From: Sinohyriopsis cumingii
Lineage: Eukaryota > Mollusca > Bivalvia > Unionida > Unionidae
Assembly (NCBI GenBank): GCA_028554795.2
Contig: CM068842.1
Coordinates: 54,077,608-54,141,607 of the forward strand
Reading direction: 5' to 3'
Length of the DNA: 64,000 nt
The position numbers were made by a program, and so were the translations under genes. Numbering within the stretch: the stretch's first letter is position 1; the number at the start of each line of letters is the position of its first letter. Positions 1-64,000 of this stretch are shown in pieces. The notes beneath the pieces were generated by a model that was given only the letters and a program-made list of their open reading frames with translations, ran no database searches and was not told the origin of the DNA.

Positions 1-59
1 GACTATCTAAATAAGTTTTCAGGCAAATTATGATTTAAACAAATACTATTATTATATAA

Positions 60-575
60 ATGGAGCAAAATATGAACAACGAGTTTGTAAAGCATCCTGC
101 AATAACAAACTACGAATCAAATCGTGATGGCGTGATCAGAAATTGCAGGTTGAAGAGACCAGTTGGTACTGTTAGTAATACTGGTTATCTCCAGTTTACT
201 GTTGATGGGAAGAAAAGGTATCTTTGTCATCGGTTCATATACGAGTGTCACAAGGGGTTGATCAAAGACGGTCTTGTGATCGATCATATTGACGGAAAGA
301 AACTTAATAATAATTTATTCAATCTTCAGGCTATTACACAAAGTGAGAACTCTGCACGGGGAGGGACAGGTAAATATGAAAAAACAGTTGCAAGGAGAGC
401 GATTAAATCTACAAATGTAAATACTGTTGAAGAAAAAACGTTTCAATCAATGTATGCAGCTGCGAGATATTTTGATGTTAACCGGTGTGTGGTAAAATCC
501 GTCGCAGAAAATACAACCAAAACTACCTTTTCCAAAAAATACAAACAAAAAATTATTTTCTATTATTCTTATTGA
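60..575 (+). CDS. HNH homing-type endonuclease with NUMOD-like ends
   Basis: An uninterrupted 171-residue ORF. The centre carries an HNH nuclease core, seen as IDHIDGKKLNNNLFNLQ at about residues 74-90: His-Ile-Asp, then the paired Asn stretch, then Asn-Leu. The first 60 residues resemble a NUMOD4-type segment (Asn-Tyr-Glu-x-Asn-x-x-Gly-x-Ile-x-Asn, then Gly-Tyr-x-Gln-Phe). Residues about 128-160 (SMYAAARYFDVNRCVVKSV) look like a NUMOD1 helix-turn-helix that would bind DNA. Such enzymes nick or cut DNA and are common in phages, giant viruses and mobile elements. It is intact while nearly every other viral gene in this block is broken, and it runs on the opposite strand. It may belong to the adjacent endogenous virus or be a separate insertion. 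The family call is firm; the ownership is inference. Confidence 0.8.
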   Translation: MEQNMNNEFVKHPAITNYESNRDGVIRNCRLKRPVGTVSNTGYLQFTVDGKKRYLCHRFIYECHKGLIKDGLVIDHIDGKKLNNNLFNLQAITQSENSARGGTGKYEKTVARRAIKSTNVNTVEEKTFQSMYAAARYFDVNRCVVKSVAENTTKTTFSKKYKQKIIFYYSY

Positions 576-1059
576 GATAACTATCTTCACCATGAAAGGT
601 CTGTTTTCATGATATCATAACACCAAAGTAAAACTTAATATTTACCTCGAATTATATTTTTTAACTATTTATTTAATATTTGGGTCTGTATTGTACTCGT
701 ATACTACTTACCTGAGAAGGGAGATAACTCCGTTGAGCATACTCATGTAATTGAGTTTCTTCCCTTTAACCATGTCACGGATCCGCAGACGTGTTTACGA
801 TCGTAAGCAGAAAATTGTTGTACATAAATATAAACTTGTAAATAATATTTTTTCTGTGTATTTCTAAAGTCAGTTGAGTTCGACAAAACGTACTTATTTA
901 ATTTTGATTTGTCTAGAGCTGGCTAACGGGAAGAATATCAGTTATTTTCCGTTGTCTTACAGGAAGAGCATAAGTTATCTCCCTTATTTTATATCAGTGA
1001 CTGTAATTAGCACAAACAATATACTTTTTTTTTAATTTTATTAAATTTGTTCAGTTTTC
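576..1059. other. AT-rich non-coding stretch
   Basis: No credible gene. It contains aagggagataactc at 717-730 and its inverse agttatctccctt at 973-985, a word pair I associate with molluscan dispersed repeats. Confidence 0.5.
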
Positions 1060-1106
1060 ATGGTTCGCTACGATGTCTACAGTATGGCAGTTTATAGTGA
1101 TGTCTA
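1060..1106 (-). repeat. Core fragment of SINE family 1
   Basis: About 47 bases closely match the inner part of the longer SINE copies at 14.8, 24.5, 28.4 and 31.8 kb: the same run of cgatgtct, cagtatggcag, tatagtgatgtctagcac. Only the core is present; the tRNA-like head is missing. Confidence 0.7.
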
Positions 1107-1360
1107 GCACTGATTGTCTTCTGCGATAGTAAAACAAATAGCAAGTAGCCAGAACGTTTTTCGAATCGTTTTTCAGGTACATATATTATCCCGAAAAATA
1201 ACTAACTTTTTAAATCTGACTTATTAAGCAGAAATACGTTTTATCTGTGTTCAGAACTGAAAATCAGTTGTATTTGGGGAAAAAAAAACCAATACTGATT
1301 TCTTCAGCGAACGGCTAACTATATAATAACTTCTGAAGCGTACACAAGCAGATTAGAGAA

Positions 1361-1526
1361 TCATGGCGCAAGTGGTAGTGCAGCTGACTCTCAGTCAATG
1401 GGTCGGCGGTTCGAATCTCGTAACGGACATATTGTCGACGGTACCCATGTATAATTTTTCCTGTATAAAGTGGGGGGCGGCAGCAGCCCGTGTACATCTC
1501 ACACTACGAAAACCACGTAGTGTGAG
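1361..1526 (+). repeat. tRNA-like (Glu-CTC-like) SINE head plus hairpin
   Basis: An A-box-like tggcgcaagtgg (about 1363) and a B-box-like ggttcgaatct (about 1409) have tRNA spacing, and the anticodon-loop position could read CTC. The T-arm does not pair well, so this is more likely a tRNA-derived SINE or a decayed tRNA than a working tRNA gene. Downstream a perfect 11-bp hairpin (ctcacactacg at 1498-1508, cgtagtgtgag at 1516-1526, 7-nt loop) follows. Confidence 0.4.
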
Positions 1527-1776
1527 TGCGTTTCTGCAACCCCGGGTTTTCTCCTGGGGTGTGTACATGAAACTGGCGCATAGACAATCTTCTGAATATT
1601 CTAACATTTCGTTTCGGCTAGAAAAATTCTCTGGAGATATGTCTATGACGCCCCCAAAATAAACAGCAGCGTGGATGTATAAGGTCTATGTCACATGGGT
1701 ACCCACAAAGAAAACATTCAGAAAGAATGTTGGCTAAAAGAAACGATCATCGGATGCCGAGAAGACCATAAGAAAG

Positions 1777-1822
1777 GTCTCAAATGAAGACAAAAGTCTC
1801 AAATGAAGACAAAAGTCTCAAA
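1777..1822. repeat. 19-bp tandem repeat, about 2.4 copies
   Basis: The unit tctcaaatgaagacaaaag is repeated head to tail. Confidence 0.7.
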
Positions 1823-1984
1823 CAAAGGATCCCATGGAGACAGAGGCCAGTGCAGGAAAACCCATGAAATTGATAACCGCTCATCATTGCTACTGTTTAT
1901 TTTTGTTAAAATTTATTTATTCTGAAATATATATTTTTTATTCTGAAATATTTTGTTATTTATTCTGAAATATATTTTATTTAT

Positions 1985-2725
1985 CATAGAATCTGATCGA
2001 TTTGAGTACCAACCACCCCATCAGAATTAACAAACTGATTCATTTACATGATTTTAAGTACCAACCACCCCATCAGAATTAACAAACTGATTGATTTACA
2101 AGATTTTGAGTACCAACCACCCCATCAGAATTAACAAACTGATTGATTTACAAGATTTTGAGTAACATTTACCCCATCAATTTCTGAATAAATAAAATAT
2201 TTCTGAATAAAATATTTCAGACTATAATAATTATTTCAGAATGAAATATTTCAGATTATAATAATTATTGCAAAACAGATTGATTTGCACAATTTTAAGT
2301 ACCATTTACCTCATCAAAACAAACAATCTGATTGATTTACACGATTTTGAGTATTATTTTCCCCGTCAAAATTAACAATCTGATTGATTTGCACGATTTT
2401 GAGTACCATCTACCCCGTCAATTTCTGAATAAATAAAATATTTCTGAATAAAATATTTCAGATTATAATAATTATTTCAGAATAAAATATTTCAGATTAT
2501 AATGATTATTGCAAAACTGATTGATTTGCACAATTTTAAGTACCAACCACCCCATCAAAATCAACACAATGATTGATTTGCACAATTTTAAATATCATTT
2601 ACTCCATCAAAATCAACAAACTGATTGATTTACACGATTGTGAGTACCAACCACCCCATCAGAATTAACAAACCGATCGATTTGTACCAAACCACCCCAT
2701 CAATTTCTGAATAAAATATTTCTGA
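1985..2725. repeat. Composite AT-rich tandem repeat block
   Basis: A 52-bp unit (gagtaccaaccaccccatca followed by gaattaacaaactgattgat and a short tail) is repeated, exactly at first and then degenerately. It alternates with blocks built from atttctgaataaaat and atttcagattataataatt. The block starts just past the stop of the penton-like gene and fills the space toward the left, so it may be an internal repeat of the endogenous virus or later expansion. Confidence 0.75.
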
Positions 2726-2730
2726 AAAAT

Positions 2731-4123
2731 CTACGATTTCACGTGCAGATTCACAATTAATTCCTCTCCCCGCACGTCAATTAAGTGTCCAAGGTGGTCA
2801 GTTAGTTTAAAATTTATTCGTGTTAACATATTAGTATGACACCGCAGATAAACAGGATTGGTTGGTACTTGCACGATCAAATCCCCAGGGGGTACTTGTG
2901 GTGTGAACGTGTATAAAATGTATCCTTGTTGAGCCTGATTTGATTTTCCAAGATCTTTTTGATAGCTGCCATCGATCACATCACAAACGAGATTAACCGC
3001 GATTGTCGATGTTATATTAACGATTCCTGGTGAAATATGTCTGCCGCCACCGTATGGATCATTGTCATGTTTGGGAACAACCGGAGGTGGGGCTATTTTT
3101 CTCCATGATTCGATGATTTTAGGAAAATTTGTGTCAATAATTTTTTTTAGTTCATCTTTTTTAAATGTTAGTACCTTAAAATATAAAATCTTTTTCTTCA
3201 TATTCCTTTTCTGTTATTCTGTAATAATTGATAAGTGGCTTTCTAGGGCGGGGAAAAGAAAGAGCACGAGCAGCAAGCTCTGATCCTGCATGATTACGTA
3301 CTTCCTTAAAGAAAGTTTCATTAACATAATTATAATCTGATTCCAATTGATTTAGATGTTTTATTGACTCAATGATCTGTTGTTTTATATCATCATTATA
3401 ATGTTGCGATAACGACAAAAACAAATTTTGTATATTGTCGATTGATTGTTTGACCTCATAATTAATAGGGCCGGAATACATTTCATAAACCTCCAAATAT
3501 CTTATTTCACCACTAAAAGTATAAACTTTATATTCACGGGTTCCGTTCCATGGGTATAAATTTCGGTATTTAGGAGTTGTTATAAATTTCTTTTCATCTG
3601 TAATAAAATCATCCCGACGTGGTTCTGGTAGTCCATGATATTCTGGCGCAATATCAGTCCAACCTAGTACGGATCTTATCGATGATTGATAAATATCAAC
3701 GGCATAATCAGGAGAATGTATCTCAACCACAGAAGATAGCGTCGGCTCATGAACGTTAATTGATATTTTTGCTTCTTTTCTGGTTATTGATTTTATTCTA
3801 CGCGCAAATTCTTCATTGATCTCTTCAATCTCATAACTGCCAGTGGGTATCCCAATAACGTTCCAGTCAGGTGTTCCAGCATCTTTATTTTTATTAGCAA
3901 ATATAAGCGAATTATTTGCTGGTGTACCATTAAATGATTTCGATCTGATATTTGGCCAACTGTAATATACTCGTAATTGTGCTAGTGCAATTTCTTTCAC
4001 TGGAATCGCAGTTGGAAAACTGACTTTAAATTCAGGATTAGTCGAACTTACTGAGATCATCGCTGTTTTTGGTGGAGTTGTGTTTGTCACGATCTGCTGG
4101 AGTAGCTCTACTGACGTTGTCAT
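2731..4123 (-). pseudogene. Penton/minor-capsid-like protein, frameshifted
   Basis: Two overlapping reading frames appear to form one gene. The 5' frame (4123-3176, 315 aa) has the features of the vertex protein of Polinton/adinto-type elements: an early 'VKEIALAQLRVYYSWPNI' strand pattern and 'IPTGSYEIEEINEEF'. The 3' frame (3201-2731, 156 aa) carries 'LVCDVIDGSY', 'VPPGDLIVQVP', and a closing 'DVRGEELIVNLHVK', which I recognise as the carboxyl end of the same fold. The frames overlap by 26 nt. Either a frameshift split one gene or the second frame begins a new gene. Between the two recognisable halves lies a stretch of about 150 residues with no family match I know, possibly an inserted domain. 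It is the last gene of the leftward cluster and overlaps its upstream neighbour by 86 nt. Confidence 0.55.
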
Positions 4124-4574
4124 TATTTAATATATTTGTACCTTTAATACCATCGCATTCGTGATATATTTTAATCATTTCTGTAAACTCAAAATCGGAG
4201 ATGATTCCATCATTAAGATTCACAGATAACAACGAAGATAACTTTGAGTATGCTACCGTCGCTGTGTGCAACTTTATCATGTAATCGGATAATTTTTTAT
4301 TCGTGCAAGTACTTATCTTTTTTGCAATGATATTGAGCACACCTGCAATTGATGTTGTAGCTGAAATGCAAATTGTTACGGCTACTGGCGCCATCATTGT
4401 TATCGTTGATAATAATACGCCGGTGGACACTGAATAAACGATTACGTCGACAATAACTAGTCGTCGTCGATATTTCTTTATTTTTACCGTATATTGTTCG
4501 ACTCGATCTTTTAAGTTCGTTTGCCGTTCACGTCCTTGATTGTACCTGTAATGTTGCGATGCTGAGGTACTCAT
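4038..4574 (-). CDS. Two-helix membrane/coiled-coil virion-cluster protein
   Basis: An uninterrupted 178-residue frame. A charged amino-terminal helix (about 17-40) is followed by two hydrophobic segments (about 40-64 and 68-85) and a soluble tail containing 'LNDGIISDFEFTEMI', a Glu/Asp-rich motif typical of a protein repeatedly seen beside the capsid genes of cnidarian and molluscan Polinton-like elements. Its molecular role is unknown to me; a membrane-active or minor virion protein is possible. Its 3' end overlaps the start of the penton-like gene, consistent with compact viral gene packing. Confidence 0.5.
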   Translation of the reverse strand: MSTSASQHYRYNQGRERQTNLKDRVEQYTVKIKKYRRRLVIVDVIVYSVSTGVLLSTITMMAPVAVTICISATTSIAGVLNIIAKKISTCTNKKLSDYMIKLHTATVAYSKLSSLLSVNLNDGIISDFEFTEMIKIYHECDGIKGTNILNNDNVSRATPADRDKHNSTKNSDDLSKFD

Positions 4575-4580
4575 TATATT

Positions 4581-5585
4581 TTATACAGTAACCAATTGAG
4601 GTGTTTCAGCTACAAATTCTAGACGCCACCAGTAAGATGTTGCGGTTAATTTCTTATCAGCTGCTTCCAGAATAAATATTTCTTCGCTTCCTTTATTTAA
4701 TATGATAGACAGAACTTCAGAAAACTTGTCGGTGGAATGACGCCATGGGTACGTTGTGAAAATCTCGAATTTTGCAGTACTGAACACAGACAGCCTGTAC
4801 ACGCCAGTGACTGTTGCGGTATATTTAATAGTTTTATTTGCTGTGACCATGTTGCGAATCCAGATGATACTGTGCATACGATATTGGTAATATGCCCGGG
4901 AGTTATTCCGGCTGAAATTTTAATCAGACTAATTTTGTTAACGATATCAGGAATTCCACTTACGACATCTTCGAGTGTTTTTTAGTTGAGTCTAGGTTAG
5001 TTTTGATATCAGAAAGTTTTATGTCAACGGCGTGCGGAGTGCCGAAGAATTTATCTATTGCTTCATCGGTTTTTTGAAAATTTCTTTGAAATCTTCAAAA
5101 ATCGCCTACGTGCACATCATACGTGGATAATTTACCGTCAACGGTATTGTAGTTAATGTCCACATATTTTTTCGTCGCGGCATTTTCGTCGGATGTTGGA
5201 TCTCTTAACACTGTTATCTTGTTTCCGTTCATGCTGAGTTTACCTGTCATTATGTCACCGGTATTTTTTAGGCGATTAGCAACAATTTTTGCGATTTCAT
5301 CTCTGATGGTTATAAACGATATACTTGAATCCCTGATTGTACCGCCGTCAGTAAACACAAGGATCTTATCCGTGACCGCACCGAGTACTCGTCGAACTAT
5401 ATCATTCCATTTGATATTGCTCGTTTTTAGTTTTCCGTATCGGTCCTGAAAAACAACAACTTCATCTCGGTCAACTCCAGCCAGGTTCATAATATCAGCG
5501 TGTTCATCTTTAGTCGCGTACTTCGACAAATAAATGTTGGATTTTGTTTCTTACTGGTAGAAGATCTTCCGTAAATATCAACCAT
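4581..5585 (-). pseudogene. Phage-tail-fibre-like adhesin, frameshifted
   Basis: The gene begins at 5585 with 'MVDIYGRSS' and is recoverable in at least three successive frames. A frame change near 5527 leads into the 144-codon segment ending at 5095, another occurs near 4985, and a third near 4870 leads into the 98-codon segment ending at 4581. The diagnostic part is 'GDIMTGKLSMNGNKI' followed by 'ATKKYVD' (about 5170-5250), the collar motif of trimeric bacteriophage tail fibres, which also occurs in fibre-like proteins of animal Polinton/adinto elements. The last segment looks beta-rich, as expected for a receptor-binding tip. By position and motif the likely role is virion attachment. It is non-functional as read. 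Confidence 0.65.
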
Positions 5586-5591
5586 TATAAT

Positions 5592-6488
5592 TTAAGATCT
5601 GTTTAAAACGAAGCGGTTACTTGTATAATCATGCACGACTTTATGAGGTGCCGCGGAGGACTTTGATATAGCGTCGAGTACATTAATTACTTCACTGCCG
5701 TATATTGGCGGATCCGTCATTGTTTGTGTTGGTAGCGTTGAATACCAAACCACTGCGTGAAGTGGCGCGACAGACTTGACAAACTCACGAGGTGGAGCTA
5801 ACCCGTACGAATCGAAATAAACAATTCCACGTGGATCAATTGCGTATGATACCCAATGACTACCGGGTCCTGAATTATCATCGAGATTAATGATACCCGT
5901 TTCAGCGCTGTTTGGTCGGTCCGGCAATTGATCTCGCATAAAAACACCTCTGAAGTTTTTTATTTTTAGCTGTTTAGCAGCATCAAGTAAATTAAAATTT
6001 GATGCTGAAATAATTAATGAAGTGATCCTGGAAGCCTCAGACCTCTTCCCCAACGAGATCCCGGCAATCTTAGGCCTCTCCCCTTTTTTATACCCTTTTC
6101 CTGTTGCTTTCTTTACAGCCATTCCAGCAGCGGTTCCAACAGAACCTAATGCGGCGGCTGCTTTTGCTACGGCAGGTGCGGCTGCGGCAATTAACGCTGG
6201 AATAGACGCGAGAAGTGGAAAAATACCACCTGTTTTAATTGAGTCTTTAACCGCACCCGCAGAGAGATTAAGTTTGACGCCTGTCTTTGATTGTTTAGCG
6301 CCGTTGAAATGTTTAAGTTGACGTTCTGATAATGACAATTTATTTTGACCACCCGTGATCTGATCTCGATTTAGTAATATTTTCATTCCGCAGTTTTTTG
6401 CTGAATTTGATTGAAGGTTTTTAATCTGACCAGGAGTCAGACTGACACTAACGTGATGATATGGCATTTTATGATAAATACTTGCCAC
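5592..6488 (-). CDS. pX-like/adenain-like protease fusion, catalytic Cys lost
   Basis: One 298-residue frame. Residues about 10-140 resemble the pX/pVI-type minor virion proteins of these elements: basic Leu/Ser repeats, then 'TGGIFPLLASIP', a Gly-Gly processing-like site leading into an Ala-rich amphipathic helix. Residues about 165-298 are an adenovirus-protease-like (Ulp1/C5 fold) domain, with 'KIKNFRGVFMRDQLP', the His motif 'GSHWVSY' and 'YFDSYGL'. The segment expected to hold the catalytic Cys-Gly reads Ile-Tyr-Gly-Ser; a Cys to Tyr change is one base (TGC to TAC). The frame is open but the protease should be inactive. It lies 14 nt from the MCP gene and 6 nt from the fibre gene. The fusion of the two domains is seen directly. 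Confidence 0.7.
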   Translation of the reverse strand: MASIYHKMPYHHVSVSLTPGQIKNLQSNSAKNCGMKILLNRDQITGGQNKLSLSERQLKHFNGAKQSKTGVKLNLSAGAVKDSIKTGGIFPLLASIPALIAAAAPAVAKAAAALGSVGTAAGMAVKKATGKGYKKGERPKIAGISLGKRSEASRITSLIISASNFNLLDAAKQLKIKNFRGVFMRDQLPDRPNSAETGIINLDDNSGPGSHWVSYAIDPRGIVYFDSYGLAPPREFVKSVAPLHAVVWYSTLPTQTMTDPPIYGSEVINVLDAISKSSAAPHKVVHDYTSNRFVLNRS

Positions 6489-7431
6489 GCTCCAAATAAT
6501 GCTTAAAGATTTTCCACTGGTGCATCAACGACTCTCATTCGACCACTACCACCTTCAAGTAACATCGCTTTGTCACTGAGTATAACCGCGATTGCTCTGT
6601 AGGCGGCACCACCACCTAGCGGCTCATTAACACGAGCTCGAAAGTGTATATCAACGACAGATTGCTTGGATAAATCAAGATGTCCCAGCGAAAAGTAATA
6701 AATCGGATACAGAATTATTAAATCTAACTGTGATATTTGCAGCCCAGTATCCACATTTTGATCACGTCCCATAAATGACATCAAACGATGATATGCACGC
6801 GCTACGTGATTTTGACCAAAATTTAACAATATATCTTCAGCTGGTTCTTGATGTCCATTTATCCGTAAGGAAACTTCATTAACTCCAAGTTTGTCAAATA
6901 TCATATGTGAACGTTCTTGACTATTCGTCCGATCATTATTTTGCAGCGCAATAAAAATATGCCGTGGCGCAGAAACACCCTGTTGTGATGCTATATGCCA
7001 AGTAAATACATCTCGAACAGTACTTTGAACAGTATCTGTGGTTACTGTTAACCATGACAGCAATGATTTACCGCCTTGATCCGTAAAAGAGAGTAATTTT
7101 TGTTCTTCAGCAATAGATATGATCATTACAGGCATCCACAATGAAAGCTTCGTTATATTTACTTTACCAGCATCAGCAACACCAGCACCTCGCCAGATTG
7201 CATCATTATCATCACCTTTTCTTACGAGCACAACTGTGTGTTTAGCTCCAAAGATGACCTTTCTAACATTTCTTCAAAATCCAAAGATGTGAGACAGTGG
7301 AATTGCACGTGAAAAATTTCTATTATTTCCTGACAACGCTGCTCGGCGTGTTGCAAATCCTAAGTTGTGAGTCGCGTTAGCACTAATAACACTGGTCAAC
7401 AGTGAAATCATTACTGACTTGAAAAGGCCCT

Positions 7432-7503
7432 AATCTGTAGTATTTTGGTGTGCCGAACACGAATATAACCGTGAAAAATTTGTATTGGCTCTCGTTTTGA
7501 AGA
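7432..7503 (+). repeat. Left terminal inverted repeat of nested transposon
   Basis: Pairs in inverted orientation with 9667-9742. The best conserved cores are gaacacgaatat, gtgaaaaattt and attggctct. Homology fades toward the outer end. Confidence 0.75.
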
Positions 7504-7651
7504 TATTCATATACCTCATTTTCTATGTTTCACTGTGTAAATTTCTCCAGTAGGACTGCAGCAACATCCGGAATAATGATGTAACATTGCATAATACCAT
7601 CATGCTCACATCATCCACAGTTGATTGCATCATTTTCTGATGCAATGCAAT

Positions 7652-7770
7652 ACTAATGCCATGCGGCTGCTGAAGTAAGTTGACGTCAGCAGTGTACTAT
7701 ACATGTGTAGGCCTATTATACTAATGCCAGGCGGCTGCTGAAGCTGACGTAAGCCGTGTACTATATAAAG
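7652..7770 (+). promoter_or_regulatory. Duplicated CRE-like sites and TATA box upstream of transposase
   Basis: Two direct copies of about 48 bp (7653-7700 and 7720-7765) share taatgcca/cgcggctgctgaag and gtgtactata. The first contains the palindrome tgacgtca (7681-7688), a perfect CRE/ATF site; the second has tgacgtaa (7745-7752). A TATA box, tatataa (7762-7768), ends the second copy, 116 nt before the ORF start. This looks like the transposase promoter. Confidence 0.55.
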
Positions 7771-7883
7771 CCCAATCAGATAGGTTCAGCATTTAAAATA
7801 TTTTAGACGTTGTGCGAGACAGTTCAAGCTACTGTTACATAAAACTTATTATTTTATCCATTTACGTACAATAAAGAACAGTA

Positions 7884-9572
7884 ATGCCTCGAAAGTGTGT
7901 TAATACCGCGGACAAATTTTGCTATATTTGTGGGGAAGTGACATTTGCCAACCAGAAGAAAAGTATCAATTCTCAAGTGAAGAAGGCATATCATCTTTAC
8001 TTCGGATGCAAGGTTGGTGACCAAGACAAGCCTTGGGCTCCGCATATATGCTGTGCTACATGTACAACACAGCTTTCACAGTGGTTGAATTGCAAAAGGT
8101 CATCAATGCCGTTTGCAGTCCCAATGGTGTGGAGAGAGCCAAGCAACCACCTAAATGACTGTTACTTCTGCTTGGTTCCTCCTCTTTCCGGCGGAATAGC
8201 GAAGCGAAAGAAGTCGAGAATAGTCTACCCAAACATTCCGTCTGCATTGAGACCAGTTCCACATGGTGAGGGACTTCCTATTCCAGAACCTCCAGCAGAA
8301 TATTCTCTTGATTCATCTGACGAAGACAAAGGTGAGTCGACCTGTTCTTCTCCTGGTCCATCAGCATGCAGTGATCCAGATTTTCACTGTGGTGCATCAT
8401 CAACCCCACACAGAATAACACAGGAAGAACTAAATGACCTGATTCGTGATTTGGACTTATCAAAGAACAAGGCAGAATTGCTAGGATCAAGACTCCAACA
8501 ATGGAATCTTCTAGAAGAAGATGTCACAATTACTGCATATCGAAAGCGCCACCAGCAATTGGAGCCTTTCTTCAGAAAGGAAAGTAATCTGATATTCTGT
8601 TCCGATATTGAGGGCCTCATGAATGCTTTAAAAATCACTCATGACCCACAAGAATGGAGACTATTTGTGGACTCTTCGAAACTGAGTCTCAAGGCTGTGC
8701 TTTTGCACAATGGAAACATTCTTCCATCTATTCCAGTAGCGTATGCTGTCCACATGAAAGAGACATACGATAACTTAAGGCAGCTACTGAATTCCATTGA
8801 GTATAACAAGTACATCTGGCACCTCTGTGGTGATTTGAAGGTAGTTGCCCTTTTAATGGGACTGCAGCAAGGATATACAAAATACATGTGTTTCTTATGC
8901 GAGTGGGATAGCCGAGCAAGGGAAATGCACTACATGAGGAAGGAATGGACTCACAGGCAGAATGTAGCCATTGGAGAGAAGAATATCCAACACCCAGCTC
9001 TGGTTGAGGCTCAGAAAATCTTGCTACCACCCCTTCACATCAAACTAGGTTTGATGAAGAACTTCGTGAAAGCCATTGACCGGACTTTGCCAGCATTCCG
9101 ATACCTGCATGAAAAATTCCCTCGACTCAGCGAAGCAAAGATTAAAGAGGGAGTTTTTGTGGGTCCTCAGATTCGAGAGCTTTTCAAAGATGACCGGTTC
9201 AACAACTTGCTGGAAGGTGACGCGAAACAAGCATGGAATGCTTTTCGCCTAGTTTCTACAAACTTCCTCGGAAATGTTAGGGCAGAAAACTATAAGGAAC
9301 TAGTAGAAGACATGTTGATGAAGTATAAGAAACTTGGCTGCAATATGTCTCTAAAGATTCACTTCCTTCATTCCCATTTGGATTTCTTTCCTAGCAACTG
9401 TGGTATTGTTAGTGATGAACACGGCGAACGTTTTCATCAAGATATCGCAACAATGGAACAAAGATACCAGGGAAAATGGTCCACTACAATGCTGGCTGAC
9501 TACTGCTGGACACTCCTCAGAGATGCTCCTGAACAGCTGTACAAGAGACAGGCGAAGAAATCTAACATGTAG
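7884..9572 (+). CDS. Transposase-like protein with zinc clusters and RNase-H-like core
   Basis: An uninterrupted 562-codon ORF with a good ATG context. Residues 1-100 hold three Cys pairs (CYICG at 13, CCATC at 56, CYFC at 93), probably a DNA-binding zinc region. Residues 135-175 are Ser/Glu-rich and likely disordered. The core has 'FVDSSKLSLKAVLLHNGN' (Asp263), 'CGDLKVVALLMGL' (Asp317), a further CFLC pair (336-339) and 'SDEHGERFHQDI' (Glu512/515), an arrangement that could be the acidic triad of a DDE transposase. I recall similar orphan proteins in invertebrate genomes but cannot name the family. Flanking inverted repeats and the clean insertion into the capsid gene support the transposase role. 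An intact frame suggests a young insertion. No clear AATAAA follows the stop. Confidence 0.65.
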   Translation: MPRKCVNTADKFCYICGEVTFANQKKSINSQVKKAYHLYFGCKVGDQDKPWAPHICCATCTTQLSQWLNCKRSSMPFAVPMVWREPSNHLNDCYFCLVPPLSGGIAKRKKSRIVYPNIPSALRPVPHGEGLPIPEPPAEYSLDSSDEDKGESTCSSPGPSACSDPDFHCGASSTPHRITQEELNDLIRDLDLSKNKAELLGSRLQQWNLLEEDVTITAYRKRHQQLEPFFRKESNLIFCSDIEGLMNALKITHDPQEWRLFVDSSKLSLKAVLLHNGNILPSIPVAYAVHMKETYDNLRQLLNSIEYNKYIWHLCGDLKVVALLMGLQQGYTKYMCFLCEWDSRAREMHYMRKEWTHRQNVAIGEKNIQHPALVEAQKILLPPLHIKLGLMKNFVKAIDRTLPAFRYLHEKFPRLSEAKIKEGVFVGPQIRELFKDDRFNNLLEGDAKQAWNAFRLVSTNFLGNVRAENYKELVEDMLMKYKKLGCNMSLKIHFLHSHLDFFPSNCGIVSDEHGERFHQDIATMEQRYQGKWSTTMLADYCWTLLRDAPEQLYKRQAKKSNM

Positions 9573-9666
9573 TCAATGACTTGATTTTTTATAGGTAGGC
9601 TATTACAGTTGACCTTTTACTATTGGAATGCATTTCGTTATGTAAACATTAATTTCTTGCAGATTA

Positions 9667-9742
9667 CAAAAAAACTAGAGCCAATTTTGCAATTTGACTG
9701 TCATATTCGTGTTCAGCACATAAAAATTGATAAGAATTGACT
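9667..9742 (-). repeat. Right terminal inverted repeat of nested transposon
   Basis: Inverted partner of 7432-7503. Core matches include agagccaat, atattcgtgttc and gcaca in matching order. Confidence 0.75.
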
Positions 9743-10336
9743 AATTTTATTTCAGTAACATGACTTTTGTAAAAATTTGTTGTCCAGTGTAATTAACGGC
9801 TCCACATCTGCGTCATCAGCAGCGGCAGAGACTTTTTTTGGCCGTCTTGTAACATATGAAATATGATCAGCGTGGTTAGTAGCATCCTTAGCAAACATCA
9901 TTGTTGGACCGGCTGATCTTGTGTAATCATCAGAATATCTCGCTAGACCAATTATTGTTGTAGCAAACATCAACATCCATCTGAATTGATTCAATATTTA
10001 TTCCATCAATCATGTATGTGGCGCTATCAAACAGCACCATAATTCCGTTGTTGACAAAACCAACTCGGTCATTGACGTCGTAGTTAGTACCATCCGCTTT
10101 TACAAGTTCACCTTCTACCTCAATAAACGCCTCAGTGGGCAAGAAATATCTGCTTGTATCACGAACTTGTAATTCGATTCGACCATGCTGATCTGCTTGT
10201 TTTGCGTCATAGGAATACAATTGATAATCACGTACTGATTCATCTTTGAGAACCGGTGCATCCACGTCAAATGCTGGGTCGGATACCCGCTTGAACATTT
10301 TATTATAATTACCCATTTTTCCAAATGGTGATCTAA

Positions 10337-10744
10337 ATTATCGTCGTCTGACACGAAGACCACTTCCTGCTATTAAATTTGCAGTTATATTTCTTTCTGC
10401 TTCTTCAGATAATTCCGCTAGTTTTTGATTTGCGGCTTGATTTATTATTTTACTGACATTTGCGGCATAACTTCAGTGCTGGCCATATTGATTGGTTGCT
10501 GCTGTTTTCTTCGTACTAATCTAGACAGTCTATCCTTGACTGTCGAGAACGCTTTACTGGCAAGATTACCAATTGCGCCAGGAATTTTATCACGAACAGC
10601 CTCAATAGCCTTCATCCCTAATTGTTTTGCAATCGGTATTGCTTTTGGAGCCATCCTTCTAAATAGACCCTGAACAACATCACCAAGTCCATCTCCGTAA
10701 ATTGTTTTGTAATTTGGCAGCCGTGAGTTTACTACCCTAACCAT
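10337..10744 (-). pseudogene. Small basic core/minor-capsid-like protein, frameshifted
   Basis: The gene starts at 10744: 'LPNYKTIYGDGLGDVVQGLFRR' is the family hallmark, followed by a Lys/Ala/Ile helix (cut here into its two halves by eye) and 'LRRLVRRK'-type basic residues. The first frame ends at 10445. A neighbouring frame carries on 'QAANQKLAELSEEAERNIT' and closes with 'GSGLRVRRR' at 10337, which I take as the true end after a frameshift at about 10450-10490. The protein is about 135 residues, basic and helical; related elements carry such a protein immediately upstream of MCP. A role in genome packaging or membrane lysis is inference. Confidence 0.55.
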
Positions 10745-10802
10745 GATCGGTCAACGTTGAGCAGTGTGTATAATCATTTTTATATACTGATTAATTAATT
10801 TT

Positions 10803-11771
10803 TTAGTCGCTGTGATAATCATCAGCAATTTCATCAATAACAGAACGATAAATGCTGCGATCCATAATACCGCCTTGAAATAATCTTCGACAAATATCAG
10901 ATATTTCATTAACAATTTCTGAAGAATTTTTTCCAGCTCGTTTTCCTCCAGTCAGTATTTCTAGTCGTTTGTGGAGATTGTGGTCGAGGAGGTTGTTTTA
11001 CTAATCGAGGAATTTTTTACTTTTGTGATGAAGGAGATTGTTGTGGTGAGAAAAAGTGCACTTGTTGTTGTTCTATCTGTTACAAAGGTAGAAGAAACTG
11101 ATAGGAAGGCTCTTGCTGGGGGGATTACGGTGGAGAAGATTGTTGTTGTTTATTAAACTCTCTATCAAATATTTCTATTTTTTTAACAAGTGCATCGAAT
11201 TCATCACGTCTGACTTGTTTTTTTTGTTGTAATATACACGATATATCCATTTAATAAAATTGTCATTATTTACGGTTTCATAACCGGGTTTTAACATTTT
11301 AGATTTATCATACACACCAATTAGTATTTTTGCAGGTAAATCATGTTCGATAGTATTTTTAATATCCTCAATAACCTCTTTCTTAAATTTTTTAATCAGT
11401 TCAACATTTTCTTTTATTGGTTTAGATGCAAGTATTTCTTCGCCGAAGGGTGGATGTTGAGCTGCAGCCATGTCAGTTGGAAGATCTCGTAAAATCTTTT
11501 TTGTTTTTTTAGTTCTCGCTGCTATTTTTTCAGTTTGCTCAGCGGTTTGTTTTACTGATGGAAGTAGACCTTCAGTAGCCTCTGCAACTCTTTCAGTAAT
11601 TTTTGTAACCGGTTTAAATAACTGTTCTGTGCCTTCTGTAAATTCAACTTGGGCTTCTTGACGTTCTTGCAATTTTTGTCTAACAGAATCACGAACAGGA
11701 AGAAATGTTTTGATTGCTTTTAGTCTCTCGCGAGCTAATCTAGCAGTGTGAGATTCCTTAGCTGGTGGCAT
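10803..11771 (-). pseudogene. Coiled-coil virion-cluster protein, broken
   Basis: The first frame (11771-11175, 198 aa) begins 'MPPAKESHTARLARERLKA' and is almost all heptad-rich helix (about residues 15-140) with a structured tail 'ILIGVYDKSKMLKPGYE'. The frame is lost near 11180 and a Gln/Ser/Pro-rich stretch follows (11160-10990) in disrupted frames. A third stretch (about 10990-10803) is open again: 'GGKRAGKNSSEIVNEISDIC' and 'MDRSIYRSVIDEIADD', ending at a TAA. Both halves resemble parts of one protein found at the start of the capsid cluster in related elements. It is the most upstream gene of the cluster, beside the 11797-11967 inverted repeat. Its role is unknown. Confidence 0.45.
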
Positions 11772-11796
11772 TATTAATATGATAATTTTTAATTAA

Positions 11797-11967
11797 TAGC
11801 AGCAGAGGGGGCGGGACCTCAATGAGACGTCCGGTGGGTAAACACAAATTTCGATAAAAACTCTCGGTCAGGTTAGCAGTGACCTTATTTTTTTCAATTC
11901 GGAAGAAGCTTATATTTTAAGCAAATGACGTTTCAGACAAGTGGTCTGTTCGCCCCCTCTGCTGCTA
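11797..11967. repeat. 171-bp unit with perfect 17-bp terminal inverted repeats
   Basis: tagcagcagagggggcg at 11797-11813 is the exact reverse complement of cgccccctctgctgcta at 11951-11967. The GC-rich ends stand out from AT-rich surroundings. It may be a small MITE or the outer end of the endogenous virus, since viral genes stop 26 bp to its left and none lie to its right. No clear flanking duplication beyond a few bases is visible. Confidence 0.65.
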
Positions 11968-14835
11968 ACGTTGGGCCAAGGTTTTAGAAGCTTAAAATGT
12001 TCTACATATGACTCTAAATATATGCATAAGCGTGAGTTTTTTAAACTTACATCAGAAACATATTGATTCTTTCAGATCGTGTTTCTCCCTTTCCTCTAAT
12101 TACTTACTGCGCCAAAGAATCACATGACTACCCTTGAAACAAGATATGTAAGACCCGTATGAGAAGCAGAGTACTTGTTTCAACGGCACAGTTAGTCATT
12201 GTTTTGTTTTTGTTCTTAATTTATTGGAATATTTTTCTAATATTGTTTCTTGTAAGTAGAGTTGCGTTCATGAAATCAGGATTTTCATATCTACATACAT
12301 GAGATTCATATTTGGAACATGTATGTAAGAAAAATATTTGCGAAAGACGGCATAGTTTTTATTCAAGAACAACATAGCCAAGATGGTTAAGATTGACTGC
12401 TGATATAGCTGTTTTATGCTTAGATCTATCAAAGATGATTCTTATATACCTAATTATTGTTTCTGTTGGTGATTAGATCAGCTGGAATGGTATCGTTATT
12501 TAAAACAGTGCATACAAATAATCGAATAAAATATCGCTTGACATCACCAATGACTGTCCATCATCATTTTGCCCATTGGTCATGTTTGGTGTCAATGTTG
12601 GCCCAGTGGAAACCAACTTGGCTCTTACTTCGGCACAAGTTTGGATAAATGAAATTTGGACAACGCCATTTAGGTTATTGACCGTCTGTTGGGAGAGCTT
12701 ATTGGTCCAACAGATCATAATGAAAACTGTGACATTTGAAGGACGTTGGTTCAACTCCGCTCACTGTTAATCCCTCTTTTGGCCCGGTCAAGAGCCAATA
12801 AGCATAATAAAGTCAGGCCCACGTCATTTAGCCACGTTAGATTGATGTTATAACGCTGGCCCAATGTGAATGTGCTACTTGGGATGTTTCTTATTATTTT
12901 GGTAATGATTTACCGTGGGTGGATTTTGTTTTACATAACCCGTTCTTTCCATATGCTTATAATTTTGAGGTCCAATAATATGAACAGTATCACTTAGCGG
13001 TTTGTGATGTTTCTTTACAGGATCCCTGAACTGAATATTTGGTTTTACCATGAATGTAGATCTGTCTTGAGGATTTCTTTCCTCTGCTGGATTTTTATAT
13101 TCGTCTTTTTTTTCTTTCTACAGTGTCTATTTGTTTCAAATTTCTTGTTATATCCTTTTAGCCGCTTTTTTATTCTCCCAAATCTGAGCGACTTTTGTTC
13201 TTCTCTTTCACATCCTTGAACACAAATTTCCACCAGCTTCTTATATACTTCCCCAAGAGTTTTGCATTAAAAAAAAAATAGCCCGCATTTCGTGATCGAG
13301 CTGAAGAAAAGTTTCTGCTCCTATCTTTAATCTCTATTTTTCATTTGTTTTTCAACATCAGCTACAGAAGTATGTAATATTGTTTATCTCCTGATGAATT
13401 TATCTTCAGCATGTTGCCCAGTAATCGAACTTGGGGGATATAATTTCTCATGTCAATTGGTGATTAACAATGTCTCGTAGTTGTTTTTTTTCCCCATTAA
13501 AATTACTGTTCCAATTAAATTGTTTTCTTTAATTTTTTTCCTCTCAAAATTTATGATAGACATGTGTATTCTTGCACTTTCATTAAGTTCATAAAGAGTG
13601 TCTGGTTTAAAACTGTTAATTGATCCCGTTTTTTTTTTCGTTTTTTTCCCCATGTTATTTCTCTGGTACCGAATACCGATATCTCTCTTCTCCTTTTTTG
13701 ATGTCGAAAGCGTGTTGTAAGATTAACGTTAGAATTTGCAACTATTTCGTCCAACCTTTTTTCGGTTGTAGTGGAGTGAATTACGGTAATATTCGAAGGC
13801 AAACATACCCAGAGGAAATTAATTATTAAAGAATAAATAGTGAAAAGAAGTGTTGTGAAACATCAATCCCTTATCGAATAGAATTCCCTTGATTTCAACT
13901 TATAACCCCCATAACATCACTATCTTTCCGATGTTTAAATATGTGAGCAATTACTTCAATTTAGTTAAAAAATGAGAAATATTTTTGAAAGATGAAACTT
14001 TGTACAAACGAGGAACAGCCAAAAGATTTATACAAATTCTTATTTAAATTTAACTTTGAAAGAGAGGACTGTGTACCCAAATATGGTACACCAACAAGTA
14101 GATATCCACCTTTTCTCTTTTTTCTTCCTAGTAGAGGAATGTCAGAAAAATAAAAGAAAACCTGAGACCTACTTGTTGGTCTACCAAACGTGGCAAAATA
14201 TGCTCCAACATAATTTAAGGAAACTCAAAAATAAAATTTTTAGGCTCTGTAAAGTTAAACAGGACATATATCTGATTTATGCATTGATGCATGTTAAATG
14301 TTACGCCTTTTACATAGTTCAGTCTAAATTTAAACAAGAAAGAGAAAGACAGTACATGGACAGCAAAGAAGAAAAGAAGGCCTCAGAACGTTCAAAGTTT
14401 CAAAATATTTGTGTAACTGTTCATGAGGAAATTTCAAAGCCCTTTCTTGATATAAATTATTTACCAGGGGTGCATCAAGAAATAGTGTTCATGCGTAAAA
14501 TTTGATAGATCTTCCAACTAGCTTGAGAGAAGTAGCAGGAACAAGCTCGTGCTGATGAATAGATGGATGACAGATTACAGACAGATGAGCAGCAGACCAT
14601 CCCATAATTACTTCTAGTCTCTGACCAGAGCAGGATAAACTTTAAAACAATTTCGAAAAAATGTATTGACTTTAACCAAATTTAGAAGCCTTTCAAAGTA
14701 GTACAAATACTGCTGATATGTCATCCTATATGGTTACCATTTCTAAAATGGATAAACCTAAACAACTTCTCAAAAGTCGCTCATTGAATATGACAGAAAG
14801 CATCCTGTCCAAAAGTGAGTAAATGATCTGGATTT
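11968..14835. other. Host intergenic DNA, no gene recognised
   Basis: AT-rich with T-runs near 13100-13160 and 13630-13650. A 149-codon open frame (14056-14505, plus) has no family features I recognise. The region 12530-12880 repeats ttggcccaa-like words and is probably an old non-autonomous repeat. Confidence 0.4.
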
Positions 14836-15137
14836 TTAACGTAGCATTAACAATTTTTCAGTCATAACACTACGATGTCTGCAGTATGTCAGTTTTTTTT
14901 GCGATGTCCAGCACTGGGGCATCATGCCGCAGACATGTAGCACGATGTGCCACCCAGTCTCGTTATCCTGACAGCAGGCCGACTGGTCCTGACATAACAT
15001 CTTAATGACGAGCGCCAAGCGATGCAGCTGTCAGTACCATTTGTACAAGTCTTTGGTATGACTCGGCCAAGGTTCGAACCCACGACCTCCCGCATCCGAG
15101 GCGGACGCTCTAAACACTAGGCTACCTGAGCGGTCCA
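14836..15137 (-). repeat. SINE family 1, full-length copy
   Basis: Read on the minus strand: a tRNA-like head with A box (tagcctagtgtttagagc) and B box (gggttcgaacc, near 15072), then a body ending near ttgttaatgctacgt. It shares its layout with copies at 24.4, 28.4 and 31.8 kb. Confidence 0.8.
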
Positions 15138-16399
15138 TCCTGATGTAAAGAATTATTATGTATTTATGTACAAGTGTCTTGTGTGATTTATTTTTGTCCG
15201 TGATGGAGGGATGTGGAATTAGTGCCTACCTGATGTTTGTCATGATTCCAAGATATGTTTACTTGAATTTGAGTTCAAATCATGACTTTGTTTACGGTAA
15301 GTGGGGTTTCCGTGGAGCATTCTACTGTATTTTAGGCCAAGTGAAATCTGTATATAATGGGGTTAATAAACAAATGTATTAATTCCCGTTCCATATCAGT
15401 ATTTGGGAATCTATGATCAGAGTTTGTAGCAGTGTTCAGATATAAATTGAGAGGAATTATTTATTGAAATTATTCATTGGAATTACGAAAGAACTCATTG
15501 ACATTTTGGACTAAAACACTACGTTGGCATTATTTATAACTCATTCAAAGACATTCTGGATAGCAGAATTGTGGTGCATCAGGACATGCAATATTTGGTA
15601 AACATGTACATTCAGAACTCTTGGCAAATCAAAACATTCAAGAGTATTTAAATTTATTTGGAACATTCTAAATTTTTGGACTTTTTTATATAGAACATTT
15701 AGGATTACTTGGGATTTAATTCACAATACAATGCCTATTGAATTTTCACTTTGTAAACTTGTTGATTTTGACTTAAATTGTTGGACTGACTTATTTTTGT
15801 TATATAGTTTAAGACCAAAGAGTCGTAACAGGGATATAAAGTTTACACAATGATACCAAGTGTTCATCAAATGTGGCAGCCATTACTAATCAAAGTATTG
15901 AGAATACTGTTTGATGGATGAAGTGATACAAGATCAGATGAATAAACACCAACTCACAAGATATTGCTATTCATCTTAGAAAGGATTATGAATAATCTTT
16001 CTAACAACTTTATAAAATCTTTTCTTTATGTGAGATTAAATTTTTATATTACTATGTGAACCATTACTTTAGAAATCAATGATCTCCCTTTAAGGGCATT
16101 TTTTGCTACTATTGTTTCACTTTTTACTATCAGTGGAACAATAATAAATGTAGATGACTACTATCAGACCGTGTACCTAAATTTGAGCTGCCTCCAAAGG
16201 CATATAAAACATTAATGGCTAGTGGATATATACTTTCCTAGAAAGTTTCATTAATGCGAAAGTGACTATTTTTAGTAATAATTTGTAAAATGAGGAAAGA
16301 GAGGTAGAAGATATAGACTTAGAGGACCTTCTCAAAAACAATAAAAATTCTAAGACTTAGTTAAGAACAATCTAGAAGATTAGAAGGCAAAGTTACCAA
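15138..16399. other. Intergenic; old repeat remnants
   Basis: No gene seen. The part 15420-15780 resembles 43540-43700 (shared ttgggatttaattcacaata and flanks), so it belongs to a dispersed repeat. Confidence 0.4.
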
Positions 16400-17560
16400 A
16401 CAGAAGAATTGGATAGTTTAAAAAGTATGCAAAATAGCAAAAGTCCAGGATCAGATGGTTTCACAGCTGAATTTAAAAAAAAAGTCTTTTGGATTGACAT
16501 TAGGGATTTACAATTGTAGTTAGAACAATTAAAAAGGCATACAAAACTGGATCATTCTCAACTGTTTTGAGACAAGGCATTATAATCTGCATGCCCAATG
16601 AGGATAAACCAAAGCAGTACCTGAGGAACTGGCAACCGATCTAGAAATTAATTTTGTGTACAAATCAGTATCAGGATGTATTGCCAAAAGAATGAAATCA
16701 GTACTGAATGAAACAATATCTGAGGATCAAACTGATTTTGTAAAAGGAAGAGACATTGGTGAAAATACAAGGATTGAACATGATGTTATGCACAGTACAG
16801 AAGAGTTAAAAATTCTGGGTGTATTATTGTTAATATTGAAAAAGCATTTGATTTTATTTGATGGAAATTTATTTATAATGTTCTAACTTTTTTTAAAATT
16901 TGGACCAAGTATAAGGCAGAGCTAAAATATGCATTGTATTATCTCAACGACAGTTTTACAAATTGACTTTCTTGCAGAGTTTTTAAAAATTTACAGAGGT
17001 CATTGACAGGGTGATCCATTATCCCCATATATCTTATCATGTGCATAAATATTGTCCATACTATTAAAGAATAACAAAAATATAAAAGGAAACATAATTT
17101 TTACTGTGACAGTTTGCAGATGACACTAACTGTTGATGGCTCTTCTTAATCCTTGGAATCCTCTACTGAAGTATTAAATTTCTTTGCAAGGATTTTAGGA
17201 CTGAAACTTAACATTGCCCAAACAAAAGCAGTTTGGATAGGAAGGAAGAAGTACAGTGCAGAAACATTTCATCACATGTTAAAGTTACATTGGGTGGCTG
17301 AATTTACATGATCGGGCATAATGTTTTTGTTGGATTTGGAGAAAATGGTAAAAATGAATTTGAAAATAAAACAGAAATGATTAAAACTTATTTAAAACAT
17401 TGGGAAAAGCAACGATTAACATCAATTGGTAAAATAACAGTTTTGTGAACCTTAGTTATTCCAAAGCTTAATCATTTGTTCATCTCATTACCAAATCCTC
17501 CAAAAATTTTTACCTGGCAACTAAAAGAACTAATTTTTCACCATAGAATAGAAATCCAAA
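16400..17560 (+). mobile_element. Degenerate Tx1/L1-like LINE reverse transcriptase
   Basis: Reading across several frames gives recognisable reverse-transcriptase blocks in order: 'SKSPGSDGFTAEF' (about 16440), 'YLRNWQPI' (16620), 'ISEDQTDFVKGRDIGENT' (16715-16770), a Gln-Gly-Asp-Pro-Leu-Ser-Pro block (about 17010) and a Phe-Ala-Asp-Asp-Thr active-site block (about 17115). Many stops and frameshifts make it a fossil. The block style suits the L1/Tx1 lineage, but the clade is uncertain. Confidence 0.7.
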
Positions 17561-17584
17561 GTGGACAAAGTTAAAAGAGAGTTC

Positions 17585-17775
17585 ATGATTAAATGTTGGT
17601 GGAAGAACCTGTGAAAACCATGGAAAGAACCACTGACCCACAAGAAGCTACTAGCAAGCTTTTTCATGTAACCACACTGGCTGAACCCAAGACTCGAACC
17701 CACACAGACAGAGGTAAGATGGCAATAATCTGAAATGGTGAGCACTTTTGACCACTTGGCCACTCAAGGCCCCCT
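17585..17775 (-). repeat. SINE family 2 copy
   Basis: Minus-strand tRNA-like head (gggttcgagtcttgggttca near 17680-17700, preceded by ccaagtggtc) and body ttcttccaccaacat. It abuts the LINE fossil. Confidence 0.75.
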
Positions 17776-18841
17776 GGTATATCTTGTAACCAGAAGATAT
17801 ATTGTGTTGCATGTTTGGGAACTTATACTTTATTCTTTATATCATGAAAATTGTATTAGTTATAGGGATAAACTGTGCATGGTACATTGGGCTTCTCAGT
17901 TTAATTGTTTTATCTTCAAGAATAAGGCTATCGATCAATTTTGTTTACCCCTTTTTAATACTTTTCCTCTAATGATTTTGAGATTAGTCAGTGTAACTTG
18001 AATACTTTCAATGTCTGCCCTGTAACTTTACAGTTGTGTCTGAGATTTCGTTCTTATAGACTTTTGTGACATCACCAAGATAGGCAGTAGACACAAAAAA
18101 ATGTACTTAATTTGCTTGTTTTGCATGTCACACTGAAATTGTTTCTTGAAATCACTTTCAAATAAAGCTTTGAAATACAAAGTGGTCACACTTTATGACC
18201 TACTTTGTAGGAACCATAAGAGTAAACCCCATTATAAGCATGGTTATAGTCTCATGCAAGGCTATTAGTTCATGGAATCTCTTCCTTGAAGACCACCTTA
18301 AGTCTCTGCTGCATGTCTGACCACATTATAACTTGCTCTATTCAGCCAAGGACAAAAATCAAATGAGATAAATTTAGTAGTACCATTTCTCAATTAACGT
18401 CTATGGAATGGCAAACTGGAAACTACTCCATTATTGAATTACATAAATGGAAACAAGTGCACTTTCATGCTTTTGGTAAATAGCACATCATGTACATCTG
18501 TCACATATATCTAGGAATAAATGTATCCAAGTTTATTAAAATGAACAGATTGTTTATGATGAAGTTAATACTGCAGGCTTAATTAAACAAAACATTAATA
18601 TATTTCTGTGTTCTATGGAGCAAAGTTTTAACTTAGTTCCAATCAAAGTAAAAATGTAAACCCTTCAGTTACAAATAGAACTGTAGCAACTCTAATCTTC
18701 AAGCTATTATAAATTACTCCTCACCCACACCCATCCACTATGTATGCATGCATCAAGTTTTGTCAAATAAATAATATCATAATTGAAATTTTAGCACACA
18801 ACACTGTTTGAACCCCTTGAAGGGACAGCAGAATTTTTTTT
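17776..18841. other. Intergenic DNA without recognised features
   Basis: AT-rich, short frames only; nothing supported. Confidence 0.4.
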
Positions 18842-19090
18842 TTGTTGTTGTAGGGTTTAATACCATTTTTCAGCACATGATAGGCTATACATGGCGGCCA
18901 GTATTAATGGTGGAGGAAGAACCCGGGAAAACCCCAGAGAGAACCATCGACCCAGGAGAAGCTACTGGCAAACTTTCTCACATACCCACATAGGCTGAAT
19001 CCGAGACTCGAACCCATGCAGACAGCAGTGAGATGGCAGTGATCCATAACGGTGAGGGCTTTAGACCACTCAGCCACTTGAGGCCCCCAG
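18842..19090 (-). repeat. SINE family 2, near full-length copy
   Basis: On the minus strand: tRNA-like head starting ggcctcaagtggctgagtgg with B box gggttcgagtctcgg, then the body through tagcttctcctgggtcgat and an end at ttaaaccctacaacaac. It is the best reference copy of this family here. Confidence 0.8.
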
Positions 19091-19858
19091 GACAGCAGAA
19101 AATAAATACTCTTCTGCACAATGCAATGAAAAATTACACTACCAAATTTATTAATTTCTTTCAAGCAGGTTAGGAGATAGCATAAAAGTCTGACAGAGGC
19201 AGCCATACTGAATGGCAGTTTAGTTTCATACATGGAAGGTATCAAAATATCCCTGACATTATTTAGAAGTGTAGGAGGATAATGAGCAATTGTATATCAC
19301 TGAATGTGGATAAGGAGTATCGGCACTGTTAATTTGAAAAGGTGTCACAAACACATTACATGATCACAGTACTTCAATTTATTTGAATCCACCATTTTAT
19401 TATAAAACAGTGTACCCAGTATGTAACGACATAAGGGAAACAATAACAATAAATGTTTTGGTGATGCAAAGCCCATAAGTATATGTTATCAGCTACATAA
19501 ATACTATATTATCAAAATGTATAGCATATATTACAAAATTCTGTGCCAAGTTACAAAAACATAATGCTGTAAAATTATTCTTAGCAAACCATTAGACATA
19601 AAAATATAACAGAATATAATATTTATGCAGAAAATAATAACTGATAATGCTAATTAGGTATCGTGAGTTATTTTTATTTTTTTATAACTTATAATGTATT
19701 TATCTCCCAATAAATTGTGCCCTTCAGCCTGCAGACCCCAAAAAACATTTTTTCTTCACTAGAGTAACATTAACGGAGCAAAGATAGAAGTATTAATTTT
19801 AAATCCAATTCAGTTATGGGGAAGGTCATATAAAATGTGATGGAATTATTGATCTCTC
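19091..19858. other. Intergenic DNA without recognised features
   Basis: AT-rich; no gene or clear repeat seen. Confidence 0.4.
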
Positions 19859-19859
19859 G

Positions 19860-21045
19860 CAAAGTATGTCCACCACAAATTCAATTAAATTCATTTCAAG
19901 GCCTAGCCCACATAGTCATCTCTTACAAGGCATGTATACCATATATTCAATTAAATTCACTTTAAGGTCTAGTCCACATGATCATCTCTTACAAAGCATG
20001 TCCACCACAAATTCAATTAAATTCACTTCAAGGCCTAGCCCACACAGTCATCTCTCACAAAGCATGTATTCCATACATTCAATTAAATTCACTTCAAGGT
20101 CTAGTCCACATGATCATCTATTTCAAAGCATGTCCACCACAAATTCAATTAAATTCACTTCATGGCCTAGCCCACATAGTCATCTCTTACAAAGCATGTA
20201 TACCATAAATTCAATTAAATTCACTTCAAGGTCTAGTCCACATGATCATCTCTTACAAAGCATGTCTATCACACATTCAATTAAATTCACTTCAAGGCCT
20301 AGCCCACACAGTCATCTCTCACAAAGCATGTCTACCACACATTCAATTAAATTCACTTCAAGGCCTAGCCCACACAGTCATCTCTCACAAAGCATGTCCA
20401 CCACAAATTCAATTAAATTCACTTCAAGGCCTAGCCCACATAGTCATCTCTCACAAAGCATGTCCACCACAAATTCAATTAAATTCACTTCAAGGCCTAG
20501 CGCACATGATCATCTCTTACAAAGCATGTCTACCATACATTCAATTAAATTCACTTCAAGGCCTAGCCCACATAGTCATCTCTCACAAAGCATGTCTACC
20601 ACACATTCAATTAAATTCATTTCAAGGCCTAGCTCACATTATCATCTCTCACAAAGCATGTCCACCACAAATTCAATTAAATTCACTTCAAGGCCTAGCG
20701 CACATGATCATCTCTTACAAAGCATGCCTGCCACACATTCAATTAAATTCACTTCAAGGTCTAGTTCACATGATCATCTCTCACAAAGCATGTCTACCAC
20801 ACATTCAGTTAAATTCTTTTCAAGGCCTAGCCGAAATGATCATCTCTTACAAAGCATGTCTACCACACATTCAATTAAATTCACTTCAAGACCTAGCCCA
20901 CATGATCATCTCTCATAAAGCATGTCTGCTGCACAATCAATTAAATTCACTTCAAGGTCTAGTCCACATGATCATCTCTCACAAAGCATGTCTACCACAC
21001 ATTCAATTAAATTCACTGCAAGGTCTAGCCTACACGATTATATTC
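19860..21045. repeat. 66-bp minisatellite, about 18 copies
   Basis: The unit contains attcaattaaattcacttc, aaggcctagcccacatgatc and atctctcacaaagcatgtct. Spacing is a constant 66 bp and copies differ by only a few bases. Because 66 is divisible by three and the unit lacks stops in two plus-strand frames, long frames (350 and 268 codons) run through it. Their Ser/His-rich 22-residue repeat is a by-product of the array and I do not call it a gene. Confidence 0.9.
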
Positions 21046-22877
21046 TAACAAAATGATATCTACAACAGTCAGTCAGTGTGATCAGCTGTTTGGGACTCCT
21101 GAAGCCTTTGAATGCCTTAGATTTCCTGAAAAGTATAAGGAAAACAAACAATGATAGTCAGAATCATAAACATAACATGATCACAAACATCAGACCTACT
21201 GTGCATCTAAATATATGTTTCATATGATGTTATATTTAAAGGAATTTGAGGAGGGTCATTGGAACTTTATGCCATCTTTCTGGGAGTTCCATTAATCTGA
21301 CATTTATCAAGCTGAGTACACTGGATTAGTGACACATAACACGAGAACATGATTTTGGATTCTTGCCTGTCCAGATTGTACGAGTCAGGAAGTAATTAAA
21401 ATAGTTTAGATGACTGACAAATCAATACTACTCTCAATCAATAATGGTGTTTGTAGCTTTTGAACAGAACAAACAATAACTACCAATCCAAATTCAATGT
21501 CACTTCATAACAAATAACAATAACCACCAATCCAAATCTAATGTATCACATGTCACTTCATCATACAAAAAAATGTGCAGGCTTCCAAATTTGATCCAAG
21601 TTAACATGCTACACAGCAACAGACAAACTTTGTGTAAAAGTGGCTATTTAATGATTAGTACAGTGCTTAAGTCATACATGGGAGTGAGGTTTGTACATAA
21701 GGAACAAGTTTGGAATGTCACCCTTACTCTGATATGTTATCAGTGGCTGAATGTGCTCATGGGAGTAAAAAAAATAACATGGATTTGGTGGGTGGTGGTT
21801 GTCAGACTTCAAGCTGCATAAGTCAGTCACATTGTGTTAATCTGAAGTAGGGAAGTAGGTGTTAATAGATTTTCTATTTTACTGATAGAAACAAATATTT
21901 GTGCCCATGACAGCTCTTTCTAATGAATTCCCAACTTAAAGCAAAGTGCACAAAGTGAAACAATCTAATTCGACTGAAGTTAGGTAAATCAAAGAGCTGT
22001 GTCAAAGAAACAGAAATTATTACACTTATTTGCCTTGAATATGAATGTTAGGTTATCTTTATTAAAGACTATTGGCTAGTTTATGATCTGTGTCAACATT
22101 TTTTAAAATTCAGATATTATTTCATATATAAAATACAAAAAATTATACTGGATGCTGTAATAGCATGGAGGTCTTATTCATATTTATGGCAAAATGTTGA
22201 AATGCAGCTGCGATTCAGGGAAAGATGAACCATCAGTGAAATGATCAAAGTCAAGCAAAAATAAATTTCAAAAGTCCTGGGTAATGGAGCTAGATATATG
22301 ATGTGCAGTTGCAAGGGGAGCATTTCATTCTTTGAATATTACTACAAACACTATACTGATCTTAACCATTTGGAAGTTTACAACATCAATCAACATAGTA
22401 ATACCATCCAGCATCAAAACAAGGCATGAATCCAGAAGTTAATCCCAAGCATAACTAACATGTTTAAAAAAATTATTGATGGAACATGTGACAAGAGCTG
22501 AATGATTTCCTGCTATTTTAAAGTTTATAGCAGAGAACGATCTGTCATTTGCAGTTACAGATCATTTTTCAGGTCTGCATTAGGAAACGTTCCTGGATAA
22601 TGATATCACTGAGAAATTCAGTTGTAAAGGAACAAGATGCTGAAATAATTCAATAAGATCTTCTAGAAGGTTTGAATAACAGTACTGTCCAGTCTCTATT
22701 AAGTGCAAATATGAACACTAAGAGACCAATAACTTTTTTTTACTAGTGGGAAGGAACCTGTTCTTCTTTTTATTAAAAATATTCTGGCCCCCAGTAGCTT
22801 GAAAAACAAGTCACTTGAAGGGACTTACTTTGCTGGGCAAAAAGAATTTCCTGGAATTCATGATAGGTTTGGTTCTG
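21046..22877. other. Intergenic DNA without recognised features
   Basis: No supported gene. Short frames only. Confidence 0.4.
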
Positions 22878-23055
22878 TGTGTTTAACACCATCTCCCAGC
22901 ACATGATAGGCTATATATAGTGGCCAGTATATTTGGTGGAGGAAGAACCTGTGAAGACCTAGGGAAGAACCACTGACCCATGGGAAGTTACTGAAAAGCT
23001 TTCTCACATACCCACAAGAGGTGAGATGTAATGCCAAGTGCCTTAGATCACTTCA
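22878..23055 (-). repeat. SINE family 2, partial copy
   Basis: The body matches the copy at 18842-19090 (ccagcacatgataggctata, then ggtggaggaagaacc). The tRNA-like head is eroded. Confidence 0.7.
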
Positions 23056-23149
23056 TAACCTGGGTCCTACCAATTGAAGATAAGACCATTTCTTCTTTTT
23101 AACTGCTGAGTGCTAAAACCATCTCTGATACTCTTCAGCAATAAAAAGA

Positions 23150-24442
23150 TTTAAAAATTAGCTGCTGTGGTGGATGTCAGATTGGCACCATTTTCATTTA
23201 GGACCCAGTAGACATAGTGAGAAGCCTGTTGGTGAAAACCTATGTCAATATGAACATCCATTCATGGGGAGTAGTGACAGCAAGATTTTCAAGACAGCCA
23301 TCAATGCAGCCATATTGGATGCACAACTGGCACCATTTTCATTAAGAACCAAAGAACCAGCTAAGTATCATAGGAAGTCTGTTGGTGAAAATCCCATGTT
23401 TATATAGCTATCCATCTGGATGAAGTAGATATTTACAAGATGGTCACCATGGTGGCCATATTGAGGGTCTGTTTGCATCATTTTCTTTTCAGACCAACTA
23501 GTCACCATAAGAACTCTTATGACGAAAACCACGTCAAAATGACTTTAAGAGTTGCAATAACAAGATTTTCAAGATGGCTGTTGTGGTGGCTCTACTGGAT
23601 ATCAGGTTCACACCATTTATATTTAGGACCAACTAGACATCACAAGAAGCCTTCTAGTGAAAGCATAATGTCAATATGATGAGCCATCTGGGGAAGTAGT
23701 CCTAACAAGACTTTCAAGACATCCATTGTGACAGCCATACTGTAAGTCAGACTGGCATAGAGGATCATAAATAAGTCTTTTACGGAAAACCCATCCATTC
23801 AGAAAGAGTAGTGAGAACAAGAGTTTCAAGATGGTCACTGTGGTGGCCATATTAGACATTAGATGGCACCATTTTCATTTAGGACCACATAGTCATCATA
23901 AAAAGTCTTTGAGTGAAACCCAATGTTGATCATTCAATCTGAAGTATTTATAACAAGACTGTTCAAGATGGCCACTGTATAAGCCATACTGAATGTCTAA
24001 GCAGCACCATTATTTTAACTTAGGTTCAACTAGACACCATATTAAGTTTTTAGTAAATATTTTTCATTCAGAAGGAGTAGTGATAACATTTTAAAGATGG
24101 CACCATTTCTAGTTAGGACCAATTAGACAAATAAAAAGTCTTCTGGTGAAAATCCTATGTTGATATGATCATTCATTCTGAAGGCGTAGCAATAACATGT
24201 GTTTCAAGATGGTTATATCAGATATCAGACCACTACCATTTCATTCAGTGCCAAAAAGGCATCATAAAAAGTCTTCAGTTCAAATCTCCATGTCAATATG
24301 ACTTTCCAATCAGGAGTAGAGCTAACAAGATTTTCAAGATGCCTGCCATGGTGACCATACTGGGCATCAGACTGGTGCCATGTTTTATTTTTGGACCAAG
24401 TAGATATCAATCATGTTTTTTAGTGTGTGTGTGGTTTGGATT
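23150..24442. repeat. Diverged satellite, about ten units of roughly 140 bp
   Basis: The phrases tggcaccattttcatttagg, accaactagacatcat, agtcttctggtgaaaac and caagattttcaagatgg recur in the same order at spacings of about 95-150 bp from 23179 to 24368. The array resumes after the SINE at 24706-24790, so it is interrupted by that insertion. Confidence 0.75.
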
Positions 24443-24706
24443 TCTAAGGTAGCTTTAACAATTTTTCAGACATATTGCTACGATGTCTGCAGAGTGGCAG
24501 TTTATAGTGATGTCTAGCATTGGGCTATGATGCCACAGAAATGTAGCATCATGTCCCACCCAGTGACATCATCCTGACACCAGGTATACCAGTCCTAACA
24601 CTAATCTCTTAATGTTGAGCGCCAAGCAAGGCAGCTGTTAGTACCATTTTTGTACGTCTTTGGTATGACTCTGCCAGGGATCGAACCAATGACCTCCCAC
24701 ATCTGA
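24443..24706 (-). repeat. SINE family 1 copy inserted in satellite
   Basis: Same body and degenerate B box (gatcgaacc) as the 14.8 kb copy. Satellite sequence flanks it on both sides. Confidence 0.75.
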
Positions 24707-25317
24707 GGTTATATAAGTAAAAACTCAATGTTTATATAACCATCCATTCAGAAAGTTTATCGATAATAAGAATTTCAAGACAGAAACTTGGTGTATTTGT
24801 TATTTAATGTCTGTGTGGTTGTCTTTATATGTTTGCACATGTGTGTATCATAACATAATGCAATATGAAGCCTACCAATTATTTTTTGTTTGATATTTTT
24901 TTCATATTTTAATAGCAACTTTTATTTTCTTTCATTCAAACTGTAATTGCCTCTCATTTTCTATAAGCTTATATTGGTAGATGACATATCCTCTGCTGTA
25001 AAGCATAACTTGTTTTTGGGGTCACATACACTATCCTCTTTGGGACCATAAAAGAATCCTATGGAAGGTTGCTAGGAATGAATACACACACCACACACAC
25101 ACACTGATTTAGAGTAAGATTTTCTGGAGTAACATACTTCTTTCTTGAAATGTTAAATCAAGTTTTATGACCAAAGATCCATGCTGTCTGCTTGAATTCA
25201 CAAGTGTATTGACTAAACATGTAAACACAAAATGCAACATTAGATCTGAGTGTACACTGTTCCTACTGACATATGTGTTATATATGAACAAATGAGGTAA
25301 TTTCATAATTTATTTAC

Positions 25318-25424
25318 CTAATGAGAGAAACATCCCAGCTGATGGCATGCAAAAGAGACAGAGTTCCCCAGTAAAATTAATGCTGGGATGTATCCAAATC
25401 TTCCCCACTTTCGCTTCTCTGGAT
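25318..25424 (-). CDS. MGST3: MGST3 coding exon 5 with stop
   Basis: Acceptor gcatag. Completes an Asp codon (Asp-Pro-Glu-Lys-Arg), then the last membrane helix, and ends in TAG. Confidence 0.92.
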
Positions 25425-28400
25425 CTATGCCAAAAGAAAACATAATGTTGTTACTTTTCTATATATTTGATAATGCAGACAACAAACAACAGATTGCCAG
25501 GATCTGGCAACACTGCTGCAAAATATTTATTCATCTAACCTTAGTTCTCATCTTTGCATGGAATACTTTCAAACCTTGCCCACTGCAAACCTTTATATCT
25601 ATCTAATCTATCTATCTATCTTTCTTTCTTTCTTTGCTTTGGCATTTTTACCTCTTTGCAATTGCAACACTGTAATCCAAGTAATTCCTCCTCTCAGTTA
25701 AAATTCATTACTATGTATAGTTTCTCATATGCTCTTTTGAAGCCATATGGTCTAAAAGGATTGCATATATCTTTCAAACACACTTTCAAGAGTGAATACA
25801 CTGCATCAGAATATAATACATTTATACAATGACAAAATGTATTCATAACATACATACAATACAGAGAATGTCTATTTGATGATAAACTGTGGCTTAAAAC
25901 CATTGTTATATGTATATACGTATGAGTGTAATGAGAAACTGAGGGCACTGTTCAGATAAGGAAGCCAAAGCATGCATGTGTGTGTGCACACACACACACA
26001 CACACATTAACCACATACTACAGAGATACTTTTATGACTTATATAATGATATGATTTATTGCAGCTGTGTGTTTTTTGTCCTATGCCCTAAAATTATTTT
26101 ACTTACCAGGAAACAAAGTCAAACTAAAGTAGATGATATTGGACAATTGACAGAATTAGTTCAAAGAAATCCAGGGTCAAATCAGAGATACTATTATCAA
26201 ACAGCATTCATCTTTAGTAGCACCATGAGGTCATACCATACAAAGAGACTCCCTTTCTGTCATGCCCACCCTCTAGACAGGTAGAAAGCATAAATCATTA
26301 ACATTGACCCGAGTCAAGCATGTGGACAGACATGGATGGGTGTCATCATCATCATCATCAGTCTCATGACCTAGTGTGGTCGTTGAGGCACTGTGTTGCT
26401 GAACATCTGACCAGTTCCCTCCACTTGTCTCGATCACGTGCCAATACCTGTGTCTACGCAAAACTTTTCCTGGTCCATTCTGCGATGTTGTCAGTCCACT
26501 TTTTTCTCTGTCTACCTCTCCTTCTGCCACCCTGGACGCTGCCCTGCAGGACTGTTGTGGATAGACTGTTGGCTCTAGTGACATGGCCATACCATTTGAG
26601 CTTTCTCTTTTCGACGGTGGTGAGGAGGTCCTCAGATTGGCCCACTCCGCACCTGATGGTGTCACGCACTTCTTCATTTGTGATGTGGTCCATGTAAGAG
26701 ATGCCAAGGATGGTTCTGTAGCATCTCATTTCAAGTGACTGGATTCTTCGTTGTAATTCTGCTGTCAGGGTCCATGCCTCACATGAGTACAAAAAGACTG
26801 AGAGGACTAGAGCTCGCAATAGTCTGATTTTAGTTTTCAGACAGTTATTCTTGTCTCTCCAGATGGGTCTTAGCTTTGACATAGCTGTCATTGTTTGTGC
26901 TGCTCTTGACAAAATTTCTGCTCTTGATCCCTCTTCAGTGATTATAGAACCAAGATATTTGAACTGACTCACTGTTTCCAATTCATGTCCTCTGACTTTA
27001 ATCTTGGCTGAGATTTGTTTGCCACTACTTGTCATCAGCTTTGTCTTCTCAGCGCTTATCTCCATGTCAAATCTGGAAGATGTTTCATCCAGGTTCCTCA
27101 CTAAGGTGGCTAGCTCATCTTCACTGCCTGCCAGTCCATCAATGTCGTCTGCAAAGCGGAGGTTGGTGATGTTACGCCCTCCAATGCTGACTGTCCCACA
27201 GTTGTTTTCCAGGGCTTCGCTCATGATGCGCTCTAAGTAGATGTTGAAAAGCGTGGGTGACAGGAGACAGCCTTGACGCACTCCCACTGTTGTCTGGAAC
27301 CAGTCCCCCACAGCACCTTGGGCAATTACTGCATTGGTAGCCTTGGCGTACAGCTGCTTGATGGTATTGATTAACTTTTGACCCATGTTATACTTCTTCA
27401 TTGTGGCCCACAATGCCTCATGCCACACTCTGTCAAAGGCCTTTTTGAAATCTATGAACACATGATAGATGTCTTGTTGTTGTTGCGAGTACTTTTCGCA
27501 CAGAACCCTGAGATTGAATATTTGTTCTGTTGTGCTTCTTCCACTCCGGAACCCGGCCTGTTCTTCAGCGATTATTTCTTCTGCTTGTGGTTTCAGTCTG
27601 TTCAAGATGATCTTCAGCATTACCTTACTAGCATGGCTGATCAAACTGATAGTTCTGTAATTTTGGCATAGCTGGAGATTGCCTTTTTTGGGAAGTGTTA
27701 TAATCAGTGACTGGGTCCATTGTGTTGGCCATTCACCTGTCTGGATGGGTGTACATATGGACAACACAGTCATCACCTTATCAAGATCTCCCATGATGGA
27801 GAAAAATGATAAAACATGCTTATAATGACGTTCTCTGAACCATTACAATTACTTTGCTCTATCGATAATTTGTTATAGCCATAACACTGCAATGGGTATG
27901 ATATTTCACTTAGTACTAACTGCAAATTTGTTTCATCATATTCATGCTAACCAAATTTTACTGTACCAGTGTCACACTGAAAAATACCAGATGTTATTTT
28001 ACTACTGTGCCACACTGAGAAATACCAAATTTTACTGTACTAGTGTCACACTGAAAAATATAAAATTTTAGTGTACCACTGTTCCACACTGAGAAAAACC
28101 AAATGTTATTTCACCACTGTGCCACACTGAGAAATACCAAATTTTACTGTAGCAGTTTTACGCTGAAAAATCTTAACTTTTATTTTCCACTGTGCCAAAT
28201 GAGAAATACCAAATTTTACTGTACCACTGTTCCACACTGAGAAATACCAAATTTTATTGTACCACTTTACCACACTGAGAAATGTCATGTCCCTTTGTTT
28301 AAGAAGGTATGAATTTCAAAGGTGAATTCGTTTAACACATGGGTTATGAAACAATACACTTTACCAGTGCATCAATCAATCATAAGCAGATTACATTGTT

Positions 28401-31400
28401 CATCTTACCTGATCAATATCAATGATGTGTGATTTAGATTTTTCAACATTGCCGTAACAATTTTTCAGTCATATCACTACGACATCTGCAGTGTGTCAGT
28501 TTATAGTGATGCCTAGCACTGGTGTATCATGCCGCAGACATATAGCATGATGTACCACCCAGTCACATTATCCTGAAACCAGGCAACCAGTCCTAACACT
28601 AACCTCTTAATGCTGAGTGCCTAGTAAGCCAGCAATAAGTATGACTTGGCCTGGGTTTGAACCCACGACCTCCTGCACCGGAGGCAGATGCTCTAACCCC
28701 TAGGCCACCAGAGTGGTATTGATGATCAATATCAAATGATCACTAATGTAATATCTTGTTTAATAGTACCTCCAGTATAATATCCTTTTGCAAACAGTAT
28801 CCTGCTAAGCAAATACAGGACTCCTGTGGCAGCAGTTATCCTCTGCAAAGACAAAGTTATATAGGTCACATTCAAATTTTACAGTTATAGGTCACTGTAA
28901 AAGTTTACACAGTAAAACCTGCCTTTGTGAAAGTGTCCATAAAAAAATGTCTGCTTATAAATGGCCACATGTATAACCTCCTTATCCATACATAACCTCA
29001 AGATAAGAGGGCAATTGTCCATAAAGCAAATAGTGGTGTTGTCCTTTGAGTATCCTGTATAGACACCAATAATTCTGTGGTAACAGTAAATTACAAAAGA
29101 AATGATAAAGAACTTATTATAGGAATTCACACCCTACTGTGTAATCTACGCATAATTTCTAAATTGTGCTTAATATTCGATCACGTTTATAGATACCACT
29201 GAAATTTGTAATAAGAAACATTTAATTAGTTGTATATATATTTCTAGGATATTTACAGATAACATCTTTTTACATATCCAACACAATTAATTTGGACATG
29301 ACTGCCTAATAATTCTGATATTATAGATTTTTTGTTGTTGGGGTATATAAATTTGTCTCTATTTCTATGCTACAAACCATAAAATGAAAGATTAAACAAA
29401 CAATGATCATTCTTTGGAAACAATAAAAATACAAAGAAGCAAAAATGAAAGACATAACAATAGTATTTCTTTGGAAACAATAATAATGCTAAAAAGAATG
29501 AAATGAAAGACTTGACAAACAATGACCTTTCCTTGGAAACAATAATAATGCTACAGAAGGATGAGTTTAAATACAAGTACCTACATAAATGTAATTGTTT
29601 CAAAAACCATATAAAATTATACCCATGAAAATAAATGAATACACATTATATGAAGAATTGAATTAAAGCATATATCAATGTAGTCATATAGCTGCTTTCA
29701 TTGTGACATCTGGTTTATAATGGCTAACACCTCTTGATTGGCTAAAAATATAGACATACTTTTAACGCTGATATTATGGTATGTATTTCTTGGGGTGTTT
29801 ATATATTTATTTATATATTTATTTATATGTGTTTATATATGATCTTCCAAGAAGCATTTATGCACAGGAATGAAATAAAGTGAATAACCTGCCATTTAAT
29901 GGTATGTATAATTGAATTCTTAAAAATGACATCTAAACCTGAAATAATTAATCTGTACTTAATGCCTACAGCTTGTATAACACGCAAGCAATTTCAATTT
30001 GCAAACAGCACAAGATGCTTCATATTAAGTGTTGGTAGATCAGTTTCTAATCCATTTGTTTTAAGTCTGATCTGCCAGTGAACTATGTGATGACAGATCT
30101 GTGTATATACTGTCTCAAATTTAACCTGCCAGTAAATTGCTATCACAGATCTGTGTATATACTGTTTCAAATTTGACCTGTTAGTGAATTGCTATCGCAG
30201 ATCTGTGTATATACTGTTTCAAATTTGAACTGCCAGTGAATGGCTATCGCAGATCTGTGTATATACTGTTTCAAATTTGATCTTGCCAGTGAATTGCTAT
30301 CACAGATCTGTGTATATACTGTTTCAAATTTGACCTGCCAGTGAATGGCTATTGCAGATCTGTGTATAATTGTTTGGAGTTAGATGTGCTGTGTACAAGA
30401 GTATTCGATGGTCCCTCACTATGGAGAACCTGATTATTACATGGCCCCTGATGTAACATGAGCATGACCATGGATTAATGTGATTCAAATATAGATCTAC
30501 TTATAACAAGTTTATCCGATGGGCAACCAGTACTATGTCATTTTTATCGGTCTTGTGAGTTTACTAACCAAATCGGAGTTTTCACATTTCTGAGAGTGAA
30601 ATACATCATTTGGAACATAACATTACTTATGATAGCTCACCGTGATATGAAATTCAATGCTTTACCTAATTGGCTAATAAAACAAAGTAGACCTGGAATT
30701 CCAAAAGACCACAGAACACACACTTTTATCAGCGTCTGACACATCCCAATTACATGAGGGATCTTGATTTATTCAGACCTGGTCGTGAATTATATTTCCC
30801 CATATAACGTACCCCATTATGTTTAGTAAACATTATATTACCCCATATAATGTACCCCATTATATTTAGTAAACAGTATATTTCCCCATATAACATACCT
30901 CATTATAATTAGTAAACATTAAAAATAAGAAAATAATGCAAAAAAGATTTATTTCATGAGGTGAAGCAGCGAATTATACTCAGTGACATGAAAACAAGAG
31001 TAGTGTGACCAGCACATTACTCATCTGTCCCATGCTTAATAATATCCCATGTTAATAAGGACTGTGCAGAAACCATTTGTTTTCTTTCAGTCAAAGTAAC
31101 CATAACCTTTGACATAATACGCATTTTTCATGATCTGCATATTTAAAGCTCAAACAAGCAGAAGGTATCTGTAGCTGATGAGATGCAAATTATTCTTTTG
31201 CACCTTTAGTTGCACATTATCGATAATGATAGATGCCTATTCAAAAGGTTCACAGCAAAGCCTGAAGAAAACACTGCAGAACATGTGCAATGTTTGCCTA
31301 AGCAAAAAGAAGACTTTCAACCCTCAGGCTCAACCTCTTCCCTTGTGACACAGCTAATTTTGGAATATAATGAAGTATCTTAGCTAGCCAATGGCAATCA

Positions 31401-34400
31401 ACCTGCATCATTCCATATAAATGCATAACAATTTTGAACAACAGCCTTGGGTTAGCAAAGCAGAAAATGATGACACAAAATCCCACATTTAATTTCCATT
31501 ATTACATACAGGGTACTGTAGTCCACCAACGAGGAGGAGCATGAGAAATGATGGATAACCTTCCATTCTGAAAGAAATGAGAATCTTGTTAAATACAATC
31601 TAACACTTGAAAGTATCTTTTCTTTAAAGCCATCTCTTCCCAATTTAGCAAAGAAATCCTGGAAAACATCTGTTTTTCAACTTTGTATTGAAAAGGTGTT
31701 CAATATTTCACTCATACAAGTTCAACGTTTATTTTTTAACTAGATAATGTGTGTGTTTGTGTGCGTGTATGTGTGATTAGAATTTTTAACATAGGTTTAA
31801 CAATTTTTCAATCATATCGCTATGATGTCTGCACTGTGGCAGCTTATAGTGATGTCTAGCACTGGGACATCATGCAGCAGACATGCAGCATGATGTCCTG
31901 CCCAGTGACATTATCCTGACACCAGGCTTACCAGTCCTAACATTAACCTCTTAATGCTGAGTGCAAAACGAGGCAGCTGTTAGTACCATTTTTATACGTT
32001 TTTGGTATGACTCGGCTGGGGTCTGAACCCGCACCTCTAGCAACTGAGGCAGATGCTCTAACCACAAGGCCACCAGAGCAGTCCTTGAACTACATATAAT
32101 GTATAACATGTAAAGCTGTTTACAGTAAGTAACATGAAGCAGGTATTTTATTTTTGGCACATAGTGTTTTAGCATTTACTGATTTAGACAGCTATTAAAA
32201 GTGGTAAATTATGATGTGATTATTTTCATGATTTTACTCAACAACAAGAAGTAGTAAAAATTTTTCTGCTGCCAAAACTTTCTAACTAATCAAATAAAAC
32301 TATTAAGATAATATGACCCAGACTTATATTGGAAAGCTTTAACTACAAAACTTACGTTTGCAGGTGCGCTCTCTGTATGCAGTTGAAAACATGTTCTTCT
32401 TCCTTGTGATACACTGCTGGATGCTGGAAATATAAACACTTAACATATGAAATAACTATGTAAGTCCCACTGTTCATGCTAACGAGTACAAATTCATTAA
32501 ATACCAAGTGATGCTTATATCGTTACGTTTTATATTTTTTTATTAAACTCTAATATGGTATGGTCTGATTAAATCAAGCTTTCAAACATAATGGAGATCT
32601 GACGGACTCATAATTGTTTTTGCATTTTTGTGACTTTTGGAATTAATGTTCAACTTGTTTTAAGTAGTCCATCAGGTAAAGTGGTAATCATTAATTATAA
32701 TATGTTGACATTTTCACTCTGAGAAATAACAAAGCTGTAATTTGATGCATCAACTGAAATGTCCACATAACATGAACCTGTATTAGAACCCATCAGATTT
32801 AGTTGTTTTTAGTAAATCATGGTATGAAATAGACTGCTAATATGGTATAATAATAATAATAATAATAATAAAATATAAAATATAATAATAATACAATTAT
32901 GACAATAGCATTAAGATTAATTCAATTCCAAAGCAGCCTATGATTTAGTCAAAGATGTAGACATTTTTGTATGTATCACTTCGTGGGCTGAGGATTTAGA
33001 ATAGGCCCAAAGAATGTCCTGCACATAATAAGAAGCAACTAATGGAGGCAACCTTTTTAACTTGGGATGTATCCTATTATGATTTTCTTGTAGCAAAGTC
33101 CTTGAACAATTTTCAAGAGTAATGGCTTTATATAAAGAATTTGACTATATTTTCATTTTGTATGCTTTTGAGGAATCCGAAGTTTACTCAGCACTGTATA
33201 GCCAGGGCTGTGTTGGTGCTCCATTAAGTTTGACACAAAAATATATTCTTTACTACACATGAACAGTTTTCATGTGATTCTTTTGTGGCTTTTTCTGGAC
33301 CTAACACAATAAGTGATCAAGTTACCTTATGTTCATTTGCAAGTATTTTTTAAATTTAGTTATTACTTGAACACTGTAAAAACAACTTTCATAATTCTTC
33401 ATTGCTCTTAATTCTGTTCTTACACATTATACTGAAGAGTCACGATGGCTCAGAAATTCAAAGGTGGCTTAGTGCCTAGAATACTGGATTTATAATACAT
33501 GGATATTGGGTTGGAATCTTGCCCAATCCAAACTGAAAGCTGAAATATGATAGAGTGGTCTTTGAATTGGAAAAAATAGGAGAAAAAGGAAGTCACTAAA
33601 CATGGATGAACAGCTAAGATAACGACTGAACTCAGGTCTGAAGAGGTGCAAAGCAAGTGTGTCACCAATGGACTGCCTGTCTTCTCCCTTCTGGAATCAC
33701 TTTTGGGAATTAGTAATGAACTGGTCAAAGGATCTGAACATTGTTTGAGAAAAACTTCAGTTGAATATATTCTCAGTGAAATGCACAAGGGAAGAACTAC
33801 TGAACCACGAGAAGCTACTGGCAAACTTTATTACGTACCAACGTTAGCCGAGCCTGAGACTCAAACCCGGAAGGTGAGATAGCAGCAATCCGGAATGGTG
33901 AGCGCTTTAGATGAATGGGGACTTCGAATTAGCAATATATGATGTCACCATTGGGAATCAAACCCTGTTCTCTCTTGTAGTCAGGTACACAATACCAGTT
34001 GACTAAATGACCTGGACCAACTAGGCTGGTGAGAAAGTGCCTATAGGACTCATGGTACTAATTCAATTGCCATAGTAAACCTATGCAAACACCATGCTAT
34101 AACAAATTCAATAACGTTAAATTTCTGAGTGCTCATGATTAAACCTATATATATCAGTATAGATGAAACCTGGATGTCAGCTTCTGTGTTGAGGAAAGGA
34201 TATGTGCCATGGCATTTTCTGGACCTACTTGTGTTTGAAACATGTGGTTTCAATTCCACACCAGAGAGTCAGTTGCTAATTTCAGTATTAAGTATTCTAA
34301 ATTCAAGACTGTTAAAGGAGTGAAATTCCATCAATAAAACAATGTCCTAATTTTTTTTCACTTACAACTAAGATAAGCTCTCAAAAGATTCTTTTTCCTA

Positions 34401-35309
34401 CAACATAACATACATTATTAAACAACCAATCCTGGTCAGCCTAACCCATATATACTCTATTTAATGTTCACCCATTTCCAGGCTGGTTCCCATTTTTCCA
34501 TATAATTAGTACCATGTATCCTTTATAGACCTCAAAGCATTCCACTCTCCCAATCCTTACTATGACATTTGTCCTTGAATGTCACCCAGATTTACCACTC
34601 CTTCCAGTCAGAATGCAATTGGCAGAGTGGATCTAAAGCGTTGTCTGTTACGCATCACTACCACCTCTGTCTGCGTGGGTTCGAGTCTTGGATTCAGCCA
34701 ACGTGGGTATGTGAGAAAGCTTGCCAGTAGCTTCTCGTGGGTCGGTGGTTCTTCTTTCCGGGCTTTTCGCTGGTTGTTCCTCCACCATTAATACTGGCCG
34801 CCATGTATAGCCAATCGTGTGTTGAAAAATGGCGTTAAACCCTACAACAACAAACAGTCAAAATGCATTTTCCACCATGCCATCACTGCTGAAAGTCAGA
34901 CAAACTGTCAGATGTAATGTAAAAGACTACAAGGTCTTGATGTTGCAATCAAGAAATGAACTCAGTTATTCTATCTCACAGCCTGGGTGCACAATACCAC
35001 TAAAAAGTCTGCAGCAGCTAGCCTGGTTACTAAATGGCCTTAATGGCCTCACCTACTATACTTTAATTCAAAGACACAATCAAATCTATTGAGGATTATA
35101 AGATGGCAGATCTCTGATATATAGTACACACAGGACTTTCTACGGAGATTTGGAAAAGGTTCTTAGGGTCAAACATTTTGGGAAATTTCAGGCTAATTGG
35201 GAACAAAATTTTCTGGTGTAAATTGCTGAAACTGCCAATGCTAATGATTTTCAAATTTTAAAATATTTCTGTTTGGGAAGGAAGTCCATTATCAGCAAAT
35301 GAGGATCCC

Positions 35310-35369
<60 letters not shown>

Positions 35370-35548
35370 TTAATATTATTGCACATATAAAAGTGGATGA
35401 ATATACATGCCTTAACTTCATATTTCTTCCTGGCCACTCTAACATTCCATGCCATCCATGTGGTGACCAAGGTGCTACCCAGGGCTGTGAAAATCACATA
35501 GCCATAGTGTTCTGGAAGGCATTCCACAAATTTTGACATGGCTGCCAT
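25318..35548 (-). CDS. MGST3: Microsomal glutathione S-transferase 3 (MAPEG), five coding exons
   Basis: Five minus-strand exons splice into a complete 147-codon reading frame, close to the usual length of about 150 residues. They are 35548-35411, 32423-32356, 31567-31510, 28842-28770 and 25424-25318. Exon phases fit throughout and every acceptor is AG. Key family blocks are 'EHYGYVIFTALGS' with 'ARKKYEVK' (exon 1), 'HVFNCIQRAHLQT' (exon 2; the MAPEG glutathione-site signature), 'GYPSFLMLLLVGGL' (exon 3), 'LLSRILFAKGYYTG' (exon 4) and 'GYIPALILLGNSVSFACHQ' (exon 5). Four membrane helices are expected. The family conjugates glutathione or reduces lipid hydroperoxides in the endoplasmic reticulum. 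An AATAAA overlaps the region just after the stop (25309-25314). Introns hold SINEs, an RTE-like LINE and minisatellites. The identification is from recognised blocks and consistent splice structure. Confidence 0.93.
25979..26006. repeat. (CA)n microsatellite
   Basis: Alternating TG/CA run inside MGST3 intron 4. Confidence 0.9.
26341..27800 (-). mobile_element. 5'-truncated RTE-like LINE, reverse transcriptase domain
   Basis: A 446-codon open frame (27794-26454) carries the reverse-transcriptase blocks 'QNYRTISLISHASKVMLKI', 'EEQAGFRSGRSTTEQI', 'VFIDFKKAFDRVWHEALW', 'VGVRQGCLLSPTLFNIYL' and the active-site 'LRFADDIDGLAGSEDEL', followed by 'FKYLGSIITEEGS' and the carboxyl block 'LKWYGHVTR'. 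The endonuclease part is missing, so the copy is truncated at its 5' end. The short 3' region ends in a (TGA)n tract at about 26342-26360, as in RTE-clade elements. It lies in MGST3 intron 4 in the gene's own orientation. Its open frame suggests a fairly recent insertion. Confidence 0.85.
27960..28290. repeat. About 40-bp tandem repeat, roughly eight copies
   Basis: Repeats of ccacactgagaaataccaaa followed by ttttactgtaccactgt, diverged. Confidence 0.8.
28433..28720 (-). repeat. SINE family 1 copy in MGST3 intron 4
   Basis: Body and B box (gggttcaaacc in minus reading) match the 14.8 kb copy. It ends about 50 bp from exon 4. Confidence 0.75.
28770..28842 (-). CDS. MGST3: MGST3 coding exon 4
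   Basis: 73 nt between tttgcag and gtacta. Ends with GYYTG and one base of the next codon. Confidence 0.92.
30085..30372. repeat. 52-bp tandem repeat, about 5.5 copies
   Basis: The unit agatctgtgtatatactgtt, then tcaaatttgacctgccagtg and aattgctatcgc, repeats in MGST3 intron 3. Confidence 0.9.
30795..30915. repeat. About 45-bp tandem repeat, three copies
   Basis: tttccccatataacgtaccc followed by cattatatttagtaaacatt repeats three times. Confidence 0.8.
31510..31567 (-). CDS. MGST3: MGST3 coding exon 3
   Basis: 58 nt between tttcag and gtatgt. Completes the split Thr codon and encodes the second membrane helix. Confidence 0.93.
31780..32085 (-). repeat. SINE family 1 copy in MGST3 intron 2
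   Basis: Full head and body. The head reads ggactgctctggtggccttg on the minus strand. Confidence 0.78.
32356..32423 (-). CDS. MGST3: MGST3 coding exon 2
   Basis: 68 nt between ttccag and gtaagt. Encodes the FNCIQRAH signature. Ends in phase 2. Confidence 0.93.
32849..32892. repeat. (TAA)n microsatellite
   Basis: taataataataataataata followed by imperfect copies in MGST3 intron 1. Confidence 0.8.
33440..34035. repeat. Cluster of tRNA-derived SINE remnants
   Basis: Three heads are crowded together: a plus-oriented one near 33445-33530 (atggctcag, then gttggaatcttgccc), a minus-oriented family 2 copy at 33785-33915, and another minus-oriented head at 33950-34030 (gggtttgattccc in minus reading). 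Confidence 0.55.
34605..34855 (+). repeat. SINE family 2, full-length plus-strand copy
   Basis: Head ttggcagagtggatctaaag, B box gggttcgagtcttgg, body through cttctcgtgggtcggtgg, end ttaaaccctacaacaacaaa. This is the opposite orientation to the copies at 17.6 and 18.8 kb. Confidence 0.8.
35316..35366. repeat. (TA)n microsatellite
   Basis: About 25 TA units, 45 bp into MGST3 intron 1 from exon 1. Confidence 0.95.
35411..35548 (-). CDS. MGST3: MGST3 coding exon 1
   Basis: 46 codons starting at the first ATG of the Met-Ala-Ala-Met run. The donor is AAG|gcatgt, a GC donor with otherwise strong consensus, which keeps phase 0 into exon 2. Confidence 0.9.
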
Positions 35549-35584
35549 TCTGACAGAGCTGACTGTATTTTTGTTCACAGGCAA

Positions 35585-37959
35585 CTGTTCAGTAAAATGG
35601 AAGCAAATATCAACTAAACGTTAATTCAATAAAATGAAAAGGGAGAAAAAAGGAAAATTTATGAATTTAGAAATTGTGAGATTTCATTGTTTTAACATAA
35701 TATTTCCGCACTACAACAATTAATCTCGGGTCTATTTTTTCTTCTTCCTTTAATCACATGATATGTTATGCAAGCTTTCTTTGAAGTCAATGCAAAATAT
35801 TCTCCATATCTGCCATTTAATAACTGAAATACTTTACAGCAAAGGACCACTAGTATAGCCTCATGGTACCAGTTGCTGAATGATATTATGCAGTTCAATC
35901 ATGACAATGGAATTATTTATTTTCCATAAAAATATGATTAAATATATATGAATAATATCTCTTCTGAGTGTAATTTGGTTCAAACAGATATAAAAAATTT
36001 ATTTAAGTGCTTCATTTGAAATTTTTAAGTCACTAAAAAAAATTTGCTCATTCCATTTTCATCGTCTGTCATTTGGTTATGTGACCAAGACAGTTGAAAA
36101 ATAACCATGAATGAAATAGGATAAAGTTATGGAGGGGTATGATTTGATATGTATACCAGATTCATCTGAAAGTTGTTTAATGTTTTTAAAGAAATCATTA
36201 TTATGCAAACAAAGTGATGAAAGAGAATATATATGCTTAGAAACTGTGTTGTTATCATTCTTGAAGCAGCACAATGTATTACAGAAGATTATCTTACCAC
36301 AAAAATGAAATGTTTGGCAGGGATGGAAGCAATATTGGAATATAATGGTACTTTTTCTTGGGAAAACTTCTCTTAACTGCAATAAAAAATTGTTAGCTAA
36401 AATCTTGTTAAGTTGTAACAAAAATCTCAAATGCATTTTTGTTATCCTATACATATATGTAAATCCACACGAGATCAGAAATAAGCAAGACTTAATCTAC
36501 CAAGGGTAAAGTGTTTGTTATCAGTTAGAAATAAACCATTTAATTTGGGGTGGGGTAGGGTTTGAAAAATTTCTGGCTCTCAAATAGATTAAAAAAACAT
36601 TCTTGCTCAATTATATAGCAAAAAAAATCTTCCTTTTTAATTGAAAAAATAATTATCTTGAAGAAGAAAAAAAATCCTAACAGAAAAGAAAATCATAGGC
36701 CCAATCAACCCCTGAAAATAAAATGGTTAGTCCCATACTATTCATTATCTAGTATGTGAGAAGGGGTCTACATGTTTTTGATTTATTAGTTATCATCATA
36801 ATAAAGACCATCAACAAATAAGTAAATACAATAATATATCGAAGTATTTACAAGTCCTAACTAATTAACTTCTATGATTGCTTAATCCCTTTATCACTTA
36901 ATATTTAGAGATTCATGTATGACTGTCATTGCACAATTCAATACAAGTTGAAAGGGGATGGTACTCTGATTATGAAGAAATGACAAAATTTTGGTAACAG
37001 TTATGTCCTATTTCCTTACATAAAGTATCCTGTAACACATTGCATTGAGTCTGTGAAAGAATAACAATAAAAATAAATTCCATACCTTTATAGTTAACAA
37101 ACTTTGAAAATGTACGTCGATATGGAGTTTGCATGCAATGGAACAAAAAATGTCACTGAGTGGACAATTGAGCATAAACTGTTCTCCTGTACATGCTGTT
37201 TGCAAACAAAACACATTTAGTCAGTCACGAGAACCTGGAAAGTAGATCTTAATAAAATGTATGGAGACATGTACTGGCCATAGGCTACTGTTCATGTATC
37301 TTTGCTAGCCGAGGATCCAACATGTTAACCCTATCAACACCTTGGCATATCAAGCAGATATTTCTGTGCTTCAGGTGTGTGAATTTCATTGGATGCGGCA
37401 GCAGCATCCAATAAAAAATAAGTTGTCTAAATTTAAACACTGTTCCTACATGATCAAGACAAGGGGAGCACAATTTGAATGGACTGATAAATAAGTAATT
37501 TTCCAGTGCCAGTTCGTGTTTGTACAAATACTTTTCACACAAATACACCTGTAATGTCTCGCTTTGGTACATAGCCATACTTTCAATGTTAAACTTACAA
37601 TGTAGTCATTTTAGGTCAATTGCATCCACCATTTTCAGCCGATGCACCTCTGTTACATGCTATTAGTTAGTTGCCATTACATGCTAGGGGAGGCAACTCA
37701 TGAAATCCAATACAGGTCGCTAGGGCAAAGCACTAAAATATCTGTTCAATCTACCAAAGTGTAGATAGGGTTATCATATTGGAACCTTGGCTAGCGAATA
37801 TACAGTTCATGAGAAACAATGATATAAATGTAATTGTCTGTTGGTAATAATAATAATGAGAATATTGTTAGTGACAAACATTTTTTTGTTGACCCCTGAC
37901 AGTTTGGACTATTTTAATAATCTTGATTCATATATATTTCTCAGTGGTCACCCCAGGGT
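35585..37959. other. Region upstream of MGST3, no gene recognised
   Basis: Probably contains the MGST3 promoter and any 5' non-coding exon. Open frames at 37285-37578 and an exon-like segment at about 37086-37197 (minus, flanked by ag and gt) have no recognisable product. Confidence 0.35.
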
Positions 37960-38420
37960 CTTTTGACTGTGCACTACACTTTGCATAGGGTTTGATTTGT
38001 AAAGAAATACAATTTCCCAGGTTTTCCTCACCAGTTATCCTAGTTATTTAAAACAGACCATGTATATCTTAGATATACATGTAGTTTTTAAAATAAACAT
38101 TTAATTCTTTATTCTGGTGTAAGATTGATGGTGTAATTTGTGATATAGAGGATACAGCTTGGCCTTATTTCAGATGCGCACATCTCCAAAGAATGCTACT
38201 TCCACACAGACATTTTCACTTCCTGGACTTAAAAGGTAAATTAGAAAAATAAGTCAAAAGCTTTTTTCTTCATTTTTATATATTTTATGATTTATTCATT
38301 GCACTTTCAGAAACTGGTATTGCCTAATCTGATTGTCTAATTTGGCAAATTTATTTTACAAATTTTAATAACTGCTAAAGTTTGAGTATTTTGGACTAGT
38401 TTGGGCTTATATTTTGAGCA
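37960..38420 (+). repeat. Dispersed duplicate, copy A (pairs with 45880-46290)
   Basis: The two segments share a long colinear similarity, including cttgtatatcttag, cttggccttactccagatg-like and cattttcacttcctg stretches. Both contain the same exon-like piece bounded by cag and gtaaatt. Confidence 0.65.
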
Positions 38421-41400
38421 CATAAAATTACACAGCCTTTTACACTTATTTAATTCTATGCCTGATACATGTATCTGGCTACATTACACCCATCCACCTA
38501 AGAAGCCTGTTAACAGTGCCTGGGGCTCATAACGTTGCTTAATATTTATCTACATATTACCCTAGAGGTGCACAGTATTACAGGTATACAGGTTTACCAC
38601 AGTATTTCATTCTAGTGGTTATGTACCACAGTACTTCTTCATTGTACTGATACTTCAGTAGTTTCCATCAGCATGGAATCTATATAAATTCCTGAGCAAT
38701 CTTTTTAAGAATATAATGATATCAGTTTACAAAACAGCTGTATTTGTCTCTAATTTTTAATATTACAAATAAGATGATACTTATTGTTTAATCATGTTTC
38801 ACACAATTTTGATTTAGGTGAATTTCTTACTAGCGCAATTTCATATTAATTTTTTTAAAGAAAACTAAGTAATGAAATTATTTGTTTAAAATAAACAAAT
38901 TAGGATTCATAAACAGCTAAAATGAATGTTATTAAAGGTAAATGAATTATGAATTTTTAAATGAAAGAATAAAGGCAGTGACACCCAAAAAATTTGAGTT
39001 TGGTACACTCTTGGGAATGTGACTATCGTGTAAGTTGGTGGTTAGCTATGTGTGTATTCCTTTGTAAGACTGCAAATCATCCCATGATGTTCAGGACAGA
39101 AATTGTTTTCTGTTTCAATTTTATGTAATTTCTCAAGACTTCAAAATGTTTTGTTTTGTTGAGTAAGTTTTGTTTTATGTTTACTAGCCTTCTCTGATAA
39201 ATATCTTCCCCAAGTGTTGGCACCCCACTCAAAGTTTCCATGCATATCATATCAATAGTGTAGATTGTAAATTTGAGACATCAGTGTCAACACTTCTTTC
39301 ATTTTTTTTTCTCAACAAGCTGTCTAATGTCAGTACAATGTCTTTTATAGGGTGTCAGATATAGTGTCAGCTTAATAATCCCAGTTTAGTTACAGTTTTT
39401 TTTTATTACAACTTAAGCAACAATTAATACATCCATTGCAAATTCATCTACAATAAGGTACTGACCATTTCACTTTTGGGGGTTGGGTGCAATGTTCTTT
39501 TGAGATATCTTATTTTATTTTTAAAGAAGGTAATTCATTTTTTTTCAGATAATATAATAGATATAATATGATACTATCTTGCTATAGATCAGGACAAGGA
39601 ATTTTTCTGTGTATTGACAGAAATTTAAAAAACATGTCAGATCCCTGTCCCAGAAAATGAAAAGGTTGGTCCCTTACAAAATTACCATATACTGTGGTAA
39701 GTATTGCAGTATGTTCAGAAATACTGTGGTAGAAAATATTTCATAGTACCCAGCTCTATGCTATACAATATATAATAAGAAAAGGGAGGAAACCCCAACC
39801 AATTCTCCTACAACCAATTTAAGAACAGACACTGATACTTCAAACTACACAAAACATACTAAATTTAGCACTGAGGTTTGACTTTTTAGGCTTCCATCAA
39901 ATCAGACATACAGTTTCACTTATAAGGAATGCCAGCCCACTTTCCACTGTTACCACTGGATATGGCTACTTAATATGTAAATGCAAATCACTGAATGGAA
40001 TACTGACCTCCCAATGGTCTTCGAAACTTATGTACTGCAGCAGCTGATAACTTCATATTGGTTTGACAAACATGTAGCACAAGTATTCCATTCAGCACAA
40101 TGCACTATCAATGTTATAGTTTGTTCTGCAGAGCATTTTGAATATCTGCATCGGTTTCTCATTGAATTTTCACATCAGTGTCTCAAAATATAGCTACAAA
40201 TTTTTATTTCATGCATAAATGGTTTAAACAATTCATATAAACATGCAGCTTGATAAATGTTTAAAAAGACTGGTCCATATACATGTAATCTGCCATGTTC
40301 ACCATGAGTTCTGGAAGAGTCCATATTTGATATTCAAAGGGAGGCAACTATACTATGTGGAAATCGAGCCAAATAGGAAAGCTTATTACTCCTTAAACAC
40401 AAATAAACTCTTCCATAGGTTTTAACATCATAGAAAAAGTTGACGTAAACAGATGACCCTGTTTCAGTATGTATCTAACGAGATGTTGCGTGAAATTAAT
40501 TAGTTACTTTTAACTACTGTCATGTATATTTAATTTATATTATTTGTTGGCTTTTCTTACTGATTACGTTATATACATTTGTATTTTGTATATGACCTTG
40601 TCCAAAATCAAGTTCACTGTGTACCTGACTAAGCACATTTATTTTATAAACAACAGAACACATAGCTAAAATTTTCTCTATGAATGGACTAAATATTCAG
40701 ATCATTATTAATGTAAACGTGCTTATAGGCTTGATTCTGACTGTAGAAACTTCTAGAATTTAACTTTCCATTAAGTGACAGAGTAATTTTAGAAAATGGT
40801 AATTGCAACCTATGTCAAGCAGAGGGGAATATAATCCTATTTTGCTACTAAATATTCATTTTGGCCTTAACATCTTGAAGCAGAATCAGTCTTATTGCTG
40901 TGTTCGTTATTTTCATTTGGGTGGATTTATTCAAATTATTTTTCACTGGAATTACAAAGTGCTCCATAATATTCTTTGACAGCAATGTTAATCTGGAATC
41001 ATAGTGAATTCAGACAAAGACATTTTGGGATTATATTATTGTGATACATCAGTAGACTCATAGCACATTGCCACAATCCAAATCATTAGCACATTAGAAA
41101 GTTTGAGACTACAGGCACATCGACATCCTTGGGACCAAGGTAATATTGTTGACATAAGCACTTGTTTAGATAAGTGTGTGTGTGTGTGGGGGGCTGAAAA
41201 TAAATTGATATTTCACATATAAGTGAAATTTTTAAAAGATGACCTGTCGTCAGTGACTAAGATTTATGCAGAGGAAAACAAAATGGAAATTGTTTATTAA
41301 ATGAATACAACTAGCCTGAAATACACTTGTATACTAAGAACTTAATTTGTTTAGTACACTCCACAATGTGTTAAATAATAGACATGCGTATGAAAAATCC

Positions 41401-41472
41401 ATGAATTCGAGTATTCGATCATATGTTAGAAACTTCATATCTCAGTCGAATCCCAGTTGAAAACACTCCCAA

Positions 41473-41476
<4 letters not shown>
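38421..41476. other. Intergenic DNA without recognised features
   Basis: AT-rich, short frames only. The part around 40900-41120 resembles the dispersed repeat near 15.5 and 43.6 kb. Confidence 0.35.

Positions 41477-41539
<63 letters not shown>
41477..41539. repeat. (AT)n microsatellite
   Basis: About 31 AT units. Confidence 0.95.
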
Positions 41540-41540
<1 letters not shown>

Positions 41541-43844
41541 GGTAGTCCTCACTAGCTCTGTATCCTATTGTTAACAAACATGTTTCCCAAAACAATTCAC
41601 TCTGATATTTATTATCCTAGTATCACGTGGCTGTATAGTTGTTTATATGCTTCATGTACATCTACTTAAATTGGCCTAGATTTTGGTCACCCAGAGACAA
41701 GTACCATGATGCCGAGGCTACCAAGGGGATGAGGCTATTCATAGGGAAATGAAAATGTGAACAAATGAAAAGGTTTCACATTCTTGTGAGATGTCCCACC
41801 TTCGTTTAACTCAATGGCCAGATATCTCGCTTTTTGTTGCAAACAGGAAACTTTCACGACATAATAAATATGAAATATGAAACAATGCTTTTATTTAAGT
41901 TTGTTGCTGGCTTTCTTTGATCAGGGGTCTTCGGCTTGCTTTGATGAAGGTTCCTGTGTTACTGAGATGCCGCTAAAGGCGATCTTTGAAGGACCAAACA
42001 AATACTCAATCGTTATTGCTGCGGCAACATCAAATAATTGTAAAACATTGATGGGGACAGAATTGTATTTTCATTTGCTTAGTATATATAAAGAACGATC
42101 AATGCTTCAAAGGTAATCCGTTTTCTTTAAAGTTTCAGTTGTTACGTATATCTGATTTAATTCATATTTATTTTAATTTAATTGTTTGTCAGTTTTAAAT
42201 TTTTTATTCTATTATATGCTATTATAATGTAAATTTATTCACTGGAGATGATATTTATCCAGAAAATTGGTTGACCTGAATCATTCTTTTCATAAACACC
42301 AGGTGTTGGCCTGGATGCTGACCTTGATTCAAAATTAGTAAACAAAGTTATATTTTTATTTTAAAATGATTGGTTGTTGTCAAGGTCATGATGGGGCTTT
42401 GGGTTTAAGATGTAAACAACTTTTTTTTTTTTATTTCTTAGAGAAAATTATTGGTCTAATCAAGGCCATATTCTGTGTACATGATATAAACATGATCACG
42501 TGACCCCCCCCCCCCCCGATTTTGCAACTCGGGGGAATTTTCAAAACCGCATCTTATAATACAATATAACCGCTGTTTTGGAGAGAGATCTCTCAGTTTT
42601 GGGCTTTTCAAAATGATGTCAAGTTAATTTGTTGTAGCCAGATTTTGAGCTATTATTTTCTTCAGAACAGTTGGATTTCAAAAGGATTAATTCTTTTTTC
42701 TCTGGAAATATTGTGAGGAGTTAATTTGGGTTTCCAACACTGGAGTGCCATTATTTGTATTTCTACAAGGAACTGTATATAAGCACAGTACTGTCCACAG
42801 CATACATCATCGTCATCCATCTTGGATTTTCCATTAGGAGTCGAACTTGAAATTATTAGAACATTTGTTACTAGGACTTTTTCAAAATAATTAGTGGATT
42901 ATTCTTAGATTATTTTTGGATTTGATTCTTGAAACCGTAAGTTCTTCTCCTTTTTTCATTTTTACAGAATTTTTCCAGGAAAATAAATTATTTGTTAAAT
43001 TTTAAAAAGCTTGTTGTTTTCACTCTTTCTGTGTTACTGTTTATTTGGGCCTAAACACATAACATAGTAACGTTTTTTTTTCTGGTACATTTTTGAAAAA
43101 GGAAAAAAAACTGCCATCGTCTGGTAGACTGTAGTCATTCCTGTTCCTGCCTTCAGAGGTGGTCAGTTGTAGCTTATCATGTAGCATGGCTGTTTGGGTT
43201 ATATATTACAGCAGAGAGTATTGAGACCAGACATCAGCATAAGCGGATTATGATATAACAATGCCGTGTTAGGGTGGTTTGTCAATATGAACAAAGGATT
43301 TGTTTATATAACAATAGATTCGAGTGCAATTTTTAATCCAAGTTTGAGGCTTCCTGTTATGGTGCCTTTGAATTTCTCAACTCCAAACCCAAGACTGTAT
43401 ATGCAATTTTTAACAGCCAAAAATGTTGTCACCAAATATATCAACAGATGGTATATTTTGCCTCCAGTAAGGAAAAGAAATCGCAATTTGCAACAATGGC
43501 AAAGCCCAGCATGATTGATGCATTCAATATCGACATTTAATTATAATTCCACTGGAATTTAGTTGCAACTTCATACATTTGGACTTATGATAGAATTTTT
43601 AAGACTATTTGGGATTTAATTCACAATACTGTTAGTTCTTTCCAGATTTTCACCTTGTATTCAAGGGTAATAAACTATTTGTTGAATTTTACGAAACTTG
43701 CTGGCTTTCGCTCAATCTGTTACGTGAAGACCATTATAAATGCCCTAACACTACATTTATTCATGCTAACTTGAAAATTCACTGAGCTACAGATGTGGAC
43801 GTTATTTGTAAAGCTGTGAGGAACAAACTATAAGTGAATGTAAT
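41540..43844. other. Intergenic DNA with old repeats
   Basis: A C-run lies at 42504-42517. The 42840-43060 and 43540-43740 stretches are related to each other and to 15.4-15.8 kb. An 80-codon frame at 41877-42116 begins with a signal-peptide-like segment, ending at a possible splice donor, but I do not recognise it. Confidence 0.35.
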
Positions 43845-44161
43845 CAGGGCCGGCGCCAGACTATCTGGCGCCCTAGGCAAGGTTAGATTCTGGCGCCCCC
43901 CCCCCCCCTTCCAGGAAAATATCAATTTCAAAATTTATAACCAATACATTTTTTTAAAAAATTTTCGTATACGCGCGATTTTCACTCACTCACTTTACTT
44001 GTTCCGGTCAGCCTGGTGTTTCGGTCAGACTGAATCTATCCGATTATTTGTCCCTGTGTGAAATAAACCAGGATAAAAAACGACCCTCAATAAAACTGAA
44101 ATTTATTTAATTATTTTTCAAAACTGTTGATGATTTGGAGAAATGCGCCCACTGAAATCAG

Positions 44162-44197
<36 letters not shown>

Positions 44198-44208
44198 CGC
44201 CGGCTCTG
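43845..44208. mobile_element. hAT-type MITE, 364 bp
   Basis: Starts cagggccggcgcc and ends ggcgccggctctg-like (gtagcgccggctctg), giving imperfect terminal inverted repeats with the CAG...CTG ends of hAT elements. Subterminal tggcgccctaggcaaggt and gcgccctaggcggctgccta are also inverted relatives. The flanking 8 bp are aatgtaat (43837-43844) and actgtaat (44209-44216), a 7/8 match, fitting the 8-bp hAT target duplication. Confidence 0.8.
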
Positions 44209-44389
44209 ACTGTAATCACAGCCATGTCCTGCGGTACCAATGGAAAATGGACTGGTATGTCTTAAAGGTGAAATAGTAGGACAAATTTAATAAAACAAAA
44301 ACTAAATAGGTTGAATCACTGAGCTTAGTTCGAGTTTCATATGAACCGTGTCACCCCATGCTTTTTATATTTGGACATTTATGTTGATG

Positions 44390-44530
44390 TGTACACCCCA
44401 ACATCAATGTCCAAATATCAAAAAAGGGGTGGCAAGGGTCAGAGGAAACTCTGAGTGATAACACCCCAACATAGATGTCCAGATATGTCAAAAATGAGGT
44501 GGCAAGGGTCAGAGGAAACTCGGACTACAC
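44390..44530. repeat. Two direct copies of about 70 bp plus inverted arm
   Basis: caccccaacatcaatgtcca and ggtggcaagggtcagaggaa occur twice. The segment 44365-44385 (atatttggacatttatgttg) is inverted relative to them. Confidence 0.75.
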
Positions 44531-44758
44531 TGAGCTATATACGCTCCGACTTCTTTGTGCCCTAATGGGCAAACCTACATGTAAAGACTCGTAAATGTTT
44601 CTTGCTGTAGAATTCAGTTTGTTGCAAAACAGTTTCTCTTCGGAGTGGGATAGCGATAGTAAAACAAAGGGATATAACTCTAAACTTCAACAATTTGTGT
44701 TCCTGTTTAAACCGTCGTTTGGATGGTCTTGAGCTAGAAACGACCTCAGCATATGATT

Positions 44759-44781
44759 AAAAAAAAAAAAAAAAAAAAAAA
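44759..44781. repeat. Poly(A) run
   Basis: 23 consecutive A residues; possibly a retroposon tail, but no body is identified. Confidence 0.8.
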
Positions 44782-45299
44782 GAGAATACTGACTATACCT
44801 CCCCGTTTGTTTGTACGCAACTACCGATTTAAAAAAACATAAATATTTAATGTGGCACAAAGTGCAAAGAACTTTGTCAATTCATTCATTGATTTATAAT
44901 TTCAAGCCTGAATGTGACCAGAGGAGGCATAACACTAGCATCCTCTGCGCCGTTTATGCTTAACGGACTTTCCATACTAACACGGTGCCATATTACGTAC
45001 ACTATCGGCTTCTTTATTTCCCTCAGACAACAGAGCGACGAAATTCATCCTATTCGGTAACTGTCAGATTATTCCGTAAATTACCATAATGTTGAAAAGT
45101 TAGAGTTATATCCCTTTGCACACATGAAATATAGAAATAACACCGCTTCTTAAATCAACGTGAAAAGCAATTTTGTCGTTGTCATTCTTTTCCATTGCTT
45201 GATTCGACATTGTAAATATCAGAAGCAGACGGCAGAGCAATTCTTTCTATGTCCGTATATGTGCAGTTGTGCAAACACCCATTTGCTAAAAATGGACTT

Positions 45300-45480
45300 G
45301 TCCAGGAACTGGAAATGGATCTGAGCGTGGCTGTCGTTATATTGAAAACTTGCGTTCAACATGAAACGCGCAGAAGATGAGGTGTTAGAGCCTCCCTGGT
45401 CATAGTCAGGTTAGAAATTATAAATTAATATATGACATGAGTAAGTTATGTCCATTTCTGATCTAACGTTTACTTTTTAT
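45300..45480. repeat. Dispersed duplicate (pairs with 50370-50480)
   Basis: Shared gaagatga/ctgaagatg, agtcaggttagaaattata and the following phrases in the same order. Confidence 0.55.
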
Positions 45481-45649
45481 TATTGACATCAGTAGGGGGT
45501 ACAAACAAACGGACAGATATAGCCAGACTAAGTTCTGAGATGTTTGTGCTTGTGCATATTCTTCTTACATTCAGACTTGCACTGATTGAAGGTATAATAT
45601 TAGCTTACACTTCAGTTTGTTAGTAACCACTCTCCCATTTTAAAAATCC

Positions 45650-45806
45650 ACAAAAAACAACAACGAAAAAACAAACAAACAAAAAAAACCCCCAAAAGCA
45701 ACAACAAAACACCAAAAAAAATAAATAAAACAAAAAAAAAAACAAAAAAAAAAACAAAAAAAAAACAAACAACAAAACAAACAAAACAAAGCAAAAACAA
45801 AACTGA
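45650..45806. repeat. A-rich (CAAAAA)n-like low-complexity tract
   Basis: Almost entirely A and C on the plus strand. Confidence 0.9.
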
Positions 45807-45879
45807 AAGCATCAGTGATATAGGCCTAAAATGAAATAAAATGCACAAAACTGGTTATTCTATTCAGGTGGCGCTCTAC

Positions 45880-46290
45880 AGTTTCGTATTTTGCATAGGT
45901 TAGGATTTTAAAGAAAAAGAATTTCCCTGGCTTTCCTCACTGGTTATGCTGGCTGTTTTAAAAAGACCTTGTATATCTTAGGTATAATTCAACGAACCTT
46001 TAATTCCCTTTATTTTGGTATATGATTGATGGGTGTAATATGGGTTATAGAGTATACAGCTTGGCCTTACTCCAGATGTGCACCTTTCAAAAAAGTGCTA
46101 GCTCCACTTGGTCATTTTCACTTCCTGAACTTCAGAGGTAAATTGTATATAAAAGAGCCGATAACCTTTTTTACATTTTATGTATTTGGTAATTCATTCA
46201 TTGCCCTTTCAGAAGCTGGTATTGTCTAGTCTGGCAAAATTCATTTTCCCTATTTTAATAGCTGCTATGGATAGTGCACTTTAGACAAAT
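45880..46290 (+). repeat. Dispersed duplicate, copy B (pairs with 37960-38420)
   Basis: Colinear with copy A. See that entry for the shared exon-like core. Confidence 0.65.
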
Positions 46291-47124
46291 TCAGGCTGGT
46301 TTTTTTTTTTTTAGCACAAGGGAGCATTCATTTTAGCTAGCAGTGTGTTTAAATCATGTACAATTTCCAAAAGTACAATATCCAAAGAAATATCATCCAC
46401 ATTACATTCATGTAGCATAGAGGTATGCCACCATTCTCTCCATTGTGCATGTTTTAAATGCAAACAGCTTCACCTTACATACGTCACTCTCTCAATAGTA
46501 CATAGTAACTGGTGAGCGCCCCCTCATATATTTATCTTGTTTGCGTTTTAGACAAGCAGACAGACCCTCACTGTCCTTTTCCGGTTTCTGGAATTCTATA
46601 CCCAACCTACACTCTCTCAAAAATGCTCGCCGTCTGCATTCAATATTTGCCATGTCTAGGCCTAGTTTTAATTTTTATTTAAAAAGAGAACAAAATCAAA
46701 AGGTCGAATTCTTACACACACGTGTTATTAGAGATGTAATTCCCAAAGATAAAGGTCACTGGCCACCTATATTGTACAAACGTGTAATATTATTAAAGTC
46801 ATAAAAACGCATTTATGATGTATGCACGCCATAAAAATGTGTAATTAGACTTCAAAATCAGCTTTTTTAAATGATTTTTTTTTTCTTCGGCAATCTCAGT
46901 AAACAATCAGTAGTTTCGGCGTGCCAAAAACGGATATGACGTACATTTATCCCTTCTGTTCAACCACAGGAGTCTGACGTTTTATCAATAAAGTACGGCG
47001 AAATCTCTAACAATATGAAATCCCCTTATCAATAATATAAGTGTTTATTTATATTCAAGTGTTTAATTTTCCCACGTAAATATCTATGTGATATATCTTA
47101 CGATAGTGCTTTTGTACCGAAAAT
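46291..47124. other. Intergenic DNA upstream of the THAP-like exon
   Basis: No gene recognised. It may include the promoter of the following exon. Confidence 0.35.
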
Positions 47125-47334
47125 ATGGTGCACTGTGTTGCATATGGATGTAACCAAAAGAGTGATGATGGGACAAAAGTGTTCTTTCTTTCTCCGAAAG
47201 ACCCTGTTTACCACAAAAAGTGGATTGAAGCTGTGGGATCAAATAGGGTGAGGGATATGAATGTCCTAAGTCCTCCTAAATCCCGTAGAATGCTCTATGG
47301 TGCATATATGAGAAGAGGAATAGAAAGAGTGTAA
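47125..47334 (+). CDS. THAP-like zinc-finger first exon, ligands altered
   Basis: The frame from 47125 starts Met-Val-His-Cys-Val-Ala-Tyr-Gly-Cys and continues with 'GTKVFFLSPKDPVYHKKW', matching the amino half of a THAP (C2CH) DNA-binding domain, in which Met-Val-x-Cys...Cys, the Phe-Phe/Pro pair and the Lys-Trp are hallmarks. In the second half, where a Cys and a His should complete the zinc site, the sequence reads 'RMLYGAYMRRG', with Tyr at both positions. The frame meets a strong donor-like gtaagt at about 47331, so this may be a first exon. THAP domains occur in host regulators and in P-element transposases. No later exon was found, so it could be a dying copy. Confidence 0.6.
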   Translation: MVHCVAYGCNQKSDDGTKVFFLSPKDPVYHKKWIEAVGSNRVRDMNVLSPPKSRRMLYGAYMRRGIERV

Positions 47335-47526
47335 GTAAATTATATCAAATAAAGGAGTACAGTAATGTTACTGCAGATATAAAATATTAATGTTTAATAT
47401 AATCATAATACTTTTTGAACATGCAGAGTGTAGACCTTGATCAAACACTTTATTGAGCATTATTATAACCAATATGAACTCAAACGGAAATAAAAAGAAG
47501 ATATATTAGGTGTTACTCTGGGATGT

Positions 47527-47712
<186 letters not shown>

Positions 47713-49309
47713 AGACAACACCTATAAGATAAAAAACATATATTGATATGATTACAAAAACAAACAGCATGAAATTAGAAAACAAGAAATATATATATAC
47801 CTTATTTACCTTATATATCGGGACACGATACAAAAATTATTTTTTTTCTGTCCCAGAACTGATGGTGAAACTTTTTTCCTCAAGGTATATGTCCCAAAAC
47901 TGAAGAAACGAAATAGTTTTATGTTGAATTTATGCACCCCTCCCATTGAACGGTACAATAAAATAGATAAACAAAACACTTATCTGAAAATAAAATGAAA
48001 GAAACTAATCTTGATTGGTATAATTTATTCCTTCTTTTTTCATCATGCGAAATTTATTAAAGAACAAAAAATATATCCACGAACTCCGTAAATGTAGCAG
48101 ATGCCGGCTGGCGTATGCATCCTTAGTGTAGTGTGAATCGCTTACGTCAAAAAACGAAATCGCAAATGAGACTTAAATATCATCCGATCGCTTGAAGGCA
48201 CCTGCCACTGACGCATGGTACGTTATAAGGTGCAAAATGACCAAGATTACATTGTATCAATGTTAACTATACGACGGTATCTTGCAAATTAAAGTCATTA
48301 TTTGAAAATACACTCACTGTGGGTACAAATTATAATCTTTTCGCTAGCATGGGTTGCAAAAGTATTATTACAGCTAGTTATTGCTGTGTGTATTATTTAC
48401 CTGACGACCATTAATCAAGGTTTGTATCAGTTATCAGTTATGATTACATATGGCAAACAAATGGAAGCCTGGGTGATGAATAAACACAACTGGCAGCGAG
48501 CAATAAACTCGTTGCTTAAACTTACCGACAGGATATCAAATACAAAGGTTATTTTATTACAAAGCAAGCCAACCCCGGAAAGTGACTTTGGATTCTTTAA
48601 ATTGTGCTATTTTTTTTGTAATGTAGTCGGCTGATATAAGGAAACTAACTTTGGTTCCTTTGGATTCTTTTAAGTGTGCCGATTTCTTTTTTTTTTTTTT
48701 TTTTACAAAGTCGTCCGACATAGGGAAGCCAGCATTGATTCCCATTTACCTGTATTAATGGGAATATTGAAAATAAATTGAAAGAATGGAACAGTTTTGA
48801 AAGTGACACAATCTAGTGCGTCAAGCATGCATATCGATATAAGGCTGAAGAGTAAATTAGTTTTCAACAGCTTCATCTAAATGTTCCCTGTCTATAGTGT
48901 ATAGTTGTTTTTACGACAACAAGAACATGCATTTCGTCTTGTGGGGATAAATGTACGTCATTTCCGGTTGGCGTCCTCTGTAGGTGGGAAATCAGAGCTA
49001 AGGGGAAGTGTGAGGGTTGTTATGGTTAGGGTGCTCCCAATATTTTATTTAAATTATTGTAGAAGTCCCACCCAGGCTAGATTTTGGTTGGAAGTTAAAT
49101 TAGTGAAAGATAGATGTAAAGTTCAGAGCTCCCGGTCAGCAATAGCGACGGTTAAATAATTGAATATACAAAAATGTGAAATTCAACGAATAACAACTTA
49201 ATAACAATTCAGTAGTCAAATGATTAAAATTTCCCAACTATTCTCCGTCCGCTCGAACCTTTGATAGCATATTACATCACTTGATTAGTAGTGTGAGGTA
49301 GACTTCCAC
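47713..49309. other. Intergenic DNA; one tandem duplication
   Basis: No gene recognised. At about 48585-48720 a segment of about 70 bp (actttggattctttaaattg, tagtcggctgatat) is repeated once with divergence and a T-run. Confidence 0.4.
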
Positions 49310-49500
49310 CTGTCCTTGTATTCTACTCATCTGTGTATTCTTCTCTCCTATTCCTCCCAATTCCTTTTCCTGTTCCTCCTGACTTTCTCCAAATTCCTTC
49401 ACCTCCTCGACTTCTCTATACTCCATCTCCTCCTTCTCCACTTTCTCCTCCTCGACTCCTTTTCCTCCTCCTCTACCGTCTATACAACTTCTCTCCACCG
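49310..49500. repeat. Long polypyrimidine tract (C/T-rich)
   Basis: About 190 bp of mostly C and T on the plus strand (tcctcctgactttctccaaa and similar). Confidence 0.85.
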
Positions 49501-51238
<1,738 letters not shown>

Positions 51239-51278
51239 CTGTAGGAGTCTGAACCATCTCTCATTGGTGGAAGTTAAA

Positions 51279-51400
51279 GCAGTGGCATAGCTAGGATATG
51301 TTGGCCTCTACACAAAGCTTACCGATGGGCCCCTGCAATGTTAATAACTAGGATATTTGGGCCCCTATGCAAAGCTTATATTTGAACCCCTGTAATATTG
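51279..51400. mobile_element. Possible MITE end (CAGTGGCATAGCTAGG)
   Basis: cagtggcatagctaggatat followed by ggcccctgcaatg-type sequence resembles hAT-type MITE ends, with a partial second copy downstream. No partner end seen. Confidence 0.35.
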
Positions 51401-51961
51401 ATAGCAATTTTCCGTGTCCAAAATTACGGTATTTGATGGGTGGTATATTGCCTGTTCCTGGTTTCTTTCGGAACCATTTCGAGTTCATAAAGTCCGTAAA
51501 AGGCATGTTGGAATGGTCAATAGGTTTAACATGGGAACGGTATTATAGCCTCAAAGGGTCAAACATTTATAGTCTCAGAGGGTTAACAGTCCCCGTATGT
51601 AAATCTATGGAGTCTAAAAATTTATGGCCTCAACGGTTTTTACGCCTCAAACGGAAATAGTGTTGTTAAAATTTATATCTACTATCCAAGTATATACCAT
51701 TACAATCCAACACACCAATAGACATTTCAAACACACCACATATACAATCAAACAAGCTTTTTTTATTACTACTGAAACTCTCCCCCATAATCCAACGAAA
51801 GGGGTAGGAAGTGTTGATAGACACACTGTTATACCCTTACACACATGCAAGTACAATAGAAGGGTAAAGTGGCGGGGGTGAAGTTGTTGCTGTCAGCAAC
51901 ATAGACATACACAAACAAAATATACATAAAACTAAAACATTTGTCAAGTAAGATTAGGATC

Positions 51962-51999
51962 TCTATTTTCTAGATATCTGGGTGGCCCCGAAAAGGGCC
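51962..51999 (-). terminator. Histone-type 3' stem-loop and downstream element, copy 1
   Basis: On the minus strand, GGCCCTTTTCGGGGCC (51999-51984) folds as a 6-bp stem (one G-T pair) with a TTTC loop, matching the metazoan histone mRNA stem-loop pattern. It is followed by ACCCA and, 9 nt on, by TCTAGAAAATAGA (51974-51962), a purine-rich box like a histone downstream element. It lies 24 nt after a TAA stop at 52024. Confidence 0.75.
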
Positions 52000-52023
52000 G
52001 TTAGAGTTGATAGCCAAAGTTAG

Positions 52024-52600
52024 TTAACGCACACACCACAATGATTTACTATTCTTCTCAAACTTCTTCGCATTGCCGGTCCATACATCAATACTCACTT
52101 TATCAACGCCTGCCTTTCCACATACTCTTTTCTTCCACATAGCCCTGTCGGTAATCTTGTTGATGGTCTATGATAACTTCACATAGAATATATCGTCTGG
52201 GTTAAACTATGGAGGGGGGTTACCGCCATAATTCTACAGGAACGGCTGTATGTTTAATGGAGGGCTGAAGCTTTCCCTTCTACGTCTTTCATATTCAGTT
52301 ATACCGCATATGTCTCCCAGGACCATGAGTTTCCACTGGTGGTATTTTTTAATTGGATTGGACTGTACTCCATGGAATTTCTGAAGTTCGTTTATCAGCA
52401 TCGCCAAGATTGGTATTGGGCAGCCATAAAAAAATCGTCGCCCCGGGTGCTGATGTCTATAATGGCTTCAGTGGCATCATCATATTTTTTAACGTTTATC
52501 TTTCCTAGTGCTCCATCATAATAGATCTTTTGATGGGCCTCAAGTATAGTCCGGAGTGCGTCTGTGGAAAAAAAAAAGACCGCGTTCCTATTTTGATGTA
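52024..52600 (-). pseudogene. Unrecognised viral-cluster gene, broken; ends in stem-loop
   Basis: The minus strand reads open from about 52560 ('LEAHQKIYYDGALGKINVKK'), has two adjacent stops near 52390 and further stops, then an open 3' part that includes 'MWKKRVCGKAGVDKVSIDVW' and ends at TAA 52024. No family is recognised. Being the last gene before the left side of the second Polinton, with compact spacing, it is probably viral. It matters mainly for the histone-like stem-loop 24 nt past its stop. Confidence 0.4.
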
Positions 52601-52671
52601 GGTATGAAAGGCCCCATACATCAAGTTAGTCAGCCACATAGCTATTTATGTCTGTTTGAAATGTGGCTTGG

Positions 52672-53758
52672 TCAGTCTTGGTATGGCCACTTCTTGTTTT
52701 TTGTTTCTTTAGTGTCTTTTTTCGCAGCTCTTAGCAGTCTTTCTCTACTACTTTCTGGTGGTGTACACGTTTTTAGTCTGGTGCCAGTGGTTGCTGACTT
52801 GGTTGTAGTTGATGTTGATGTTGCTTCAGTTGTAAGTGTAATGGGCTGTTGTTTCTTGATACGCTCACTAGTTTTGGTTGTTGTTGTTGTTGTTGATGTG
52901 AGTTTCCCAGGATCGGGAGCAATTTTTCCGCTAGATGGTTTAGGGGGTGCCTCAGTAGGAGCTGTCAGTGAGTCTGCTACTCGAGTTGTTGAAGTTGTTA
53001 TTCCAGTTTTAGGTTTAGCAACAGCAGTTGTTGAAGTTGTTGTTGTTGATGTTGTTGTTAAACCCGTGTCCATTAGCTGGCTAAGATTGGTAACGTGTGG
53101 CGGTACTGGGATAGTAAAAGGAATTGTTTCCTTTCTTTTCTCCTCCCTTGGGGTGCCCTCAAATACCATTGACTCCTTTCCATTAGTTGAATGACTTTAT
53201 TTCACCTCCATGTCCCTTTCTTGAACCTCTTTTCCATTTCTGGTGGAGATTTCAACTGTTCTTGTTGCCACTTGAATATTTGGAGGTGATTTGACAGATG
53301 TTTACATCATTCCGTGGGGGGAGTCGTTAAATTGCTGACACTGGGAGTCACTTGCAGCTGGGTGTATACATTCTGTTGTTGTGAGTCGTACTCCCTCTGC
53401 GGTGCCTCAATTTCTCTTCTTGGTGTCTGTCTTCTTGGGGGCGCATTTCTCCAATTTCTTCTATTGGCACTTCTCCAATTGCATTTACTATCTTCTTTGC
53501 ATATCAGCAAAAGTATAGCTCTCTTTGCTTGAGCACGAAGGCTCCATCCTGTTGCAACTTGGAGGCTTAACCCCCTTATCGCGTTCAAGGCTTGTATAGG
53601 GAAAATGGCTCCCATCACTGACTCTCTTAATAAATCTGGTGCTTCTTGCTGTTTCGTTAGACGATAACGTGGGAGTCAAATTGACGAGCGCTCCCTTTAT
53701 ATTTGTCAAACATGGACGTGAAGGAAAACATATTGTCACCAAATCTTACATTGCCCAT
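52672..53758 (-). pseudogene. Thr/Ser/Pro-rich viral-cluster protein, frameshifted
   Basis: A likely start at 53758 ('MGNVRFGDNMFSF') passes through several frames. The middle has 'LSLQVATGWSLRAQAKRAIL' and a basic Arg/Pro-rich stretch (53307-53618). The 3' part (53169-52672) is a low-complexity Thr/Ser/Ala segment with repeated Thr-Thr-Ser-Thr runs, ending in a Lys-rich tail. The Thr-rich tract is encoded by (GTTGTT)-type repeats in the plus strand, prone to slippage. A minor virion or surface role is possible but not shown. Confidence 0.4.
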
Positions 53759-53947
53759 ATCATTACTCAAAGAAACATGGAACGCGCGGACTTAAAATAA
53801 ACACTCACTCACTTTTTTACTTACAAACCCTAACTACTATCAAAACTCACTGACGACGTGCTTATACACACACTTCTAAAAAAGTCTAACAAACAAAGTG
53901 CTTCTATTTTTTAACTTGCTAACATATCATTGGCAATTGAATTTGTA

Positions 53948-53986
53948 TCTCTTTTCTAGAGTACTGAGATAGCCCTGAAAAGGGCT
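53948..53986 (-). terminator. Histone-type 3' stem-loop and downstream element, copy 2
   Basis: On the minus strand AGCCCTTTTCAGGGCT (53986-53971) is a perfect 6-bp stem with a TTTC loop. Ten nt later comes TCTAGAAAAGAGA (53960-53948), which differs by one base from the box of copy 1 and contains AAAGAG, the usual U7-pairing core. It lies 32 nt after the stop at 54019. Confidence 0.8.
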
Positions 53987-54018
53987 GCTTTTTGTGGACG
54001 AGGAGTATTGGCAATATT

Positions 54019-54474
54019 TTATTGTCTAAATTTGCGTCCCCGTCTGACGACAGGCTTTCTCACTGGATAGGGTCTGCTTCTTCGGAAAGAGAAGGAGAAC
54101 TCTTTGGTGTTTACATGGCAGTCGACAAAATCTCTGTCTGGTTCCTGCTGCTGCTGTTGCTGCCGTTCTCTCTGATCTCTCTGCTTCTGAAGTATGTACT
54201 TCTCAGTCCATTCTTCCTTTTCTTTCTTGGTTTCCTCTCTGAAGAGCTGTTCTATCAGGTCTTCAGTCACTTTTAACATTCTGACATTCTCCATTTCTTC
54301 AGGCTTAGGTATCAGGCTTTGCCTGACACGATGTAAATTCTTGTAAGCTTCGATCAGCTTGGCTAACCTTGAGCACATCTTCATAGGAGGATGAGTCAAC
54401 AATGGATGGTCACAATGGAGACGGCCCCACTTTACATGGTTCAAGCTCAGACGCGATATAAAACATCTCTGCAC
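54019..54474 (-). CDS. Basic, coiled-coil protein of second Polinton
   Basis: An uninterrupted frame of 151 codons. The middle is helical and charged ('MLKVTEDLIEQLFREETKK', then a Glu/Lys stretch), followed by six consecutive Gln, and the tail is strongly basic ('RRSRPYPVRKPVVRRGRKF'). This fits a nucleic-acid-binding or core protein, but no family is recognised and it is not a histone. It is one of the few open frames in this element. Its stop is followed 32 nt later by the histone-type stem-loop. An earlier in-frame start than 54474 is not excluded. Confidence 0.5.
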   Translation of the reverse strand: MQRCFISRLSLNHVKWGRLHCDHPLLTHPPMKMCSRLAKLIEAYKNLHRVRQSLIPKPEEMENVRMLKVTEDLIEQLFREETKKEKEEWTEKYILQKQRDQRERQQQQQQEPDRDFVDCHVNTKEFSFSFRRSRPYPVRKPVVRRGRKFRQ

Positions 54475-54597
54475 TATTTAGAGGCGGAACGCTATGATAG
54501 TTTGATTTGAGGGTGAGGGATAGAGAGAAGTTAAAGAGTATGGTTCATCATAAAATTGCAAACAAACGACAGCCGCTTTTTCTCAAAACACAACACT

Positions 54598-54603
54598 TTT
54601 ATT
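54598..54603 (-). promoter_or_regulatory. AATAAA poly(A) signal after protease gene
   Basis: tttatt on the plus strand, 93 nt past the protease stop. It contrasts with the stem-loop ends of neighbouring genes. Confidence 0.5.
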
Positions 54604-54695
54604 CAAATAACAAACAACCAACAATTCACAATCAACCGTAAACATTTTTTCAAACAATCAAATAAACTAACACACATTTTTGTTCTAATAACAAT

Positions 54696-55225
54696 CTATT
54701 TTTGACAAGGTTGACAACGTTGTGAACTGAAGCTAAACTTCCACTGATGGTAGTCATTGGGCCATTGATGTATACTATGTTTCTTAGCTAAAGACAAAAT
54801 ATAACCATAATGTTCACAAAACCATCGATCTACTTTGTCATCGTTTCTAGATGAGTGAAAATCAGAACAAGTCACTAAATGTTCTAAAGAATATCCAAGA
54901 CTCTGTTGATGAAGGAAATACACACAATATTGTCCACACACCATGGAATCTGTGCCTTGTAATTTCACATCATTGAATCGTGTCGTCTGGGCATTTCTTC
55001 TCATAAAGTCGATGATGTCGTCTTCTAAAGGTGGCAATCTACACGAATCAAAATACTACACACAACCTTCTTTAGGAAAGTAGACGGCTACCTAGTGGGT
55101 TCCTGGGAGATGACTTTCGTCCGTGTTGATGACATAAGCTTGATGGTCTTGAGGTTTGCGATGAGGCAGTTCATCTTTACCACACACGACAGGATTCCAA
55201 GAAGCAGTGTGCGCACTATGGTTCA
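54696..55225 (-). pseudogene. Adenain-like maturation protease, two nonsense codons
   Basis: The downstream part is open from 55037: 'LPPLEDDIIDFMRRNA', then 'QGTDSMVCGQYCVYFLHQQ', which holds the Gln and the Cys-Gly-x-x-Cys of the Polinton/adenovirus protease active site. Just upstream in the same frame are Tyr-Phe-Asp-Ser and a His motif Gly-Thr-His followed directly by TAG where Trp is expected (about 55092); a second TAG lies near 55058. The amino end is near 55200 ('KPQDHQAYVINTDE'). The enzyme would cleave capsid precursors. Active-site residues are kept; expression is blocked by the stops. Confidence 0.8.
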
Positions 55226-55290
55226 AAAGGTAATAAAGTTCCCAGGTATCCATTTTTTGTGTTGCTTTCTTGTTTGTTCTTGTTTTTTCT

Positions 55291-55739
55291 TCACAGGTAA
55301 TGATAAGTGATCAATTCAATCCTGACTTTTTGCTTGAAAATGTCTGACAAGTAACCGTTTCTTCGCTTCGTCTCCGCACTCTGAGCCAAAAGAGCTTCGA
55401 TGTGATGGATCTCTAGAGTCTTCAGTGGAGGAGTGGAATGATCACTCAAGTCTTTATACCACTGATGCAACACGGCGTCTTCCGGGATGAGTCTCTAAGC
55501 TTCGTCCATATACTCGTCTAATTTTTCTTTTTGACTCAGCATCAGACATTTATCGTGTTGAATTTGACTGGGATGATCTTTTGACATCCATAGCACTCTT
55601 TCTTGATCAATTCCGTAATTGTTTCTGTCAGGTATTTGGCAAAACAGGAGACTAAATGTTGTTCTTTTTCTGGCCATCTGGACTTTTCGTCTTTGTCTTG
55701 GGGTTTTGCTTCCAATGAATCCTTCTATTCCATTTCCAT
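55291..55739 (-). pseudogene. Small Cys/His-motif Polinton protein, broken
   Basis: Likely start at 55739, with a TAG at the fifth codon. The frame then reads 'LVSCFAKYLTETITELIKKE' into Cys-Tyr-Gly-Cys; after a frameshift it continues with His-Pro-Ser-Gln...His-Asp-Lys-Cys and 'LDEYMDEA', a further stop near 55497, then 'LEIHHIEALLAQSAETKRRN' to 55291. A short protein with Cys-x2-Cys...His...Cys in this position between capsid and protease is a recurrent feature of Polintons. Its function is unknown. Confidence 0.55.
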
Positions 55740-55783
55740 GGATTCTCCACTATTCAAAGTGAGATAACAGTCTTCCATAGATT

Positions 55784-56650
55784 CTAATAGTCTAGAATGA
55801 CTTCTGTCAAACTGTTGATTTCTATGGTATTGTCGAATTAGGCATACAGGATGACGTTCACCGTCTCAGATAAAGGTCTAGCAAACTGAAGTTCCACTCG
55901 AATCTGACCTGATTTTATAGGGTGGACATGTCCCTCGTCGCTCCCTTGGTCAGTAGTGAAATCAAAAGCCCACAAAGCGTATCCTCCTGCATAATCCTCG
56001 TACGTAATGCCATGACTGGTGTTGGTCCCTAACTGTCCGGTGGCTTCGTACAGGGACAAGTACGACTTCAAGTAATTCATCTTGACACTAAAGCCAGGTT
56101 CGAAGGGTCTGGTACACAAGGTCTTGCCATCGCAGCTGAATTCGATCATGGACACGTCTTAGTGCTGAAACTCGAAAGGACTTTGATTGTGGACTCCGTT
56201 GAAGGCTGCGTTGCTCACGATACCAACGATTAATCGCTTGGGTAACTGTCCTTGCAACAGATGTTCTTCGAGCTTGGACCGGAGTCCAGTATCAGTGGTG
56301 GAGGTTTTCACTTCCAAACGTCATATCAGATACTTGGCGGTCGTTCTGCTCAAAGTGACTTAATGTTGTTTCCCACTTTATGTAACACTTCCACACGTCG
56401 TACGTAGAGTCTGTCTTCCTCGATGTAGGTTTTATAATCGGCAGCATCAGCCATCAAATGGAAAGTAGTACTGCTGAGATTCGGTCTCAGGCGAACATCC
56501 ACGCCGTTCAGCAAATACTTCTCTTGTAACCACATGTCCAAATGCTAGCGGTCCATCAGTTCTAAACTTTCGCTTCCAGCAATTTTCTTTTGACGTGCGT
56601 CAAATCCCTTATTGGTGCAATCTTTAGCTGCCACCTCATCGAACTTGCGT
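55784..56650 (-). pseudogene. Major capsid protein of second Polinton, truncated
   Basis: Recognisable blocks in order are 'MWLQEKYLLNGVDVRLRP' (56530), 'DYKTYIEEDRLYVRRVEV', a 'PKRLIVGIVSNAAFNG' block read in the next frame (about 56250), 'GITYEDYAGGYALWAFDFT' and 'RPLSETVNVILYA', then a stop and the end motif Phe-Asp-Asn-Thr-Ile-Glu-Ile before TAG at 55784. These match the double-jelly-roll capsid family of Polintons (the F54H12.2-like family of nematode annotation). The amino end is missing because a deletion joins it to the ATPase fragment, and at least four disruptions occur. It is a different capsid lineage from the 6.5-10.3 kb gene. Confidence 0.8.
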
Positions 56651-56980
56651 TTAACTGGGGTCAGACACGATTCCGTCGTCTTCGCTAGGAATGCCTTCCA
56701 CAAACACGATAGAATCGCCTTGACTTTCACGCAAGAGGCTGTACGTCGATAGCCACTCTTTGTAACACCATACGATCCGTTGAGGTGGACAATCGATCAA
56801 ATAATGTTTATGTTCGATCGAACTTTTGACAAATTCGGTTTTTCCTTAATCACTAGGTTCAGCAATTAACATGTTCAAGGGATGGCGAAGATACAAGGCC
56901 TCCCAACTGGCACGATCTAAGTGTTCGTCGATGACTTTGAAAGTGGAGGAAGAGGGATCAAAGACAGCAGAGGTACCCAT
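56651..56980 (-). pseudogene. Packaging ATPase amino-terminal fragment
   Basis: From ATG 56980 about 110 codons include 'LRHPLNMLIAEPSD', then a TAA in the middle of the Walker A loop, Gly-Lys-Thr-Glu-Phe-Val, then 'CPPQRIVWCYKEWLSTY' and 'IVFVEGIPSED'. This is the start of the FtsK/HerA-type genome-packaging ATPase of Polintons. The rest (Walker B and carboxyl half) is absent; the sequence runs on into capsid sequence, so an internal deletion joined the two genes. Confidence 0.75.
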
Positions 56981-57049
56981 AGTGCAGGGAATGTCACTTT
57001 TGACACAAAGACAGACAAGGCAAGAGTTTTAATACTTTCCCAGGACACG

Positions 57050-57055
57050 TTTATT
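57050..57055 (-). promoter_or_regulatory. AATAAA poly(A) signal
   Basis: tttatt on the plus strand, 66 nt downstream of the 57121 stop. Confidence 0.4.
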
Positions 57056-57120
57056 GCAAGTTAAAATGGAACAACACGAAATACAAAAATACATAAAAGC
57101 CAAATGGTTAAGTACAATGA

Positions 57121-57576
57121 TTAAATACACATAAAAACGATCAAAGTGGAACATAAACAAGTCACTGTACAACATGTATTTGGTAACCAAGGTGTTCTAG
57201 GGACAGTGTGTAATATTCTTCCAGTCTCTACATTGGGTACAGTCACACAGGTGTCCTTCCGGAATGGTCTTTCGGGAATGCCCATGACAGTCCTGTCCTG
57301 AAGGGAATGGTTGTCCTCGGCGACGAGTTCTTCTAGCGCTATCACTAACACAGGTTTAAAAGTTACTTTTTTCCTTGGGCATTTGAATTGAGAATCACAA
57401 CTCTTGAGCGTAATGGGCCACTTCTTTGGTCTAAGCCTCGAAACTCCAACTTTTCCAATCCCGTACATCTGTCCAATGAGGGTGTAAGTCACTAGAGGTC
57501 GAGAAGTATCGAGATGAAAACGCAAGGCTTTGAACAAAATTAGTTTCTCGTGCTCATTTAAAGAGACCACTTTCAT
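57121..57576 (-). CDS. Unrecognised 151-residue viral-cluster protein
   Basis: An uninterrupted frame. The ATG overlaps the stop of the upstream Bcl-2-like gene by an ATGA. The first 60 residues look mixed alpha/beta, there is a Cys/Lys-rich centre ('LKSCDSQFKCPRKKVTF') and a Cys-rich carboxyl end ending in hydrophobic residues. No family recognised. Confidence 0.4.
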   Translation of the reverse strand: MKVVSLNEHEKLILFKALRFHLDTSRPLVTYTLIGQMYGIGKVGVSRLRPKKWPITLKSCDSQFKCPRKKVTFKPVLVIALEELVAEDNHSLQDRTVMGIPERPFRKDTCVTVPNVETGRILHTVPRTPWLPNTCCTVTCLCSTLIVFMCI

Positions 57577-58020
57577 GTTTTATTTGGTGGCAAGTACTGT
57601 TCGTAAAGAGCCCACAAGGAACCGGCTGGTAAACGATGTCCCAGGAAGGAAGTAACTAAGACACAAACCACACGTCGACCCCAATTCAATGCACACAGTT
57701 CTCGTAATAAGTGTTGGTAATTCCCCACCGTCTCAATAGTGTCATTGATTTCCTTCCACGGAATTTGTTGTGTCACAAGTGATAAAGGTTGTGGCTTGGT
57801 AGCCCGTTTTTATACACTCTTTTGTTGGAGGTAATAAGTGTCTTTTTTGCACAAAACTGATCGTACCTCCAGCAGCCAAACCAAATTGTTTAGTCACTAG
57901 TTCACACACTACACATCGCACAGAATATTCCTCTGGAGACGAAATTTGATTTTGATGATCCACTAACTCTTCCTGTGATACTCCTTGTATCATGGCCAAC
58001 ATCTGACAAGTAGACACCAA
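57573..58020 (-). pseudogene. Bcl-2-like protein with BH1 NWGR motif, frameshifted
   Basis: The 3' frame holds 'LLRELCALNWGRRVVCVL' (about 57640-57700). Asn-Trp-Gly-Arg preceded by an amphipathic helix and followed by a hydrophobic helix is the BH1 signature of the Bcl-2 family. About 70 residues upstream, 'VRCVVCELVTKQFGLAAGG' resembles the first (BH4-type) helix. One frameshift between 57775 and 57815 separates the halves. Total length is about 150 residues, in the range of viral Bcl-2 proteins, which block mitochondrial apoptosis. No BH2 Trp is seen and BH3 is unclear. The call rests mainly on the BH1 motif and helix order; a chance motif is possible. Confidence 0.5.
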
Positions 58021-58184
58021 AGTTTTCTGGTTCCCGTTCAGTCGAACAATGTCTGACCATTGGAACGTTTTTAAATGAATATAAATGATTTAGTCACTAA
58101 CAATTCGTTCAGAAGTTTCCTCTTGAACTAAATTTACGTTGTGTGAATGATTTTGGTAACCCTCTTCTTCTGGGATTCGTTGTA

Positions 58185-58436
58185 TCAAATATAATCAAAA
58201 GTAACAAACCAATCCTTCGTGCCAACGTGTAGTTGATCAATGTTTGATCGCTGGAACACTTTTATCTGAATCAATCCTTTTAGAGGTTTCAGGTACGAGT
58301 GGTTTAAACAACATTGACGTAACGGATGCAATTGTTCTTTGCGTTTCACTTGCATTTTGACCAGTTCTCGGTAAATGCGTTCTCTGAGCTCCACAGGGAA
58401 ACCATGAATGTTCTCTTGTAAAGTATCCATGATCAT
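58185..58436 (-). CDS. Small LP-x-EL-motif protein, copy 2
   Basis: An 83-codon open frame starting with 'LQENIHGFPVELRERIYREL', nearly the same motif as in the 58677-58849 segment. Its end 'IQIKVFQRSNIDQL' resembles 'IHLKTFQWSDIVRL' at about 58030-58070, just before the Bcl-2-like gene, so this part of the element seems built from duplicated units. The motif is reminiscent of an F-box or SOCS-type helix, but that is only a suggestion. Confidence 0.35.
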   Translation of the reverse strand: MIMDTLQENIHGFPVELRERIYRELVKMQVKRKEQLHPLRQCCLNHSYLKPLKGLIQIKVFQRSNIDQLHVGTKDWFVTFDYI

Positions 58437-58676
58437 ATCGGTTAGTATTATTTTATTTAAAATCTTCTCCTAGAGCGAAAGTAATGAGTGAGTAATTTCT
58501 GACTACTGCCATTCAGGTTAAGATTCAAGAATGTCTATACAATTTTCTGATTTAAACGGTCTAAAGTGGAATAATAGGATGAGAACACACTTGATCCAGA
58601 GAAATCTGACCCGTTTGTTGACTTCTTTCACTTTCCTCTTGTGAATTTCTCGACACAAAAGTTCTACAGTCACGAA

Positions 58677-58849
58677 TTAAGATTTTGATCTGGCGAGTCC
58701 TTGCCAAAATTCCTTGTAGATCTTTTCTTGCAGTTCGTTTGGTAATCCTTGAATATTATTTTTTAAATGGGGTTTAAATACTTGTCTAGGTGTTGTCCAA
58801 AGTTTGAATCCTAGCCAAGCTGGTTTGTTAAACGACATGGTATGCCACT
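58677..58849 (-). CDS. LP-x-EL-motif segment, copy 1
   Basis: Reads 'NNIQGLPNELQEKIYKEFWQ', then stops at 58677. It directly follows the BIR gene in another frame and could be its original carboxyl tail or a separate small gene. Paralogous to 58185-58436. Confidence 0.3.
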
Positions 58850-59160
58850 TCAGTGACTCGATCCCACTAAAGGTAGATAGTGACAACCCGGAGAACATCG
58901 AACATGTTCCACGTAAGCCGAATCTTTCTGCTTCCACTGGTGTAGTGACACACCACAACTGAAGCGCTTGGTTTTATCCCCTTCTCCCAAGTGGAAAATC
59001 CGGCTCTGGCTAATTCTTCGGGGGTGGGTCCTCCTAAATATTCAGGCCATCTTCCTTGGAAGGTTTGGAATCGACTTTCAAAGTTGCAGTATTCAGGCAA
59101 ACGCAAAGGGAACGAATATTCGTCTTTCACTGGTTCATTTCGATGAGGGTAGGGTGACAT
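58850..59160 (-). pseudogene. BIR-domain (IAP-like) protein, frameshifted
   Basis: From ATG 59160 the frame gives 'RLPEYCNFESRFQTFQG' then Trp-Pro and 'PTPEELARAGFSTWEKG', the first half of a baculovirus IAP repeat. A 1-nt loss in a G-run (about 58977-58983) shifts frame. The next frame continues 'RFSCGVSLHQWKQKDSAYVE', then His-Val-Arg-Cys-Ser-Pro-Gly-Cys-His-Tyr-Leu, the zinc half of the domain. The first zinc Cys is Arg here; the second Cys, the His and the last Cys remain. IAPs bind caspases or signalling kinases and are carried by baculoviruses and other animal viruses. It sits between PolB and the Bcl-2-like gene. The family call is strong; function is lost as read. Confidence 0.8.
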
Positions 59161-59174
59161 CCGCAGGCGTTTGC

Positions 59175-59309
59175 TCAGTTTTGGCTTGGTGATAGCTGCA
59201 TGGTTTCAAGTGGAGGATAACATTGACCATGAAAACCAGTGAGGAGCCCAAGATGACGAGTGGCATCGCTTTTGGATCCGTCCGGTTTGACATGGACAGC
59301 ATCCCCTTC
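59175..59309 (-). other. Short open frame between PolB and BIR gene
   Basis: 44 codons starting 'MEGDAVHVKPDGSKSD'. No family recognised. It may be a broken upstream part of the BIR gene or a separate small gene. Confidence 0.25.
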
Positions 59310-59341
59310 CATGGTAGGTGTAGTGGTAATAGTAGTAGTAG

Positions 59342-62300
59342 TTACAGCAAAGTTCCCATTATCCTTTGATGCACTTGAGAATCACCAAACTTGAATAATA
59401 TCTGATGAAAAGGATTGAACTTTATCGCTTGGTCTTGGCAGTTACAATGAACTATCGGTCTTGGACGTTGTCCCTTTTTATATGCTGACCAATATCGACG
59501 TGACCGTACGTAAAGCGAAGTGGTTGGGAAGCCACGTTCGCTTCTGGTAGATAATTTCATACAATTTTTCCAAGGGTCAACTGACGATTTGGTGAGTGGG
59601 TAAACGTACAATCTTGTGCGGTTCGAAGGTGGTTACTTTAAAGTTTCCATCCTGACAAGTCTGCAAGGCTTCTGTCAATAGGCCAATGTTCACCACTCGA
59701 CTGTTGCGATAATTGAGAGTCAATCCTTTCACTTTAAACTCCGTATGCTCTTCTCCTTGTTTGTCCCGGTATTCGTAGCCGTAATTTTTAGGACCGCCAC
59801 TAGCAAAACTTAGAATTTTGTCGCCGGGGTTTTCTTCTTTCCAGGCTCCTAAACGGTCTCCTTCGATGTCAGGGTGACGTTGACTCAGGCTGTCAGTGTA
59901 GATGCAACTGTTCGTGTCAAAGTACAGGACACGATCTCCTAACAGTTATAAAGCTTCGTACAATTTTAAGCGAGCATGGGCTGTCACGTAAGCCGCAATG
60001 ATGACATTTCCAAATTCGACGGCCTATACAAAGTCCAGTTCTTCTTCGTAATTGACTAAGATCAAGTTCTCACGAAGGACGTCCACGTGTTTCATGTATT
60101 TGGTTTTGTCGTGAGTCATCTGGAAGTAGCGACAAGGTTCTGTCAAACACTCAGTCTTGGGGAAACACAGTTGCTGTGCCATTTTACCCCATAAGCAATT
60201 TAATATCACTTTGGCAAACGATCACCTGCCTTCGTTTTCCTCAATGTGGTCTAAAGAGATGCCTTCCTGCTCCCAGTATTTCTCTTTGAATTTCTTTTGG
60301 TTCTCGCAAGTGTGGCCCCAGGAAGGATAGCCGCTGGCTTCTTGTTTCAGTTTCAGAAAGACAGCGACGTAGACTGCGAAAATGCCTCTCTGAATCTCGT
60401 CGTCCTTGTGGTACTGTTCTGTTTTGGGAAAGTGGTAAATTTAGTACACTTCTAACAGCTGGTCTCCCATGTCCAGAGCTTTGAACAATTCTACGCTGAC
60501 CCACTTTCCCGTCAAGGCGCGTTCTTCCTGGATTTGCTGAAAAGGTTGGTCTTGGTTGCACGTTTTAGCACAAATACGGCACAAGGGAAACATCAGTTTT
60601 CCTTGGCAATGGTGAGGTAAAACTTGATGGCACAAGTCCGTGGGAGGCAAGACTTTACATTTAATCAATCCTTCGTATTGGCGAATGTTGTCCAGTTGAA
60701 TTTGTTCCGTCAACAATTGCAGGTGCCCTGCAGGAAAGCGACAATATTTGCACACGTAAAGATACAACAAACACACGTCCAAGTCTTTGATTTCTTCTCC
60801 TTTCCCCTCGTCAGCGTGGTACAACAAACAGGTGGCATTCGTCCGTCCTCCGTACAAACTTTCTCGCTGGTTTAGTGGGTGCATCAATTGTAACGTTCCA
60901 CGATGCGTTTAAACTCGGGATCCGTTTTCAAACGGTGATCGTATTCGTGTTCCCACATTTCCACCATTTGATATCATTGTTGTTCTAACTTCAAGCGCAG
61001 CTGGCAAGTGGCCTCGTACAAGTTTTCCATGGTCCGTTGTAAAAACTGATTTTTAGTGTCACGTTCAGGGTAGCAGATGGGACATCCGTGAAATAAGCAA
61101 CCGTTAAACTCGTACACGATCTTTGCGTTTTCTAAGTCCCAACCATCCACCGAATACGTACCTATGGTGTTCTCGCCTCCTTCGTTGCGGGCATGTTGGA
61201 CCCATATGTCTTCCTTGTCGCACATATAATGTATCCAGCGTAGGGCTTTGACCGAGTATTGACGTTTGACAAAGTTGTTCGTTTGAGAACAGATGACAGC
61301 CAGGGTGTTTTCAGGGATGAATCGTTCACGGTATACTAATCAACACGCTTTGGCGATGGTGGAGGCATTTTTCAAAGGATCGATCCCTCCGTGTGCTATG
61401 AATAATTCTCGAAATATTCCACAGCAACGCCGTAAAATGTCCACGGCAGAACGACAATACTTTAACATTTCTTCCTGAAAGTCGAAGGGGTCCGAAGCGT
61501 GAGCCTGGTACCAAGCGTATAAAACTTCTCGCTGTTCGGCACGCATGTTGTCTGGGTCGTAGTCGTGAGCCTCAGGCCAATGGGGTAGAATAGCATGATG
61601 ATTGTCCTCGGTATTTTTGTCATTCCAAGCGTTTTAGGCATCCGACTCAAAAGCATGGCCAAGTAGCTCATCGAATCTTTAAACTGTACTTGTCCCGCTT
61701 GCAAGGAAATGATTTTGGCTCCGTTGAAAGTTACTTTAGGACGTTCGGTGCTTTGTTCCGTATAGTATCTCAAAAGAAACTGTCCTTTTTATCCCAAGAA
61801 ATTGTGAGTCTTTACCGTGGCAATGACATTCTCCGTAACGTTCAATGTGCTCTTGGTTCCACGTCTAAGATCCATTGGGGGAAATCGGCAAGCGTGTTCG
61901 ATACACGAAAGATTTTTTTCCCTTCCTCCAGGAATCTTGCTGCAGTTAAAGCAATGACTAAAGATAGGTTCTTGGATGCACTTCTCGCATGCTCGATTAG
62001 ATTTGCAGAAATTAGGATTGTGAATGCCGGTCTCTTGAATGCATATTAAATCGAAAAAGATGAAATTTACTTTCTTCCGGTCATCTTACTTCTCCTCCTG
62101 TTTGGAATGGTTTTTCTGAATGTAGCATTCGTGTTCCAACTCCTCGATGTGGTGACAAATGTGACAACGTTTCTTTCCTCGACAAACATGTGCCTTGGAA
62201 TTATTGTTACGTATGCATTGTTCACAAGTAGGGCACAATCTCAGCAGTTGAAAAGCACTTTTGTGCTGTGAACCTTGCGTCTTCAGATGTTGTTGGTAAC

Positions 62301-62652
62301 AAGCAGGGCTGAAAAAAGTGCGCTGACAAGCAGGGCAATAGACTCGTTGAGTGGCCAAACATCCTGAGCATTTCGATCCACAATGCTTGTGTTGCTTTCA
62401 GTTGTTATAGCCATAGTCACATTTGTCACAATAATAACTGTATCCCAGGAATGCAGTGATACTGGTGATGGCATCGAAATGTTCATCGTGATGACAGATG
62501 TGAACGTATTTTCCGTCTTTAAAATCTTTGCCTCGAAACAACGAAGGTTCGCGTACTTCTTGAGGGTACACTTTCAATGTGTAGCGTGTAACCAAGACGT
62601 CTTGCAATTTTTGCATTTCAGGAATGCCACAGGGTGTGTCTTTGGATAGTCC
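59342..62652 (-). pseudogene. Protein-primed family B DNA polymerase of Polinton, degraded
   Basis: Pieces in polymerase order: an amino-terminal zinc-cluster region (62490-62086) with 'YCDKCDYGYNN', 'YCPACQRTFFSPACYQQH' and 'CHICHHIEELEHECYI'; 'YEFNGCLFHGCPICYP' near 61100, a hallmark of Polinton PolB; 'LIKCKVLPPTDL' and 'LPHHCQGKLMFPLCRICAK' at 60700-60560; and a motif-C segment Tyr-Phe-Asp-Thr-Asn-Ser near 59920. The motif A region is degenerate and the second motif-C aspartate is Asn. More than eight frame breaks occur, and the 5' end runs into the assembly gap at 62653. The enzyme would have replicated the element from a protein primer. Residues 59611-59342 are the weakest part. Confidence 0.85.
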
Positions 62653-62752
62653 NNNNNNNNNNNNNNNNNNNNNNNNNNNNNNNNNNNNNNNNNNNNNNNN
62701 NNNNNNNNNNNNNNNNNNNNNNNNNNNNNNNNNNNNNNNNNNNNNNNNNNNN
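62653..62752. other. Assembly gap, 100 N
   Basis: A run of exactly 100 N, probably a placeholder of unknown true length. Linkage between the two sides is by scaffolding only. Confidence 0.99.
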
Positions 62753-64000
62753 TAATTGGTAGTTGTTACGAACAAGAGCTGCAGAGGAAAGATCAAGATC
62801 TATTGGTTAGTGAAAATGTTATTAAGCGGCGTGGCAAGTCAAATTGCACGGTTACAGCGACAAATTTAACATGTGGGTACCGACCAGCAGTAAAAAAAAT
62901 CAAAGAACTTTACAAAATAATATTTTTCTAAATTTGTTCGCTCAAGACTAACTTGCATGTTACCGGCCTGCACAAAGATATCAAATACGATTTTCTGTCA
63001 TCTGTGATAGTTCCACTGCTGCACAATCCATTAAGGATCTTGACAAACACAAAATCAAATTTTATACCTTTTTGCCGACTTAACGTTATCGACTTGATGA
63101 TTAAGAACGGTTGTATCAATTACCAAAACAATTGATTTTCGGCAAATGTAAAAATAAATTTTGATATTATTTTTGGCGATGTGATATACAGCACGATATC
63201 GGTTACTGGTATGCTGTAGTTTGTTTTATCAATAACCGTGTTGATAGCGTTGTAATAAAATTACCAACTGAAATTTATCGGCAATGTTATCATAACATGG
63301 TTATTGTTGTCAGAGAAAATTAAATTATCGACCTTGTCAACGACGGAAACTTCGACATTTTCAACTGTGCAATTTGTTTTGTCATGGTCAGGTGTATTGT
63401 AAACATGCGCGAATCGTTCAATTAGGTTGACATTACGATTTACTTTTGTCTAATTTACTTAAATCATAAAGGACGAAACAAAATTGAGCTTGACGTTTAA
63501 TGGAAGATGATTTTGATGGCGTTGACGTTATTTGATCGCCAGGCGGTAATAACAAAATTCTTGCTAGAACACAATTTTATAATTGCATTAAAATATACGA
63601 AAAATGACGTTATGAATTACGCTCATTCATGCTTAAGCAAAAGACAATTATCACATAATTTTCGGTACGTATTAATTTTCATATTTAAAATCATTTTGTC
63701 AAAAGTTGTAGTTGATGTTGCGGAATTTAGTATATCATCTGCAACAAAATTAACCGACATAGGACAATCATTAAAATATTTTGATGCGGCATATATTGAT
63801 AGAAATTTTTATTTCATTTCCTGTTCCAAGATTTGTTGTCACAATAGGTTTGGCAAAACATCTAAAATTAATTCCACCACCGTCTTGTATTTTTCTTTTA
63901 TGTGACAAGTTCAAGAGTCTCCAAACCATTGTCACCCTTAACTCTGTTGTGGTGATCAGTGGCCATCCCTGGTGGAATTGGTCCGTAAAATATCTCAAAC
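62753..64000. other. Unassigned DNA right of the gap
   Basis: AT-rich, with a 132-codon plus-strand frame (63507-63905) and several short frames, none recognised. No Polinton integrase or terminal repeat seen. Frequent ttatcg and aattacc words suggest old repeats. Confidence 0.35.

Follow-up and report, generated by a model that had tools for sequence, protein, structure and literature searches.

Probable histone-type 3' ends on the genes of an abundant Polinton lineage in Sinohyriopsis cumingii

Introduction

Replication-dependent histone genes are regarded as almost the sole users of histone-type 3' ends. No description of such ends in mobile elements, Polintons included, was found in the titles and abstract openings of the open-licence papers listed. 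Polintons are known by their gene set and by a size of 15-20 kb (PMC4028283), and the element considered here is comparable.

The stretch of DNA analysed, referred to below as the window, comprises 64,000 nucleotides of Sinohyriopsis cumingii (GenBank assembly GCA_028554795.2, contig CM068842.1, positions 54,077,608 to 54,141,607 of the forward strand). An earlier note on it, made from the letters alone, had reported that two genes of an endogenous Polinton end in histone-type hairpins. The evidence presented here gives good grounds for believing that several small non-histone genes of an abundant Polinton lineage terminate in the full host histone 3'-end signal, SLBP/U7 processing being the most likely mechanism. 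In its full form the signal consists of an A-rich 5' flank, a six-pair GGCCC/AGCCC stem, a loop that is mostly UUUC, a 3' flank of the ACCCA type and a purine box 13-14 nt on.

Results

Two hairpins in the window

Both minus-strand hairpins of the earlier note, with their 6-bp stems and TTTC loops, were recovered. Hairpin 1 (51984-51999, minus strand; GGCCCT-TTTC-GGGGCC) has six pairs, one of them U-G, and matches the Rfam family Histone3 (RF00032) at 35.9 bits (E 9.4e-7), above the gathering score of 34. Hairpin 2 (53971-53986, minus strand; AGCCCT-TTTC-AGGGCT), also with six pairs, falls under that score, at 22.7 bits (E 0.029), and is letter-identical to the hairpin found 3' of gene D1 in another locus, L090. 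The purine boxes TCTAGAAAATAGA (51962-51974, minus strand), which resembles the downstream box of host histone genes, and TCTAGAAAAGAGA (53948-53960, minus strand) have coordinates counted by hand. As the note had it, they are alike at 12 of 13 positions and begin 9 and 10 nt past their stems, and the stop codons lie 24 nt (hairpin 1) and 32 nt (hairpin 2) upstream. Within the boxes, GAAAA begins 13 nt past the stem of hairpin 1 and GAAAAG 14 nt past that of hairpin 2. A looser hairpin pattern, allowing one mismatch, gave 2 matches in the window alone against 0.44 expected, which is weak by itself. Both hairpins are nonetheless genuine and more than chance, as the genome-wide results below make plain. 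Matches to miRNA families in the window were far under their cut-offs, fell in low-complexity sequence or inverted repeats, and were set aside.

Hairpin 2 follows the non-histone gene D1 (54019-54384, minus strand; 121 aa). At hairpin 1 the stop (52024-52026) closes an open frame of only 47 codons, the last piece of a decayed gene (52024-52170, minus strand). A second frame of that piece resembles, by eye, the end of gene E in other copies; the frame open in the window differs from the one open in L047, L055, L057, L062 and L072, the latter being a candidate coding frame for E.

Between the window and L090, D1 has 69% identity over 134 aa (tblastn, E 9e-41), and relatives of D1 with an open frame are present elsewhere in the genome. 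L090, a single copy of 9 kb, carries an RVE integrase (PF00665, 1e-13) with a chromodomain (PF00385, 1.2e-7), followed by an F54H12.2-like gene and then by D1, D2 and C, each with a hairpin (at 6331, 7217 and 8376). In the window, pieces of the F54H12.2-like gene of Polintons lie at 55811-56637 (minus strand; 70-78% to L090 4165-5487, E 7e-109), and a type B DNA polymerase, broken into pieces, at 60024-60908 (minus strand), where the two PF03175 matches, at 60441-60908 (E 2e-5) and at 60024-60221 (E 0.014), fall under the curated cut-off. A run of unknown bases (62650-62751) sits inside the polymerase-side part of the element. A tblastn-type comparison with the genes of L090 found no RVE integrase in the window copy. 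Since it has the F54H12.2-like gene, D1 and polymerase pieces, all running in the same direction, the window copy is a diverged member of the L090 group, one that shows two signals where other copies have about five. Another locus, L027, joins part of gene A to polymerase-like sequence matching the window. Polymerase, integrase and hairpins never occurred together in one copy among those examined; the integrase was seen in L090 only, and most other loci were placed in the group by gene similarity.

Recurrence of the signal in the genome

The exact core RGCCCTTTTCAGGGCY occurs 27,794 + 28,403 = 56,197 times in the 2.9-Gb genome, against about 5 expected by base counting and 0 for the reversed control. 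A genome search with Histone3, which scored only 75 of 589,472 first-look candidates, placed all 75 above the cut-off, across many contigs. When flanks and box were fixed while stem arms and loop were left free, 5,333 sites were found with the CCAAA flank, versus 2 in the control, and 14,011 with the AAAC flank, versus 35. Among 100 listed CCAAA-flank sites, 78 have GGCCCTTTTCAGGGCC exactly and 22 differ. The foot pair of the stem, in 100 listed core sites, is G-C in 62, A-U in 35, A-C in 3 and G-U in 0, a spread between G-C and A-U that may come from two gene lineages. In an alignment of ten sequences, host histones among them, all 54 cells pair; covariation is weak, with one pair changed on both sides and a score reached in 12 of 500 shuffles. 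What the window shows holds generally for an abundant Polinton group of this genome. The absence of the hairpins from relatives of the element, which the earlier note had named as grounds for giving up its reading, was looked for; relatives within this genome have the hairpins, and the exception is four Polinton fragments from other sources, described below.

Among the first 100 sites on one contig (C1), the members of 19 divergent pairs are separated by 1,066-1,104 bp and 30 tandem neighbours by 788-2,123 bp, and 29 neighbour gaps span 11.7-22.9 kb, a spacing that fits an element of about 16-20 kb with about five hairpins. In such a layout an outward-facing hairpin at one end would have a second hairpin about 1.08 kb further in, and the other end would carry two or three in tandem. 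Five hairpins per element would put the total at about 11,000 element equivalents (56,197 / 5), many of the copies being partial; if true, this would be a very large expansion of Polintons for one animal genome.

The hairpins end up to five small genes, A (about 190 aa), D1, D2, C and E (short, basic). No Pfam match above cut-off was found for A, D1, D2 or C. The computed pI, from single examples, exceeds 9 for A, D1, C and E and is 6.25 for D2. Homologues in the protein database numbered 19 for A and 10 for D1, none with a named function, and 1,207 for the F54H12.2-like protein, a candidate capsid protein, whose named animal relatives, among 120 listed of the 1,207, are bivalves. With so few homologues, the two hairpin genes searched (A and D1) look like narrow accessory genes.

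Position relative to genes

Of the first 30 hairpins by map order (loci L043-L072), 27 follow a same-strand open reading frame of at least 80 codons with the stop no more than 60 nt away, as do 301 of 3000 random points drawn within those loci. A wider set, the 58 usable of 88 distinct sites, has 35 in sense after such a frame and 2 in antisense, at distances of 7-56 nt (median 25); the lower share may reflect ends that are short or decayed. A box of the form RAAAAG begins 13 nt past the stem in 82 of the 88 sites and 14 nt past it in 2, and is missing in 4, while random 34-nt stretches contain it in 230 of 3050 cases. The end of gene C in L090 has the hairpin and no recognisable box.

Hairpins so arranged might instead act in the DNA, marking the ends of the element for replication, packaging or integration with no role in RNA. 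They do cluster near the ends, and the outer ones adjoin sequence common to both end types (L001 versus L011, for example, 85% over 323 bp). Against this, their strand and distance track the stops of as many as five genes, the inner hairpins lie 0.8-2 kb inside the outer ones, and a mark in the DNA accounts neither for the purine box nor for the likeness to the ends of host histone genes. I consider this reading improbable.

Polyadenylation signals were also counted. AATAAA or ATTAAA occurs at most 200 nt past the hairpin in 9 of the 30 sites, so polyadenylation may serve as an alternative or back-up. The suggestion that other genes of the element kept AATAAA signals stands only weakly: one AATAAA or ATTAAA lies 133 nt past the putative capsid-type gene in L090, and none was found within 250 nt in the window copy.

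Conservation of the gene ends

Alignments of gene ends gave identities of 0.95-1.00 for the hairpin, 0.89-0.96 for the box, 0.67-0.94 for the last 90 coding bases and 0.69-0.89 beyond. No other part is as well conserved as the hairpin in A, C and D1, while in D2 hairpin and box are roughly equal. Because the aligned loci were found by way of their hairpins, the sample leans towards intact hairpins. A count less exposed to this bias comes from gene ends in L001-L030 that were not used to find their locus: the GC-rich hairpin is perfect in 18 of 24 and present with 1-2 changes in the remaining 6, while random positions have a hairpin in 85 of 3660 cases. It replaces an earlier off-centre count of 30/37, discarded as partly circular, the neighbours in L043-L072 having been hairpin-listed and L090 hairpin-chosen.

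These figures bear on the idea that the end of a histone gene was once captured, spread among element ends by recombination, and now persists as a functionless relic. Such an origin would suit both the identity of the hairpin with that of host H2B and the decay of copies, visible in the 22 of 100 listed sites off the main stem. It fits poorly with a hairpin that, in a sample led by hairpins, is better conserved than the final 90 coding bases of all four genes compared, and with a window D1 that has drifted so far from its L090 counterpart, yet is followed by the same hairpin to the letter. A relic is about as improbable as a purely DNA-level signal.

Host histone genes and processing factors

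The host core histone matches that were scored, 150 of 662 candidates, belong for the most part to a tandem array with a unit of about 8.3 kb. H3, H4, H2B and H2A have terminal hairpins with a GGCCC stem and the loops TTTT, TTTT, TTTC and TTTA, respectively, and their GAAAAG box lies, by eye, 13, 13, 13 and 14 nt past the stem. The commonest Polinton hairpin is identical to that of host H2B, and TCTAGAAAAGAG is common to box 2 of the window and the host H3 box; the element thus carries the host's own signal dialect. That the sites are themselves ordinary histone genes or chance hairpins can practically be dismissed, even with hairpin 2 under the Rfam cut-off and the odds for the window alone weak: no more than 118 of the 56,197 sites agree with the end of host H2B over its 36 bases, the reversed control is empty, and the scored histone matches lie mostly in the tandem units. 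The possibility raised in the earlier note, that both hairpins are histone tails placed here by chance, falls with it.

A genome search for host U7 with RF00066 gave nothing above cut-off (best 29.3 bits, E 0.27). A loose U7 pattern had 189 matches versus 98 in the control, and the match recurring in the histone array lacks a 3' hairpin by eye; a tighter one had 13 versus 35, its best-looking match reading, by eye, as Polinton integrase. Both sets were rejected. An exon-by-exon search for the host SLBP domain found none above cut-off (best 21.4 bits, E 0.72), and control genomes were also blank.

Polintons outside this genome

The earlier note had proposed searching other molluscan Polintons with the Histone3 model. 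The signal recurs throughout the present genome, but four Polinton fragments from bacterial MAG records (L096-L099) contain no Histone3 match up to E 1, and with those fragments lacking the signal the trait looks lineage-bound. The Polinton genes in these records are probably animal host DNA binned with symbionts. L096 also holds a type B polymerase above the Pfam cut-off, and L097, a Bathymodiolus symbiont MAG record, has a twister-P1 ribozyme-like match (11734-11798, plus strand; 28.9 bits, under the cut-off of 67.2, E 0.034) shortly after an F54H12.2-like match (10001-11256). Among viral contigs, the hairpin pattern gave 4 matches with no downstream box, taken as chance, and searches there for relatives of four proteins (F54H12.2-like, integrase, A and D1) found none.

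Discussion

It is very likely that a set of mobile-element genes undergoes histone-type 3'-end formation. In favour of the claim from which this study began are the non-histone nature of the genes, the presence of the signal in relatives, and the host match in stem, box and spacing; the four outside fragments without the signal tell against its extension to Polintons at large. Under this reading, host SLBP would bind the hairpin in transcripts of these genes, the purine box would pair with host U7 snRNA, and the pre-mRNA would be cut a few nucleotides past the stem. The resulting mRNAs would lack poly(A), have the stem-loop as their 3' end, and be stable and translated mainly in S phase. I infer cleavage, the lack of poly(A), binding by SLBP and U7, and timing from the sequence, its pairing, position, strand, spacing and recurrence, and its match to the host; S-phase timing and the assignment of the genes to a 'late' class are predictions.

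A broader proposal, to be taken as tentative, is that the element possesses an S-phase regulon. Up to five non-histone genes, at both of its ends, may produce poly(A)-less mRNAs by way of the host histone machinery and so follow host DNA replication. Any transcribed copies among the more than 56,000 signals in the genome could also be competitors of histone pre-mRNAs for SLBP and U7.

If histone-type processing of these genes is real, it would be a new route to S-phase timing for a virus-like parasite, by way of a mobile element's own genes, and the genome would offer thousands of natural signal variants for studying recognition by SLBP and U7. RNA-seq of poly(A) RNA could also miss such transcripts, making Polintons look silent though they are not.

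Compared with Polintons (Mavericks) and animal adintoviruses, the element has in common an RVE integrase with chromodomain (in L090), the F54H12.2-like protein, a type B polymerase (broken, in the window) and end sequences shared between its two ends, which are candidates for terminal inverted repeats. It differs from them in its histone-type gene ends, of which there are none in the four outside fragments and none found published among the open-licence papers listed. Compared with the 3' ends of animal replication-dependent histone genes (RF00032; SLBP/U7 snRNP), the putative ones described here belong to non-histone genes of a mobile element and often have an A-U foot pair; they are like them in the six-pair stem, the four-base loop, the flanks and the spacing of the purine box.
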